This document shows positions 1 to 53,414 of a stretch of 53,414 nt of DNA, one piece after another. The position numbers and the translations under genes are program-made. Each line of letters starts with the position of its first letter. Positions within the stretch are counted from its first letter, which is position 1. Under the pieces are notes generated by a model. The model worked only from the letters and a program-made list of their open reading frames with translations. It was not told the origin of the DNA and searched no databases. Origin of the DNA: an uncultured Pelagibacteraceae bacterium (lineage in GTDB: Bacteria > Pseudomonadota > Alphaproteobacteria > Pelagibacterales > Pelagibacteraceae); NCBI GenBank assembly GCA_902525355.1, contig CABZGO010000008.1:1-53414 (forward strand), read 5' to 3'.

Positions 1-42
1 GTTAAGTTATTGAATGATAAAGTTCAATCTTTAGATTTTTAA
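1..42 (+). CDS. C-terminal end of an upstream gene, possibly BamA
   Basis: Only the last 13 codons and a TAA stop (40-42) lie in the window. The visible tail ends ...VQSLDF. A terminal Phe with a hydrophobic residue two positions earlier fits the beta-signal of outer-membrane beta-barrel proteins. In many alphaproteobacteria bamA (sometimes followed by skp) lies just upstream of lpxD, so BamA is the best guess and Skp the alternative. The next gene starts one base after this stop, so the two are probably co-transcribed. Confidence 0.4.
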   Translation, partial: VKLLNDKVQSLDF

Positions 43-43
43 T

Positions 44-1012
44 ATGAAAAACCCATTTTTTAAAAAAAAAAACAATGTAGAAATTAATGATATTTTGAAA
101 TGTATAGGTCAAAAAAAATCTAAAAATAATTTTAAAGTCAATGACATTTCTGATTTAGAAAGTGCTGGTAAAAATGATATATCCTTTTTTCACACAGGAA
201 AATATCTTGAAAAAATTAAAAAAACCAAGTGTAAATTAGTAATAACAAACCAGAAATTAGAGAAAATAGTTCCAAGAAGTATAAGAATTATTTTAGTGTC
301 TAATGTTCTACTTACCACTGCAAAAGTAACATCTTTATTTTATCCAGATGCTTTAGATGATACATTTGATGATAATGTGTTGCCTATTAATAAAAAAATG
401 TTTAAAGGAATAAAATTTGGACATAACGTCCTTTTAGGAAAAAATGTTAAAATAGGAAAAAATTGTTCTTTAGGGCATAATACAATTGTTGAGCGTAATG
501 TATCCATTGGAGATAATTGCAAAATTGGTAACAACGTAGTAATAAAAAATTGTCTAATAGGTAGTAACACAAATATATTAGATGGTGCGATTGTAGGAAA
601 AAAAGGATTTGGTTTTTTCCCTGGAAATAAAAACATAAGATATCCTCACATTGGTGCAGTTATAATTGGAGATAATGTTGAAATTGGTTGTAATAATACA
701 ATTGACAGGGGATCTTTGTCTAATACAGTTATAGGAGATGGTACATTTTTAGACAACCAGGTTCACATAGGTCATAATGTTAAAATAGGAAAAAATTGTA
801 TTATAACAGGACAAGTTGGATTTGCTGGAAGCTCATATATTGGAAATAATGTTATGATTGGTGGACAAGCTGGCATTTCAGGACATTTAAGAGTAGGAGA
901 CAATGTTCAAATTGGAGGCGGAAGTGGAGTGATTAAAGATATTCCTTCAAATACTAAGGTGATGGGATATCCTGCAAAAAATATTAGAAATTTTATAAAA
1001 GAAAATAAATAA
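44..1012 (+). CDS. lpxD: UDP-3-O-acylglucosamine N-acyltransferase LpxD
   Basis: LpxD transfers the second 3-hydroxyacyl chain from acyl-ACP onto UDP-3-O-acyl-glucosamine in lipid A synthesis. The 322-residue protein has an N-terminal uridine-binding-like region (about 1-100) followed by a long left-handed beta-helix of hexapeptide repeats of the I-G-x-N-V type. His241 and His244 in the VHIGHN motif match the family's catalytic histidine region (His239 in E. coli). The start lies one base after the previous stop and fabZ follows with no gap, giving the usual lpxD-fabZ-lpxA order. Length is close to normal for the family. Confidence 0.95.
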   Translation: MKNPFFKKKNNVEINDILKCIGQKKSKNNFKVNDISDLESAGKNDISFFHTGKYLEKIKKTKCKLVITNQKLEKIVPRSIRIILVSNVLLTTAKVTSLFYPDALDDTFDDNVLPINKKMFKGIKFGHNVLLGKNVKIGKNCSLGHNTIVERNVSIGDNCKIGNNVVIKNCLIGSNTNILDGAIVGKKGFGFFPGNKNIRYPHIGAVIIGDNVEIGCNNTIDRGSLSNTVIGDGTFLDNQVHIGHNVKIGKNCIITGQVGFAGSSYIGNNVMIGGQAGISGHLRVGDNVQIGGGSGVIKDIPSNTKVMGYPAKNIRNFIKENK

Positions 1013-1459
1013 ATGACAAACCTTAACAAAGAACAAATAAAGGATTTATTGCCTCATAGAGAACCAATGCTTCTTATAGATGAACTAAAAAATATTAAAA
1101 AACTTTTTTCTGCTACTGCAATAGTAAATGTAAAAAAAGATAGTTTTTTTGTTAATGGTCATTTCCCAGAGGAACCAGTAATGCCGGGTGTTTTAATAGT
1201 TGAAGCTTTCGGTCAGGCCGCCGCAGCTTTAACAGCAAATGGATTAGATAAAGCTACTTATGATAATAAATTAGTTTTTCTGATGACAATTGAAAAGGCC
1301 AGATTCAGGAGTCCTGTTATCCCTGATTGTGTTTTAGAACTTAATATTGAGGCAATTAGATCACATGGAAGAGTTTGGAAATATAAAGGAACAGCTTTTG
1401 TGGGAGATAAGAAAATGGCAGATGCCCAGTGGTCTGCAACGATTGTAGATAGAAAGTAA
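1013..1459 (+). CDS. fabZ: 3-hydroxyacyl-ACP dehydratase FabZ
   Basis: FabZ dehydrates 3-hydroxyacyl-ACP to trans-2-enoyl-ACP in fatty-acid elongation and competes with LpxA/LpxD for the same acyl-ACP pool, which explains its place in the lpx operon. The 148-residue hotdog-fold protein has the opening LLPHREPMLLIDE and the catalytic pair His50 (GHFPEEPVMPG) and Glu64 (VEAFGQ), with the 14-residue spacing typical of FabZ. Its ATG directly follows the lpxD stop, so translation is probably coupled. A 55-nt AT-rich gap separates it from lpxA. Confidence 0.96.
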   Translation: MTNLNKEQIKDLLPHREPMLLIDELKNIKKLFSATAIVNVKKDSFFVNGHFPEEPVMPGVLIVEAFGQAAAALTANGLDKATYDNKLVFLMTIEKARFRSPVIPDCVLELNIEAIRSHGRVWKYKGTAFVGDKKMADAQWSATIVDRK

Positions 1460-1514
1460 TAATTAGTAGTAATAGTTGATAAGTATTAAATATTAAATTT
1501 GTTATTTATTATTT

Positions 1515-2297
1515 GTGATCCATGAAACTGCAATAGTAGATTCTAAAGCAAAAATCTTAGATAATGTCGAAATAGGACCTTATTGCTTTATAGGCCCAGA
1601 GGTTGAAATAGGTACCAACTCAGTTTTGCATTCACATGTAAATATAGTTGGTAACACAAAAATAGGAAAGAATAACCAAATTTATCCCTTCTCATCAATT
1701 GGAACTCCTCCTCAAGATCTTAAATATAAAGGAGAAAAAAATTTATTAATTATTGGTAACAACAATAAGTTTAGAGAATATGTAAACATAAACCCTGGAA
1801 CTGAACAGGGTGGAGGTGTGACTACAGTAGGTGATAATAATTTATTTATGGTTTATTGTCATGTTGCTCATGATTGTTTGATCTCAAATAATATTGTTTT
1901 AGCTAATAATGTACAGGTGGGTGGTCATGTAAGTATTCAAAATAATGCAATTGTTGGAGGAAGTTGTGCAATACATCAATTTTCTAGAATTGGAGAGTCT
2001 GCAATGGTAGGGGGGATGACAGGTGTTTTGAGTGATGTAATTCCATTTGGCTTATCTATGGGAAACAGAAATAACCTAATGGGTTTAAACCTTATTGGAT
2101 TAAGAAGATCTAAAGTTTCAAATGAAAATATTAAAAAAATACAATTAGCTTATGAAATAATATTTAAAACTCCAAATTTTAGAGAAAATATAGAAGGACT
2201 AAATAGTGATCTTAAAAACAATGAGTTTGTAAAAAAAATACTTAATTTTATAAATTCAGATAAAAAAAGGCCAATATCACTTCCACCTAGCAAATAA
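1515..2297 (+). CDS. lpxA: UDP-N-acetylglucosamine acyltransferase LpxA (GTG start)
   Basis: LpxA performs the first step of lipid A synthesis, O-acylation of UDP-GlcNAc. The 260-residue protein is a hexapeptide-repeat beta-helix followed by a C-terminal helical part. The motif YCHVAHDC holds His116 and His119, the latter matching catalytic His125 of E. coli. The start is a GTG at 1515, chosen because it gives the family N-terminus MIHETAIVD and no in-frame ATG is nearby. Its stop overlaps the lpxI start by one base (TAATG). Confidence 0.95.
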   Translation: MIHETAIVDSKAKILDNVEIGPYCFIGPEVEIGTNSVLHSHVNIVGNTKIGKNNQIYPFSSIGTPPQDLKYKGEKNLLIIGNNNKFREYVNINPGTEQGGGVTTVGDNNLFMVYCHVAHDCLISNNIVLANNVQVGGHVSIQNNAIVGGSCAIHQFSRIGESAMVGGMTGVLSDVIPFGLSMGNRNNLMGLNLIGLRRSKVSNENIKKIQLAYEIIFKTPNFRENIEGLNSDLKNNEFVKKILNFINSDKKRPISLPPSK

Positions 2298-3088
2298 TGA
2301 TAGGACTTTTTTTAGGAGAAAAAGATTTACCAAATCAAATTTTAAAAAAAATAGAGAGAAAAAAAATAAAATATTTTATTATAGATCTAACAAAAAATAA
2401 CAAATTTAAAAAAAATAAGGATAGTTTTTTCATTAATATAGGTAAATTTGGTGAAATACTAAAACTAATTAAAAAAAAAAAATGTAATAAAGTTATATTT
2501 GCTGGAAATATAATTAAACCCAAAATATCAAAACTAAAGTTAGATTTAAGAGGGCTTTTTTATATTCCTAGAATAGTTAAAGCATCTAAATTAGGCGATG
2601 CAGCAATATTAAAAGTTTTAATAAAAATTTTGTCCGAAAATAAAATTAAAGTTATTAAATTAAATACCTTCAACCCAGAATTAACGTTAAGGAAAGGAAT
2701 CTATACAAAAATTAAACCAAATTTGCTAGAAAAAGAGGAAATAGCGAAAGGAATTAGAACATTAAAAAAAATAAATTCATACAATCACACGCAGGCAGTA
2801 ATTATAAGAGACAATAAGGTCATTTCTAGAGAAACAAGAAAAGGTACAAAAGAAATGATAAAATCTGTCTCTAAATCTAAAATTAAAAAAGGTATTCTAA
2901 TAAAATTACCTAAAGTAAAACAAGATTTAAGGGTAGACTTACCAACAATAGGAATAGATACATTTAAAGATTGTAATAAAGTTGGCATCAAAGGAATTGT
3001 GGTTAAATCAAATCAAAATATTATATTAAATAAAGAAGTCTGTATTAAATATGCTAATCAAAATAAACTTTTTCTTATTTCTATATGA
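2297..3088 (+). CDS. lpxI: UDP-2,3-diacylglucosamine pyrophosphatase LpxI
   Basis: This is a DUF1009/LpxI-family protein, the enzyme that in alphaproteobacteria replaces LpxH and hydrolyses UDP-2,3-diacylglucosamine to lipid X and UMP. Visible features are the N-terminal Rossmann-like half and the C-terminal block at about residues 215-250, DLRVDLPTIGIDT followed by VGIKGIVV, which corresponds to the family's conserved catalytic-domain segment. It is very lysine-rich, as expected for an AT-rich genome. It lies between lpxA and lpxB and overlaps both (TAATG at its start, ATGA at its end), which strongly supports the role. Confidence 0.9.
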   Translation: MIGLFLGEKDLPNQILKKIERKKIKYFIIDLTKNNKFKKNKDSFFINIGKFGEILKLIKKKKCNKVIFAGNIIKPKISKLKLDLRGLFYIPRIVKASKLGDAAILKVLIKILSENKIKVIKLNTFNPELTLRKGIYTKIKPNLLEKEEIAKGIRTLKKINSYNHTQAVIIRDNKVISRETRKGTKEMIKSVSKSKIKKGILIKLPKVKQDLRVDLPTIGIDTFKDCNKVGIKGIVVKSNQNIILNKEVCIKYANQNKLFLISI

Positions 3089-4215
3089 AAAAAATTTTTG
3101 TTCTTACAGGTGAACCTTCAGGAGATAAATTAGCGTCTGAAGTAATATCACAAATAAAAACAAAAAGAACTGATTTAGAATTCTTAAGTGTTGGTGGTGC
3201 AAACTTAGAAAAGTTAGGCATAAAGACAATCTATGATCAAAAAGAAATAACCTTTATAGCTTTTACCGATATATTATTAAATTTTTTTAAAATAAAACGT
3301 AAAATAAAAGATACTGTTAATGAAATCTTAAAATTTAACCCAGATATTTTATTTAGTGTTGATAGTCCAGATTTCACATTAAGAGTGGCAAAATTAGTAA
3401 AAGAGAAAAATCCAAAAATAAAAATAATTCATTTTATTGCACCCAAAGTTTGGGCATGGAGAGAGGGAAGAGTTAAGAAAATGAAGAAATTTTTAGACCA
3501 TATTTTATTACTTTTTAAGTTTGAAAAGGAATATTTTGATAAAGAAAAACTAACTAATACATTTGTAGGTCATCCTTTGTTGGATAAAAAAATTAATAAA
3601 AATATGCAAATAGAACAATTTTTAGATAAAAAAAATACTATATCAATTTTTCCTGGAAGTAGAATCTCAGAGATTATTCATCATATGCCAATTCTAATTA
3701 ATTTTATAAAAAAAATGAATATCAAGGATCCTAATTATAATTTTATATTTCATGCAACCGATAAAAATAAAGAACTAATATCGAGTTATATTTTAAAAGA
3801 ATCTATACAAAATCTAGAAATTATTAGTGATGATAAAATTAAAACTGCTGTTTTAAAGAAATCAATTTTCGCGGTAGTAAAATCTGGAACAGTTTCCTTA
3901 GAAGTGTGTAAAATGAATATTCCATCAGTAATTATTTATAAGATGAATTTTATAAATTTTTATTTAGCAAAATTTTTACTAAATATAAAATTTGTTAACA
4001 TGATTAATATTATAAATAATAGAGAAGTTATTCCAGAGTTGATACAATCCGAATGTAATGCTGATGAAATATTTAAAAGCGTTTACTATTTTCTAAAAAA
4101 GCCAGATTTAATTTCCAAACAAAAAAATGAAATAAAAAAAACACTTGAAACTTTAACTTCCCCTAGCTCATCGTCTGAGGAAGCGTCAAATATTATCTTA
4201 TCCTATATTTCTTAA
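3085..4215 (+). CDS. lpxB: lipid-A-disaccharide synthase LpxB
   Basis: LpxB condenses lipid X with UDP-2,3-diacylglucosamine to form the lipid A disaccharide at the inner membrane (GT19 family). The 376-residue sequence begins with the family signature TGEPSGDKLASEVI, has APKVWAWREGRVKKM at about residues 124-138, and has FPGSR and KSGTVSLE farther on. Start and lpxI stop overlap as ATGA. The last 18 bases overlap the end of the convergent gltX, so there is no room for a conventional intergenic terminator. Confidence 0.95.
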   Translation: MKKIFVLTGEPSGDKLASEVISQIKTKRTDLEFLSVGGANLEKLGIKTIYDQKEITFIAFTDILLNFFKIKRKIKDTVNEILKFNPDILFSVDSPDFTLRVAKLVKEKNPKIKIIHFIAPKVWAWREGRVKKMKKFLDHILLLFKFEKEYFDKEKLTNTFVGHPLLDKKINKNMQIEQFLDKKNTISIFPGSRISEIIHHMPILINFIKKMNIKDPNYNFIFHATDKNKELISSYILKESIQNLEIISDDKIKTAVLKKSIFAVVKSGTVSLEVCKMNIPSVIIYKMNFINFYLAKFLLNIKFVNMINIINNREVIPELIQSECNADEIFKSVYYFLKKPDLISKQKNEIKKTLETLTSPSSSSEEASNIILSYIS

Positions 4216-5592
4216 TCTTTTTATTACCTCGTTTTTTCCAAGAGATAATATTATATCATATATTCCTGGACCAAATTTAGATCCTGTTAACATTATTCGT
4301 AATGGCTGCCCAACGCCCTTAAAATTTGTATTATTCAATTTTATTAACGCATTTATGATTTGTTCTAAATTTTCTCTATCAAAAATTTCTAATTCTGAAA
4401 TCTTCTTTTTAAATAAATGTATTATTTTTTTTGCTTCATCGTTTATCAGCTCTTTATCATTGTCGTTAAAAATAACATTATCATTTAATATGTATCTAGA
4501 ATTATTAAATATATCCTCAAGTGTTTTTGCTTTATTTTTTAAAAATTTTAAAGAGCTCTTTATTGTATTTTCTTTATCTTCTTGTATTCTATCTTTATAC
4601 ATCTCACAATATTCTTTTAACTTTTTGTACAATATATTTTCTTCACTATTTTTAATGTAATATTCATTCATAGAAAGAATTCTACCCATATCAAGTTTTG
4701 AAGGTGATTTACCTATTCCTTCTAAATCAAAAAGTTTTATACTTTCATCTAAGCTGAAAATTTCCTTATCTTTATAAGACCATCCTAACCTAAGTAGGTA
4801 ATTTCTAAGTGATTCAGGTAGAATCCCAATTTTTGAGTAATCTTCTAATGTTGAGGCATTGTCTCTTTTAGACAATTTCTTACCATCTATTGTATGAATA
4901 AGAGGTATATGAGCAAATTGTGGAATATCCCATCCTAATGCTTCATATATCTGCATTTGTTTAAAAGTATTAATTTTATGATCATCTCCTCTTATAATAT
5001 GAGTTATTCCCATGTTATGATCATCAACTGACGCAGATAAATTATATGTTGGTGTTTTGTCATTTCTTAAAATAACAAAATCCTCAATAGTATTATTTTC
5101 AATCTCCACGTTTCCTTGAACTAAGTCTTTTAGTAGAGAAGTCCCTTCTATTTTACTTTTAAATCTTATAACTGGATTTATATTTTTTGGGGCTTTATCT
5201 TCAGAAATATCACGCCATTTTCGATTATACACATAAGGAATTTTTTTTTGTTTAGCTCTTTTCTTTTGTTCTTCTATTTCTTCTGGACTACAATAGCATT
5301 TATAAGCATTTCCTTTTTCTAATAACTTTTTTGCAATAGTTATGTGTTCGTCAATCATTTTTGATTGAATATACTCTTCACCATCGTGTTTAATTCCCAT
5401 CCATTCTAGAGAGTTAATTATTTGAATTTTATGTTCTTCCTTTGATCTTTCTTTATCAGTATCTTCTATCCTTAAATAAAATTTACCTGATTTATTTTTT
5501 GAATATAACCAATTAAATAAAGCTGTTCTTACCCCACCAATATGAAGAGGACCGGTAGGAGAAGGAGCAAATCTAGTTGCTACTTTTTTCAT
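4198..5592 (-). CDS. gltX: glutamyl-tRNA synthetase GltX
   Basis: Class I aminoacyl-tRNA synthetase that charges tRNA-Glu. The 464-residue protein has HIGG at residues 17-20 (class I HIGH motif) and KLSKR at 238-242 (KMSKS motif), followed by a helical anticodon-binding region. A CYC motif near residue 100 sits in the position of the zinc-associated region of some GltX proteins. It starts 19 nt after the lexA stop on the same strand and so is likely transcribed with lexA. Alphaproteobacteria often carry two GltX paralogues, and whether this one also charges tRNA-Gln cannot be told here. Confidence 0.95.
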   Translation of the reverse strand: MKKVATRFAPSPTGPLHIGGVRTALFNWLYSKNKSGKFYLRIEDTDKERSKEEHKIQIINSLEWMGIKHDGEEYIQSKMIDEHITIAKKLLEKGNAYKCYCSPEEIEEQKKRAKQKKIPYVYNRKWRDISEDKAPKNINPVIRFKSKIEGTSLLKDLVQGNVEIENNTIEDFVILRNDKTPTYNLSASVDDHNMGITHIIRGDDHKINTFKQMQIYEALGWDIPQFAHIPLIHTIDGKKLSKRDNASTLEDYSKIGILPESLRNYLLRLGWSYKDKEIFSLDESIKLFDLEGIGKSPSKLDMGRILSMNEYYIKNSEENILYKKLKEYCEMYKDRIQEDKENTIKSSLKFLKNKAKTLEDIFNNSRYILNDNVIFNDNDKELINDEAKKIIHLFKKKISELEIFDRENLEQIINALIKLNNTNFKGVGQPLRIMLTGSKFGPGIYDIILSLGKNEVIKRLRNIG

Positions 5593-5611
5593 TGAATTTA
5601 TTTAGACTATT

Positions 5612-6295
5612 TTACTGAAAGTTTCTATATAAAGATACAAGAATTCCCTGAACTTTCACTCTATCTGGGCCAAAAATTTTTGTTTCGTAATTTCTATTTG
5701 CACTTTCTAATGCAACAGTTTTACCTTTTCTTCTAATTCTTTTCAACATAGCCTCATGATCATCAATTAAAGCTACTACAATTTTTCCATTATCTGCAGT
5801 ATCTGCTTTTTTGACAATAACAGTATCACCATCATTGATTCCAGCTTCAATCATAGAGTCCCCTTGGACCTTTAAACCAAAAAATTCTCCATCTTTTTCA
5901 ATATTTGCTGGCAGTGGAATTCTTGAAACTTCATTCTGTATAGCTTCAACCGGAGTTCCTGCAGCAATTTTTCCAAGAACAGGGATTTCCGTATCGTTTG
6001 AATTATTTAAATTTTCCTCATCTAGTCCTCCCTTAATAACGCTTGGAGAAAAACTGTTATAAATATCGTTTGCAGATGCAGTTTCAGGTAACTTAATTAC
6101 TTCTAATGCTCTTGCTTTGTGGGCTAATCTTTTAATAAAACCTCTTTCTTCTAATGCACTAATAAGTCTGTGAATGCCAGATTTTGATTTTAAATTTAAA
6201 GATTCTTTCATTTCCTCATATGAAGGGGACACACCTGTAGATCTCAACTTTTTGTTGATAAAAAGAAGCAGGTTTTTTTGTTTTTTAGTTAACAT
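5612..6295 (-). CDS. lexA: SOS repressor LexA
   Basis: LexA represses SOS genes and self-cleaves when RecA is activated. The chosen ATG at 6295 gives 227 residues starting [17 protein letters not shown], the usual N-terminus; an in-frame ATG at 6313 would add six residues not seen in the family and touches the operator. The N-terminal winged helix (about 1-70) is followed by a linker, the Ala112-Gly113 cleavage site (KIAAGTP) and the serine/lysine dyad Ser147 (GDSMIEAG) and Lys185 (MLKRI). A GTTC-N7-GTTC operator lies 23-37 nt upstream, so autoregulation is expected. gltX follows closely. Confidence 0.95.
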
Positions 6296-6317
6296 AGAAC
6301 AAATTAAGTACATCTAT

Positions 6318-6332
6318 GTTCTATAAAAGTTC
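6318..6332 (-). promoter_or_regulatory. LexA (SOS) box upstream of lexA
   Basis: The bases read GTTC-N7-GTTC (GTTC at 6318-6321 and 6329-6332), an exact match to the alphaproteobacterial LexA operator, a direct repeat unlike the E. coli palindrome. It ends 23 nt upstream of the lexA start codon in the 84-nt gap between trpC and lexA. The match and position indicate lexA autoregulation, and probably SOS control of the downstream gltX. Confidence 0.85.
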
Positions 6333-6379
6333 CTCAATTTATACAACAGCTAAAAAGCATCATAAATCTTGGAAATTTT

Positions 6380-7171
6380 CTATAAAAGGGAAAAAATATT
6401 ATTATTTTCTAAATCTTTTAAAAGTGATTCACCAATTAAAAAAGTGCTTATTGAGGTCCTGTTTTTTATATCAAGCAATTCATCTTTTGTTTTTAGACCA
6501 CTCTCAGAAATTAGAGGGGACGAGTGATTTGAAACAACATCATATATATCATAAGTTGTATTTATCTCAGTTTTAAGAGTTTTTAGGTTTCTGTTATTTA
6601 TACCAATTAAAGCATCCGGATATTTTTCTGATTTTTCTGCCTCCTCAACTGTATGAACTTCAACAATCACACTCATATTATGCTTTAAAGCCTTCTCGTA
6701 AATTTCATCAGCAGTTTTTTCTGAAATACCTGCTAATATGATCAGGACTGCATCAGCACCATAACTTTTAGCTAAAGGAACTTGAAATTTATCAACAAAA
6801 AAGTCTTTACAAAGAATTGGTAATTTAATTTTTTTTTTAATTTCAGAAATATGAGATAAATTTCCTAAAAAAAAGTCTTCCTCAGTTAATACAGACAAAC
6901 AAGTAACATTCTTAGAGTTATATATATTTGCAATTTTTACTGGGTCGTAATCATCTATCAAAATACCCGCAGACGGACTAGCTTTTTTTATTTCAGCAAT
7001 TACAGATATCTTATTTTTTGAGTTATTGGTTTGTATTTTTTTCTTGAAATCAAAAAAAACATCTTTTTCATTAATTGTTTCTATCAAGCTATCAATATCA
7101 ATTTCACGTTTTAATTTTTCAATTTTAATCTTTTTTTGATCAATTATTTTTTGAAGAATATTTTTAGACAT
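6380..7171 (-). CDS. trpC: indole-3-glycerol-phosphate synthase TrpC
   Basis: TrpC closes the indole ring in tryptophan synthesis, converting 1-(2-carboxyphenylamino)-deoxyribulose-5-phosphate to indole-3-glycerol phosphate. The 263-residue TIM barrel shows the family blocks VIAEIKKASPSAG, LCKDFFVDKFQV, DAVLIILAGI, VEVHTVEEAE, IGINNRNLKTL and SESGLK. It is monofunctional, with no TrpF domain. It overlaps the end of trpD by 8 nt and is the last gene of the trpEGDC run. Many alphaproteobacteria have moaC/moeA between trpC and lexA, but here lexA follows directly. Confidence 0.95.
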   Translation of the reverse strand: MSKNILQKIIDQKKIKIEKLKREIDIDSLIETINEKDVFFDFKKKIQTNNSKNKISVIAEIKKASPSAGILIDDYDPVKIANIYNSKNVTCLSVLTEEDFFLGNLSHISEIKKKIKLPILCKDFFVDKFQVPLAKSYGADAVLIILAGISEKTADEIYEKALKHNMSVIVEVHTVEEAEKSEKYPDALIGINNRNLKTLKTEINTTYDIYDVVSNHSSPLISESGLKTKDELLDIKNRTSISTFLIGESLLKDLENNNIFSLL

Positions 7172-8156
7172 TCTGTATATTTTTTACATATTTGAATGCA
7201 GATCCAGATTTAATAAACCCTCTGGTATAATTATAAGCAATTTTAAAATCATCATATTTTCCAGAAACTATTAATCCTGCTGCAGCATTTAGACATACTG
7301 CTTTTGAAAAATCATTATCTTTCCCTTGAAAAATATTTAAAATTTTATCAGAATTAAATTTAGCATCATCTCCTACTAAATTTTCAAATTTATCAGCATT
7401 AACATTTAACTCATTTGGATCAATAATAAACTCAGATATTTCATTGTTCTTCAGTTGCACAACATTAGTTTTAGCGTAAGGTGATATTTCATCTAGACCA
7501 TCCTCACTATTTACAATCCATGCAAATTTTAAATTTAGATTTTTAAGTGCATTTGCAAAAACATTTAAAAGTTTATTATCAAAAACACCAATTACCTGCC
7601 TCTCAACAAGTGCAGGGCTGCTTAATGGACCTATCATATTAAAAATTGTTCTTTTTCCTATTTTTTTTCTTGTCGGACCAACATATTTCATTGCTGAGTG
7701 GTAATTTGGTGCGAACATAAAGCCAAAATTATTATTTTTAATTTGTTCCTCGATTTGTTTTGGCTCTAAGTTGATATTTATATTTAAGGCTTCAAGAACG
7801 TCAGCTGACCCACATTTAGATGAAACTGCTTTATTTCCATGCTTAGCCACTTTAACACCCATACTTGCTAACAAAAGCGCTGATGCTGTTGAAATATTTA
7901 AAGTATCTTTTCCATCTCCACCAGTACCACAAGTGTCAATGCAATTTTCAGCTTTCACTCTTTTTGACTTATCTCTTAATATATATACACCTCCAGCTAT
8001 TTCATCTGAAACCTCACCTTTATCTGACAATAAAGTTAAAAAATCATAAATTTGTTGATCACTTGCCTCACCATTCATTAAAATCTTAAATGCATTTTTA
8101 CTCTCATCAAAATTTAAATTTATTTTGTTTCTTAGCTTTTCTAAAAAATGATCCAT
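7164..8156 (-). CDS. trpD: anthranilate phosphoribosyltransferase TrpD
   Basis: TrpD joins anthranilate and PRPP in the second committed step of tryptophan synthesis. The 330-residue protein has the PRPP-binding CGTGGDG motif at residues 76-82, followed by NISTAS, KHGNKAVSSKCGSAD and FMFAPNYHSAMKYV, all typical. It is separated from trpG by 2 nt and overlaps trpC by 8 nt, so the three are translationally coupled. Confidence 0.96.
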   Translation of the reverse strand: MDHFLEKLRNKINLNFDESKNAFKILMNGEASDQQIYDFLTLLSDKGEVSDEIAGGVYILRDKSKRVKAENCIDTCGTGGDGKDTLNISTASALLLASMGVKVAKHGNKAVSSKCGSADVLEALNININLEPKQIEEQIKNNNFGFMFAPNYHSAMKYVGPTRKKIGKRTIFNMIGPLSSPALVERQVIGVFDNKLLNVFANALKNLNLKFAWIVNSEDGLDEISPYAKTNVVQLKNNEISEFIIDPNELNVNADKFENLVGDDAKFNSDKILNIFQGKDNDFSKAVCLNAAAGLIVSGKYDDFKIAYNYTRGFIKSGSAFKYVKNIQNV

Positions 8157-8158
8157 TT

Positions 8159-8722
8159 TTACTCTTTTACAAAGTTCTCTAAAATTTTTAAACCATATTT
8201 TGTTTTGATACTTTCAGGATGAAATTGAACTCCATGGATTTTGTATTCTTTATGCATAACACCCATTATTGTCCCATCAGATGTACTAGATGTAATTTTT
8301 AAATCTTTAGATAAGGATTTGCTGTCAATTACTAAACTATGGTATCTGGTAGCTGAGAAGTTTTTTGGTAAATTTTTTAAAATACCAATTTTCTTATTTA
8401 TAATATTGCTTGTCTTTCCATGTACAAGTTTTTTAGCTTGAATTATCTTTGAACCAAATACTTGACCAATAATTTGATGACCTAAGCAAACACCAAGTAT
8501 TGGCATTTTTTTAAATAAATTTTTTACTATCTTTAAACAGTTTCCAGCTTGATTGGGGTTTCCAGGACCTGGAGATATTACAATTTTATTATACCCTTTT
8601 TTTAAAATAGAATGATGATCTACTTTATCATTTCTATAAACATCTACTTTAGAAAAGGATGAGAGATAGTGATATAAATTGAATGTGAAACTATCGTAAT
8701 TATCAATTAAAATTATTTTCAT
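8159..8722 (-). CDS. trpG: anthranilate synthase glutamine amidotransferase subunit TrpG
   Basis: Class I glutamine amidotransferase that supplies ammonia to TrpE. The 187-residue protein has the oxyanion motif PGPGNP (51-56), nucleophile Cys79 in GVCLGHQ, and His168/Glu170 in VQFHPES, a complete catalytic triad. It lies between trpE and trpD. In streamlined genomes the same subunit often also serves PabB in folate synthesis, so a shared TrpG/PabA role is likely but inferred. Confidence 0.93.
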   Translation of the reverse strand: MKIILIDNYDSFTFNLYHYLSSFSKVDVYRNDKVDHHSILKKGYNKIVISPGPGNPNQAGNCLKIVKNLFKKMPILGVCLGHQIIGQVFGSKIIQAKKLVHGKTSNIINKKIGILKNLPKNFSATRYHSLVIDSKSLSKDLKITSSTSDGTIMGVMHKEYKIHGVQFHPESIKTKYGLKILENFVKE

Positions 8723-8725
8723 CTT

Positions 8726-10183
8726 TTACTCTAAGGCCTTAATTAAAGCTTTTGCTTTATTTACTGTTTCTTTAAATTCATTAATTGGTTTACTATCAGC
8801 AACAATTCCTGCTCCAGACTGTACATAAAATTTTTTATCTTTTGAAATTGCTGTTCTAAGTGCAATACAAGTATCAAAATCACCATTTGCAGAAAAATAA
8901 CCAATACCACCAGCATAAACTTTTCGCCTCGTTGTCTCTAATTCATCAATAATTTCCATAGCTCTTATTTTAGGAGCACCTGATACTGTTCCAGCAGGAA
9001 AACCAGCTAATAATGTGTCAAATTTGCCAAATTTTTTATTAAATACTCCTTCAACATTGGAGACTATGTGCATTACATGTGAATATCGCTCTATCTTAAA
9101 ACTTTCGGTAACTTTAACTGAGTTAATTTTAGAGACTTTTCCAGTATCATTTCTACCAAGATCTAGAAGCATTAAGTGTTCAGAAAGCTCTTTTTTATCA
9201 TTTAAAAGATCCCTTTCATAAAATTTGTCCTCTTTTTTATTTTTACCTCTAGGTCTTGTACCTGCAATAGGTCTAATAGTAATTTTATTATCTCTAAGTC
9301 TCACAAGTATTTCAGGACTTGCGCCTATAATTTGAAAATCTTCAAAGTTAAAAAAATACATGAAAGGGGAAGGGTTAGTAATTCGTAATTTTTTATAAAT
9401 ATCTATTGGTTCTTTATTAAGATCGGTTTCGAACCTTTGACTTAGAACAACTTGAAAAATATCACCTATTTTAATGTAATTTTTAGCCTTTGAAACATTG
9501 CTAAGGAATTTTTTTTTTGAGATATTTGATTTAACTTTTGGTTTGGAAATCTTAGTTTTAGACTGATTTATTTTATAACTATAGTTTGCTAAAAAAATCA
9601 TTTCTTCTATTTCTTTTTGTATTTGGTCATACTTAACTTGATAATTTTTGATTTTTTCATCAGAAAAACAATTAACTATAAAAAATAATTTTTTTTTTGC
9701 GTTATCGAAAATTATTAGATTTTTTGGTCTCAAAATTCTTGCATCAGGGATTTTAAGATCATTTTTTGTACTATTAGGAATTTTCTCAATATATCTTATT
9801 GTATCATAAGAGAAATACCCAGATATAATTGAGCTAATTGGTGGTAATTCACTTGGTATTTTAAAATTAAAATTTTCGATTATTTTCTCAATATTATCTT
9901 TTGGAGTTCCTCTTAATTTCTTTCTTTTATTTCCATAATTTAAAACACAGCTATTATTATTAAATTCCCAAATCTTATCAGGATTTTTACCAAAAATTGT
10001 ATATCTACCTTTTATGAAACCTTTTTCTACAGACTCGAATACGAAGCTATTTCTTACATTTAAGAAGTTATTAATTAAATTTTCTATTTCTTTTAAGCCA
10101 CTTGACTTTATCGAATGGTAAAGAACTTGATTTTTACTTTTTTTGTGATTTTTCTTAAATAACTTTAGATCAATATTTAACAT
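8726..10183 (-). CDS. trpE: anthranilate synthase component I TrpE
   Basis: TrpE converts chorismate to anthranilate with ammonia from TrpG. The 485-residue protein has an N-terminal regulatory region with FES at 49-51 in the place of the LLES tryptophan-feedback motif, and a chorismate-binding domain with GASPEIL (287-293), PIAGTRPRG (305-313), DLGRNDTGKV (341-350) and a C-terminal GAGIVADS block. The start codon overlaps the stop of the upstream ppiD-like gene by one base (TAATG), so both lie in one operon. No leader-peptide attenuator fits at this junction. Confidence 0.95.
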   Translation of the reverse strand: MLNIDLKLFKKNHKKSKNQVLYHSIKSSGLKEIENLINNFLNVRNSFVFESVEKGFIKGRYTIFGKNPDKIWEFNNNSCVLNYGNKRKKLRGTPKDNIEKIIENFNFKIPSELPPISSIISGYFSYDTIRYIEKIPNSTKNDLKIPDARILRPKNLIIFDNAKKKLFFIVNCFSDEKIKNYQVKYDQIQKEIEEMIFLANYSYKINQSKTKISKPKVKSNISKKKFLSNVSKAKNYIKIGDIFQVVLSQRFETDLNKEPIDIYKKLRITNPSPFMYFFNFEDFQIIGASPEILVRLRDNKITIRPIAGTRPRGKNKKEDKFYERDLLNDKKELSEHLMLLDLGRNDTGKVSKINSVKVTESFKIERYSHVMHIVSNVEGVFNKKFGKFDTLLAGFPAGTVSGAPKIRAMEIIDELETTRRKVYAGGIGYFSANGDFDTCIALRTAISKDKKFYVQSGAGIVADSKPINEFKETVNKAKALIKALE

Positions 10184-11604
10184 TATCTAAAATAATTTTT
10201 AACTCTATCAATTGTCTGATTGAAAATTTTTACCTTATATTTTGAATTTAAAGATAGATCATAGGATGTATAAACATCATTAATAATATCGTTATTTGCT
10301 TTAGTAGAATATTCTTTAACAGTATCAGTATTTTTTTCCATATCTGCATAATAAATATTCTTAATTTTTGTAAGAAAAACTTTATTTGTTTCCCCAGTAA
10401 CTAAAGAGAAACTTTCTTTTGGTAATGTGTATAAAAGTTTTAAAGAATCTGGGTCAAAAACTTCGTTATCATTACTGTTTTTAATAGTTACAGTCTTAAT
10501 ATTATTTGTATTTTTTGACAATTTCAAAAACTCATCATCATTAAATATCTTTTCGTCAATTTTTTCAAAAAGACTTTTATTAAATTCAAATTTCTTTTTT
10601 AAAATTACATTATTTTTAACGATTTCTAAAAATTTTGGATCATTTTTGTTTGGAATTTTTTTATCAACATTTGATATTTCAAAAATTACATAATAATCAT
10701 TTTTGTCAACTAGTTGTATTTTATCCTGGTTTCTTTTTGAGTAAATTTCTTCAAGTATTTCATCTGAATCATCATTCAAGACAAAATTATTAACTTCATT
10801 TAGTTTAAAATTATAAATTTCATTAATTTCTCTAATATTTGATCCGTTTAAAATACTATTTTCTATTTCATCGATTTTCTTAAAAAATTCATCATTAAAC
10901 TCATCTATTTCTATTAGATTTTTAGGAGTAATTTTTGCATAAGTCACATCAATAAAATCAATTTTTAAAATTTCTTGATTATTTTTAATGAAATCCTCAA
11001 CTTCTAGTTTATTTGCAGTTTTATCATGAACTAAGTCTAAATCTAAAAATTCGATCTCAATATTTTTATTTTCATTGATATATATTTTATTTTTTAAAAA
11101 ATAAGGCGACTTAATTCCTCCACTAATATAATTAAATAAATTTTCTTTAAGCACTTGTTTCTTTAATGAATTTTCAAATGTCGAAGCACTTAAGTTATTT
11201 TCTAATAGAAATTTTTCATACTTAACTCTTGAAAACTTCTTATTATCATCTAGTAGGATTGAATTAGATCTTATTTTATTTGCCAACGCTTCCTCTGACA
11301 TTGATACATTTAATTCTTTAATTTCCATCTCAATCAATTTTTCAGATACCAACTCTGATAAAATATTTTCAATAATATTTTTATCTATATTTGCTTTTAT
11401 AATATCATTTGTGAGTCTTGACTCGTTTATAAAATTTACAAAATCTTTTGATGAGATTGCTTCATTATTTATCTTAGCAACATTGTTAGTATTACCACCA
11501 CTAAAAACACTGCCCATACCCCAAAATACAAATGGAATTATAATAATTCCGACAAGTACTCCAGCTAATTTTGAATTCGAGAAACCTCTTAATTTATTTA
11601 TCAT
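10183..11604 (-). CDS. PpiD-like membrane-anchored periplasmic chaperone (SurA_N family)
   Basis: The N-terminus resembles PpiD: a short cytoplasmic stretch (MINKLRGFSNSK), one membrane anchor at about residues 13-33, then a SurA_N-type helical domain with VAKINNEAISSKDFVNFI. At 473 residues it is well short of E. coli PpiD (about 620). I cannot see a convincing parvulin prolyl-isomerase core; the stretch from about 208 to 320 is only a degenerate match, so it may be a chaperone without isomerase activity. It heads the operon with trpE, an arrangement common in alphaproteobacteria. Confidence 0.7.
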   Translation of the reverse strand: MINKLRGFSNSKLAGVLVGIIIIPFVFWGMGSVFSGGNTNNVAKINNEAISSKDFVNFINESRLTNDIIKANIDKNIIENILSELVSEKLIEMEIKELNVSMSEEALANKIRSNSILLDDNKKFSRVKYEKFLLENNLSASTFENSLKKQVLKENLFNYISGGIKSPYFLKNKIYINENKNIEIEFLDLDLVHDKTANKLEVEDFIKNNQEILKIDFIDVTYAKITPKNLIEIDEFNDEFFKKIDEIENSILNGSNIREINEIYNFKLNEVNNFVLNDDSDEILEEIYSKRNQDKIQLVDKNDYYVIFEISNVDKKIPNKNDPKFLEIVKNNVILKKKFEFNKSLFEKIDEKIFNDDEFLKLSKNTNNIKTVTIKNSNDNEVFDPDSLKLLYTLPKESFSLVTGETNKVFLTKIKNIYYADMEKNTDTVKEYSTKANNDIINDVYTSYDLSLNSKYKVKIFNQTIDRVKNYFR

Positions 11605-11665
11605 ATTCTATAGTCTTTATTTATTGATCTAAAAAAAAATAAACATATAAATTATATTAATCTTT

Positions 11666-12412
11666 ATGACAAATAATAAAATGTATTTCATTGCTAATTG
11701 GAAGATGTTTGGGTCAGTTAAGTCGGTTAATTCATTAAATAAAGTAATAAGTTATTCAAAAACGAAGAAACTCAAAGCCAATATTATTTATTGTCCACCT
11801 TATACATTGATCAAATCTTTTGTAGATAAAACAAAAAAATCAAATATTAAAATTGGTGCTCAAGATTGTCATACACAAATAAACTATGGACCTTTCACAG
11901 GAGCTATAAGCTCAAAGATGATTAAAGATTTAGGAGGCAAGTTTGTTATAATTGGACACTCAGAAACGAGAGCTGAAAATGATAATAAAAAAATTAATTT
12001 AAAGATTAAATCTGCACTTAATGAAAAATTAAATGTCATTTTATGTATAGGCGAAAAATTGATTGATAAAACAAAAAATAAAACAAAATATGTTTTAAAA
12101 AAACAATTACTAGAAGGTTTAAAAAATTTGAAGAATTTAAATCAAGTTATAATTGCTTATGAACCTGTTTGGTCGATTGGTACAGGCATTATTCCTAATG
12201 AAAATGATTTAAAAAAAAATGTTACGTTTATAAGAAACACTTTAAAGATTTCAAAAAAATTTACAAAATCTAAGATCTTATATGGAGGCTCTGTAAACCC
12301 AAAAAATATAAAAAATTTAATGAGAATCGATAATATTGATGGTTTTTTGATTGGTGGAGCTTCAACAAATGAAAAAATATTTATTGATATAATGAAAAAA
12401 TCAATTAATTAG
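11666..12412 (+). CDS. tpiA: triosephosphate isomerase TpiA
   Basis: Interconverts dihydroxyacetone phosphate and glyceraldehyde 3-phosphate. The 248-residue TIM barrel has the complete active site: Lys13 in NWKM, His98 in IIGHSETR and Glu166 in AYEPVWSIGTG, followed by YGGSV and GFLIGGAS for phosphate binding. It is divergent from the ppiD-like gene across 61 nt and starts the tpiA-secG-pyrG-kdsA-eno run that is usual in alphaproteobacteria. Confidence 0.97.
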   Translation: MTNNKMYFIANWKMFGSVKSVNSLNKVISYSKTKKLKANIIYCPPYTLIKSFVDKTKKSNIKIGAQDCHTQINYGPFTGAISSKMIKDLGGKFVIIGHSETRAENDNKKINLKIKSALNEKLNVILCIGEKLIDKTKNKTKYVLKKQLLEGLKNLKNLNQVIIAYEPVWSIGTGIIPNENDLKKNVTFIRNTLKISKKFTKSKILYGGSVNPKNIKNLMRIDNIDGFLIGGASTNEKIFIDIMKKSIN

Positions 12413-12417
12413 GCGTC

Positions 12418-12720
12418 GTGGAAAACATACTATTAATTATAAATATAATATTAGCAGCAATCCTAGTATTGCTAGTTTTGTTCCAAAAATCTGAAGGCGG
12501 AGCTTTGGGTATTGGAGTTTCTCAAGATAACTTTATGTTTTCAAGGTCGGCTGGGAATTTTATGACTAAAGCAACGGCTATTGTTGCTACATTATTCATA
12601 ATTTGTAGTCTAGGATTAACTATTATTTCACGAGGAGATCTTCCTTCAAACACTTCTGTAATTGATAAAATAGAAGAAAATGCAGATGATGCTCCTAAAT
12701 TACCAGAAAATAATAATTAA
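12418..12720 (+). CDS. secG: preprotein translocase subunit SecG (GTG start)
   Basis: Small SecYEG subunit that assists SecA-driven export. The 100-residue protein has two membrane segments (about 3-22 and 48-71) around the conserved FQKSEGGALGIG cytoplasmic loop, and an acidic C-terminal tail. The GTG start at 12418 is chosen because it places the first membrane segment correctly, and no upstream start fits. It begins 5 nt after the tpiA stop. Confidence 0.93.
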   Translation: MENILLIINIILAAILVLLVLFQKSEGGALGIGVSQDNFMFSRSAGNFMTKATAIVATLFIICSLGLTIISRGDLPSNTSVIDKIEENADDAPKLPENNN

Positions 12721-12760
12721 TACTTTCATTTTTATAAATCATTGGCTATAACATAATTCC

Positions 12761-14383
12761 ATGGCGCGATATATATTTGTCACTGGCGGCGTGGTTTCAT
12801 CACTTGGTAAAGGTTTATCATCAGCATCGCTTGGATACTTGCTAAGATCACAAGGCTATAAGGTTAGAATAAGAAAAATGGATCCATATTTAAATGTTGA
12901 TCCTGGAACAATGAGTCCTTTTCAACATGGTGAAGTTTTTGTAACTGATGACGGCGCTGAAACTGATTTAGATTTAGGACATTACGAAAGATTTACAGAT
13001 ATTTCAGCTAAACAATCTGACAACATTACTACGGGTAGAATTTATAGTGATATAATAAAAAAAGAAAGAAGAGGAGGCTATCTTGGAAAAACTGTACAAG
13101 TTATTCCACATGTGACAGATAGAATTAAAGAGTTTATAAAAAAAGACATATCAAATGAAGATTTCGTAATTTGTGAAATTGGAGGAACAGTTGGCGACAT
13201 TGAAAGTTTACCTTTTTTAGAAGCTATAAGACAGTTTTCAAATGATAATGGAAGATCAAAATCACTATTTATTCATTTAACATTTGTTCCTTTTCTAAAA
13301 TCTTCAGATGAAATTAAAACAAAGCCAACACAGCATTCTGTTAAAGAATTAAGAAGCATAGGTATTCAACCTGATATAGTGATCTGTAGATCTCAACAGT
13401 CTATTCCTTTAGATCAAAGAAGAAAAATATCCTTATTTTGCAATGTGGACATTGCTAATGTTATAGAAACAGTTGATGTAAAAACTATTTATGAAGCCCC
13501 AATAAGTTTCTTTAATCAAAAATTAGATAAGCAAGTTTTAAAATTCTTCAAAATAAAATCTAGAAAAAGACCAAACTTGCTGCCTTGGAAAAAAATTACA
13601 AATATAGTTTTAAAAACAAAAAGAATAGTAAATATTGCTATCATTGGCAAATATGTAAACTTAAAAGATGCTTATAAATCACTTGATGAAGCTCTCACAC
13701 ATGGGGGAATTTCAAATAAAGTTAAAGTTAACTTGGTAAGAATTGAATCAGATAAACTTAGATCAAAAGAAATTAAATCAAAATTAAAGAATGTATCAGG
13801 AATATTGATACCTGGAGGATTTGGTAAAAGAGGAACGGAGGGAAAAATTGAAGCAATCAGATATGCCAGAGAGAGAAAAATACCTTTTCTTGGTATTTGT
13901 TTTGGAATGCAAATGGCAATGATTGAATTTGCAAGAAATATTCTTAAAATTAAAAAAGCTGGCTCTAGTGAACTAGATAACAATTGTTTTCCCGTAATAG
14001 GATTAATAGATGAATGGAACAAAGATGGAAAAATTATAAAAGGCACTGATAAAAACCTGGGAGGTACAATGAGATTAGGTCTATATGAGGCAAAACTAAG
14101 AAATAATTCTGCCATAAAAAATATCTATAAATCTAAAATGATTAAAGAGAGACACAGACATAGATATGAGGTCAATATAAATTTAATGCAAAAATTTGAA
14201 AAAAAAGGTTTGATGTTTTCGGGAATTTCTCCTGACAATCAATTACCTGAAATTATTGAACTTAAAAATCATCCATGGTTTATTGGAGTTCAATTTCATC
14301 CAGAATTTAAATCTAGACCTTTGAATCCTCATCCTTTATTCTCTTCATTTATTAAAGCTGCAAAATCTTTTAATGAAAAATAA
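12761..14383 (+). CDS. pyrG: CTP synthase PyrG
   Basis: Makes CTP from UTP, ATP and glutamine. The 540-residue protein has the N-terminal amidoligase domain (about 1-265, starting [17 protein letters not shown]) and a C-terminal glutamine amidotransferase domain with Cys380 (GICFGMQ), His513 and Glu515 (VQFHPEF), a complete triad. The ATG is preceded by a 40-nt gap after secG. It overlaps kdsA by 11 nt. Confidence 0.98.
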
Positions 14384-15197
14384 AATAGTTAATTGTAACG
14401 GTATACAAATTTCAAACAAAAATAAAATTTGTTTAATATCTGGTCCTTGTCAACTTGAGACCGAGCAACATGCTTTGGACATGGCAGGTAAAATTAAAGA
14501 AATTACAACAAAGTATAATATCGGATTTATTTATAAAACCTCTTTTGATAAGGCTAACCGAACAAGCTTGAAAGGCAAAAGAGGAGCTGGTTTAGAAAAC
14601 TCCCTGCCTGTATTTGATAAAATCAAAAAAGATATTAACGTACCAGTTCTTACTGATATACATAATGAAGAACAATGTTCCCTAGTTTCTCATCACGTAG
14701 ATGTTCTTCAAATACCAGCGTTTCTTTGTAGACAAACAGATTTATTAATTGCTGCTGCTAAAACCAATAAAATTATTAATGTGAAAAAGGGTCAATTCCT
14801 AGCACCATGGGATATGGTGAATGTAACCAAAAAAATTTCTGATAGTGGTAATGAAAATATTTTAGTGACCGAAAGAGGAGCAAGCTTTGGTTATAATACA
14901 TTGGTCTCAGATATGAGGTCTATTCCCATCATGGCAAAAAATGGTTATCCAGTAGTGTTTGATGGTACTCATTCAGTGCAACAACCTGGTGGTCTAGGTG
15001 AAAAAAGTGGTGGTCAAAGAGAATTCGTTGAATATTTGTCAAGAGCAGCAGTTGCAGTCGGCGTTGCAGCAATTTTTTTGGAAACACATCAGGACCCTGA
15101 TAATGCTCCATCAGATGGTCCAAATATGGTCCCTTTAGACAAATTAGACGAGCTAATCAATCAAATTGTAGAAATAGATAATTTAGTTAAAAAGTAA
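14373..15197 (+). CDS. kdsA: 3-deoxy-8-phosphooctulonate synthase KdsA
   Basis: Condenses phosphoenolpyruvate and arabinose 5-phosphate to KDO-8-phosphate for the LPS inner core. Family blocks in the 274-residue protein are [62 protein letters not shown] and [11 protein letters not shown]. The Cys in QIPAFLCRQ and the Cys in SGPCQ should be weighed when judging metal dependence. It overlaps the pyrG end by 11 nt and is followed by eno after 3 nt, giving the common pyrG-kdsA-eno order. Confidence 0.96.
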
Positions 15198-15200
15198 TTA

Positions 15201-16460
15201 ATGAGCAAAATCAAAAGAATTGTAGCCAGACAGGTTTATGATAGTAGAGGAAATCCCACCATTGAGGCTGAAGTATTTTCAAATAATTTAAGTGCATCAG
15301 CAATTTGTCCTTCAGGAGCTTCAACAGGAACTTTTGAGGCCTATGAAAAAAGAGATAAGAGTAATAAAAAATACTTAGGAAAAAGTGTTTTAATACCAGT
15401 TGCAACTGTTAATAAATTAATTTCAAAAAAATTAAAAAATCAAAACATCCATGACCAAGAAAGAATAGATAGTATTCTTATAAAATTAGATGGAACTAAA
15501 CAAAAAACAAAATTAGGTGCAAATACAATATTGGCTGTATCAATGGCTGCAAAAAAACTATCGGCAAAATTTAAAAAAATACCTTTATATAAAAATTTTA
15601 TTGTTAAAAAAAATTTTAAACTACCCTTTCCTTTAATGAATATTATTAATGGGGGTGCACATGCTGACAATGGCCTAAGAATACAAGAGTTTATGATTAG
15701 ACCTGATAAAGCAAAATCATTTAATGATGCTGTCAGAATGTGTTTTTTAGTAATAAACAATTTAAAAGTATTATTAAAAAAAACAGGTCACTCTATTAAT
15801 GTAGGTGATGAAGGTGGCTTTGCACCAATGATAAGCGATAATGAGAGTGCCTTAAAGCTTATAGTTCAAGCGATTAAAAAATCAGGTTTTAAAAATGGTA
15901 AAGATATTTCTATTTGTTTAGATGTTGCAGCAAATGAATTAATTAAAAAAGGTAAATATTCAATTCATTCTAAAAATTACATAAGTGTTGACCAATCAAT
16001 TAAAAAATACATACAACTTATTAAAAAATATAAAATTAAATCAATTGAAGATCCATTTGCCGAAGATGATTGGAAGGCATGGTCTAAATTTGTAAATGGA
16101 ACAAGAAACAAAACACAAATAATAGGTGATGATCTTTTTGTAACTAATCTTGAAAGATTAAAAATAGGCTTTCTAAATTTGTCTGCAAATAGTATTTTAA
16201 TAAAATTGAACCAAATTGGAACTGTAACCGAAACGTTAGAAGTAATTAAATTTGCACAACTTATTGGTTTTAAAACAATCATCTCGCATAGATCTGGTGA
16301 TACCGAAGATACATTTATTGCTGATTTAGCAGTAGGTACTAATTCAAATCAAATCAAAACTGGATCTCTTGCAAGATCAGAGAGAATAGCAAAATATAAC
16401 CAATTAATTCGTATTGAAGAAGATCTTGGTAAATCGGCTAAAATGAATAAAATTGATTAA
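15201..16460 (+). CDS. eno: enolase
   Basis: Interconverts 2-phosphoglycerate and phosphoenolpyruvate. The 419-residue sequence shows RQVYDSRGNPTIEAEV at the N-terminus, GDEGGFAP with catalytic Glu204, SIEDPFAEDDW and the SHRSGDTEDTFIADLAVG signature near the C-terminus. It is slightly shorter than typical (about 425-430). The stop overlaps the ftsB start by one base (TAATG). Confidence 0.97.
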   Translation: MSKIKRIVARQVYDSRGNPTIEAEVFSNNLSASAICPSGASTGTFEAYEKRDKSNKKYLGKSVLIPVATVNKLISKKLKNQNIHDQERIDSILIKLDGTKQKTKLGANTILAVSMAAKKLSAKFKKIPLYKNFIVKKNFKLPFPLMNIINGGAHADNGLRIQEFMIRPDKAKSFNDAVRMCFLVINNLKVLLKKTGHSINVGDEGGFAPMISDNESALKLIVQAIKKSGFKNGKDISICLDVAANELIKKGKYSIHSKNYISVDQSIKKYIQLIKKYKIKSIEDPFAEDDWKAWSKFVNGTRNKTQIIGDDLFVTNLERLKIGFLNLSANSILIKLNQIGTVTETLEVIKFAQLIGFKTIISHRSGDTEDTFIADLAVGTNSNQIKTGSLARSERIAKYNQLIRIEEDLGKSAKMNKID

Positions 16461-16768
16461 TGTTAGAAAAATTAAAAAATAACTATTTTATTCTTATCAT
16501 CACATTCCTGTTTATCTATTTTTTCTTTAATTTATTAGATGGTGACAGAGGTCTAATTTCCTACATGGAAAAGAAAGATGTGTATGAGCAACTTAAAAAT
16601 GATAAAATTACTCTTAATAGCAAAATAGAGGATTTAGAGCACAAAAATTCACTTTTAACAGAAAACATAGATCTAGATTTTATAGAAATTTTAATAAGAG
16701 AAAAGTTTTTATTTGGAAAAGAAGGAGAGACTACCTATATAATTAAAGATAATGGAAATCAAAAATAG
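16460..16768 (+). CDS. ftsB: FtsB/DivIC-family septum formation protein
   Basis: The 102-residue protein has one membrane segment near the N-terminus (about 9-28) and a coiled coil (about 33-65), the FtsB/DivIC layout. FtsB joins FtsL and FtsQ in the divisome. The position right after eno is the standard location in alphaproteobacteria. It overlaps lipA by 17 nt. Sequence identity in this family is low, so the call rests on topology and position. Confidence 0.8.
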
Positions 16769-17684
16769 ACCAAGACACCCTGAAAAAGTTAATAAACCGA
16801 TTAATCCTATCAAAAAGAAACCTGAGTGGATTAGATCCAAGCTACTAAATAGTAAGGAGTTTTTTTTAACTAAAACAGTTGTTAATAAAGATAATCTTGT
16901 AACAGTTTGCCAAGAAGCAAACTGCCCTAATATTACTGAATGCTGGAGCAAAAGGCACGCAACTCTAATGATAATGGGTGACACATGTACAAGAGCATGT
17001 GCATTTTGTGATGTTAAAACAGGAAAACCAGAAAAACTAGATCAATTTGAACCAATTAAAATAGCGAATGCTGTTAAAAAATTAAGTTTAAGACATGTTG
17101 TTATTACATCTGTTGATAGAGATGACCTATCTGATGGTGGATCAAACCATTTTCATGATGTTATTGTTGCAACAAGAAAAAAAAACCCAAATACAACAAT
17201 TGAAGTTTTAACACCTGATTTTTTACGAAAAGGTGAGGCTTATAAAAGAGTATTGGAAGCAAGCCCAGATGTTTTTAATCACAATATTGAAACTGTTCCA
17301 AGTCTTTATGTAAAAGTTAGACCAGGGGCAAGATATTTTGGATCATTAGAACTTTTAAAAAATTCAAAAAAATTCAATAAAAATGTTTTTACAAAATCAG
17401 GAATTATGGTTGGATTTGGAGAAACAAAAGATGAAATAATTCAAGTTATGGATGATCTAAGATCTGCAGAAGTTGATTTCTTAACTATAGGTCAATATCT
17501 TCAACCTTCAGCCAAACACTTTCCATTATATAGGTATTACCATCCAGATGAATTTAAAGAGCTAGGAAAAATAGCAAAATCTAAGGGATTTTTATTAGTA
17601 TCTTCATCACCATTGACAAGATCTTCTTATCATGCCGATGAAGATTTTAATAAACTTAAAAATAATAGAAAAAATATTCATTAA
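16752..17684 (+). CDS. lipA: lipoyl synthase LipA
   Basis: Radical-SAM enzyme that inserts two sulfurs into protein-bound octanoyl groups to form lipoate. The 310-residue protein has both cluster motifs: auxiliary CX4CX5C (Cys53, Cys58, Cys64) and radical-SAM CX3CX2C (Cys79, Cys83, Cys86). The C-terminal RSSYHAD contains the serine that ligates the auxiliary cluster. It overlaps ftsB by 17 nt. In many alphaproteobacteria pdhABC and lpd lie between these two genes and are absent here. Confidence 0.97.
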
Positions 17685-18121
17685 TGCCAAAAGCGTCAGT
17701 TAAGAGATTAATTGATAACAAAAAAGACAAACTTATAGAGTTCGTTCTAGATATTGAAAAATACCCTGAATTTGTTCCATTCTGCCAAGGTTCAAAAGTT
17801 TATGAAAAAAAACAAGAGGGAGATTTAACACTTATTGTTGCCGATTTAACAATAGGAAAAGGACCTTTTGTAGATACCTATAAAAGTGATGTTAAATTCA
17901 ATAAAAAAGATGACACAATTTTTGTAACAAATATTGACGGTCCTTTAAATTATTTAGAAAATAATTGGAAATTTCTGGAGCAAGGAGATTTAACAGAGGT
18001 GACTTTTGATGTTGATTTTGAAATTAAAAATAAATTTTTGAATATTTTAATGACTAAGTCTTTTCAATTTGGTCTTGAAAAAATAGCTGATGCATTCCAA
18101 AAAAGGGCAGAAAGTTTATAA
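17684..18121 (+). CDS. Coq10/RatA-type START-domain protein
   Basis: A 145-residue single-domain protein of the polyketide cyclase/START superfamily, of the type annotated as Coq10, RatA or YfjG. It begins [39 protein letters not shown]... with the conserved YPEFVPFC block, ending with GLEKIADAFQKRAESL. Homologues bind ubiquinone or lipid-like ligands and help respiratory quinone function, which is the likely role. Position directly after lipA is conserved in alphaproteobacteria. Start and lipA stop overlap by one base. Confidence 0.82.
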   Translation: MPKASVKRLIDNKKDKLIEFVLDIEKYPEFVPFCQGSKVYEKKQEGDLTLIVADLTIGKGPFVDTYKSDVKFNKKDDTIFVTNIDGPLNYLENNWKFLEQGDLTEVTFDVDFEIKNKFLNILMTKSFQFGLEKIADAFQKRAESL

Positions 18122-19531
18122 ATGAAAAGTTTAATTTATTTTTTTATATTTTATTTATTTACACCTTCTTCATTTGCCGAATTTAATTATTATGGATCTA
18201 TAGACCCAACAAAACATTATAAAAACTTAAAGAATCGTTCATACAATGACAAAATTGGTCGTAAAGACCTATGGATAGACAAATCCATAAAATTAGACAT
18301 AATTGATTTCAAGATTAACAACCCTGGTGAAGTATTGCCAAAGGATTATTTCAATAGATCTTCTTGTAAGGCTTTTTATAATCAATCAAATGTTAATAGA
18401 GTTGCTAATGGTGATTTGAGCCCTGGTATGGATTTTTTTTATTCAAAACCAATTATGCTAGTTGGTAAAGGTTATGATAAAAAAAAAGATCTATCTGGAG
18501 CGCCAGATGCAGCGCTTAAACAAGCACAACAAATTCGACTTTGGATGACAAGCTATCTTTGTTATCAAGATAATAAATTTAAGAAAAATTTAGCCAAAGA
18601 GATTAAGTCATTTATTTTAAAATGGGCACAAGCAAAAGCATTCATGAAAACAAGAAAAAATAATAGTGACAGTTATTGTTGTATTCAAGATGCTGTTTTA
18701 ACTATGAATTTAGATATGTCAGATTTTATTACCGCATATTTAATAGTTACAAAAGATTTTCCTGATAACAAAAAAAATAAAGAAACAATTGTTAAATGGT
18801 TCAAAAATTATATGAAAAAATATGGAAATAGGCACTTTAAAAAAGATAGTGTTGGTCAATTTTTTAACCAACATGCAATAATAAGAGACTATTTAAATGC
18901 TAAAATTGCAATATTAACAAATAACAACGAGTTGTTTTCTAAAAGTGCAAAAAGGGCTTTACTAGTCCTTGCTCAATCTACGCCTGAAGGAGTTTATCCT
19001 TATACAGCTGTGAGAGGTCAAAAAGCAATGTGGTATAGCATGGAAATGATGAACGATTATACTCATTTATTAGAAGTTTTAAGAGCACAAGGTTATGACC
19101 TTTATAATTATGAACTTGGAGGAAGAAGTTATAGAAAAAATGCAGAATTTTTAATGGGAGTTTGGGTAAATTATGCTTGTTCAAAAGGTTTTATTTATGA
19201 AAATAAAACCAATGAAAAACTTCAAAAAGGAACAAGTTATCGACTATGTGAACAAATAAGTGAAAATTTTGAGTATAAACTATTGCAATATTACGCAAAA
19301 ATTAATTCTGGCTCTGATGGAAGACTGCCAAAAAGGTCTGACCCTAAGATTCAAAATTTAACAATGTATAAAGGTGGTAATTTAGACTGGGTTGTTTTTT
19401 TCAACAAATATTTTCCAAATAATAAATACTCAGAAATGTCTTTAGAATTATCAAATCAAAGTATAAAAAAAAAAAATAAGTGGAGATCGAAAGGCAATGG
19501 AGTAATTACATCAATGATTTTTTCTAACTAA
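18122..19531 (+). CDS. secreted alginate-lyase-superfamily protein (putative)
   Basis: The 469-residue protein has a clear signal peptide (about 1-19, cut near SSFA-EF) and then a helical body. Two stretches resemble the PL5/alginate lyase fold (PF05426): FFNQHAIIRDYLNAK (compare NNHxYW) and about 30 residues later TPEGVYPYTAVRGQKAMWYSMEMMNDYTHLLEVLRAQGYDLY, where alginate lyases have a DG-x-LP-x-E-x-RGxRAxxYH block. Several cysteines fit a periplasmic protein with disulfides. The ATG directly follows the Coq10-like stop, and the end overlaps convergent pncC by 8 nt. The substrate is unknown, and it may act on an endogenous polysaccharide. Confidence 0.55.
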   Translation: MKSLIYFFIFYLFTPSSFAEFNYYGSIDPTKHYKNLKNRSYNDKIGRKDLWIDKSIKLDIIDFKINNPGEVLPKDYFNRSSCKAFYNQSNVNRVANGDLSPGMDFFYSKPIMLVGKGYDKKKDLSGAPDAALKQAQQIRLWMTSYLCYQDNKFKKNLAKEIKSFILKWAQAKAFMKTRKNNSDSYCCIQDAVLTMNLDMSDFITAYLIVTKDFPDNKKNKETIVKWFKNYMKKYGNRHFKKDSVGQFFNQHAIIRDYLNAKIAILTNNNELFSKSAKRALLVLAQSTPEGVYPYTAVRGQKAMWYSMEMMNDYTHLLEVLRAQGYDLYNYELGGRSYRKNAEFLMGVWVNYACSKGFIYENKTNEKLQKGTSYRLCEQISENFEYKLLQYYAKINSGSDGRLPKRSDPKIQNLTMYKGGNLDWVVFFNKYFPNNKYSEMSLELSNQSIKKKNKWRSKGNGVITSMIFSN

Positions 19532-19997
19532 TCATGGTTTTTATAATTTTCAAAGTTTCATTAACAGTTTTTTTCTGTATAGAAATTCTTTTTTTATTTT
19601 TAAATAGGTTTTTTCTTATAATTATTTTACTTCCTTTTTTAAGACCTATGTAAACTAGGCCGACTGGCTTTTCTTTTGTTCCTCCATTTGGTCCTGCGAT
19701 ACCCGTAATTGAGATTGATATATTTGATTTACTAATTTTACTTAAATTTTTAACCATTGATAAACAGGTTTCATAGCTAACTGCTCCATACTTCGTAATA
19801 GTTTTTTTTGGAACTTTAAGCAATCTTACTTTTGCATTATTTGAATAAGTCACTAGCCCCATATTAAATACTTTAGATGACCCGCTAATAGATGTAATTG
19901 AACTTGCTAAAAGTCCTCCGGTGCAAGACTCTGCAAATGATACTGTTAGTTTTTTTTTAGTAAGTAACTCTACAATTTTAAAGGATAAATTAGTCAT
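19524..19997 (-). CDS. pncC: nicotinamide-nucleotide amidase PncC (CinA C-terminal domain)
   Basis: Stand-alone CinA C-terminal domain of 157 residues. The family deamidates NMN to NaMN in pyridine-nucleotide salvage. Motifs are VSFAESCTGGLLAS (about residues 19-32), VTYSN and SITGIAGPNGGTKEKPVGLVYIG. The start at 19997 (MTNLSFKIVELL) is chosen over one at 20051 because it gives the family N-terminus and an ATGA overlap with pgpA; the longer version would add 18 residues inside pgpA. There is no N-terminal MoaB-like CinA domain. Confidence 0.9.
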   Translation of the reverse strand: MTNLSFKIVELLTKKKLTVSFAESCTGGLLASSITSISGSSKVFNMGLVTYSNNAKVRLLKVPKKTITKYGAVSYETCLSMVKNLSKISKSNISISITGIAGPNGGTKEKPVGLVYIGLKKGSKIIIRKNLFKNKKRISIQKKTVNETLKIIKTMIS

Positions 19998-20488
19998 GAG
20001 GTAATAATCATATAAAAGACAAGAATTGCTACTACATATAATCCAGCACAAACATCATCCATTATAACACCAAAGCTATTCTTAAAGTTTTTGTCGTAAT
20101 AACTTACAGGATAGGGTTTTGCGATATCAAAAATTCTAAAAAGAATAAACATTATAAAATAAAAGGTTAGCACCCTAGCTGGATTTGTTGGTTCTTTATG
20201 GGCAATTTCATAGAGACATATTGGTATTGATTGCCCAATAAACTCATCAATAACAACCTCTTTTGGATCTTTATTGGTTAAATCTTTAATAAATAAGTTT
20301 ACTGAAAAAAGTGAAATTATAAAAATACCTACTAATAAAAATAAAAAAGCATCCGCTGGTACTGAAAAAATTTGAAATATTATATATAAGAAAATAACAG
20401 TGACCAAAGAAGCATAACTACCGGGTATTTTTGGTAATTTTCCAATTCCAAACATTGTAACAAATAAAGAGTTTATTTTTTTAAGCAT
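19994..20488 (-). CDS. pgpA: phosphatidylglycerophosphatase A
   Basis: Removes phosphate from phosphatidylglycerol phosphate to make phosphatidylglycerol. The 164-residue membrane protein has about four hydrophobic segments and the family signature VVIDEFIGQ in the middle and FRIFDIAKPYPVSYYDK later, with IMDDVCAGL near the C-terminus. It overlaps ispDF by 8 nt and pncC by 4 nt, forming an ispDF-pgpA-pncC operon as in many alphaproteobacteria. Confidence 0.93.
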   Translation of the reverse strand: MLKKINSLFVTMFGIGKLPKIPGSYASLVTVIFLYIIFQIFSVPADAFLFLLVGIFIISLFSVNLFIKDLTNKDPKEVVIDEFIGQSIPICLYEIAHKEPTNPARVLTFYFIMFILFRIFDIAKPYPVSYYDKNFKNSFGVIMDDVCAGLYVVAILVFYMIITS

Positions 20489-21587
20489 AATAATTTAAAG
20501 ATACTATCACTTCACATGCGATAGCCTCTTCTTTTCCAATCAAACCCAACTTTTCTACTGTTTTACCTTTTAAATTAATTTGATCTTTATTTATACTGAG
20601 CAAATTGGACAATGAAGTGATAATTTTTTCTCTATATTTTGAGACTTTAGGTTTTTCACAAATTAAATTTATGTCTACATTATTTATTAAATATCCTTCT
20701 TTGTGCAAGTTTTTCAAAATAGGAGATAACATATTGGGTGATCTTATATTTTTAAATCTTCTTTTGTTGCTTGGATAAAGAGTTCCAATATCTTTTTTTC
20801 TCATAGCACCCAGTAGTCCATCTATTATAGCATGGATAATTACATCTCCATCCGAATGACCCTGTAGCCCTGAATGGAATGGAATTTTTATTCCTCCAAG
20901 GTATAATTTTTTGTTTTTAATTAATCTATGTATATCAAAACCAATCCCATAAAAATTTTGAATATTAAGTTTTTCTAAATCAGACTTTTTTGTAATTTTG
21001 AAATTATTTTCTTCACCTTTTATAAATTTAATTTTTTTTTTATTGTCTAAAAATAATGTTGCCTCATCAGTAATTTTTGTATTATTTAATTTTGATAGAT
21101 TAAACAAACTTTTAAAATTAAAACATTGTGGCGTCTGGGTGAATAGTAAATTTTTTCTATTCAGATTCTGAATTTTATTTTCAATTCTATACTTTGTTGA
21201 GTTATCTGTTTTAACATAAGGAACTACGGCTTTGTTTTTTTTTAAGTTTGAATTTAGTTTTTTTAATAACTTAATTGAAAAATTTGGTCGTGCCGCATCA
21301 TGAATAAATACATTTGTGAATTTCTTATTTTTTATAAAATTTAATGCTTTTTGTGATGATTCATATCTTTCTCTCCCACCTTTAATCACTTTAATAGATT
21401 TATTTTTAATATTTTTAATTGGATTATTTGATACAATTATTATTGATTTAAATAACTTTGATTTTATTGCCTTATCTACTGAATGCATAAATAAGGGTTT
21501 ATTTATGTAATTTGTAAATTGTTTTGGGTTATTTGATTTAAATCTCTTACCTTTGCCTGCAGCTAGTAGTATAAAACAATTAGTCAT
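20481..21587 (-). CDS. ispDF: bifunctional IspD-IspF (MEP pathway)
   Basis: Fusion of two isoprenoid-precursor enzymes. Residues 1-about 210 are IspD (MEP cytidylyltransferase) with LLAAGKGKRF and FIHDAARPNF; residues about 212-368 are IspF (cyclodiphosphate synthase) with GIGFDIHRL (metal ligands Asp218, His220), GHSDGDV and His252 in IIHAIIDGLLGA. The fusion is typical of alphaproteobacteria. At 368 residues it is compact, with the IspD half trimmed. It diverges from ntrY across only 37 nt. Confidence 0.96.
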   Translation of the reverse strand: MTNCFILLAAGKGKRFKSNNPKQFTNYINKPLFMHSVDKAIKSKLFKSIIIVSNNPIKNIKNKSIKVIKGGRERYESSQKALNFIKNKKFTNVFIHDAARPNFSIKLLKKLNSNLKKNKAVVPYVKTDNSTKYRIENKIQNLNRKNLLFTQTPQCFNFKSLFNLSKLNNTKITDEATLFLDNKKKIKFIKGEENNFKITKKSDLEKLNIQNFYGIGFDIHRLIKNKKLYLGGIKIPFHSGLQGHSDGDVIIHAIIDGLLGAMRKKDIGTLYPSNKRRFKNIRSPNMLSPILKNLHKEGYLINNVDINLICEKPKVSKYREKIITSLSNLLSINKDQINLKGKTVEKLGLIGKEEAIACEVIVSLNYYA

Positions 21588-21624
21588 GATTACTATAAAA
21601 TTATTTGTAATATATTTTTAAATT

Positions 21625-23403
21625 ATGTTTGCTTTGTTAAAAAGAAATTTGTTTATCATAGTTATATTTATATTAACTATTTCTTTAGGTTTTCTTACAT
21701 TTTTAACATTTATCAATAAAAGTTTTATTAAACTAAATGAAGATAACCTAGAAATTCTTCTTATATCTAATGTCATTTTGGTAATTTTATTTTTTATATT
21801 AATATTTATTGATATTAAAAATTCTATTAAAAATAATATCAATGTAAGGGGTTCAATTGCTAATAGAAAATATATCATTTCTTTTGCACTTTTTACCTTA
21901 ATTCCATCATTATTAATTGCTATTTTTTCATTGTTTATTTTTTCATTTGCCCTAGATAAATATTTTGACAAAAAAATTACTACAGCAGTAAATAATTCTT
22001 ATGAAATAGCAAAAAACTATGTTGACGAGAAAAGAAATAAAATAGAGTCTGAAATTGTGCTAATAGCATTTGATTTAAACAAATACGCAGAATTGTATAA
22101 TTCTGATCCAGATCGGTATCAACTTATTTTAAATACTCAGAGGTTTTTAAGAGATATAGACCAACTTCATTTAATAGATAAAGACGGTAAGTTATTAAGA
22201 TCAGCAGCAAATTCTGTTTACAAAAAAATAGAGGATAGGGCTATGGAGATGGTAAAAGATGATGATAGACCATTAAAAATTATAAATACTTTTGAAAACA
22301 AATCTGCAGCTGTTGTAAGACTTTCTAATTACGAAAACACATTTTTATATGTATTAAAGTATATAGATAAAAATATTTCTAATTACTTAATAAAATCTGA
22401 GGAAGCAGTAAATTTTTATTATTCAGTTGAAAATCAGAACCTAGGTATAAGAATTTCATTTGCTATAATTTATATTACTCTTGTTACGCTCTTACTTTTT
22501 TTGTCAATAACAATAGCAATAAGATTTTCATCACGTTTTTTTATATCAATTAATAACTTAATTACTGCCTCTGAAAATATTGGTAGAGGAAACTTAAATA
22601 CAAAAGTGCCTGATATAAAAGCAGATATAGAAATGGAAAGACTAAATAAAAATTTTAATTCAATGATTGATAGGTTAAAAAATCAACAAGAAAAACTACT
22701 TACAAATGAAAGACATGAGGCTTGGGAAAATGTTGCCAGAAAATTAGCTCACGAAATCAAAAATCCTTTAACACCGATTCAATTAACGATAGACAATCTT
22801 AAAACAAAATACTTACCTAATGGAGAAACTTTTAACCAAGAAAAATATTTAAACAATCTTAAAACTATACTTAAACAAATTAAACAGATTGAAAATCTAG
22901 TAAATGAATTTTCTGATTTTGCAAGAATGCCAAAACCATTATTTAAATCAAACAATATAAATCAAGTAATCAATGATAACATTAATTTAGTAAATAAACT
23001 TGACAATTCAATTCAAATCAGACTAGTTAATCACCTTGCTAAAGATGTAATATTAAAATTTGATAATGAACAGTTTAATAGGCTATTTTTCAATTTAATG
23101 AAAAATTCTCTTGAAAGTATTCAAGAAAAGGCGACAAAAGACAGTAAAATTGACAAAAATATAGATATAGAAATTAGACAAAGAAGGGATTATATAAATA
23201 TTAACATTGTTGATACTGGAACAGGTTTCAAAAATAAAAAAACCAAAGATATAATTAAACCTTATTTTACGACTAAAGAAAAAGGAACTGGATTAGGATT
23301 ATCGATTGTAGACAAAATAATTAGTGATCATGAAGGATCAATCAAATTTTTAAATCATAGAAAAGGTGCAAAGATTCAAATAATAATTCCTTATAAAAAG
23401 TAA
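21625..23403 (+). CDS. ntrY: nitrogen-regulation sensor histidine kinase NtrY
   Basis: Membrane histidine kinase partner of NtrX. The 592-residue protein has several N-terminal membrane segments (the first three within about residues 8-105), a periplasmic sensor stretch, a further segment near 275-297, a HAMP-like linker, then HisKA with His376 in LAHEIKNPLTP and an ATPase domain with DTGTGF and GTGLGLSIV. It is shorter than the roughly 750 residues common for NtrY, and I see no clear PAS domain. It is coupled to ntrX by a one-base overlap. In SAR11, with no NtrBC visible here, it may be the main nitrogen or redox sensor (inference). Confidence 0.92.
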   Translation: MFALLKRNLFIIVIFILTISLGFLTFLTFINKSFIKLNEDNLEILLISNVILVILFFILIFIDIKNSIKNNINVRGSIANRKYIISFALFTLIPSLLIAIFSLFIFSFALDKYFDKKITTAVNNSYEIAKNYVDEKRNKIESEIVLIAFDLNKYAELYNSDPDRYQLILNTQRFLRDIDQLHLIDKDGKLLRSAANSVYKKIEDRAMEMVKDDDRPLKIINTFENKSAAVVRLSNYENTFLYVLKYIDKNISNYLIKSEEAVNFYYSVENQNLGIRISFAIIYITLVTLLLFLSITIAIRFSSRFFISINNLITASENIGRGNLNTKVPDIKADIEMERLNKNFNSMIDRLKNQQEKLLTNERHEAWENVARKLAHEIKNPLTPIQLTIDNLKTKYLPNGETFNQEKYLNNLKTILKQIKQIENLVNEFSDFARMPKPLFKSNNINQVINDNINLVNKLDNSIQIRLVNHLAKDVILKFDNEQFNRLFFNLMKNSLESIQEKATKDSKIDKNIDIEIRQRRDYININIVDTGTGFKNKKTKDIIKPYFTTKEKGTGLGLSIVDKIISDHEGSIKFLNHRKGAKIQIIIPYKK

Positions 23404-24758
23404 TGTCAGCTGAAATTTTAATAATAGATGATAACGCAGATATAAGATTAATTTTAAACGAATTAATTAATGATGCTGGTTACAAGACAAGACTTGCTGC
23501 TAATTTTAATCAAGCGCTTACTGAAATTGACAAAAAACTTCCTGATGTTGCAATTATAGATGTTAAGTTAGATAAAGGTGACAATGATGGAATTTTTCTT
23601 TTAGATCATATAAAGAAAAAAAATCCAGATTTACCTGTTATAATGATTTCTGGCCATGCTAATATAGAAATGGCTGTTAACTCATTAAAATCTGGTGCAT
23701 TTGAATTTATTCAAAAACCATTTGATAAAGAGAGGCTTATAAATTTTGTTAATAGAGCTGTTGAGAATTATAATTTAAAAAATGAAAATAAATCATTAAA
23801 TACAAAACTCTTTCATACTTTTGAACTAGTCGGAAAAAGTTCTAATATTTTGTCAATTAAAGATCAGATAAATAAATTATCAAAATCTGAGAGTAGAATT
23901 TTTATAACTGGACCTACTGGTTCAGGTAAAGAACTAATATCAAGAAAAATTCACAAAAATTCCAAAAGAAAGGATGGACCTTTTGTGGTTATAAATGGTG
24001 CACTTTTAGATGCAAAAAAGTATGAACTTGAATTATTTGGTGAAGAAAAAAAAGATGGATCAATTTTTTATGGAGCCCTTGAAAAAGCATCTGGAGGAGT
24101 ACTATTAATTGATGAAGTTACTGAAATACCACTCGAGACACAGTCAAAGATTTTGAGAGTTGTAATAGATCAAAAGTTCAAAAGAATAAATAGTAACCAC
24201 GATATTAAAGTTGATGTAAGAATAATTTGCACAAATAGCAAAGACGCTCAACACGAGATTAGAAATGGAAATTTCAGAGAAGATCTATTCCATCGATTAA
24301 ATGTATTTAATATTAAAATTGATCCTTTAAACAAGAGAATTGAGGATATTCCAATATTAATAGAATATTTCATTAAAAATATCTGTGAGGCTAATAATTT
24401 TAAAAAATTTAAGATCACTGACAATAACTATTTACTCAATTATGATTGGCCAGGAAATGTCAGAGAATTAAGAAATTTGATAGAAAGAATTGCTATATTG
24501 TCACCTGGTGATGATAACGAGAAGTTAATGAATATAGTTAAAGAATCTTTATCTAAATCAATTGATAATGAGTTTTCTGTATCAGAAACTCTTACTGTTC
24601 CATTAAAAGAAGCTAGAGAAAGTTTTGAAAAACAATATTTAGTATCTCAATTAAAAAAATTCAGTGGAAACATTTCAAAGACCGCAAAGTTTATTGGTAT
24701 GGAAAGATCAGCTTTACACAGAAAATTAAAACTACTAGGAGTGAAAGATTTAAACTAA
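23403..24758 (+). CDS. ntrX: response regulator NtrX lacking the GAFTGA loop
   Basis: NtrC-family response regulator of 451 residues. Order: receiver domain (1-about 120, phospho-acceptor Asp53), AAA+ domain with Walker A GPTGSGKE (170-177) and Walker B LLIDEV (234-239), and a C-terminal Fis-type helix-turn-helix (GNISKTAKFIGMERSALHRKL). In sigma-54 activators LFG is followed by the GAFTGA loop; here residues 211-228 run LFGEEKKDGSIFYGALEK, with no GAFTGA. That implies it works without sigma-54, as reported for other NtrX proteins. It overlaps ntrY and trkA by one base each. Confidence 0.93.
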   Translation: MSAEILIIDDNADIRLILNELINDAGYKTRLAANFNQALTEIDKKLPDVAIIDVKLDKGDNDGIFLLDHIKKKNPDLPVIMISGHANIEMAVNSLKSGAFEFIQKPFDKERLINFVNRAVENYNLKNENKSLNTKLFHTFELVGKSSNILSIKDQINKLSKSESRIFITGPTGSGKELISRKIHKNSKRKDGPFVVINGALLDAKKYELELFGEEKKDGSIFYGALEKASGGVLLIDEVTEIPLETQSKILRVVIDQKFKRINSNHDIKVDVRIICTNSKDAQHEIRNGNFREDLFHRLNVFNIKIDPLNKRIEDIPILIEYFIKNICEANNFKKFKITDNNYLLNYDWPGNVRELRNLIERIAILSPGDDNEKLMNIVKESLSKSIDNEFSVSETLTVPLKEARESFEKQYLVSQLKKFSGNISKTAKFIGMERSALHRKLKLLGVKDLN

Positions 24759-26131
24759 TGAATATTATTATATGTGGAGCCGGCAGAGTAGGCTCAACTA
24801 TTGCAAAAATGTTAATTGAACAAAATCACTCAATAACAATGATTGATCAATCTAGTGATGATATTCAAAAAATTAATGAAACTTTAGATGTGAAAGCAAT
24901 AGTTGGAAAAGCAACATCTCCAGCAATATTAGAAAAAGCAAATACAAAGGATGCAGACATGATTATAGCTGTCACCAGAAATGATGAAATAAATATGTTG
25001 ATATGCCAAATAGCTTTTTCTTTATTTAAGGTTCCTAAAAAAATTGCTCGGATTAGATTTCAAGAATATCTTGATCCAAAATATTCAGGATTATTTAATA
25101 GAGAAAATTTGCCAATTGATAATATTATATCCCCTGAAATTGAAATTGCAAAATCCATCCAGCGAAAATTGGAGGCACCAGGAGCTTTAGATAATGTACC
25201 ATTCGCAGAAAATAAAATTAGATTGTTAGAAATCCTGATTGATGAAAAATGTTCAATACAAGGAATTAATTTAAATGAACTTACAAAAAAATTTCCAAAA
25301 TTAAATGCTTATATTCTTGGTGTTATTAGAGGTGATAAATTTCTTGTAATGAAAAAGACAGATCAACTCCGACTTAAAGATAAAGCTTATGTAGTTGTAA
25401 ATAGCAGTCAGATGCAAGAAACTTTGAGTGTATTTGGTCATAACGAAAAAATTTCAAATAAAATGTTAATTATTGGAGGTGGAAATATTGGTTTCAATCT
25501 TGCTAAAAATATTGAGCAATCATTTGACTCAACAAGAGTGAAGATAATAGAAAAAGATAAATCAAGGGCTGAATATATTGCTAATGAATTAAATGATACC
25601 ATAGTAATAAATGGGAATGGATTAGATGAAGATGTTCTAAACGAGGCCAATATTGATGAAGTTGAAACAGTTTTAGCTCTAACAAATGATGATGAAGATA
25701 ACTTAATGGTAAGTATAATAGTTGAAAAATTTTCAAAAGACAAAAGAACTATGGCATTGATAAATAAGCCTAATTATTCTTTATTGCAATCGTCTTTAAA
25801 AATTGATGATTTAATTGATCCAAGAATGAGTACCGTTTCTAGTATTTTAAAACACGTTCATAAAGGAACTATTGAAAATGCTTATACAATTTTGAATGGC
25901 GAATACGAAGTTATAGAAGCAGATATCATTGAGTCCTCAGAATTAATAAACAGGCAATTGAAAGATTCTAATTTACCTGAAGAAATAAGAATAGGTGCTA
26001 TATTAAGAGATGGTGAAGTAATCATACCAAGTTCTAGTTATGTTTTTCAAAAAGATGATACAGTTTTGCTTTTATCTAAGAGAGATCAACTTCCTGTAGT
26101 AGAAAATATGTTTAGAATTAGTTCAATCTAA
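24758..26131 (+). CDS. trkA: Trk potassium uptake regulatory subunit TrkA
   Basis: Peripheral NAD(H)-binding subunit that gates TrkH-type K+ channels. The 457-residue protein shows the duplicated RCK layout: Rossmann domain 1 with IIICGAGRVGSTIAKML (from residue 2), a TrkA_C region, Rossmann domain 2 with MLIIGGGNIGFNLAK (about 232), and a second TrkA_C domain ending in QKDDTVLLLSKRDQL. TAATG coupling to ntrX and trkH 7 nt downstream place it in one operon. ntrX-trkA adjacency is standard in alphaproteobacteria. Confidence 0.95.
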   Translation: MNIIICGAGRVGSTIAKMLIEQNHSITMIDQSSDDIQKINETLDVKAIVGKATSPAILEKANTKDADMIIAVTRNDEINMLICQIAFSLFKVPKKIARIRFQEYLDPKYSGLFNRENLPIDNIISPEIEIAKSIQRKLEAPGALDNVPFAENKIRLLEILIDEKCSIQGINLNELTKKFPKLNAYILGVIRGDKFLVMKKTDQLRLKDKAYVVVNSSQMQETLSVFGHNEKISNKMLIIGGGNIGFNLAKNIEQSFDSTRVKIIEKDKSRAEYIANELNDTIVINGNGLDEDVLNEANIDEVETVLALTNDDEDNLMVSIIVEKFSKDKRTMALINKPNYSLLQSSLKIDDLIDPRMSTVSSILKHVHKGTIENAYTILNGEYEVIEADIIESSELINRQLKDSNLPEEIRIGAILRDGEVIIPSSSYVFQKDDTVLLLSKRDQLPVVENMFRISSI

Positions 26132-26138
26132 TTTTAAT

Positions 26139-27548
26139 ATGAACAAATTTAGCTCCATTTATATTAGCTCTTTTTTATTTTTAATAAGTATTCTGTCTTT
26201 TTTTAATATAATTTATTCAAATTATTTTGATATTTTTTTTAATATTGAAAATTATATATATACTCTAGTAGTAAGTTTTTTTTTGGGTGTATTAATATTA
26301 TTTTTTAATAGGAGTAATATAAGAAAAATTACTCTTTATGAAAAAATATTTACTGTTTTATTTGGTTATTTTTTATTTCCATTAATTATATCCATACCTT
26401 ATTATTTTAGTATTCAAAATATATCTTTATTAAATTCATATTTTGAAGCGATCTCAGGTTTTACTTCTACTGGATTTACTATTTTTGAAAATATAAAACA
26501 ATTAGATGAAAGTCTAATTATATGGAGATCCACTTCTCAATGGATTGGTGGTATTTATTTTCTATTTTCAATTTTAGTTTTAATTGACATATTTGATAAA
26601 AATCTCAAGCAATCATTTACAGTATATTTATCTTTCAATTATAACGAAATATTCAAACAATCTATCAAAATTATAATAATTTATTGCTTATTAACTTTAT
26701 TTACATTTATTTTATTTAAGATAATTAATTTAAGAACTTTTGATGCATTTAATTTGTCATTATCTGTAATATCGTCTGGTGGTTTTTTACCTGTTAATAG
26801 AATAGATTACTTATTTGAAAATGATGTAAGTAAAATTATTTTATCTTTTACTATGATGCTTTCATTTTTTAGTTTATTTTTAGTATACAATCTTATTTTC
26901 TTTAATAAAAAAAAACTCAATTTTTTAAGTGAGGATTTTAACCTTTTAATTTACTTACTAATAATTATTTCTTTTTCGTTTGTTTTTTTAAACCCAAGTA
27001 ATAATTTCCCTGTAATTCTAGTTGCTATATCAAGCAGTATTTCTAATATTGGTATTTCATTTGATGATACACCAAACAATTTAATATTTATTTTCTTTAT
27101 TATGGTTGTGATTGGAGGTTCTTTTTTTTCAACTAGTTCAGGTATCAGGGTTATAAAAATATTAAGTTTGTTAAAATTTTCTTTAAATAACCTATTATCC
27201 CACACTAAACCAAATCAAATTTATTCGAATAAAGTCACATTAATTAATGAGAAAACTGAAAAGTCAGATATTAACAAATATTTTTTTTCAATAATTATTT
27301 TTATTGTTTCATTATCCCTTTTGACTTTAATGTTAACATTCTCTGATATTCAATTTGAAAATTCATTTAAGCTTTCTATCTTAACAATCATGAATACTGT
27401 TAATTCAAGTATGTTTGAACTTGCGAATTTTGATTTTTATAACCTTTCATTTTTAACTAAGATTTATTTAATAGTTTTCATGATAATAGGTAGAGTAGAG
27501 CTACTAACAATACTAATATTATTTAAAAAATATCTTTTCAAATATTAA
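26139..27548 (+). CDS. trkH: TrkH-family potassium uptake membrane protein
   Basis: The K+-conducting subunit that works with TrkA. The 469-residue protein has many membrane helices and four pore-loop segments; the first contains SGFTSTGFT (about 105-113) and later ones VISSGGFLP, GISFDDTPN and ELANFDF positions correspond to the family's Gly-containing selectivity filter turns. It is very rich in Phe, Ile and Asn, reflecting the AT-rich codons. It ends 25 nt before the tRNA-Arg gene. In other alphaproteobacteria hfq commonly follows trkA, and here trkH does. Confidence 0.88.
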   Translation: MNKFSSIYISSFLFLISILSFFNIIYSNYFDIFFNIENYIYTLVVSFFLGVLILFFNRSNIRKITLYEKIFTVLFGYFLFPLIISIPYYFSIQNISLLNSYFEAISGFTSTGFTIFENIKQLDESLIIWRSTSQWIGGIYFLFSILVLIDIFDKNLKQSFTVYLSFNYNEIFKQSIKIIIIYCLLTLFTFILFKIINLRTFDAFNLSLSVISSGGFLPVNRIDYLFENDVSKIILSFTMMLSFFSLFLVYNLIFFNKKKLNFLSEDFNLLIYLLIIISFSFVFLNPSNNFPVILVAISSSISNIGISFDDTPNNLIFIFFIMVVIGGSFFSTSSGIRVIKILSLLKFSLNNLLSHTKPNQIYSNKVTLINEKTEKSDINKYFFSIIIFIVSLSLLTLMLTFSDIQFENSFKLSILTIMNTVNSSMFELANFDFYNLSFLTKIYLIVFMIIGRVELLTILILFKKYLFKY

Positions 27549-27573
27549 ATTAGTATTATAAAGTATTTTTTGT

Positions 27574-27650
27574 GCGCCCTTAGCTCAGCTGGATAGAGCA
27601 TCGGTTTTCTAAACCGAGGGTCGGAGGTTCGAATCCTCCAGGGCGCGCCA
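27574..27650 (+). tRNA. tRNA-Arg (anticodon TCT)
   Basis: A 77-nt cloverleaf with the 3' CCA encoded. The acceptor arms GCGCCCT and AGGGCGC pair perfectly, the anticodon arm is TCGGT-TTTCTAA-ACCGA with anticodon TCT, and the T arm is GGAGG-TTCGAAT-CCTCC. It reads AGA/AGG, the dominant arginine codons in this window. The flanking genes are core genes and I see no sign of element insertion. Confidence 0.97.
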
Positions 27651-27683
27651 TCTTTAATTGATCAACGTAGATGAGGTTATTTT

Positions 27684-27758
27684 ACCATTGATGGTTGTAT
27701 TACTTTCTGCTTTACTCGAGTATTCAAAAATTACTTTTTGAATAATTTGTTAACAAAT
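27684..27758 (+). promoter_or_regulatory. dyad-rich leader upstream of aapJ
   Basis: Between tRNA-Arg and aapJ lie four inverted repeats in sequence. They are ACCAT-TG-ATGGT (27684-27695), the perfect palindrome TACTCGAGTA (27713-27722), a 10-bp perfect hairpin TATTCAAAAA/TTTTTGAATA with loop TTAC (27721-27744), and the perfect palindrome ATTTGTTAACAAAT (27745-27758). The second and third overlap by two bases. They could be operators or an RNA structure controlling the binding-protein gene. They match no riboswitch I know. Confidence 0.5.
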
Positions 27759-27780
27759 AAATAATAAAAAGAGGAAAATA

Positions 27781-28821
27781 ATGTTTAAAATAATAAAACA
27801 ATTGACTTCTGTAGTTGCTATGTTTGCTGTGTTATTTGCTTTTTCAACAGAAACAATGGCTGCTAAGAAATCAAAAACTCTTGAGAACACTAAAAAAAGA
27901 GGATTCGTAAGATGTGGTGTTTCTCAAGGTCTTCCTGGATTTTCAAACGCAGATGAGTCTGGAAATTGGACAGGAATAGATGTTGATGTATGTAGAGCTG
28001 TTGCAGCTGCTACATTAGGAGACGCGACTAAAGTTAAGTTCACTCCTTTAAGTGCAAAAGAGAGATTTACTGCACTTACTTCAGGTGAAATTGACATCTT
28101 ATCAAGAAACACAACTTGGACACTTTCAAGAGATGCTGACATTGGTTTAACATTTGTTGGTGTTAATTTTTATGACGGACAAGGTTTTATGGTAAGAAAA
28201 GGTTCAGGAATTTCATCAACAGGTGAATTTAAAAATGGAACATCAGTTTGTACAAACTTAGGAACTACAACTGAGCTTAATATGAGAGATTTCTTTGACT
28301 CAAGAGGAATTTCATATGAGCCAGTAGTTTTTGAAAAAGCTGATGAAGTTGTAGCCGCATATGATGCTGGTAGATGTGATACATACACTACAGATAAATC
28401 TGGTCTTGCTGCACAAAGAACTAAATTATCAGCTCCAGATGATCACGTAGTGTTACCTGAAACTATTTCAAAAGAGCCACTTGGACCAGTTGTACGTCAA
28501 GGTGATTCTGTTTGGGAAGATATAGTAAGATGGTCTTTAAATACTATGATCGAAGCAGAGGAGTATGGTGTTAACTCATCAAATGCTGATATGATGAAAA
28601 CTTCAAACAATCCAGCAATCAAAAGATTAGTTGGTGCTGAAGGAGAATTAGGTGCAGCTTTTGGTTTAGATAACGAATGGAACTTAAGAATTATCAAACA
28701 AGTTGGTAACTACGGTGAAAGCTATAAAAGAAACATAGCAGACACTGGAATTCTACCTGATAGAGGTCCAAACGAATTATGGACTAAAGGTGGAATATTG
28801 TACGTACCACCAGCAAGATAA
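27781..28821 (+). CDS. aapJ: general L-amino-acid ABC transporter, periplasmic binding protein AapJ
   Basis: Solute-binding protein (SBP_bac_3 family, also annotated yhdW) for broad-range L-amino-acid import. The 346-residue protein has a signal peptide (about 1-27, ending ETMAAKK) and the AapJ-type sequence VRCGVSQGLPGFSNADESGNWTG... and later YTTDKSGLAAQR. A strong ribosome site, GAGGAAAATA, sits just before the ATG, unlike most genes in the window, which fits very high expression. Codon use is more G+C-rich and regular than in neighbours. A terminator separates it from aapQ. Confidence 0.94.
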   Translation: MFKIIKQLTSVVAMFAVLFAFSTETMAAKKSKTLENTKKRGFVRCGVSQGLPGFSNADESGNWTGIDVDVCRAVAAATLGDATKVKFTPLSAKERFTALTSGEIDILSRNTTWTLSRDADIGLTFVGVNFYDGQGFMVRKGSGISSTGEFKNGTSVCTNLGTTTELNMRDFFDSRGISYEPVVFEKADEVVAAYDAGRCDTYTTDKSGLAAQRTKLSAPDDHVVLPETISKEPLGPVVRQGDSVWEDIVRWSLNTMIEAEEYGVNSSNADMMKTSNNPAIKRLVGAEGELGAAFGLDNEWNLRIIKQVGNYGESYKRNIADTGILPDRGPNELWTKGGILYVPPAR

Positions 28822-28840
28822 TTTTATTTCAAATTACTTA

Positions 28841-28872
28841 AAAAGGGCTAGAAATATCTAGCCCTTTTTTTT
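28841..28872 (+). terminator. intrinsic terminator between aapJ and aapQ
   Basis: A perfect 12-bp stem, AAAAGGGCTAGA (28841-28852) with TCTAGCCCTTTT (28857-28868), a four-base loop AATA and a further run of T to 28872. It ends 11 nt before aapQ. As an intra-operon terminator it would give many short aapJ transcripts and fewer full-length aapJQMP transcripts, a common design for binding-protein operons. Confidence 0.85.
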
Positions 28873-28883
28873 ATTATAATCCG

Positions 28884-30035
28884 ATGAACAACATTATAAA
28901 AAAATTTATACCCCAGATTTTAGCAATACTGTTTGTTGTTCTTATTTTTGGGTTTTTAACTATTAATGCTCAGACCAATATGGATAATAGAGGCATTGAT
29001 TTTGGTTTTGATTTTTTATCACAAGAGTCTTCATTTGATGTTCAGTTTTCTTTAATTGAATATAGTGGATCAGACTCCTATGCTCGTGCTTTTTTAGTTG
29101 GACTTTTAAATACTTTATTAGTTTCTTTTATAAGTATAATTATTTGTACAATATTAGGTATTATAATTGGTGTAGCAAGATTATCATCAAATTACCTAAT
29201 AAAAAACTCAGCCGCATGGTACGTCGAGTTTTTTAGAAATATTCCATTACTGCTACAAATCTTCTTTTGGTATTACGCAGCACTTAGAGCTTTACCTATG
29301 CCAGAGAAAGCTAATGCGTGGTTTGGAGTAACTTATATGACTGTAAAAGGTTATTACATTCCATCAATGGTATGGCAAAACTTAAATGTATTTCTATATT
29401 GTGGTCTTGCAGCAATAGTTTCAATCATTGTTTTAAAGAATTATGCGAGTAAATTAAGAGACACACAAGGCAAACAAATCCCTTTCTTTCTTTATTCGGT
29501 TACTTTATTAGTTGTTTTGCCTCTTTTGTCATTTTTATTTGGTGGAGTATCTTTAGAATTTGAATTACCAGAGCTTAAAAAATTATCAAAAATTTCTTAT
29601 ATATACGAAGGTGGAATAAGTTTGCCTCCTGAATTAATAGCATTAGTTTTAGCACTATCTTTATATACCTCTACTTTTGTAGCAGAATGTGTAAGAGCTG
29701 GTATTGAAGGAGTTACCAAAGGCCAAAAAGAGGCTGCAGCATCTGTTGGTTTAACACCTAATCAAGTTTTAAAATTAGTTATTATGCCTCAAGCTTTAAG
29801 AATTATTATTCCACCAACAACAAACCAATATTTAAATTTAACTAAAAATTCATCTCTAGCAGCAGCAATTGCATATCCTGATTTAGTATTGGTGTTTGCA
29901 GGAACTGCATTAATGCAAACAGGTAAAGCAATTGAAATTGTTTCTATAACAATGTTAACCTATTTAACTATTAGTCTTACTATTGCAGCAATAATGAATT
30001 GGTATAACAAGAAGATTGAAATTAAAGAAAAGTAA
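28884..30035 (+). CDS. aapQ: general L-amino-acid ABC transporter permease AapQ
   Basis: One of two inner-membrane permeases of the Aap system. The 383-residue protein has several membrane helices and HisM-type domains, with FRNIPLLLQIFFWY in the first half and the EAA loop (KEAAASVGLTPNQVLKLVIMPQALRIIIPP) near residues 285-315. AapQ-type permeases carry an extra periplasmic insert, seen here at about 130-245. It starts 11 nt after the terminator and is followed by aapM after 3 nt. Confidence 0.94.
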   Translation: MNNIIKKFIPQILAILFVVLIFGFLTINAQTNMDNRGIDFGFDFLSQESSFDVQFSLIEYSGSDSYARAFLVGLLNTLLVSFISIIICTILGIIIGVARLSSNYLIKNSAAWYVEFFRNIPLLLQIFFWYYAALRALPMPEKANAWFGVTYMTVKGYYIPSMVWQNLNVFLYCGLAAIVSIIVLKNYASKLRDTQGKQIPFFLYSVTLLVVLPLLSFLFGGVSLEFELPELKKLSKISYIYEGGISLPPELIALVLALSLYTSTFVAECVRAGIEGVTKGQKEAAASVGLTPNQVLKLVIMPQALRIIIPPTTNQYLNLTKNSSLAAAIAYPDLVLVFAGTALMQTGKAIEIVSITMLTYLTISLTIAAIMNWYNKKIEIKEK

Positions 30036-30038
30036 GCG

Positions 30039-31310
30039 ATGCAAATATTAAATTTTTTAAAACCCAACAGAGATAACATTAAAAACTATTCTATTATAGG
30101 TTCTTTTTTAGTTTTAGTAAGTTTTATTGACGTAATATCAAATGCATTTTTTAAAATAAATATAACATCTTTTTTGCCTGGCTCCTTAACTAATTTGTTT
30201 CCATTAATCTTAGGATTTATTGGATTAAATATGATGAGAATTGATTACTCAGGGAATAAAAATTTAGATTTATTAAATAAAAATATAAATACAAATAATT
30301 TCAATGCTCTATTAACTTTATTAATATTATTTTCAATTATTAAAGCTCTTCCCCAGTCTCTAAGTTGGATGATTTTAGATGCCACTATCTCAGGTGATTC
30401 AAAAGATGCATGCACAGGTACAGGAGCCTGTTGGACTTATATAAAGGTTTGGTTCAGAAGATTTATGTATGGAATGTATCCTAATGAATTTCATTGGAGA
30501 ATTAATACTGCATTTATTTTAGTTATAGCACTTGGATTTGTTGGATATTTCATGAAAGAAAATTTAAAAAAATATTTAGCATTATATTACGTTATTATTT
30601 ATCCAATAATTGCATATCTAGTTATATACTATTTAATATCAGGTGGATCTTTCGGTCTTCAATGGGTTGAGACAGGTGCATGGGGTGGCTTATCACTTAC
30701 ATTTATAGTTTCATTTTTTTGTTTAATTTTCTGTTTTCCACTGGGCATGATATTTGCATTAGGAAGAAGATCTAATCTTCCAGTAATAAAATATATATCT
30801 ATTTGTTACATTGAGTTTTGGAGAGGTGTTCCATTAATTACTGTTTTATTCATGTCTTCTGTAATGTTTCCTATGTTCTTACCTGAAGATTTTTTTATGG
30901 ATAAATTGGTAAGAGTAATAATTGCAATTACATTATTTGAGGCAGCATACTGTGCCGAGGTTATTAGAGGAGGCTTGCAATCATTACCTAGAGGTCAATA
31001 TGATGCTGCAAAATCATTAGGAATGGGTTATTGGAAAATGCATATTTTTGTTATCTTACCACAAGCACTAAAATTAGTAATACCTGGAATAGCAAATACA
31101 TTTTTAGCATTAGTAAAAGATACGCCTTTAATATTTGTAGTTGGTTTAGCTGAATTAGCAGGCATGCTTGCTTTAGCAAAAACAAATCCAAAATGGCTTG
31201 GATTTGCTATGGAAGGATATATTTTTGCATCAATAGTATTCTGGATTATATGCTATGCAATGAGTAAATATAGTTATAACTTAGAGGCAAAATATAAAAC
31301 TGAAAGATAA
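30039..31310 (+). CDS. aapM: general L-amino-acid ABC transporter permease AapM
   Basis: Second permease of the Aap system, 423 residues with multiple membrane segments. The HisM-type permease domain is in the C-terminal half: YIEFWRGVPLITVLFMSSVMFPMFLP and the EAA loop RGQYDAAKSLGMGYWKMHIFVILPQALKLVIPG. The long N-terminal part with additional helices is characteristic of AapM. It sits 3 nt from both aapQ and aapP. Confidence 0.94.
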   Translation: MQILNFLKPNRDNIKNYSIIGSFLVLVSFIDVISNAFFKINITSFLPGSLTNLFPLILGFIGLNMMRIDYSGNKNLDLLNKNINTNNFNALLTLLILFSIIKALPQSLSWMILDATISGDSKDACTGTGACWTYIKVWFRRFMYGMYPNEFHWRINTAFILVIALGFVGYFMKENLKKYLALYYVIIYPIIAYLVIYYLISGGSFGLQWVETGAWGGLSLTFIVSFFCLIFCFPLGMIFALGRRSNLPVIKYISICYIEFWRGVPLITVLFMSSVMFPMFLPEDFFMDKLVRVIIAITLFEAAYCAEVIRGGLQSLPRGQYDAAKSLGMGYWKMHIFVILPQALKLVIPGIANTFLALVKDTPLIFVVGLAELAGMLALAKTNPKWLGFAMEGYIFASIVFWIICYAMSKYSYNLEAKYKTER

Positions 31311-31313
31311 TAA

Positions 31314-32048
31314 ATGTCTGACCCAATTATAAAAATTCAAAATATGAATAAATGGTTTGGCGATTTTCAAGTTTTAAAAAATATTAATCTTGAGGTTGAG
31401 GCAAATAAAAAAATTGTTGTATGTGGCCCCTCTGGATCGGGAAAATCAACACTAATTAGATGTATTAATAGATTAGAAGAGCATCAAGAGGGAGATATAA
31501 TTGTTGATGGCAGTGAACTATCAGAAAAAACAAAAGATATTGAAAAAATAAGAGCAGAAGTTGGAATGGTTTTTCAACAATTTAATTTATTTCCACATCT
31601 TTCAATATTAGATAATTGTACACTTGCTCCTATTTGGGTAAAAAAAATGCCTAAAAAAGAGGCTCAAGAACTAGCTTTAGACCAACTTAAAAAAGTTCAG
31701 ATAGATGATCAAGCAAACAAATTTCCTGGGCAACTCTCTGGAGGTCAACAACAGCGTTGTGCGATAGCAAGAGCATTATGTATGCAACCAAAAATTATGT
31801 TATTTGATGAACCAACATCAGCTTTAGATCCAGAGATGATCAAAGAAGTACTTGATGCAATGGTAAATCTTGCAAAAGGTGGAATGACAATGATTGTTGT
31901 AACACACGAGATGGGATTTGCTAAAGAAGTTGCTGATGAGGTCATTTTTATGGATGAAGGCATGATAATTGAGAAGGCAGAAACCAAACAATTCTTTGCT
32001 AACCCAAAGAGTGATAGAACAAAGCTTTTTTTAAGCCAAATTCTTTAA
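31314..32048 (+). CDS. aapP: general L-amino-acid ABC transporter ATP-binding protein AapP
   Basis: ATPase that powers AapQM. The 244-residue protein has Walker [10 protein letters not shown] (38-46), signature LSGGQ (141-145), Walker B IMLFDEP (161-167) and the H-loop THEMGFA, all intact. It ends the aapJQMP operon. No strong terminator follows, only a weak GGTTT/AAACC stem with a T run near 32085-32118. Confidence 0.95.
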
Positions 32049-32083
32049 AATAATTCTAAAGACTTAGTAAAAAGTTACTTGAC

Positions 32084-32118
32084 AGGTTTGGAATAAGTTA
32101 AAAAAACCCTTTTTTTTA
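32084..32118 (+). terminator. possible weak terminator after aapP
   Basis: A short stem (AGGTTT with AAACC plus one bulged C) around a loop of about 14 nt is followed by eight T residues. The stem is weak, so it may not work well. It is the only terminator candidate in the 145-nt gap between aapP and the XRE regulator. A TTGACA just before it (32079-32084) could instead be a -35 element, but no good -10 lies at the right distance. Confidence 0.3.
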
Positions 32119-32193
32119 AAAATTATTTTACTTGCATAAAGTTTTCTATTTAGATTAACTCTCATTAATATTTTATTTAAAGAGGGGTCTTAA

Positions 32194-32565
32194 ATGGAAG
32201 ATAATTTTAACAAACATCTTGGGAATAAACTCAAGCTAAGAAGATTAGCACTAGGTTTAACTCAAACTAAAGTAGCAAAAGCTATAAACGTAACATTTCA
32301 ACAAATTCAAAAGTATGAAAAAGGAACAAATGGCGTAAGTTCAATTAGATTATTGCAACTTTCTAATTATTTAAAAGTTCCAATAAATTATTTTTTTGAA
32401 GATTTTTCAGAATATTTAGTAAATCTTGATAAATCAAAAGAAGGACACATGAATGTAAATTATAACTTCTTAGTTAAAGTTTATTCAGAGTTAACCCAGG
32501 ATCAAAAAATTAAATTTGGAAAAAATTTACAAATAGCACAAATAAGTACCTCCAAAGCTGTTTAA
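32194..32565 (+). CDS. XRE-family transcriptional regulator (PraR-like)
   Basis: A 123-residue protein with a Cro/C1-type helix-turn-helix at about residues 12-66 (GNKLKLRRLALGLTQTKVAK, then VTFQQIQKYEKGTNGVSSIRLLQLSNYLKVPINYFFE). The FQQIQKYEKGTN-x-VSxxRL pattern and the short C-terminal tail match the small alphaproteobacterial PraR/PhrR-type regulators. Targets are unknown; neighbouring genes do not reveal them. A purine-rich AGAGGGG lies about 7-13 nt upstream of the ATG, with a 145-nt leader region. Confidence 0.82.
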   Translation: MEDNFNKHLGNKLKLRRLALGLTQTKVAKAINVTFQQIQKYEKGTNGVSSIRLLQLSNYLKVPINYFFEDFSEYLVNLDKSKEGHMNVNYNFLVKVYSELTQDQKIKFGKNLQIAQISTSKAV

Positions 32566-32571
32566 TTGATT

Positions 32572-32647
32572 TGGCTCCTCGGGCAGGACTCGAACCTGCG
32601 ACCAATTGATTAACAGTCAACTGCTCTACCAACTGAGCTACCGAGGA
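32572..32647 (-). tRNA. tRNA-Asn (anticodon GTT)
   Basis: A 76-nt cloverleaf on the minus strand with encoded CCA. Acceptor arms TCCTCGG and CCGAGGA pair fully, the anticodon loop CTGTTAA gives anticodon GTT, and the T arm is GCAGG-TTCGAGT-CCTGC. It lies 6 nt from the convergent XRE regulator stop. Confidence 0.97.
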
Positions 32648-32696
32648 ATATTTTCTCACAACTTACTTTTTTTAAAACTTATCTCAATACTTATTT

Positions 32697-32770
32697 TGGA
32701 GGCAACGCCCGGAATCGAACCGGGATACAAGGATTTGCAATCCTCTGCGTAACCATTCCGCCACGTTGCC
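32697..32770 (-). tRNA. tRNA-Cys (anticodon GCA)
   Basis: A 74-nt cloverleaf on the minus strand with encoded CCA. Acceptor arms GGCAACG and CGTTGCC pair, the discriminator is U as usual for tRNA-Cys, the anticodon loop TTGCAAA gives anticodon GCA, and the T arm is CCCGG-TTCGATT-CCGGG. It lies 49 nt upstream of tRNA-Asn on the same strand, so they may share a transcript. The 120 nt between it and valS show nothing I can assign. Confidence 0.96.
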
Positions 32771-32890
32771 ATCAATTACAAAAATAATTGTTAATCGATC
32801 TTTGTATAATTCATTTTGATCATTAGTCTATAAATTTAGCAATGATTTTCATTATTGTTTATTAATTTGATTAATTTATAAAACAAATCA

Positions 32891-35518
32891 ATGAGTTTTG
32901 ATAAATACGAGCATAAAAATGTTGAGAATAATATTTACGATTATTGGGAAAAAAATGAATTATTTAAACCAAAACAAAATTCAAAAAAATTCTCAATTGT
33001 AATCCCTCCACCAAATGTAACTGGAAGCCTGCACATGGGGCATGCTTTAAATAATTCAATTCAAGATGTTTTAACAAGATTTCATAGAATGAATAATTAT
33101 GAAACTTTATGGCAACCAGGGACAGATCATGCTGGTATTGCAACCCAAGCTTTAGTTGAAAAGAAACTTTTAAAAGATGGTGTTAAAAAAAATGATCTAG
33201 GAAGAGAAAAATTTATTGAAAAAGTATGGGAATGGAAAAACGAGTATGGAGATATAATAATAAATCAACTTAAAAAACTTGGATGTTCTTGTGATTGGTC
33301 CCGTAATGCATTCACAATGGATGAGAATTTGTCTAAGTCAGTGATAAAAGTATTTGTTGAACTGTATAATAAAAAATTAATCTACAAAGCAAAAAAACTT
33401 GTTAATTGGGATGTTGTATTAAAAACTGCTATCTCTGATTTAGAAGTTGATCAACGTGAGGTAAACTCTCAACTTTATTATATAAATTATCCTATAGAGG
33501 GATCGGATAACTTTATAACAATTGCAACAACTAGACCTGAAACTATGTTAGGAGATACTGCAATAGCAGTAAATCCTAAAGATGATCGATTTAAAGATGT
33601 TGTTGGAAAGTTAGTTACAATACCTTTAGCAAACAGAAAAATAAAAGTAATAACAGATGACTATGCTGATCCTGAACAAGGAACAGGGGCAGTAAAAATT
33701 ACTCCAGCCCATGATTTTAATGATTATGATGTAGGTATAAGAAACAACTTAGAAGTAATTAATATATTTACTTCAGATGGAAAAATAAATGACAATGCAC
33801 CTGACCCATATAAAGGTTTAGATAGATTTGCTGCAAGAAAATTAATACTAGAACATCTCGAAGAAGGTAAATTTTTAGAAAAAATAGAAAAATTAGTAAA
33901 TAAAGTTCCTTATGGCGATAGATCTAATTCTATTATTGAACCTTACTTAACTGAACAATGGTTTGTTGATGCTAAAACTTTATCCATTAAAGCAAAAGAA
34001 GTAGTAAATAATGGTAAGACTAAATTTTTTCCAGAGAATTGGTCTAAAACTTATTTTCAATGGATGAATAACATTGAACCTTGGTGTATTTCTCGTCAAT
34101 TATGGTGGGGACATCAAATTCCAGCATGGTACGGGCCAGATGGAAAAATATTTGTAGCTGAAAATGAAGATGAATGTAAAAAACAGGCAAAAGAATTCTA
34201 TAAAAAAGATGTAGAATTAAAAAGAGATGAAGATGTTTTAGATACTTGGTTTTCATCAGGTCTATGGCCATTTGCGACCCTAGGTTGGCCAGAAAAAACT
34301 CCAGAAGTTGAAAAATTTTATCCAACAAGTGTTCTCGTTACCGGTTTTGATATCATATTTTTCTGGGTTGCTAGAATGATTATGATGGGAACTCAGTTTT
34401 TAGATAAGGAACCTTTTAAAAATATATATGTTCATGCTTTAGTTAGAGATGAAAAGGGTCAAAAAATGTCTAAATCAAAGGGTAATGTAATTGATCCTTT
34501 AGAACTTATCGAAAAATATAGTGCAGACGCTTTAAGATTTACTCTATTATCAATGGCATCTCCAGGTCGAGATGTAAAATTATCTGAAGACAGGGTTAAA
34601 GGTTACAGAAATTTTTTAAATAAAATTTGGAATGCTAACAATTTTTTAATACAAAATGAGTGTGATTTTAGTGACATTAAAAAACCTGAAAATCTCAAAT
34701 TAACAATTAATAAGTGGATACTATCTGAACTTGTAAAAGTTAAAAACGACACAGAAAATAGTTTAAAAAACTATAGGTTTGATGAGGCAGCTAAGATTAT
34801 TTATCAATTTGTATGGCATTCATTTTGTGATTGGTATTTAGAGTTATCTAAAACAGTTTTAAACTCTGATAATGAGGAAGATATTAAGGAGTTAAGACAA
34901 ACATCAGCATATGTTTTTAAGGAAATTTTAATAATACTTCATCCATTTATTCCATTTGTAACTGAAGAGATATGGTTAAATAATAAGCTAGATAAAAATG
35001 GAAAAGATTACTTGATGCATGCCAATTGGCTAGAAGATGATTATCATGAAAAAAAATCGTATGATGAGATAAATAATATCATCAATTTTATTACATCAAT
35101 TAGATCATTTAAAAATGAATTAAATATAAGTCCTGGATCATTTATTGAAATTTCAACAGAAAATACAAACAAAGAATATAAAAACTTTTTATCTTTTAAT
35201 GAAAATATAATGAAAAAAAATGGAAGAATTAAAAATTTTCATGAAAAAGATTTAGATAAACCATCTGCAAGTATAGTCATAAGTGGTGAGGTATTTAAAT
35301 TATATTTTGATGAAGATGTTGATTTAAATATGATCAAATCAACATTAGAAAAGAAAATTATAAAAATTAGTGAAGAGATGAAAAAAATTGATGTTAGATT
35401 ATCAAATAAATCTTTTGTGGATCGTGCGCCACAAAATATAGTAAATCAGGAGAAAAGCAACTTTGCTAATCTTGAAAAAGATGTTAAAAAAATAGAATTA
35501 ACTCTTAAAGGTTTATAA
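32891..35518 (+). CDS. valS: valyl-tRNA synthetase ValS
   Basis: Class Ia synthetase charging tRNA-Val. The 875-residue protein has the HIGH motif HMGH (48-51) in [13 protein letters not shown], an editing domain with [13 protein letters not shown], the KMSKS motif at 525-529, an anticodon-binding helical domain and a C-terminal coiled-coil arm (about 800-875). Its stop overlaps the ilvD start by one base. Confidence 0.97.
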
Positions 35519-37236
35519 TGAAAAAATTTAATAAGAAAAAATTACCAAGTAGACACACAACAATAGGTGCAGATAAAGCCCCTCAAAGATCATTTTATTA
35601 CGCAATGGATTTAACCGAAAAAGATGTAGCAAAACCATTTGTTGGTGTTGTTTCAACATGGAATGAAGCAGCTCCTTGTAACATAAATTTAATGAAACAA
35701 GCTCAATCAGTTAAAAAAGGAGTTAAAGCCTCAGGTGGAACTCCGAGAGAATTTTGTACGATTACAGTTACTGATGGAATTGCAATGGGTCATGAAGGAA
35801 TGAAATCCTCATTAATATCAAGAGATGTAATAGCAGACTCAACTGAACTTACGGTTAGAGGACATTGTTATGATGCATTAGTTGGATTAGCGGGGTGTGA
35901 TAAATCATTACCTGGTTTAATGATGTCGATGGTGCGTTTAAATATTCCAAGTGTATTTATATATGGTGGATCAATTCTACCTGGGAGATTTAATGGAAAA
36001 GATGTAACTGTTGTAGATGTATTTGAAGGTGTTGGAAAATATACGTCAAAAAAAATGACAGCTCATGCATTAAGAAAATTAGAATTAAAAGCATGTCCAA
36101 GTGCAGGTGCTTGTGGTGGACAATTTACTGCAAACACAATGGCATGTGTTTCTGAAGCAATAGGATTAGCTTTACCTTTCTCAGCAGGAACGCCAGCGCC
36201 ATATATAGAAAGAAATAAATATGCAATAGACAGCGGTAAAGCTGTAATGAATTTATTAGCAAAAAATATTAGACCTAGAGACATAGTAACAAGAAAAGCT
36301 TTAGAAAATGCAGCAACAATTGTTGCAGCAACAGGTGGATCAACAAATGCAGGTTTACACTTACCAGCAATCGCAAATGAAATTGGAATTAAATTTGATT
36401 TAATGGATGTTGCAAAAATATTTAAGAAAACTCCTTATCTTGCAGATTTAAAACCAGGTGGAAAATATGTTGCAAAAGATATGTGGGAAGCAGGAGGAGT
36501 TCCAATGTTATTAAAAACTTTAATGGATGGTGGCTACATTCACGGAGACTGTATGACTGTTACAGGCAAAACCATGAGAGAAAATTTAAAAAATGTTAAA
36601 TTTAGAACTAATCAAAAAGTAATGAGATCTTATCAAAATCCAATTTCTCCAACAGGTGGAGTTGTTGGATTAAAAGGAAATTTAGCTCCAGAGGGTGGAA
36701 TTGTAAAAATAGCAGGTTTAAAAAAATTACAATTTACAGGAAGAGCAAGATGTTTTGATAATGAAGAGTCTGCGTATAAAGCGGTAATAAACAGAAAATA
36801 CAAAGATGGAGACATCATTATAATTAGATATGAAGGACCAATAGGAGGTCCTGGAATGAGAGAAATGCTTCAAACAACTGCTGCAATCTACGGTCAGGGA
36901 AAAGGGGAGAAAGTGGCTCTTATTACAGACGGTAGGTTCTCTGGAGCTACCAGAGGCTTTTGTATCGGTCATGTGGGCCCTGAGGCCTCCGTAGGCGGTC
37001 CTATAGCCCTTTTAAGGAATGGGGATATCATCGATATAGACGCTAAAAAGGGTACAATTAACGTAAGACTTACAAAGAAGGAATTAAGTGCAAGACGTAA
37101 AAAATGGAAACCAAGAAAAGTGAATTTTGGTAATGGTACATTATGGAAATACGCGCAAACTGTTGGACCAGCTTATAAAGGCGCACCAACTCATCCAGGT
37201 GGTAAAAACGAGGTTAGAACTTACGCAGATATTTAA
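35518..37236 (+). CDS. ilvD: dihydroxy-acid dehydratase IlvD
   Basis: Iron-sulfur enzyme of isoleucine, valine and pantothenate synthesis. The 572-residue protein has candidate cluster cysteines Cys54 (AAPCNINL), Cys127 (AGCDKSLPG) and Cys199 ([16 protein letters not shown]). The number and length suggest the shorter IlvD type, often [2Fe-2S]. Bases 36901-37020 (about residues 462-501) are about 52% G+C, with codons such as GGG, GGC, AGG and GCC that are rare in the rest of the gene, which suggests recombination. TAATG overlaps occur at both ends. Confidence 0.96.
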
Positions 37237-38438
37237 TGAAAATTAGACCTGTAATACTTTGTGGTGGCGCAGGAACAAGACTTTGGCCAGATAAAAAAAA
37301 TCATCAAGCAAAACAATTTATTAATTTTGGCGGATGGAGTTTAATTCAAAAAACTTTAGAAAGAGTAAATAAACCAATTTTTGATTTTCCTATAATCAGC
37401 ACAAATTTAAAATACTTAAAACAAGTCAAATTAGCTTTAAAAAAAAGTAAAATAAAAAAGTTTAAAATAGTTCTAGAACCAGCTAAAAAAAATACCGCAC
37501 CAGCAATCCTTGCTTCAGCTTTGATAAAAGATATTCCTGATGAGCAACCATTAATGTTTTTTGCAGCAGATCATTTAATTGAAAAGTCAAATATTTTAAA
37601 TAAATCATTATTAAAAAATAAATCAAATTTAGATAATCAAAATTTATTTATTTTTGGAATAAAACCAACAAGCCCATCAAGTGAATATGGATATTTTTTA
37701 ACTAAAAAAATTAAATCTATAAATAAAGTTACAAAATTTATTGAAAAACCAAAATTATCAAAAGCAAAAGAAGTCATTAAGAAAAAAGGTTACTGGAATT
37801 CTGGCATGTTTTATTTAAGAAAAGACTCAATAATCAATAACTTTAAAAAATATCAAAATAAAACTTACAAAAGTTGTGTTGAGGCTATTAAAAAAGGCAA
37901 ATATAAAAATAATACTTACTACTTAAATAAAAGAGCTTTTGAAAAATCAATCGAGAAATCTTTTGATTATGCAATACTTGAGAAAATAAATAAAATTAAT
38001 GCTATTAAACTAGATATACCTTGGTCTGACCTTGGTAGTTGGAAAGAGATACTCAAGATATATGATAAAAATAAAAGAAAACACTTTAAGAAAAAGAACG
38101 TTTTTTATAGACCATGGGGGAGCTATTTAAATTTATTTGAAGGAAAACAGTTTTTAATTAAAGAACTATCAGTAAAACCTAAAGGTATATTAAGTCTTCA
38201 AAAACATCACCACAGAGCAGAACATTGGCTAGTTACAAAAGGTAATCCAAGAATAACTTTAAATAAAAATATCATTAATAAAAAACCTGATGAGCATATA
38301 TTTATTCCATTAGGAGCAATTCATAGAATACAAAATCCTGGAAAAAAACCTGTAAAAATTATGGAAGCTCAAGTTGGTTCAATTTTAAAAGAAACTGATA
38401 TTGTTAGATATCAAGACGTTTATGGTAGAGTTAAATAA
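37236..38438 (+). CDS. mannose-1-phosphate guanylyltransferase / mannose-6-phosphate isomerase type II
   Basis: Makes GDP-mannose for surface polysaccharide. The 400-residue protein has the nucleotidyltransferase signature ILCGGAGTRLWP (7-18), EPAKKNTAPAI, FAADHLI and YWNSGMF, and a C-terminal type II isomerase cupin with RPWGSYLNL, LQKHHHRAEHWLV and IPLGAIHRIQNPG. It is shorter than the usual ManC/AlgA/CpsB proteins (about 470), mainly in the middle. The TAATG overlap with ilvD is unexpected functionally and shows operon packing rather than pathway logic. Confidence 0.9.
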   Translation: MKIRPVILCGGAGTRLWPDKKNHQAKQFINFGGWSLIQKTLERVNKPIFDFPIISTNLKYLKQVKLALKKSKIKKFKIVLEPAKKNTAPAILASALIKDIPDEQPLMFFAADHLIEKSNILNKSLLKNKSNLDNQNLFIFGIKPTSPSSEYGYFLTKKIKSINKVTKFIEKPKLSKAKEVIKKKGYWNSGMFYLRKDSIINNFKKYQNKTYKSCVEAIKKGKYKNNTYYLNKRAFEKSIEKSFDYAILEKINKINAIKLDIPWSDLGSWKEILKIYDKNKRKHFKKKNVFYRPWGSYLNLFEGKQFLIKELSVKPKGILSLQKHHHRAEHWLVTKGNPRITLNKNIINKKPDEHIFIPLGAIHRIQNPGKKPVKIMEAQVGSILKETDIVRYQDVYGRVK

Positions 38439-38448
38439 TTAACTCTTA

Positions 38449-39288
38449 ATGGATAATACTGTTTTCATATTAGTTCTTATCGCAGCTATTACACATGCCA
38501 CATGGAATGGAATGGTTAAGAAACATTCTGATAAAGTTATAGCTTTATCTGGAGTAATTTTAGGTCGTCTACCATTAGCTTTAACAGCAATAATAATATT
38601 ACCTTTGCCTACATTTGAAAGCATTCCTTATTTAATTGTAAGCATTATTATTCATCAAGCATATCAATGGTATCTTTTAAATGCATATGAACTAGGAGAT
38701 TTAACAAAGGTTTATCCTATTGCACGTGGAACAGGACCTTTGGTTGCAACCATAATTTCAATTTTATTTTTAGGTTTAGTGCTTGATAATTTTATTATTC
38801 TTTCAATTTTAATTATTTGTTTAGGAATAATTTTTTTAAGTTTATTTGATAAATCCAAAAAAAACTCAAAAATAATACAATATTCACTATTAACTGGATT
38901 ATGGATCGGATTGTATTCTGTGATAGATGGTTATGGCGCAAGGGTAAGTTTGTCAGCTATTTCCTTTATTAGCTGGGTGTTTGTTATAAATGCATTACTA
39001 CACACATTTGTAATGCGTTTAAAAGATGAAAAAAATATAATTCAAAGATTGGCAAAATATGGAAAAAAGATATTTATATTCGGCGGTTCACTTGATTACT
39101 TCACTTATATAACAGTAGTATGGGCGTTTACTAAAGCACCAATACCAATTGTTGGTGCATTAAGAGAGACGAGTATTTTATTTTCTATTTTAATTGGATA
39201 TTTCTTTTTAAAAGAACAAATAACTTCAAAAAAAATTATATCTATTTTATTAATTGTTATTGGTGTAATAGGAATTAAAGTATTTTAA
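38449..39288 (+). CDS. EamA/DMT-superfamily permease
   Basis: A 279-residue inner-membrane protein with about ten hydrophobic helices in two five-helix halves, the drug/metabolite transporter layout. Typical elements are AAITHATWNGMVKKHS at the start, YPIARGTGPLVATIISILFLG at the end of the first half, and PIVGALRETSILFSILIGYFFLKE in the second. The substrate cannot be inferred. It starts 10 nt after manC. Confidence 0.82.
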   Translation: MDNTVFILVLIAAITHATWNGMVKKHSDKVIALSGVILGRLPLALTAIIILPLPTFESIPYLIVSIIIHQAYQWYLLNAYELGDLTKVYPIARGTGPLVATIISILFLGLVLDNFIILSILIICLGIIFLSLFDKSKKNSKIIQYSLLTGLWIGLYSVIDGYGARVSLSAISFISWVFVINALLHTFVMRLKDEKNIIQRLAKYGKKIFIFGGSLDYFTYITVVWAFTKAPIPIVGALRETSILFSILIGYFFLKEQITSKKIISILLIVIGVIGIKVF

Positions 39289-39298
39289 TAGTAATTAA

Positions 39299-40456
39299 AT
39301 GGAACTTTTAACAATCATCTTATTAATTATCATAGGGATCTTGGCTTTCTTGTTGCTTAAAAAGGAAAGAGTTTTAGGTATCAGAACAGAAGAAAATAAA
39401 ACTGAAGAACAAGTAAAAGTAATTGAAAGTAAAGATTATAGAAAAAATATTTATGATTTATTAAATTATATCCCAGAGGGAATAATAATATTAGATAAAT
39501 CAAAGAAAATTATATTTAGTAATAATTCAGCAAATAATTGGTTTCAAATAAAATTAAATGAAAATATTAGCGGCTATTTAAGAAACCCGGATTTATTAAT
39601 TTCAATTGATAAAGCATTTGAAGGTAAAAAAGTTACAGATTTTGAAATAGAAATCAGAAATCAAGCTGTTTTAAGATTAAATATTACTATTTATCTTGAC
39701 CAAAATAATTTATTTTTTGATGAAAATTCATGCTTTTTATTCATTAGAGACTTAACTGAATTTTATAAATTTCAACAACTCAAATCAGATTTTGTTGCTA
39801 ATGTTTCTCACGAGCTAAGAACTCCTTTGCAATCAATAAAAATGGGTCTTGAAACTTTTGAAACCAACTCAGATATAAAACAAAATTCAGAGGCAAATAA
39901 TCTATTACCAGTTATGATTTCCCAGTCTGAGAGAATGGAAAATCTAATTCGAGATTTACTTTCATTATCAAAAATTGAATTACAAGAACACATAAGACCA
40001 ACTCACGAGATAGATTTAGTAGAGCTGATTGATTATGTAATTAAAACATATGAAAAAATATTAAGTAAAAATAAAATTAAACTTATATTTAATAAAATCA
40101 ATAATTGTAAAATAATAGGTGACAGAGATAAGCTTATTGAAATATTCACAAATCTTATTGATAATTCGATTAAATATAGTGATAAAAATAAGGAAATAAT
40201 AATTACAGCAAAAAAAGATGGGGATTTAATTATTATTTCCGTAGCAGATCAAGGAATTGGAATTCCAAAAGAATCAATACACAGAATCACTGAAAGATTT
40301 TTCACAGTTGACCCTAGCAAAAGCCGTAGCGTTGGAGGAACAGGATTAGGTTTAGCAATTGTGAAACATTTGGTTTCTCAACATAGAGCAGAAATGAACA
40401 TCAACAGTATTGAAAATCAAGGAACAACAATAGATATCAAATTTAATTCTCTATAA
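39299..40456 (+). CDS. phoR: phosphate regulon sensor histidine kinase PhoR
   Basis: Senses Pst-transporter status and phosphorylates PhoB. The 385-residue protein has one N-terminal membrane segment (about 3-21), a PAS-like region (about 50-150), HisKA with His171 in NVSHELRTPLQSI, and an ATPase domain with DNSIKYS, DQGIGIP and GGTGLGLAIVKH. It precedes pstS, with phoB at the far end of the cluster. The 106-nt gap after it holds Pho boxes. Confidence 0.92.
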   Translation: MELLTIILLIIIGILAFLLLKKERVLGIRTEENKTEEQVKVIESKDYRKNIYDLLNYIPEGIIILDKSKKIIFSNNSANNWFQIKLNENISGYLRNPDLLISIDKAFEGKKVTDFEIEIRNQAVLRLNITIYLDQNNLFFDENSCFLFIRDLTEFYKFQQLKSDFVANVSHELRTPLQSIKMGLETFETNSDIKQNSEANNLLPVMISQSERMENLIRDLLSLSKIELQEHIRPTHEIDLVELIDYVIKTYEKILSKNKIKLIFNKINNCKIIGDRDKLIEIFTNLIDNSIKYSDKNKEIIITAKKDGDLIIISVADQGIGIPKESIHRITERFFTVDPSKSRSVGGTGLGLAIVKHLVSQHRAEMNINSIENQGTTIDIKFNSL

Positions 40457-40476
40457 TACAACTAAAAAGTTAGTCC

Positions 40477-40509
40477 TTGTAATAAAAGTTTAACGTTCCT
40501 TTAATAAAA
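40477..40509 (+). promoter_or_regulatory. triple Pho box upstream of pstS
   Basis: Three contiguous 11-base units, TTGTAATAAAA, GTTTAACGTTC and CTTTAATAAAA, fit the Pho-box plan of 7 conserved bases (consensus CTGTCAT) plus 4 AT-rich bases, in weakened AT-rich form. A TATAAT lies at 40539-40544, and an alternative -10 (TTTATT, about 40525-40530) sits closer to the usual spacing for a PhoB promoter. A strong ribosome site AAGGAG (40553-40558) precedes the pstS start. Confidence 0.65.
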
Positions 40510-40562
40510 TTTTTAAGAATCAGATTTATTTAAACATATATAATAAATCTTTAAGGAGAAAA

Positions 40563-41591
40563 ATGAAAAAAATAACAAATATATTATTAGGATTTCTTAT
40601 AGCTTTAAGTTTTACAACAATTAGTTATTCAAGAGATCAAATTAAAATAGTAGGATCGTCTACTGTTTATCCATATGCAACTGTAGTTGCTGAAAAATTT
40701 GGTAAAAGTGGCAAGTTCAAAACTCCAGTTATAGAAAGTACAGGAACTGGTGGTGGAATGAAATTATTCTGTGCAGGAGTTGGTGCAAATCATCCAGATG
40801 TTACAAATGCTTCAAGAGCAATTAAGCCAAAAGAAAAAGCTTTATGTGAGAAAAACGGAGTCTCTGAAATAATTGAAATAATAGTAGGCAATGATGGAAT
40901 TTCATTTGCACATGCAGTTAGTGCTCCAGATGCTAATTTTACAAAAGAACAGTTATGGAGAGCCCTAGCCGCCAAAGTAGACATCGATGGTAAACTTTTA
41001 GAAAATCCTTATAAAAAATGGAGTGATATAGATACAAATCTTCCAAACAAAAAAATTGAAATTTTAATAGCCCCTCCAACATCAGGAACTAGAGATGCTT
41101 GGAATTCTTTAGTAATGACTGAAGGATGTACAAAAAATGCAAAATCTCTTTATGAGTCAGCAGGTAAAAAAGCTAAAAAAGAATGTGCTAAAATACGCGA
41201 AGATGGATATGCTGTTGAAGCAGGCGAAAATGATACGCTGATAATACAAAAACTCTCATCAAATCCTGATGCTTTCGGTTTTTTTGGTTATAGTTATTTG
41301 GTTGCAAACAAAGATAAAATTAAAGCTTCATCTGTAGATGGTGTGCAACCATCATTAGAAGGAATTCAGGGTTATTCATACCCAATTGCTAGGCCATTAT
41401 TCTTTTATGTTAAAAAGGCTCATGTTGGTGTTATACCTGGGATTAAGGAATTTCTTAAAGAATTCACTTCAAAAAAAGCCATGAGCAACAGAGGCTATTT
41501 AGCTAAAATTGGATTAGTTCCTCTAGCATCTGACAAGTATAAAGCAACTCGAACAGCAGCTCTAGATCTTATTACTATAAGTATTAACTAG
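40563..41591 (+). CDS. pstS: phosphate ABC transporter periplasmic binding protein PstS
   Basis: High-affinity phosphate-binding protein. The 342-residue precursor has a signal peptide (about 1-23, ending TISYS-RD), then IKIVGSSTVYPYATVVAEKF, ESTGTGGGMKLFCAGVG and APPTSGTRDAWNSLV, which hold phosphate-contacting Ser/Thr residues. A consensus-like ribosome site (AAGGAG) and its own Pho-box promoter indicate strong inducible expression. A terminator follows, before pstC. Confidence 0.95.
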   Translation: MKKITNILLGFLIALSFTTISYSRDQIKIVGSSTVYPYATVVAEKFGKSGKFKTPVIESTGTGGGMKLFCAGVGANHPDVTNASRAIKPKEKALCEKNGVSEIIEIIVGNDGISFAHAVSAPDANFTKEQLWRALAAKVDIDGKLLENPYKKWSDIDTNLPNKKIEILIAPPTSGTRDAWNSLVMTEGCTKNAKSLYESAGKKAKKECAKIREDGYAVEAGENDTLIIQKLSSNPDAFGFFGYSYLVANKDKIKASSVDGVQPSLEGIQGYSYPIARPLFFYVKKAHVGVIPGIKEFLKEFTSKKAMSNRGYLAKIGLVPLASDKYKATRTAALDLITISIN

Positions 41592-41606
41592 ACTAATACT
41601 CAAAAT

Positions 41607-41637
41607 TAAAAAAAAGGCCAAATTCATGGGCCTTTTT
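41607..41637 (+). terminator. intrinsic terminator after pstS
   Basis: An A-rich arm AAAAAGGCC (41611-41619) pairs with GGCCTTTTT (41629-41637) around a 9-base loop, with the T-rich side continuing to 41637. It lies in the 108-nt pstS-pstC gap and separates the abundant binding-protein transcript from the membrane genes, as seen also for aapJ. Confidence 0.75.
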
Positions 41638-41656
41638 ATTCAATTACTAATTTAAT

Positions 41657-41678
41657 TTGTAATAAATCTGTAACAAAT
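41657..41678 (+). promoter_or_regulatory. Pho box upstream of pstC
   Basis: Two tandem 11-base units, TTGTAATAAAT and CTGTAACAAAT, differ at only two positions and match the Pho-box structure (CTGTCAT-N4 repeated). The second is the closest to consensus of any Pho-like unit in the window. It ends 21 nt before the pstC start and after the pstS terminator, so pstCAB-phoU-phoB probably has its own PhoB-controlled promoter. Confidence 0.7.
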
Positions 41679-41699
41679 TAAATATATCAAGTTGTTCGA

Positions 41700-43103
41700 A
41701 TGAACTTCGTTCTTATTTTTTTAATAGTAATATTTTCATCATCTTTGTTTTTTTACGGTAAGTCAAAGACAAAAAGCATATCTATTCAAAGAAATATTAA
41801 ATTAAATGCACTTCCAAAATTTTATGGTTATTATTTAGTTCTATGGAGTTCAATACCTGCTTTAGTTTTTTTATTAGTTTGGTCTTTATTTGAACCCGTA
41901 ATTATAAAATCAATTATTATTGAGACAGCCGCAAATCAAGGAGCAATTTTTAATGATAAAAATGAAGCTAACTTAATTTATGAAAAAATTAAAGCAATTC
42001 ATTTAGGTACTTATTTTGGTGATATTGACACTATCTTAAAAGAAAGCGCGATATCATATTCAAAATTTTTAAATATTTTTACTAATTCTAAAATAGTTCT
42101 AATTTTTGTAACAATTATTGCTTCTGTTATTTTTTCATTAAAAAAAATTAGAAATAATAATAAAGCAAGAGAAGATGTCGAGAAAATTTTAAAAGGTTTG
42201 CTTTTTGTTTCATCCTTAATCGCTATTCTTACGACTTTAGGAATAATATTCTCATTATTGTTTGAAAGTATAAAATTTTTTTCAGTAATAAATATTTTTG
42301 ACTATTTATTTGGTACTAATTGGAGCCCTCAAAGAGCATTTGTAAGTGATGCATCAGCAATAACAACTGCTGAATACGAGGAATTAAAAGATGCATTTGG
42401 TTTTGTTCCATTGATAGCTGGAACTTCATTTATTGCATTCATTGCTATGTTTGTTGCTGTACCTATTGGATTATTTTCAGGAATATACATGGCTGAGTAT
42501 GCTTCTTCTAGAGTAAGAAAAATTTCAAAACCAATTATTGAGATACTTGCTGGAATACCTACTGTTGTTTATGGTTTTTTTGCAGCTTTAACCGTAGGAC
42601 CTTTCTTTAGACAAATAGGTGAGAGTATTGGTTTAACAGTTTCCTCAGAGAGTGCTTTAGCTGCAGGTCTAATTATGGGAATAATGATTATACCCTATAT
42701 TTCTTCTTTATCTGATGATGTAATTAATTCAGTACCGCAATCACTTAGAGATGGTTCTTATGCTGTTGGAGCAACCAAATCAGAAACGATAAAACAAGTT
42801 GTAATTCCTGCAGCATTACCTGGAATAATTGGATCAGTATTGTTAGCTGTATCGAGAGCTATTGGTGAAACCATGATTGTAGTTATGGCAGCAGGATTAG
42901 CAGCTAATCTCACTATTAACCCTCTAGAATCAACAACAACAATCACGACCCAAATTGTAATGATACTCGTTGGTGACCAAGAATTTGATAGCCCAAAAAC
43001 GCAGTCAGCTTTTGCATTGGGATTGACACTATTTGTTGCAACATTGATTTTAAATTACATAGCCCAGAGAGCTGTAAAAAAATATAGAGAGAAATATGAC
43101 TAA
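41700..43103 (+). CDS. pstC: phosphate ABC transporter permease PstC
   Basis: Inner-membrane permease of the Pst system. The 467-residue protein has extra N-terminal helices and a periplasmic stretch before the permease core, a form longer than E. coli PstC (319) but common in alphaproteobacteria. The core shows PLIAGTSFIAFIAMFVAVPIGLFSGIYMAEY, EILAGIPTVVYGFFA and the EAA-like loop DGSYAVGATKSETIKQVVIPAALPGI. It overlaps pstA by 8 nt. Confidence 0.95.
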   Translation: MNFVLIFLIVIFSSSLFFYGKSKTKSISIQRNIKLNALPKFYGYYLVLWSSIPALVFLLVWSLFEPVIIKSIIIETAANQGAIFNDKNEANLIYEKIKAIHLGTYFGDIDTILKESAISYSKFLNIFTNSKIVLIFVTIIASVIFSLKKIRNNNKAREDVEKILKGLLFVSSLIAILTTLGIIFSLLFESIKFFSVINIFDYLFGTNWSPQRAFVSDASAITTAEYEELKDAFGFVPLIAGTSFIAFIAMFVAVPIGLFSGIYMAEYASSRVRKISKPIIEILAGIPTVVYGFFAALTVGPFFRQIGESIGLTVSSESALAAGLIMGIMIIPYISSLSDDVINSVPQSLRDGSYAVGATKSETIKQVVIPAALPGIIGSVLLAVSRAIGETMIVVMAAGLAANLTINPLESTTTITTQIVMILVGDQEFDSPKTQSAFALGLTLFVATLILNYIAQRAVKKYREKYD

Positions 43104-44358
43104 AGAACAAAGATTAAAAAAGCGACATAGTGCAGAAAGAAGATTTAGACTCTATGGCATAGCATCAATATGTGTTGCGCTATTATTCGTTCTAATTTTA
43201 GTAAATAATATCTTTTCAAAAGGAAGTTCTGCATTCATGAAAACAGTAATTGATGTAGAGGTTTTTTATGATCCAGAATTAATTGAGATTGAAAATGGAG
43301 CATCAGAAGAGAATATAAGGGAAGCAGATTTTTATGATATCACAATAGAAACTCTTCTTAAGTCTTATCCTACTAAGAATTTAGATGAAGAAAATGAATT
43401 AATTGATTTATTTACAACCGATGCTGAAATTGAAATTAAAAAAGCTTTTTTAGAAAATAATAACTTAATAGGAAAAAAAATTAACTTAGAAATAACGTCA
43501 TCAGACGATATAGATCAATTGCATAAAGGAAATTACCCTAGGGATTTACCTGAGGATAGAAGAAGAATTTCAAATTTTCAACTTAAAATTTATGACACTC
43601 TGGTAGAAAATAATAAAATAAACAAAAATTTTAATAATTATTACTTTAATAATGGGGACTCCAGAGATCCAGAGCTAGCTGGAATTGGAGGAGCTTTAGT
43701 TGGATCATTCTATAGCATAATCATATGTCTATTATTAGCTTTCCCAGTTGCTATTCTTGCTTCAATTTATTTAGAAGAATTTGCTCCAAAGAATAAAATT
43801 ACTGATTTTATCGAAATAAATATTAATAATTTAGCTGCTGTTCCTTCAATTGTTTATGGATTGCTTGCTCTTCAAATATTGTTAGCTACTATTCAGTTAC
43901 CTAGATCTACTCCATTAGTGGCTGGTATTACATTAGCCTTGATGACATTGCCAAGAATAATTATTCCTTGCAGGGCATCTTTAAAAGCAGTTCCACCCTC
44001 GATAAGAGAAGGTGCATTGGCAGTAGGCGCATCAAAGTTTCAATCTGTATTTCATCATGTAGTACCGTTATCGCTACCAGGAACTTTATCAGGAACAATT
44101 ATTGGTTTAGCACAGGCATTAGGAGAGACTGCACCATTAATTCTGATTGGTATGGTTGCTTTTGTTGTAGACATTCCATCAACTCCAATTGATCCATCAT
44201 CCTCGCTACCTGTGCAGGTATATTTATGGTCAGAGTCAGCTGAAAGAGGTTTTGTTGAAAAAACATCAGCAACTATTATGATGCTATTGAGTTTTTTAAT
44301 TGTTATGAATTTTATAGCAGTATATTTGAGACAAAAATTTGAAAAGAGATGGAATTAA
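43096..44358 (+). CDS. pstA: phosphate ABC transporter permease PstA
   Basis: Second Pst permease. The 420-residue protein has an N-terminal helix, an extended periplasmic region of about 150 residues rich in acidic residues (about 45-190), then the permease core with GSFYSIIICLLLAFPVAILASIYLEEFAP, NNLAAVPSIVYGLLA and REGALAVGASKFQSVFHHVVPLSLPG. The large N-terminal insert is typical of alphaproteobacterial PstA. pstB follows with no gap. Confidence 0.95.
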   Translation: MTKEQRLKKRHSAERRFRLYGIASICVALLFVLILVNNIFSKGSSAFMKTVIDVEVFYDPELIEIENGASEENIREADFYDITIETLLKSYPTKNLDEENELIDLFTTDAEIEIKKAFLENNNLIGKKINLEITSSDDIDQLHKGNYPRDLPEDRRRISNFQLKIYDTLVENNKINKNFNNYYFNNGDSRDPELAGIGGALVGSFYSIIICLLLAFPVAILASIYLEEFAPKNKITDFIEININNLAAVPSIVYGLLALQILLATIQLPRSTPLVAGITLALMTLPRIIIPCRASLKAVPPSIREGALAVGASKFQSVFHHVVPLSLPGTLSGTIIGLAQALGETAPLILIGMVAFVVDIPSTPIDPSSSLPVQVYLWSESAERGFVEKTSATIMMLLSFLIVMNFIAVYLRQKFEKRWN

Positions 44359-45120
44359 ATGAATGAAGTAAAAATCAAATCTAATAATTTAAATGTGTTC
44401 TACGGAGATAAACAAGCTTTATTTGATGTAAACTTAGATTTGAATGAAAAAGAAGTAACTGCATTAATTGGTCCATCTGGGTGTGGTAAATCAACCTTCA
44501 TAAGATGTATAAACAGAATGAATGACGTAATTGATATTTGCAAAGTTACAGGAAATATTGAGATTGATGGTGTAGAAATTAACGATGAAAATTTGGACGT
44601 CGTTTCATTAAGAGAAAGAGTTGGAATGGTGTTTCAAAAACCAAATCCATTTCCTAAAAGCATATACGATAATATTTCATATGGTCCAAAGATACATGGT
44701 AAGGGAGAGACAAAAAGTGAGCTTGATGAAATAGTTGAAAGAAGTTTAAAAAAAGCTGCTTTGTGGGAAGAGGTAAAAGATAGGTTAGACGAACCAGGTA
44801 CTGGATTATCTGGAGGTCAACAACAACGACTTTGTATAGCTAGAGCAATATCAGTAAATCCAGAAGTAATTCTAATGGATGAACCATGTTCAGCCTTAGA
44901 TCCAATTGCAACAGCCAAAATTGAGGAATTGATTGATGAACTTAAGAAAACCTATACAATAGTAATTGTTACCCATTCGATGGCTCAAGCAGTTAGAGTT
45001 TCGCAGAAAACCGGCTTTTTTCATCTTGGAAAATTAATTGAGGTAGGAAAAACAGAAAAAATTTTTAAGAACCCTGACAATAAAATGACACAAGATTATA
45101 TTACAGGTAGATTTGGATAA
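44359..45120 (+). CDS. pstB: phosphate ABC transporter ATP-binding protein PstB
   Basis: ATPase of the Pst transporter. The 253-residue protein has Walker [10 protein letters not shown] (38-46), PstB-specific [19 protein letters not shown] (92-110), signature LSGGQQQR (150-157), Walker B VILMDEP and the H-loop VTHSMAQA, all intact. The PNPFP-containing segment distinguishes PstB from amino-acid transport ATPases such as AapP. Confidence 0.97.
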
Positions 45121-45123
45121 ACT

Positions 45124-45816
45124 ATGAGTAATGAACATACAGTAAAGTCATATGAGGAAGAATTACAATTTCTTGTTGATTCTGTAATTAAAATGGGAAG
45201 TTTAACTGAGTCACAAATGGTAGACTCAATGGACGCTATTATTAAAGTTGACAAAGATTCTATTGATAAAATAATTAAAAGTGATGATGAAATTAATAAA
45301 TTTAGATCAAAAATAGATACTCAAATTATGACATTACTAGTCAAAAGAGCTCCTATGGCGATTGATTTAAGGGAAACAATTAGTTCATTAAAAATCTCAC
45401 AAGACTTGGAAAGAATTGGAGATCTATCTAAAAGCAATGCTAAAAAAGTTAAACCTCTGCCACTAGATTTACCAGAGGAATTACTTTCAAATTTAAAAAG
45501 ATTAGGTGAGTTGGTTATTAAACAACTAAATGATGTATTAGATAGTTATGTTAACAAAAATTACGATAAAGCCAAAGAAGTTTGGAAAAAAGATGAGCAA
45601 GTCGATGACCTTACTTATATTGCAATGGAAAGTGTAATTGATTTTTTATCTAAAGATAAAAAAAATTTAGATTTTTCTACACATCTTATATTTGCAACAA
45701 AAAATCTAGAGAGAGCAGGTGATCATATTACTAATATTGCAGAGTCTATTTGTTACTTGATTAAAGGTGAATATCTAAAAGGAAGCAGACCAAAAGGAAA
45801 AGTTATCCAAGAATAA
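45124..45816 (+). CDS. phoU: phosphate-signalling protein PhoU
   Basis: Cytoplasmic regulator linking Pst to PhoR and damping the Pho response in phosphate excess. The 230-residue all-helical protein has the two PhoU repeats, each with a metal-binding-type motif: ISQDLERIGDLSKSNAKK (about 97-115) and TKNLERAGDHITNIAES (about 194-210). It starts 3 nt after pstB and ends 1 nt before phoB. Confidence 0.95.
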   Translation: MSNEHTVKSYEEELQFLVDSVIKMGSLTESQMVDSMDAIIKVDKDSIDKIIKSDDEINKFRSKIDTQIMTLLVKRAPMAIDLRETISSLKISQDLERIGDLSKSNAKKVKPLPLDLPEELLSNLKRLGELVIKQLNDVLDSYVNKNYDKAKEVWKKDEQVDDLTYIAMESVIDFLSKDKKNLDFSTHLIFATKNLERAGDHITNIAESICYLIKGEYLKGSRPKGKVIQE

Positions 45817-45817
45817 A

Positions 45818-46498
45818 ATGAATGGCAAAATATTTATTATTGAAGATGAGCCTTCAATAATACAATTAGTTCAACATAATTTAGAAAAAGAGGGTTTTTT
45901 AGTAGCTTCATCTACCAATGGTAATGATGGTTTAAAAGATTTAAAAAAGTTTGAACCAAATTTGCTTTTACTTGATTGGATGCTTCCAGATTTATCTGGA
46001 ATTGATATTTGCAAAAATATTAGAAATAACTCAAGTCATAAAAACCTACCCATAATAATGCTTACAGCAAAAGGAGAAGAGGAAGATAAAATAAAAGGAT
46101 TAGATAGTGGTGTTGATGATTATTTAACCAAACCATTTAGCTTCAATGAGCTTTTAGCAAGAATAAAAGCTGTATTAAGAAGATATGATCCTAAAGTTGT
46201 TTCAAATAGTTTGGAATTTGAAGATTTAAAATTAAATAGATTTGAGAAGAGAGTGTTTAGAAAAAATATTGAAATACAGCTTGGACCAACAGAATTTAGA
46301 CTACTAGAATTCTTTTTAAGCAACCCTAAAAGAGTATATTCAAGAGATCAAATTTTAGAAAACGTTTGGCCAAACAACATAAACGTGGAAAGCAGAACTA
46401 TTGATGTTCATATAAGAAGATTAAGAAAGTCGATTAATATTGATAATACAAAAGAACTAATTAGAACAGTAAGATCCTCCGGATATTCACTTATTTAA
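45818..46498 (+). CDS. phoB: phosphate regulon response regulator PhoB
   Basis: OmpR-type response regulator that activates pst genes by binding Pho boxes. The 226-residue protein has a receiver domain with Asp53 (LLLDWMLPDLSG) and Lys in YLTKPFS, and a winged-helix domain with LGPTEFRLLEFFLSNPKRVYSRDQILENVW and RTIDVHIRRLRKSI. It closes the operon. Its last 12 bases overlap the convergent thiol-redox gene. Confidence 0.95.
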   Translation: MNGKIFIIEDEPSIIQLVQHNLEKEGFLVASSTNGNDGLKDLKKFEPNLLLLDWMLPDLSGIDICKNIRNNSSHKNLPIIMLTAKGEEEDKIKGLDSGVDDYLTKPFSFNELLARIKAVLRRYDPKVVSNSLEFEDLKLNRFEKRVFRKNIEIQLGPTEFRLLEFFLSNPKRVYSRDQILENVWPNNINVESRTIDVHIRRLRKSINIDNTKELIRTVRSSGYSLI

Positions 46499-47080
46499 TG
46501 CATCTTCAAGATAATCTAGTCTATCTTGACCCCAAAAAATCTCATTATTTAATACGTAAGAAGGAGAGCCAAATACACCGTTATCAACTGCGTCTTTTGA
46601 ATTCTTTTGATACTCCAAGTTTACATAATCAGTTAAAGCTAACTTCATCATCTCTTCAAAGTTTAAATTTAATTTTTCACAAATTTCCTGAAGTGAATTG
46701 TGATCAGAAATATCTTTATCCATAGACCATAAATATTTTAAACATTCATTTCCAAAGTGAAGTTTATTTCCCATTTTATTTGAAGCTATTACAAATTTTG
46801 CAGGTAAGTGTGGGTCTTTAGGTGGAAAAAACTTTGGTTGTTTATTAATTGGCAAACCTAGTTTATTTGAAATTCTCTCCAGCTCTACAAGTCTATATTT
46901 TTGTCTAGCAGGATGTCTTTTAGGAACTGGCAATCCCCCTGTATTTGGAAAAATTTCACCAACCAAATCAAGTGGTTTTTCTATAACCTCTAAATTATAT
47001 TTATTTACTATTTTTGTAAATCTATCAGATCCTAGATAGGCAAATGTAGATATAACACTAAAATAATATTCAATTTTCAT
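46487..47080 (-). CDS. 2-hydroxychromene-2-carboxylate isomerase/DsbA-family protein
   Basis: A 197-residue thioredoxin-fold protein of the HCCA isomerase/kappa-GST-like DsbA family: IEYYFSVISTFAYLGSDRF at the start, a helical insert, and DNGVFGSPSYVLNNEIFWGQDRLDYLEDAL at the end. Members usually bind glutathione with a Ser near the N-terminus instead of a CXXC pair, and no CXXC is present here. Its real substrate is unknown. It is the last gene of the znuCB-zur run, 6 nt after the peroxiredoxin-like gene. Confidence 0.82.
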   Translation of the reverse strand: MKIEYYFSVISTFAYLGSDRFTKIVNKYNLEVIEKPLDLVGEIFPNTGGLPVPKRHPARQKYRLVELERISNKLGLPINKQPKFFPPKDPHLPAKFVIASNKMGNKLHFGNECLKYLWSMDKDISDHNSLQEICEKLNLNFEEMMKLALTDYVNLEYQKNSKDAVDNGVFGSPSYVLNNEIFWGQDRLDYLEDALNK

Positions 47081-47086
47081 TATTAT

Positions 47087-47626
47087 TTAATTGAGTGCAA
47101 ACTGTTTAATTTTTTCAAATTCAAAATGATCTGCTATATCTTTTTGAGCATAATATACTTCTTCAACAACGCCTTGTTCGTTAATCAAAACATCAGTTAC
47201 AGCAATATCTAAATGACCTTTAATCTTTGTAGGAAAATATCCCTTCATCATTGCTGGAATGATTTTGTGAGGTTTAAATAACATTGCACTAAATGTTTTT
47301 GCTATAGATCTTTCAATCTCATATTTTTTAAAATATTCAAAATTTTCATCAGCTAAAACTGTAAAAGGTAATTCACCATGTTTATCCATATAAGTCTTTA
47401 AATTATCTACTGGGGAATGAAAAATTCCAACATGTGTAAAATTATTTCCAAATTCACTAAATCTTTTATTCAATTCATTCAATCTTAAATTACAAAAGCT
47501 ACATCCAGCTATACGGTAGAAAGTAAGAAGTACTTTTTTGCCTTTTGTTTCAGATAATTTAAATATTGAACCATCAGGTTTTGGCAATGAGATTTCTTCT
47601 AATGTATCACCTTTGTTTATTTTCAT
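47087..47626 (-). CDS. AhpC/TSA-family peroxiredoxin-like protein
   Basis: A 179-residue thioredoxin-fold protein with the redox motif AGCSFC (Cys42 and Cys45), preceded by KKVLLTFYRIA and followed by LRLNELNKRF. The CXXC pair and overall layout fit the AhpC/TSA-type redoxin families, but it is not a canonical 2-Cys peroxiredoxin (no PVCT-type motif). The electron donor and substrate are unknown. It lies 4 nt after zur, so it is likely expressed with the zinc operon. Confidence 0.75.
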   Translation of the reverse strand: MKINKGDTLEEISLPKPDGSIFKLSETKGKKVLLTFYRIAGCSFCNLRLNELNKRFSEFGNNFTHVGIFHSPVDNLKTYMDKHGELPFTVLADENFEYFKKYEIERSIAKTFSAMLFKPHKIIPAMMKGYFPTKIKGHLDIAVTDVLINEQGVVEEVYYAQKDIADHFEFEKIKQFALN

Positions 47627-47630
47627 TTAT

Positions 47631-48023
47631 TTATATACATTTCTTGCACAGACCAAAAAATTCTAAATTATATTTATTATATTTCATTCCCTTGTTATCT
47701 TTAAAATTTCTTAAGTGTTCTGATAATTTATGATCATGAATTTCAGTTACATCTTCACAACTTTCACAAATTGAAAAAACAGTAGCTTTTGCAATTTGAC
47801 ATTTTGAATTTTTACAAGCTATGAACGCATTTCTACTTTCTATTTTATGTATCTTTCCAATTTCCACTAATTTATCCAGAGCTCTATAAACTTGCAAAGG
47901 AGCATTAATACCTTTTTTTTTAACATCAAATAAAATTGAATATGCTTTTAATGGTTGATCAGATTTTTCTATTAAATCTAATATTATTTTTTGGTTTTTA
48001 GATAATGTTTCTTGTTTTTGCAT
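47631..48023 (-). CDS. zur: Fur-family zinc uptake regulator Zur
   Basis: A 130-residue Fur-family repressor: N-terminal winged helix (about 8-62, with APLQVYRALDKLVEIGKIHKIES as recognition region) and a C-terminal metal-binding/dimer domain with cysteine pairs Cys86-Cys89 and Cys126-Cys129 that would hold a structural zinc. Position downstream of znuB and the Zur-like operators between znuC and znuA identify it as Zur rather than Fur or PerR. It starts 24 nt after znuB. Confidence 0.9.
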   Translation of the reverse strand: MQKQETLSKNQKIILDLIEKSDQPLKAYSILFDVKKKGINAPLQVYRALDKLVEIGKIHKIESRNAFIACKNSKCQIAKATVFSICESCEDVTEIHDHKLSEHLRNFKDNKGMKYNKYNLEFFGLCKKCI

Positions 48024-48047
48024 ATTATTATTTTTTATAATACTTCA

Positions 48048-48851
48048 TTAATTTTTCAATTGAATCGTTTGTTTAATTTTAAATAATGAAAAAATAAATA
48101 ATACTAGTGCAGCAGCTACGATAGAAGGACCAGATGGAGTATTAAATTCTAATGAGGAGAATAATCCAATAAATACTGACAGTAACCCGCCAATTATTGA
48201 AAATATAACCATTTTTTGTGGGTTATCTGATAAGTTTCTAGCCATAGCAGTTGGTATGATTAACATTCCTGTAATAAGCAATAAGCCAACCATTTTGATA
48301 GATATTGCAATTATTGCTGCTATTAAAATTGTAAATATAGCTTTAGCTCTATCTGGATTTAAACCTTCTGCCTCAGCCAATTCATAATTTACAGTTGATG
48401 CAAATAATGGTTTCCAGATTAATTTTAAAACTAATAAAATTAAAGCACCTCCAATCCAAATTGTAAGTAAATCATCATTAGTTACTGCTAAAATATCTCC
48501 AAATAACAAACCCATTATATCAAATCTAATAAATGTTAAAAATCCAATAGCAACCAATCCAACCGCAAGAGATGAATGAGCTAAAAGTCCTAATAAGGCG
48601 TCACCTGGTAAATTAGTTTTTTTTTCAAGTTTAACTAAAATAAGTGCAATTATTGATGAGGTAATAAATATTGAAACTGCAATATTGAATTCAAGTGTAT
48701 AAGCAATTGTTACTCCAAGTAAGGCAGAGTGAGCTAGTGTGTCTCCAAAATAAGATAATCTTCTCCAAACAACAAAACATCCAAGTGGACCAGTAACAAA
48801 CGCTATCCCAATACCAGCAACTAATGCTCTTATAAAAAAGTCATCAAACAT
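48048..48851 (-). CDS. znuB: zinc ABC transporter permease ZnuB
   Basis: Inner-membrane permease for zinc import. The 267-residue protein has about eight membrane helices and the ABC-3 family pattern: GPLGCFVVWRRLSYFGDTLAHSALLGV near the N-terminus and KMVGLLLITGMLIIPTAMARNLSDNP in the second half. It follows znuC after 1 nt. Confidence 0.95.
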   Translation of the reverse strand: MFDDFFIRALVAGIGIAFVTGPLGCFVVWRRLSYFGDTLAHSALLGVTIAYTLEFNIAVSIFITSSIIALILVKLEKKTNLPGDALLGLLAHSSLAVGLVAIGFLTFIRFDIMGLLFGDILAVTNDDLLTIWIGGALILLVLKLIWKPLFASTVNYELAEAEGLNPDRAKAIFTILIAAIIAISIKMVGLLLITGMLIIPTAMARNLSDNPQKMVIFSIIGGLLSVFIGLFSSLEFNTPSGPSIVAAALVLFIFSLFKIKQTIQLKN

Positions 48852-48852
48852 A

Positions 48853-49599
48853 TTAATTTTTTTTTATTTCACCGTCATTTGAATGTTCATGGTCATGTTT
48901 GTGCTCATAAACAGATAGTGTTTGAGAAGCCTGCTCCCCAAACAAAGCTTTATATTCATTATTACGTGCAACATCTTTTGGTGAACCTGAACAACAGACG
49001 TGTCCATTTAAACAAACAACATGATCTGTTGCAGTCATGACAGTATGTAAATCATGAGATATTAATAATATTCCACAATTGATTTTTTCGGAGATTTTTT
49101 TAATTAATTCATACAGTGCAATTTCCCCAGTAAAATCTACTCCTTGAACTGGCTCATCAAGGACTAATAATTCTGGTTTTTTTGAAATAGCTCTTGCAAG
49201 TAAAACTCTTTGAAATTCGCCACCTGATAAATTGCCTAAATTTTTATCTTTAAGATGTTTTACCCCAGTTAATGTTAAGGCCTCATCTAATGCATCATCT
49301 TTGAGGTTATCAGTTAAAAGCATAAAATCTTTTACTCTTAATGGAAGCGTCCAATCTATCGATATTTTTTGTGGAACATATCCAATATTATTTGTAAATT
49401 TTTCAACTTGTCCTTCTATATTTTTATATATTCCTAAAGCAATCTTTGCAGTTGTGCTTTTACCAGATCCATTAGGTCCAATTAAAGTTACAATTTTACC
49501 TTTTTCAACTTTTAGAGAAACACCTTTGACAAGCCATTTTTCATTCTGCTTTAATCCAACACCATTTAATTTTACTAATATATTATTTTCTGTGCTCAT
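48853..49599 (-). CDS. znuC: zinc ABC transporter ATP-binding protein ZnuC
   Basis: ATPase for ZnuB. The 248-residue protein has Walker A GPNGSGKST (41-49), signature LSGGE in the middle, Walker B LLVLDEP and the H-loop LISHDLHTV. The C-terminal tail is histidine- and acid-rich (HKHDHEHSNDGE), a usual trait of zinc transport ATPases. It is transcribed away from znuA, with Zur-like boxes in the 73-nt gap. Confidence 0.95.
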   Translation of the reverse strand: MSTENNILVKLNGVGLKQNEKWLVKGVSLKVEKGKIVTLIGPNGSGKSTTAKIALGIYKNIEGQVEKFTNNIGYVPQKISIDWTLPLRVKDFMLLTDNLKDDALDEALTLTGVKHLKDKNLGNLSGGEFQRVLLARAISKKPELLVLDEPVQGVDFTGEIALYELIKKISEKINCGILLISHDLHTVMTATDHVVCLNGHVCCSGSPKDVARNNEYKALFGEQASQTLSVYEHKHDHEHSNDGEIKKN

Positions 49600-49619
49600 T
49601 TATTTGCTTGACTTTAAAG

Positions 49620-49652
49620 TGTTATATTATTACATGATGTTATATTATAACA
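49620..49652. promoter_or_regulatory. two Zur-like operators between znuC and znuA
   Basis: Box 1 (49620-49634) is TGTTATATTATTACA and box 2 (49638-49652) is TGTTATATTATAACA. Box 2 is a perfect 15-bp palindrome (TGTTATA-T-TATAACA) and box 1 differs from it at one base. Starts are 18 bp apart. This fits a Fur-family operator pair shared by the divergent znuCB-zur and znuA promoters. The assignment to Zur rests on gene context. Confidence 0.75.
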
Positions 49653-49672
49653 ATTAACAATAAACTATTAAT

Positions 49673-50737
49673 ATGAAAAATCTAAAAAAATCTACAATAT
49701 TCTTATCAATTCTATCATTTTTAACTCTTTTTACATCATCAAATGCTGATATTAAAGTTGTTGCATCTATCAAACCAATCCATTCATTAGCTAGTTACTT
49801 AATGGATGGAATAGCAAAGCCTGATTTAATAGTTGATGGTTATGCATCACCCCATGGTTTTGCATTAAAACCTTTACATGCAAAGATGTTACAAAATGCT
49901 GATATTGTTTTTTGGGTAGGTGAGGACTTAGAAAATTTTTTAGAAAAACCATTAAGTTCAATTGCTAAAAAAGCTGAGAAAATTGAATTATTAGAGGTTA
50001 AAGGATTAAATAAATTAAAATTTAGAGAGAGAAATATTTTTGATGATCACGAAGATCACGATGATCATGGCCATAAGAAAAAAGACGATCATGATGACCA
50101 CGACCACGATGATCATGCAAAAAAAGAAGATGGTCATAAAGAAGATGATCATGATGATCACGATAGTCATTCAAAGAAAAAGGACGGACATGATGACCAC
50201 GATGACCACGATGGACACGAGGGTCATAACCATGGTGAGTTTGATCCACACATTTGGCTAGATCCAATTAACGCAAAAGTAATTTTATTTGAAATGTCAA
50301 AACACTTAATTGAAAATGATCCATCAAATGAAACTGCTTATAGAGCTAATCTAAGTAAAGCTTATAAAGAAATTGACAAACTAACAAAAGATGTAACTGC
50401 AGAATTAAACGAAAGTACTTCTTCTATTGTATTTCATGATGCTTACCAATATTTTGAAAAAAGATTTAACGTCAATATTCTAGGTGCATTCACAGTAAAT
50501 ACAGACGTTATGCCTGGTGCTGAACAGTTAAAGGAGATCAGAGAAATAATTGAGCATGATAAAGTGGCTTGTGTATTTTCTGAGCCTCAATTTAATCCTG
50601 GTATTATTAAAACAGTTGCAAAGGATATGAATATTAAAACAGGTATTGTAGATCCATTAGGGGCTACTTTAAATCCAGGAAAAACTTTATATTTTGATCT
50701 AATTAAGAATATGTCAAAATCATTTAAAGGTTGCTAA
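49673..50737 (+). CDS. znuA: zinc ABC transporter periplasmic binding protein ZnuA
   Basis: Zinc-binding cluster A-I lipoprotein-family-type protein, 354 residues. It has a signal peptide (about 1-25, ending SSNA-DI), binding-site segments VDGYASPHGFALKP, NHGEFDPHIWLDP and VFHDAYQYFEKRF, with the His residues expected as zinc ligands, and an unusually long His/Asp-rich loop at about 121-190 (over 25 His) that could scavenge or deliver zinc. The DNA of this loop has short GATGATCAC-type codon repeats. No Cys for a lipobox is seen. Confidence 0.95.
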   Translation: MKNLKKSTIFLSILSFLTLFTSSNADIKVVASIKPIHSLASYLMDGIAKPDLIVDGYASPHGFALKPLHAKMLQNADIVFWVGEDLENFLEKPLSSIAKKAEKIELLEVKGLNKLKFRERNIFDDHEDHDDHGHKKKDDHDDHDHDDHAKKEDGHKEDDHDDHDSHSKKKDGHDDHDDHDGHEGHNHGEFDPHIWLDPINAKVILFEMSKHLIENDPSNETAYRANLSKAYKEIDKLTKDVTAELNESTSSIVFHDAYQYFEKRFNVNILGAFTVNTDVMPGAEQLKEIREIIEHDKVACVFSEPQFNPGIIKTVAKDMNIKTGIVDPLGATLNPGKTLYFDLIKNMSKSFKGC

Positions 50738-50758
50738 ATAAAAATTGATCTATTGCTG

Positions 50759-50781
50759 TAAATGATATCTAATATCATTTA
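50759..50781. promoter_or_regulatory. 23-bp dyad directly over the Ldh_2 gene start
   Basis: Arms TAAATGATAT (50759-50768) and ATATCATTTA (50772-50781) are perfect inverted repeats with spacer CTA. The second arm ends on the A of the ATG at 50781. There is no visible ribosome site. It could be an operator for an unidentified regulator or an RNA hairpin hiding the start codon. The surrounding 43-nt gap separates it from znuA. Confidence 0.55.
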
Positions 50782-51779
50782 TGGCAACAGTCTCTTTAAG
50801 TTTAGATGATATTTATAATTTAGTTAAAAAAACTTTACTAGCCAATGGATGTGATGAAGAAACATCAAACATTTTATCTGATTTAATAATGAAAGCTGAA
50901 AGAGATGGTTCGCTATCTCACGGATTATTTAGATTACCAGCTTACATTTCAGGCTTAAAAAGTGGAAAAATAAATGGCAAAAGCAGACCAGTAGTTTCAA
51001 AAATAACTCAAAGCGTCATTAAAGTAGATGGAAAAAATTGTTTAGCACCAATGGTGTTAGAAAAAGGAATTCCAGAATTAATTAAAGCGGCAAAAGAAAA
51101 TGGTATAGCGGTTTTAGCAATAACAAATTCTCATCACATGGCTGCAATGTGGCCTGAGACAGAGGCAATTGCAGAACAAGGTTTAGTTGCGTTTGCATGC
51201 ACATCATACAAACCAGCTGTTGCACCTGCTGGATCAATTAAACCTTTATTTGGAACAAATCCGATTTCATTTGCTTGGCCAAGAAAAAATAAACCTCCAG
51301 TCGTTTATGATATGGCAACAGCATCAATGGCTTTGGGTGAAGTTCAAGTTGCTAAAAGAGAAGGTCATAAAGTTCCATTAGGAACAGGACTAACAAAAGA
51401 GGGAAAAGATACAACTGATCCTGCTGAGATTGCAGATGGGGGTGTTTTATTGCCTTTCGGCGGCTATAAAGGCTCTGGGATTGCGATGATGGTCGAATTG
51501 CTTGCAGGTGCCTTGGTAGGAGATAATTTCAGTTATGAGACAGCTGAGAAGGATAATAACGATGGAGGTCCTCCAAGTGGTGGAGAGTTCATTTTAGCCA
51601 TATCACCAGATAAATTATCACAAAATAATTGGGACGAACATTCATCAAAATTTTTTGAAAAAATGAAAGCAATGGGTGATGTTAGACTTCCTGGTGAGAG
51701 AAGACATAAGAATAGATTAGATAAAGGACCAAGACATATTAATGAGGATCTAGTTAATAAAATTAAATCTTTAAGCTAA
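50781..51779 (+). CDS. Ldh_2-family oxidoreductase, probable Δ1-piperideine-2-carboxylate/Δ1-pyrroline-2-carboxylate reductase
   Basis: A 332-residue NAD(P)-dependent enzyme of the malate/L-lactate dehydrogenase (Ldh_2) superfamily. The motifs AITNSHHMAAMWPETEAIAEQGLVAF and VAPAGSIKPLFGTNPISFAWPR, and PFGGYKGSGIAMMVELLAGALVGD, resemble DpkA-type cyclic imine reductases more than plain malate dehydrogenases. Such enzymes act in lysine or hydroxyproline metabolism. Bases 51421-51540 are about 47% G+C. It overlaps convergent xthA by 9 nt. The 23-bp dyad covers its start. Confidence 0.75.
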   Translation: MATVSLSLDDIYNLVKKTLLANGCDEETSNILSDLIMKAERDGSLSHGLFRLPAYISGLKSGKINGKSRPVVSKITQSVIKVDGKNCLAPMVLEKGIPELIKAAKENGIAVLAITNSHHMAAMWPETEAIAEQGLVAFACTSYKPAVAPAGSIKPLFGTNPISFAWPRKNKPPVVYDMATASMALGEVQVAKREGHKVPLGTGLTKEGKDTTDPAEIADGGVLLPFGGYKGSGIAMMVELLAGALVGDNFSYETAEKDNNDGGPPSGGEFILAISPDKLSQNNWDEHSSKFFEKMKAMGDVRLPGERRHKNRLDKGPRHINEDLVNKIKSLS

Positions 51780-52547
51780 TTCTAATTCAATTGGTGTATG
51801 ATCAGATGGTTTTTCTCTACCTCTAGGATATTTATTAACTTTAACATCCTTAATATTATTCAGTAAACTGTTAGTCACTAAAAAGTGATCAATCCGCATT
51901 CCATTATTTTTTTGCCAAGCACCACTTGTATAATCCCAAAAAGTATATTCTTCTTTATCAGGATAAATATATCTAAACGCATCGTGAAATCCTAAATTAA
52001 ACATTTCTCTTAATTTTTTCCTAATCTCAATTCTAAAAAGAGCATCATTTTCATATCCTTTAGGGTCGTGAACATCTTCAGCAGAAGGTATTATATTAAA
52101 GTCACCTGCAATAATTATATTATCATAACTTTTTAAAAGTGTTTTAAGTTTTTTAATTAAACTATTTAGCCAATATAATTTATAATCATATTTTTCAGTA
52201 TCTACTGGGTTACCATTTGGCGTATAGATATTTATAATTTTAATAGTTTTAGATTTATACTTTGCATCTGCTGTAATTATTCGTGATTGTTTGTTCTTAT
52301 CTTTAAAAATATCTTTTTCGATTTTATCTAATTTTTTTTTGGAAAGTATTGCAACGCCGTTGTAACTTTTTTGTCCAAATACATAACTTTCATATTTGAG
52401 TTTTTTAATATCATCAAATGGATAAGTTTCCTCTTGAGTTTTTATTTCTTGAGTTAATACAATATCAGGATTGAACTTTTTTAAATATTCCTGAACATTT
52501 AATATTCTTGCTCTAATAGAATTTACATTCCATGAGCTAATGATCAT
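51771..52547 (-). CDS. xthA: exodeoxyribonuclease III (AP endonuclease) XthA
   Basis: DNA-repair nuclease of the endonuclease/exonuclease/phosphatase family. The start at 52547 (MIISSWNVNSIRAR) is chosen because it matches the family and gives a TAATG overlap with the upstream erpA-like gene; a start 30 nt further up lies inside that gene. The 258 residues include TQEIKTQEE, IAGDFNIIP and FWDYTSGAW, and the terminal PSDHTPIELEL with the catalytic Asp-His pair. Confidence 0.92.
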   Translation of the reverse strand: MIISSWNVNSIRARILNVQEYLKKFNPDIVLTQEIKTQEETYPFDDIKKLKYESYVFGQKSYNGVAILSKKKLDKIEKDIFKDKNKQSRIITADAKYKSKTIKIINIYTPNGNPVDTEKYDYKLYWLNSLIKKLKTLLKSYDNIIIAGDFNIIPSAEDVHDPKGYENDALFRIEIRKKLREMFNLGFHDAFRYIYPDKEEYTFWDYTSGAWQKNNGMRIDHFLVTNSLLNNIKDVKVNKYPRGREKPSDHTPIELELA

Positions 52548-52864
52548 TAAAGAGAAAATGAAACACCACAACCGCAAGATGATTTGCTTTGTGGGTTACT
52601 AATTTTAAATTGGTCTCCGATTAATTCTTTTACGAAATCAACCTCTGATCCTTTCAAGAGATCAGCTGAAGTTTTATCTATTAAAATATTATCTTGTCTT
52701 AAATCGTCGTCTTGAGGTGCTTTATCAAATGAGAAATCATACTGAAACCCCGAGCATCCACCGCCTTTGATAGCGATTCTAAAAAAAGAACCTTCATCTT
52801 TAGTTGACAGAAGGTTATTGATTTGTTTTATCGCATTATCTGTAAATTTAATTTCTTTAATCAT
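52547..52864 (-). CDS. erpA: iron-sulfur cluster insertion protein (ErpA/IscA family)
   Basis: A-type carrier that delivers iron-sulfur clusters. The 105-residue protein has the three conserved cysteines Cys37 (GGGCSGFQY) and Cys97, Cys99 (SSCGCGVSFSL). The C-terminal SCGCG-x-SF and the DNILIDKTSADLLKGSEVDFV segment fit the ErpA type better than SufA/IscA, but paralogues are close and the symbol is tentative. It diverges from dgt across 50 nt and is coupled to xthA. Confidence 0.85.
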   Translation of the reverse strand: MIKEIKFTDNAIKQINNLLSTKDEGSFFRIAIKGGGCSGFQYDFSFDKAPQDDDLRQDNILIDKTSADLLKGSEVDFVKELIGDQFKISNPQSKSSCGCGVSFSL

Positions 52865-52914
52865 TATTTATCACTGTTATTACTAATATAATTAATATTT
52901 GCCATTTTTAAAGA

Positions 52915-53414
52915 ATGAATAATTACTCAAAATTAGGTTTTTTTACATCAAAAGGTCGCTTAACTTTAGAGCCAAATAGCTCCTTTAGAACACCTTTTCA
53001 AAGAGATAGGGATAGAATAATCCATTCTGCATCGTTTAGAAGATTAAAGCACAAAACCCAAGTTTTTGTTAATACTGAAGGTGACCATTATAGAACGAGA
53101 ATAACTCATTCATTAGAGGTTGCTCAAATTGCAAGATCAATATCTAGGTATTTGAATTTAAATGATGATTTAGTTGAAACACTAAGTCTAGCCCATGATA
53201 TGGGGCATACACCATTTGGACATGCTGGTGAAGAAGCTTTGAATGAATCAATGGCAATGCATGGTGGTTTTGATCATAATCTTCAAACCTTAAGAATAGT
53301 GATGTTCATAGAAAATAAATATTTAAAATTTAAAGGTTTAAATTTAACAATTGAAACACTGGATGGCCTTTTAAAACATAACGGACCAATACATAATATT
53401 GATAAAATAAATAG
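52915..53414 (+). CDS. dgt: deoxyguanosinetriphosphate triphosphohydrolase-like protein, 5' part
   Basis: The reading frame is open from an ATG at 52915 to the window end (166 codons); the rest lies outside. The product is an HD-domain dNTPase: [30 protein letters not shown], then His65 ([13 protein letters not shown]) and the HD pair His94-Asp95 ([15 protein letters not shown]), followed by [12 protein letters not shown]. Full-length members have about 380-400 residues. They hydrolyse dNTPs to nucleosides and triphosphate. Confidence 0.93.

Follow-up and report, generated by a model that had tools for sequence, protein, structure and literature searches.

Leader systems already described

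Bacteria of the SAR11 group are the most abundant in the ocean and have very few regulatory proteins, most having been lost. How they respond to nutrients with so few is a standing question, and the leader of aapJ (yhdW), described here, is a specific candidate for post-transcriptional control.

The closest described systems are the 5'-terminal stem-loops that stabilise mRNAs in E. coli, such as those of ompA and papA (review PMC3997798); RppH and RNase E both require single-stranded 5' ends (PMC3997798). The aapJ leader resembles them in the position of its stem, predicted to lie 0-2 nt from the first base of an abundant mRNA, in a shape that is kept while the sequence is free, and in an open ribosome-binding site. 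It differs in that a sequence-invariant palindrome adjoins the stem-loop, its stems are very AT-rich, and its stabilising effect is a prediction. The candidate RNAs of 'Ca. Pelagibacter ubique' reported by Meyer 2009 (PMC2704228) come from the same organisms and include small leaders built of two consecutive stems (the pntA motif), whereas the main text of that report does not contain yhdW and the pntA motif precedes another gene. That two-stem motif was rejected as the identity of the aapJ leader, since it belongs to pntA.

Rfam did not place the leader in a known RNA family either: in the window nothing matched it up to E 10, and in HTCC7211 tRNA alone reached the gathering score. No earlier report of this leader was found in the open-access library searched, a scope that does not prove novelty.

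Organisation of the aapJ locus

The window, the whole 53,414-nt stretch of DNA analysed, contains aapJ/yhdW on the forward strand at 27781-28821, an ORF of 346 aa for the substrate-binding protein of an amino-acid ABC transporter (Pfam SBP_bac_3, E 1e-17). Genes for NtrY and NtrX lie upstream, NtrX 3 kb away. The immediate upstream neighbour is tRNA-Arg (TCT) on the same strand at 27574-27650, identified by ARAGORN and Rfam tRNA; only some of the related loci have it in this position and, judged from this comparison, it is outside the element. The gap between the tRNA and the aapJ ATG is 130 nt long (27651-27780), as had been stated in an earlier sequence-only reading, and the four dyads which that reading described are all present in it: dyad 1, ACCATTGATGGT, at 27684-27695; dyad 2, TACTCGAGTA, at 27713-27722; dyad 3, hereafter hairpin 1, at 27721-27744, with a 10-bp stem formed by TATTCAAAAA (27721-27730) and TTTTTGAATA (27735-27744) around the loop TTAC; and dyad 4, hereafter hairpin 2, the palindrome ATTTGTTAACAAAT at 27745-27758 with the invariant core TTGTTAACAA. 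A Shine-Dalgarno-like AGAGGA (27770-27775) follows, outside both hairpins according to sequence and fold.

The view that the hairpin does not terminate the tRNA transcript was borne out, the interval 27400-27900 being free of terminator-like sites; an intrinsic terminator of tRNA-Arg, consisting of a G+C stem with a T run, was sought there and rejected. Folding of the window's leader alone gave z-scores against shuffled sequences of only -0.50 (150 nt) and -1.54 (69 nt around the hairpins), and the dyads of this single sequence are therefore not beyond chance.

Promoter and predicted transcription start

In 80 SAR11 aapJ loci the elements occur in the same order: a -35 hexamer of the TTGA type and, 17 nt further on, a -10 hexamer, both ahead of the hairpins. 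In the window the -35 hexamer TTGATG (27688-27693, forward strand) forms the centre of dyad 1, and the -10 hexamer TTTACT (27711-27716), 17 nt after it, is straddled by dyad 2. Of 139 leaders, 125 have a TTG-type -35, a gap of 16-18 nt and a -10 ahead of hairpin 1, and in these the stem of hairpin 1 begins 2-7 nt past the -10. The dyads themselves are poorly kept at this end of the leader. Of the 16 nearest leaders, 9 have a perfect dyad 1 and 2 a perfect palindrome at dyad 2; across the genus, 9 leaders out of 84 have a perfect dyad 1. Dyads 3 and 4 are retained in every one of the 80 aapJ loci fetched. On this comparison the symmetry of dyads 1 and 2 is incidental, and the two correspond to the -35 and to the -10/start region of the aapJ promoter.

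The start of transcription was placed at 27720-27722 by homology with the relative HTCC7211, for which the start site is metatranscriptomic. Table 2 of Hou 2016 (PMC5069720) gives 1015259, on the minus strand, as the upper coordinate of HTCC7211 yhdW. The start codon of yhdW in genome G013 is at 1015199, and the listed coordinate thus lies 60 nt upstream, on the first base of ATATTCAAAATACGTTTTGAATTATTTGTTAACAAATAA; positional fit is the basis both for reading the Table 2 coordinates as start sites and for taking G013 as HTCC7211. The coordinates listed for potD, tauA and opuAC follow the same rule and sit behind good promoters. So placed, the HTCC7211 +1 falls at A-T-ATTCAAAA, 2 nt ahead of the equivalent of hairpin 1 and 60 nt before the ATG. 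As in known 5'-terminal stem-loops, the stem lies within a few nucleotides of the mapped 5' end, judged by both the HTCC7211 start and the promoter spacing.

Conservation of the two hairpins

The two hairpins differ in what has been conserved. At the place of hairpin 1, 94-100% of leaders have a stem of at least 8 bp, a length that dinucleotide shuffles reach in 11-12% of cases; the best stem per sequence was taken, with G-U allowed, which leans towards pairing, and the shuffle control used the same choice. The arms are ATTCAAAA/TTTTGAAT in g1, the genus of the window, AAATTACA/TGTAATTT plus variants in g6, and TTTTGAAAC/GTTTCAAAA, TTTTGAATT/AATTCAAAA, TTTCGAAAC/GTTTCGAAA, ACTGAAT/ATTCAGT and others in g5. 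When four g5 genomes were searched with a covariance model built from one genus (R1), three gave a single strong copy each; the model missed the other genera, since hairpin 1 has no sequence in common between them; pairs were therefore counted across genera on an alignment with loops removed, comprising 29 distinct rows from the three genera. All eight helix-1 pairs show two-sided changes there, 97.4% of cells being paired in helix 1 and 98.1% over all cells, and the covariation score is 0.743; slid controls reach no more than 0.210, and shuffles average 0.155. Within g5 alone, loops kept, there are 15 two-sided cells and a score of 0.176 against at most 0.025 when slid. One series of loci (L146, L151, L149) runs UA, UG, CG and so includes a wobble intermediate. 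In a strand test, allowing G-U added 27 pairs and allowing A-C added 26, which favours neither. It is pairing and not sequence that is conserved, and on comparative grounds hairpin 1 is under selection as a shape, free in sequence. Because it lies at the +1 and varies in a way that a DNA-reading protein would not tolerate, it is read as RNA.

For hairpin 2 the reverse applies. Its core TTGTTAACAA is identical in all 29 distinct rows of g1, g5 and g6, and two flank pairs change symmetrically (ATT..AAT to TAT..ATA). The proposal to distinguish covarying stems from conserved palindromes is hence answered differently for the two: hairpin 1 covaries, and hairpin 2 combines a letter-invariant core with two covarying flank pairs. 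Judged from the alignment, hairpin 2 is under selection letter for letter and would be recognised by its sequence. Folded alone it has a predicted energy of -2.3 kcal/mol at 37 °C and -4.6 at 20 °C in the g1 form, and of -0.7 and -2.5 kcal/mol, respectively, in the g5 form; as RNA it would be weak yet foldable at sea temperature (g1 form, 20 °C).

Distribution and a second gene with the core

A search of 297 genomes of the order with the pattern TTTGAATNNTTTGTTAACAAA found it in 145, once per genome and in the window's genus only; the reversed control had no match in the same search. Genera g5 and g6 carry their own form of the leader. Among the leaders compared, the TTGTTAACAA core is missing upstream of aapJ in g2, g3, g4 and family f2, and the leader has been lost in at least one member of the window's genus (L117). 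The aapJ leaders of g2 (L121, L125) have another palindrome, TTTAATTTAAATTAAA, directly before the ribosome-binding site, and those of f2 (L126, L128, L129) have similar AT-rich symmetric runs before it.

The 12-mer WTTGTTAACAAW shows no genome-wide excess over its reversed-pattern control in 40 genomes of the genus, with about four copies of each per genome. Its intergenic copies precede a gene for a Liv-type amino-acid-binding protein, 12-14 nt before the ATG. The window's own genome also has a Liv-type leader with TTGTTAACAA (L246). Leaders located by protein search of the 40 genomes contain the exact core in 25 of 30 cases (L265-L294), and one of the five exceptions, TTATTAATAA, changes symmetrically. 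In HTCC7211 the listed start of the Liv-type gene (PB7211_130) is 10 nt before the palindrome. Most Liv-type leaders also have a conserved TATAAA just 5' of the palindrome.

Possible function and alternative explanations

The conserved hairpins point to RNA-level control of aapJ. Of the explanations offered by the sequence-only reading, an RNA element controlling aapJ is the one supported by the comparison, with conserved hairpins at the predicted 5' end of the mRNA and covariation in hairpin 1. The reading favoured here, with moderate confidence, is that of a structured 5' leader in which an end hairpin would protect the abundant aapJ mRNA and a second element would provide a sequence-specific site, in RNA or DNA. 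The promoter TTGATG-17 nt-TTTACT would fire at about 27720-27722 and give an RNA that opens with hairpin 1. Hairpin 2 adjoins it directly, and about 11 nt separate hairpin 2 from the ribosome-binding site, which precedes the ATG; the hairpins would occupy roughly the first 40 nt. With 0-2 unpaired bases left at the 5' end, hairpin 1 may, by analogy with E. coli, act as a shield against pyrophosphate removal and 5'-end-dependent decay. Protection of the mRNA is the best reading of hairpin 1 because of what RppH and RNase E need, the E. coli precedent and the open ribosome-binding site; a translation switch is not evident, since neither hairpin covers that site. More weakly, the occurrence of TTGTTAACAA in the aapJ and Liv-type leaders suggests that a candidate partner, protein or RNA, could tune amino-acid uptake. 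The relevance of the leader lies in a site common to a second amino-acid-binding protein, in a similar proteorhodopsin mRNA (see below), and in the report that the amounts of YhdW protein and of its transcript are uncoupled in HTCC1062 (as cited in PMC13198564).

For hairpin 2 a DNA site is a serious rival to the RNA reading, even if on the whole unlikely: a dimeric factor, for instance a repressor, would bind TTGTTAACAA just downstream of the +1 at both aapJ and livJ, with hairpin 1 a separate RNA feature. The symmetry is perfect through the centre, including the loop, which is needless for an RNA hairpin and needed for a dimer site; the 10-bp core is invariant, the spacing of half-sites constant, and the flank pairs change symmetrically. 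The core also stands between about +11 and +36 in both amino-acid uptake leaders. Against this, the lack of a genome-wide excess of WTTGTTAACAAW in the 40 genus genomes leaves a very small regulon at most, with leader sites seen at two genes only, unlike a multi-target transcription-factor regulon; no candidate regulator was identified; the adjoining hairpin 1 retains its shape while its sequence varies freely; and the palindromes at the corresponding place in the opuAC and proteorhodopsin leaders vary in length symmetrically, which suits a stem over a dimer site. RNA was ranked ahead of DNA for hairpin 2 because it adjoins the RNA-like hairpin 1 and because these analogous palindromes vary in this manner.

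That the leader responds to an amino acid or to the nitrogen state as a small-molecule riboswitch or an attenuator is very improbable. It does belong to an amino-acid uptake gene, and SAR11 has riboswitches elsewhere (PMC2704228). Set against this are a mere ten or so invariant bases, with no junction, terminator or Rfam match and no pairing to the ribosome-binding site.

The dyads had also been proposed to form a stacked operator for NtrX, and NtrX operators resemble them in being palindromic, near start sites and related in physiology. In favour are the NtrY and NtrX genes upstream, and in Smith's work of 2013 nitrogen limitation is said to raise YhdW in HTCC1062. Known NtrX sites, however, have the form CAA-N2-5-TTG (PMC9223101), and the invariant aapJ core reads TTG-N4-CAA, the half-sites being reversed. 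Nor does hairpin 1, free in sequence, offer a constant site: its CAA and TTG stand further apart in g1, most g5 leaders have them the other way round, and g6 has neither. With no fixed CAA-N2-5-TTG in the leader, this proposal was abandoned as highly improbable.

Ordinary AT-rich palindromes without function, a caution already raised from the single sequence, fit the unremarkable fold of the whole leader and apply to dyads 1 and 2, which are promoter sequence and not conserved, but for hairpins 1 and 2 chance is refuted by conservation, with TTGTTAACAA invariant and two-sided changes at every hairpin 1 pair in three genera, and as an account of the element it is scarcely credible.

Similar palindromes in other SAR11 leaders

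In Table 2, fourteen HTCC7211 genes have their own leader as well as a listed start. Of these leaders, eight (those of the transporter binding proteins potD, tauA, opuAC, dctP, livJ and yhdW, of rhodopsin and of the hypothetical PB7211_641) contain a perfect palindrome with arms of at least 5 nt, and the other six do not. Singly, the eight have P values of 0.009 to 0.27 against dinucleotide shuffles; as they were picked after looking, the combined P, 0.004, was computed over all 14.

Comparison backs, with less certainty than for aapJ, two of these leaders, those of proteorhodopsin and opuAC. The proteorhodopsin leader is about 75 nt long and has three helices (L312-L341; HTCC7211 L201 from 317): a covarying hairpin near the +1, then an invariant palindrome AGTTTATATAAACT (or AGTTTAAATTTAAACT), and a third helix, AAAAACT/AGTTTTT, which encloses the ribosome-binding site and is nearly letter-invariant up to the ATG. 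It shares with aapJ a start a few nucleotides before a covarying hairpin, followed by a loop-less palindrome and the ribosome-binding site, and differs in its sequences (AGTTTATATAAACT) and in the third helix. It has no Rfam match and looks like a candidate regulatory RNA. Given this likeness, the two-hairpin layout may be a wider SAR11 strategy. In opuAC/tmoX the palindrome stands just before the ribosome-binding site and occurs as CTTAATATTAAG, CTTAATATATTAAG, ATTAATATATTAAT or ATTAATATTAAT (L342-L371; HTCC7211 L141), with symmetric changes in flank and length.

A broader proposal, which is speculative and rather doubtful, would be that the genes which SAR11 expresses most for uptake and light harvesting are controlled by short palindromic hairpins at the extreme 5' end of their mRNAs, TTGTTAACAA being an address shared by aapJ and livJ for a putative factor.

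Perfect palindromes at the +1 or +2 of HTCC7211 mRNAs are also seen in potD (ACGTTAACGT, L139), tauA (TTTAATTAATTAAA, L140), dctP (AGTTAATTAACT, L204) and PB7211_641 (AGTTATAACT, L203).
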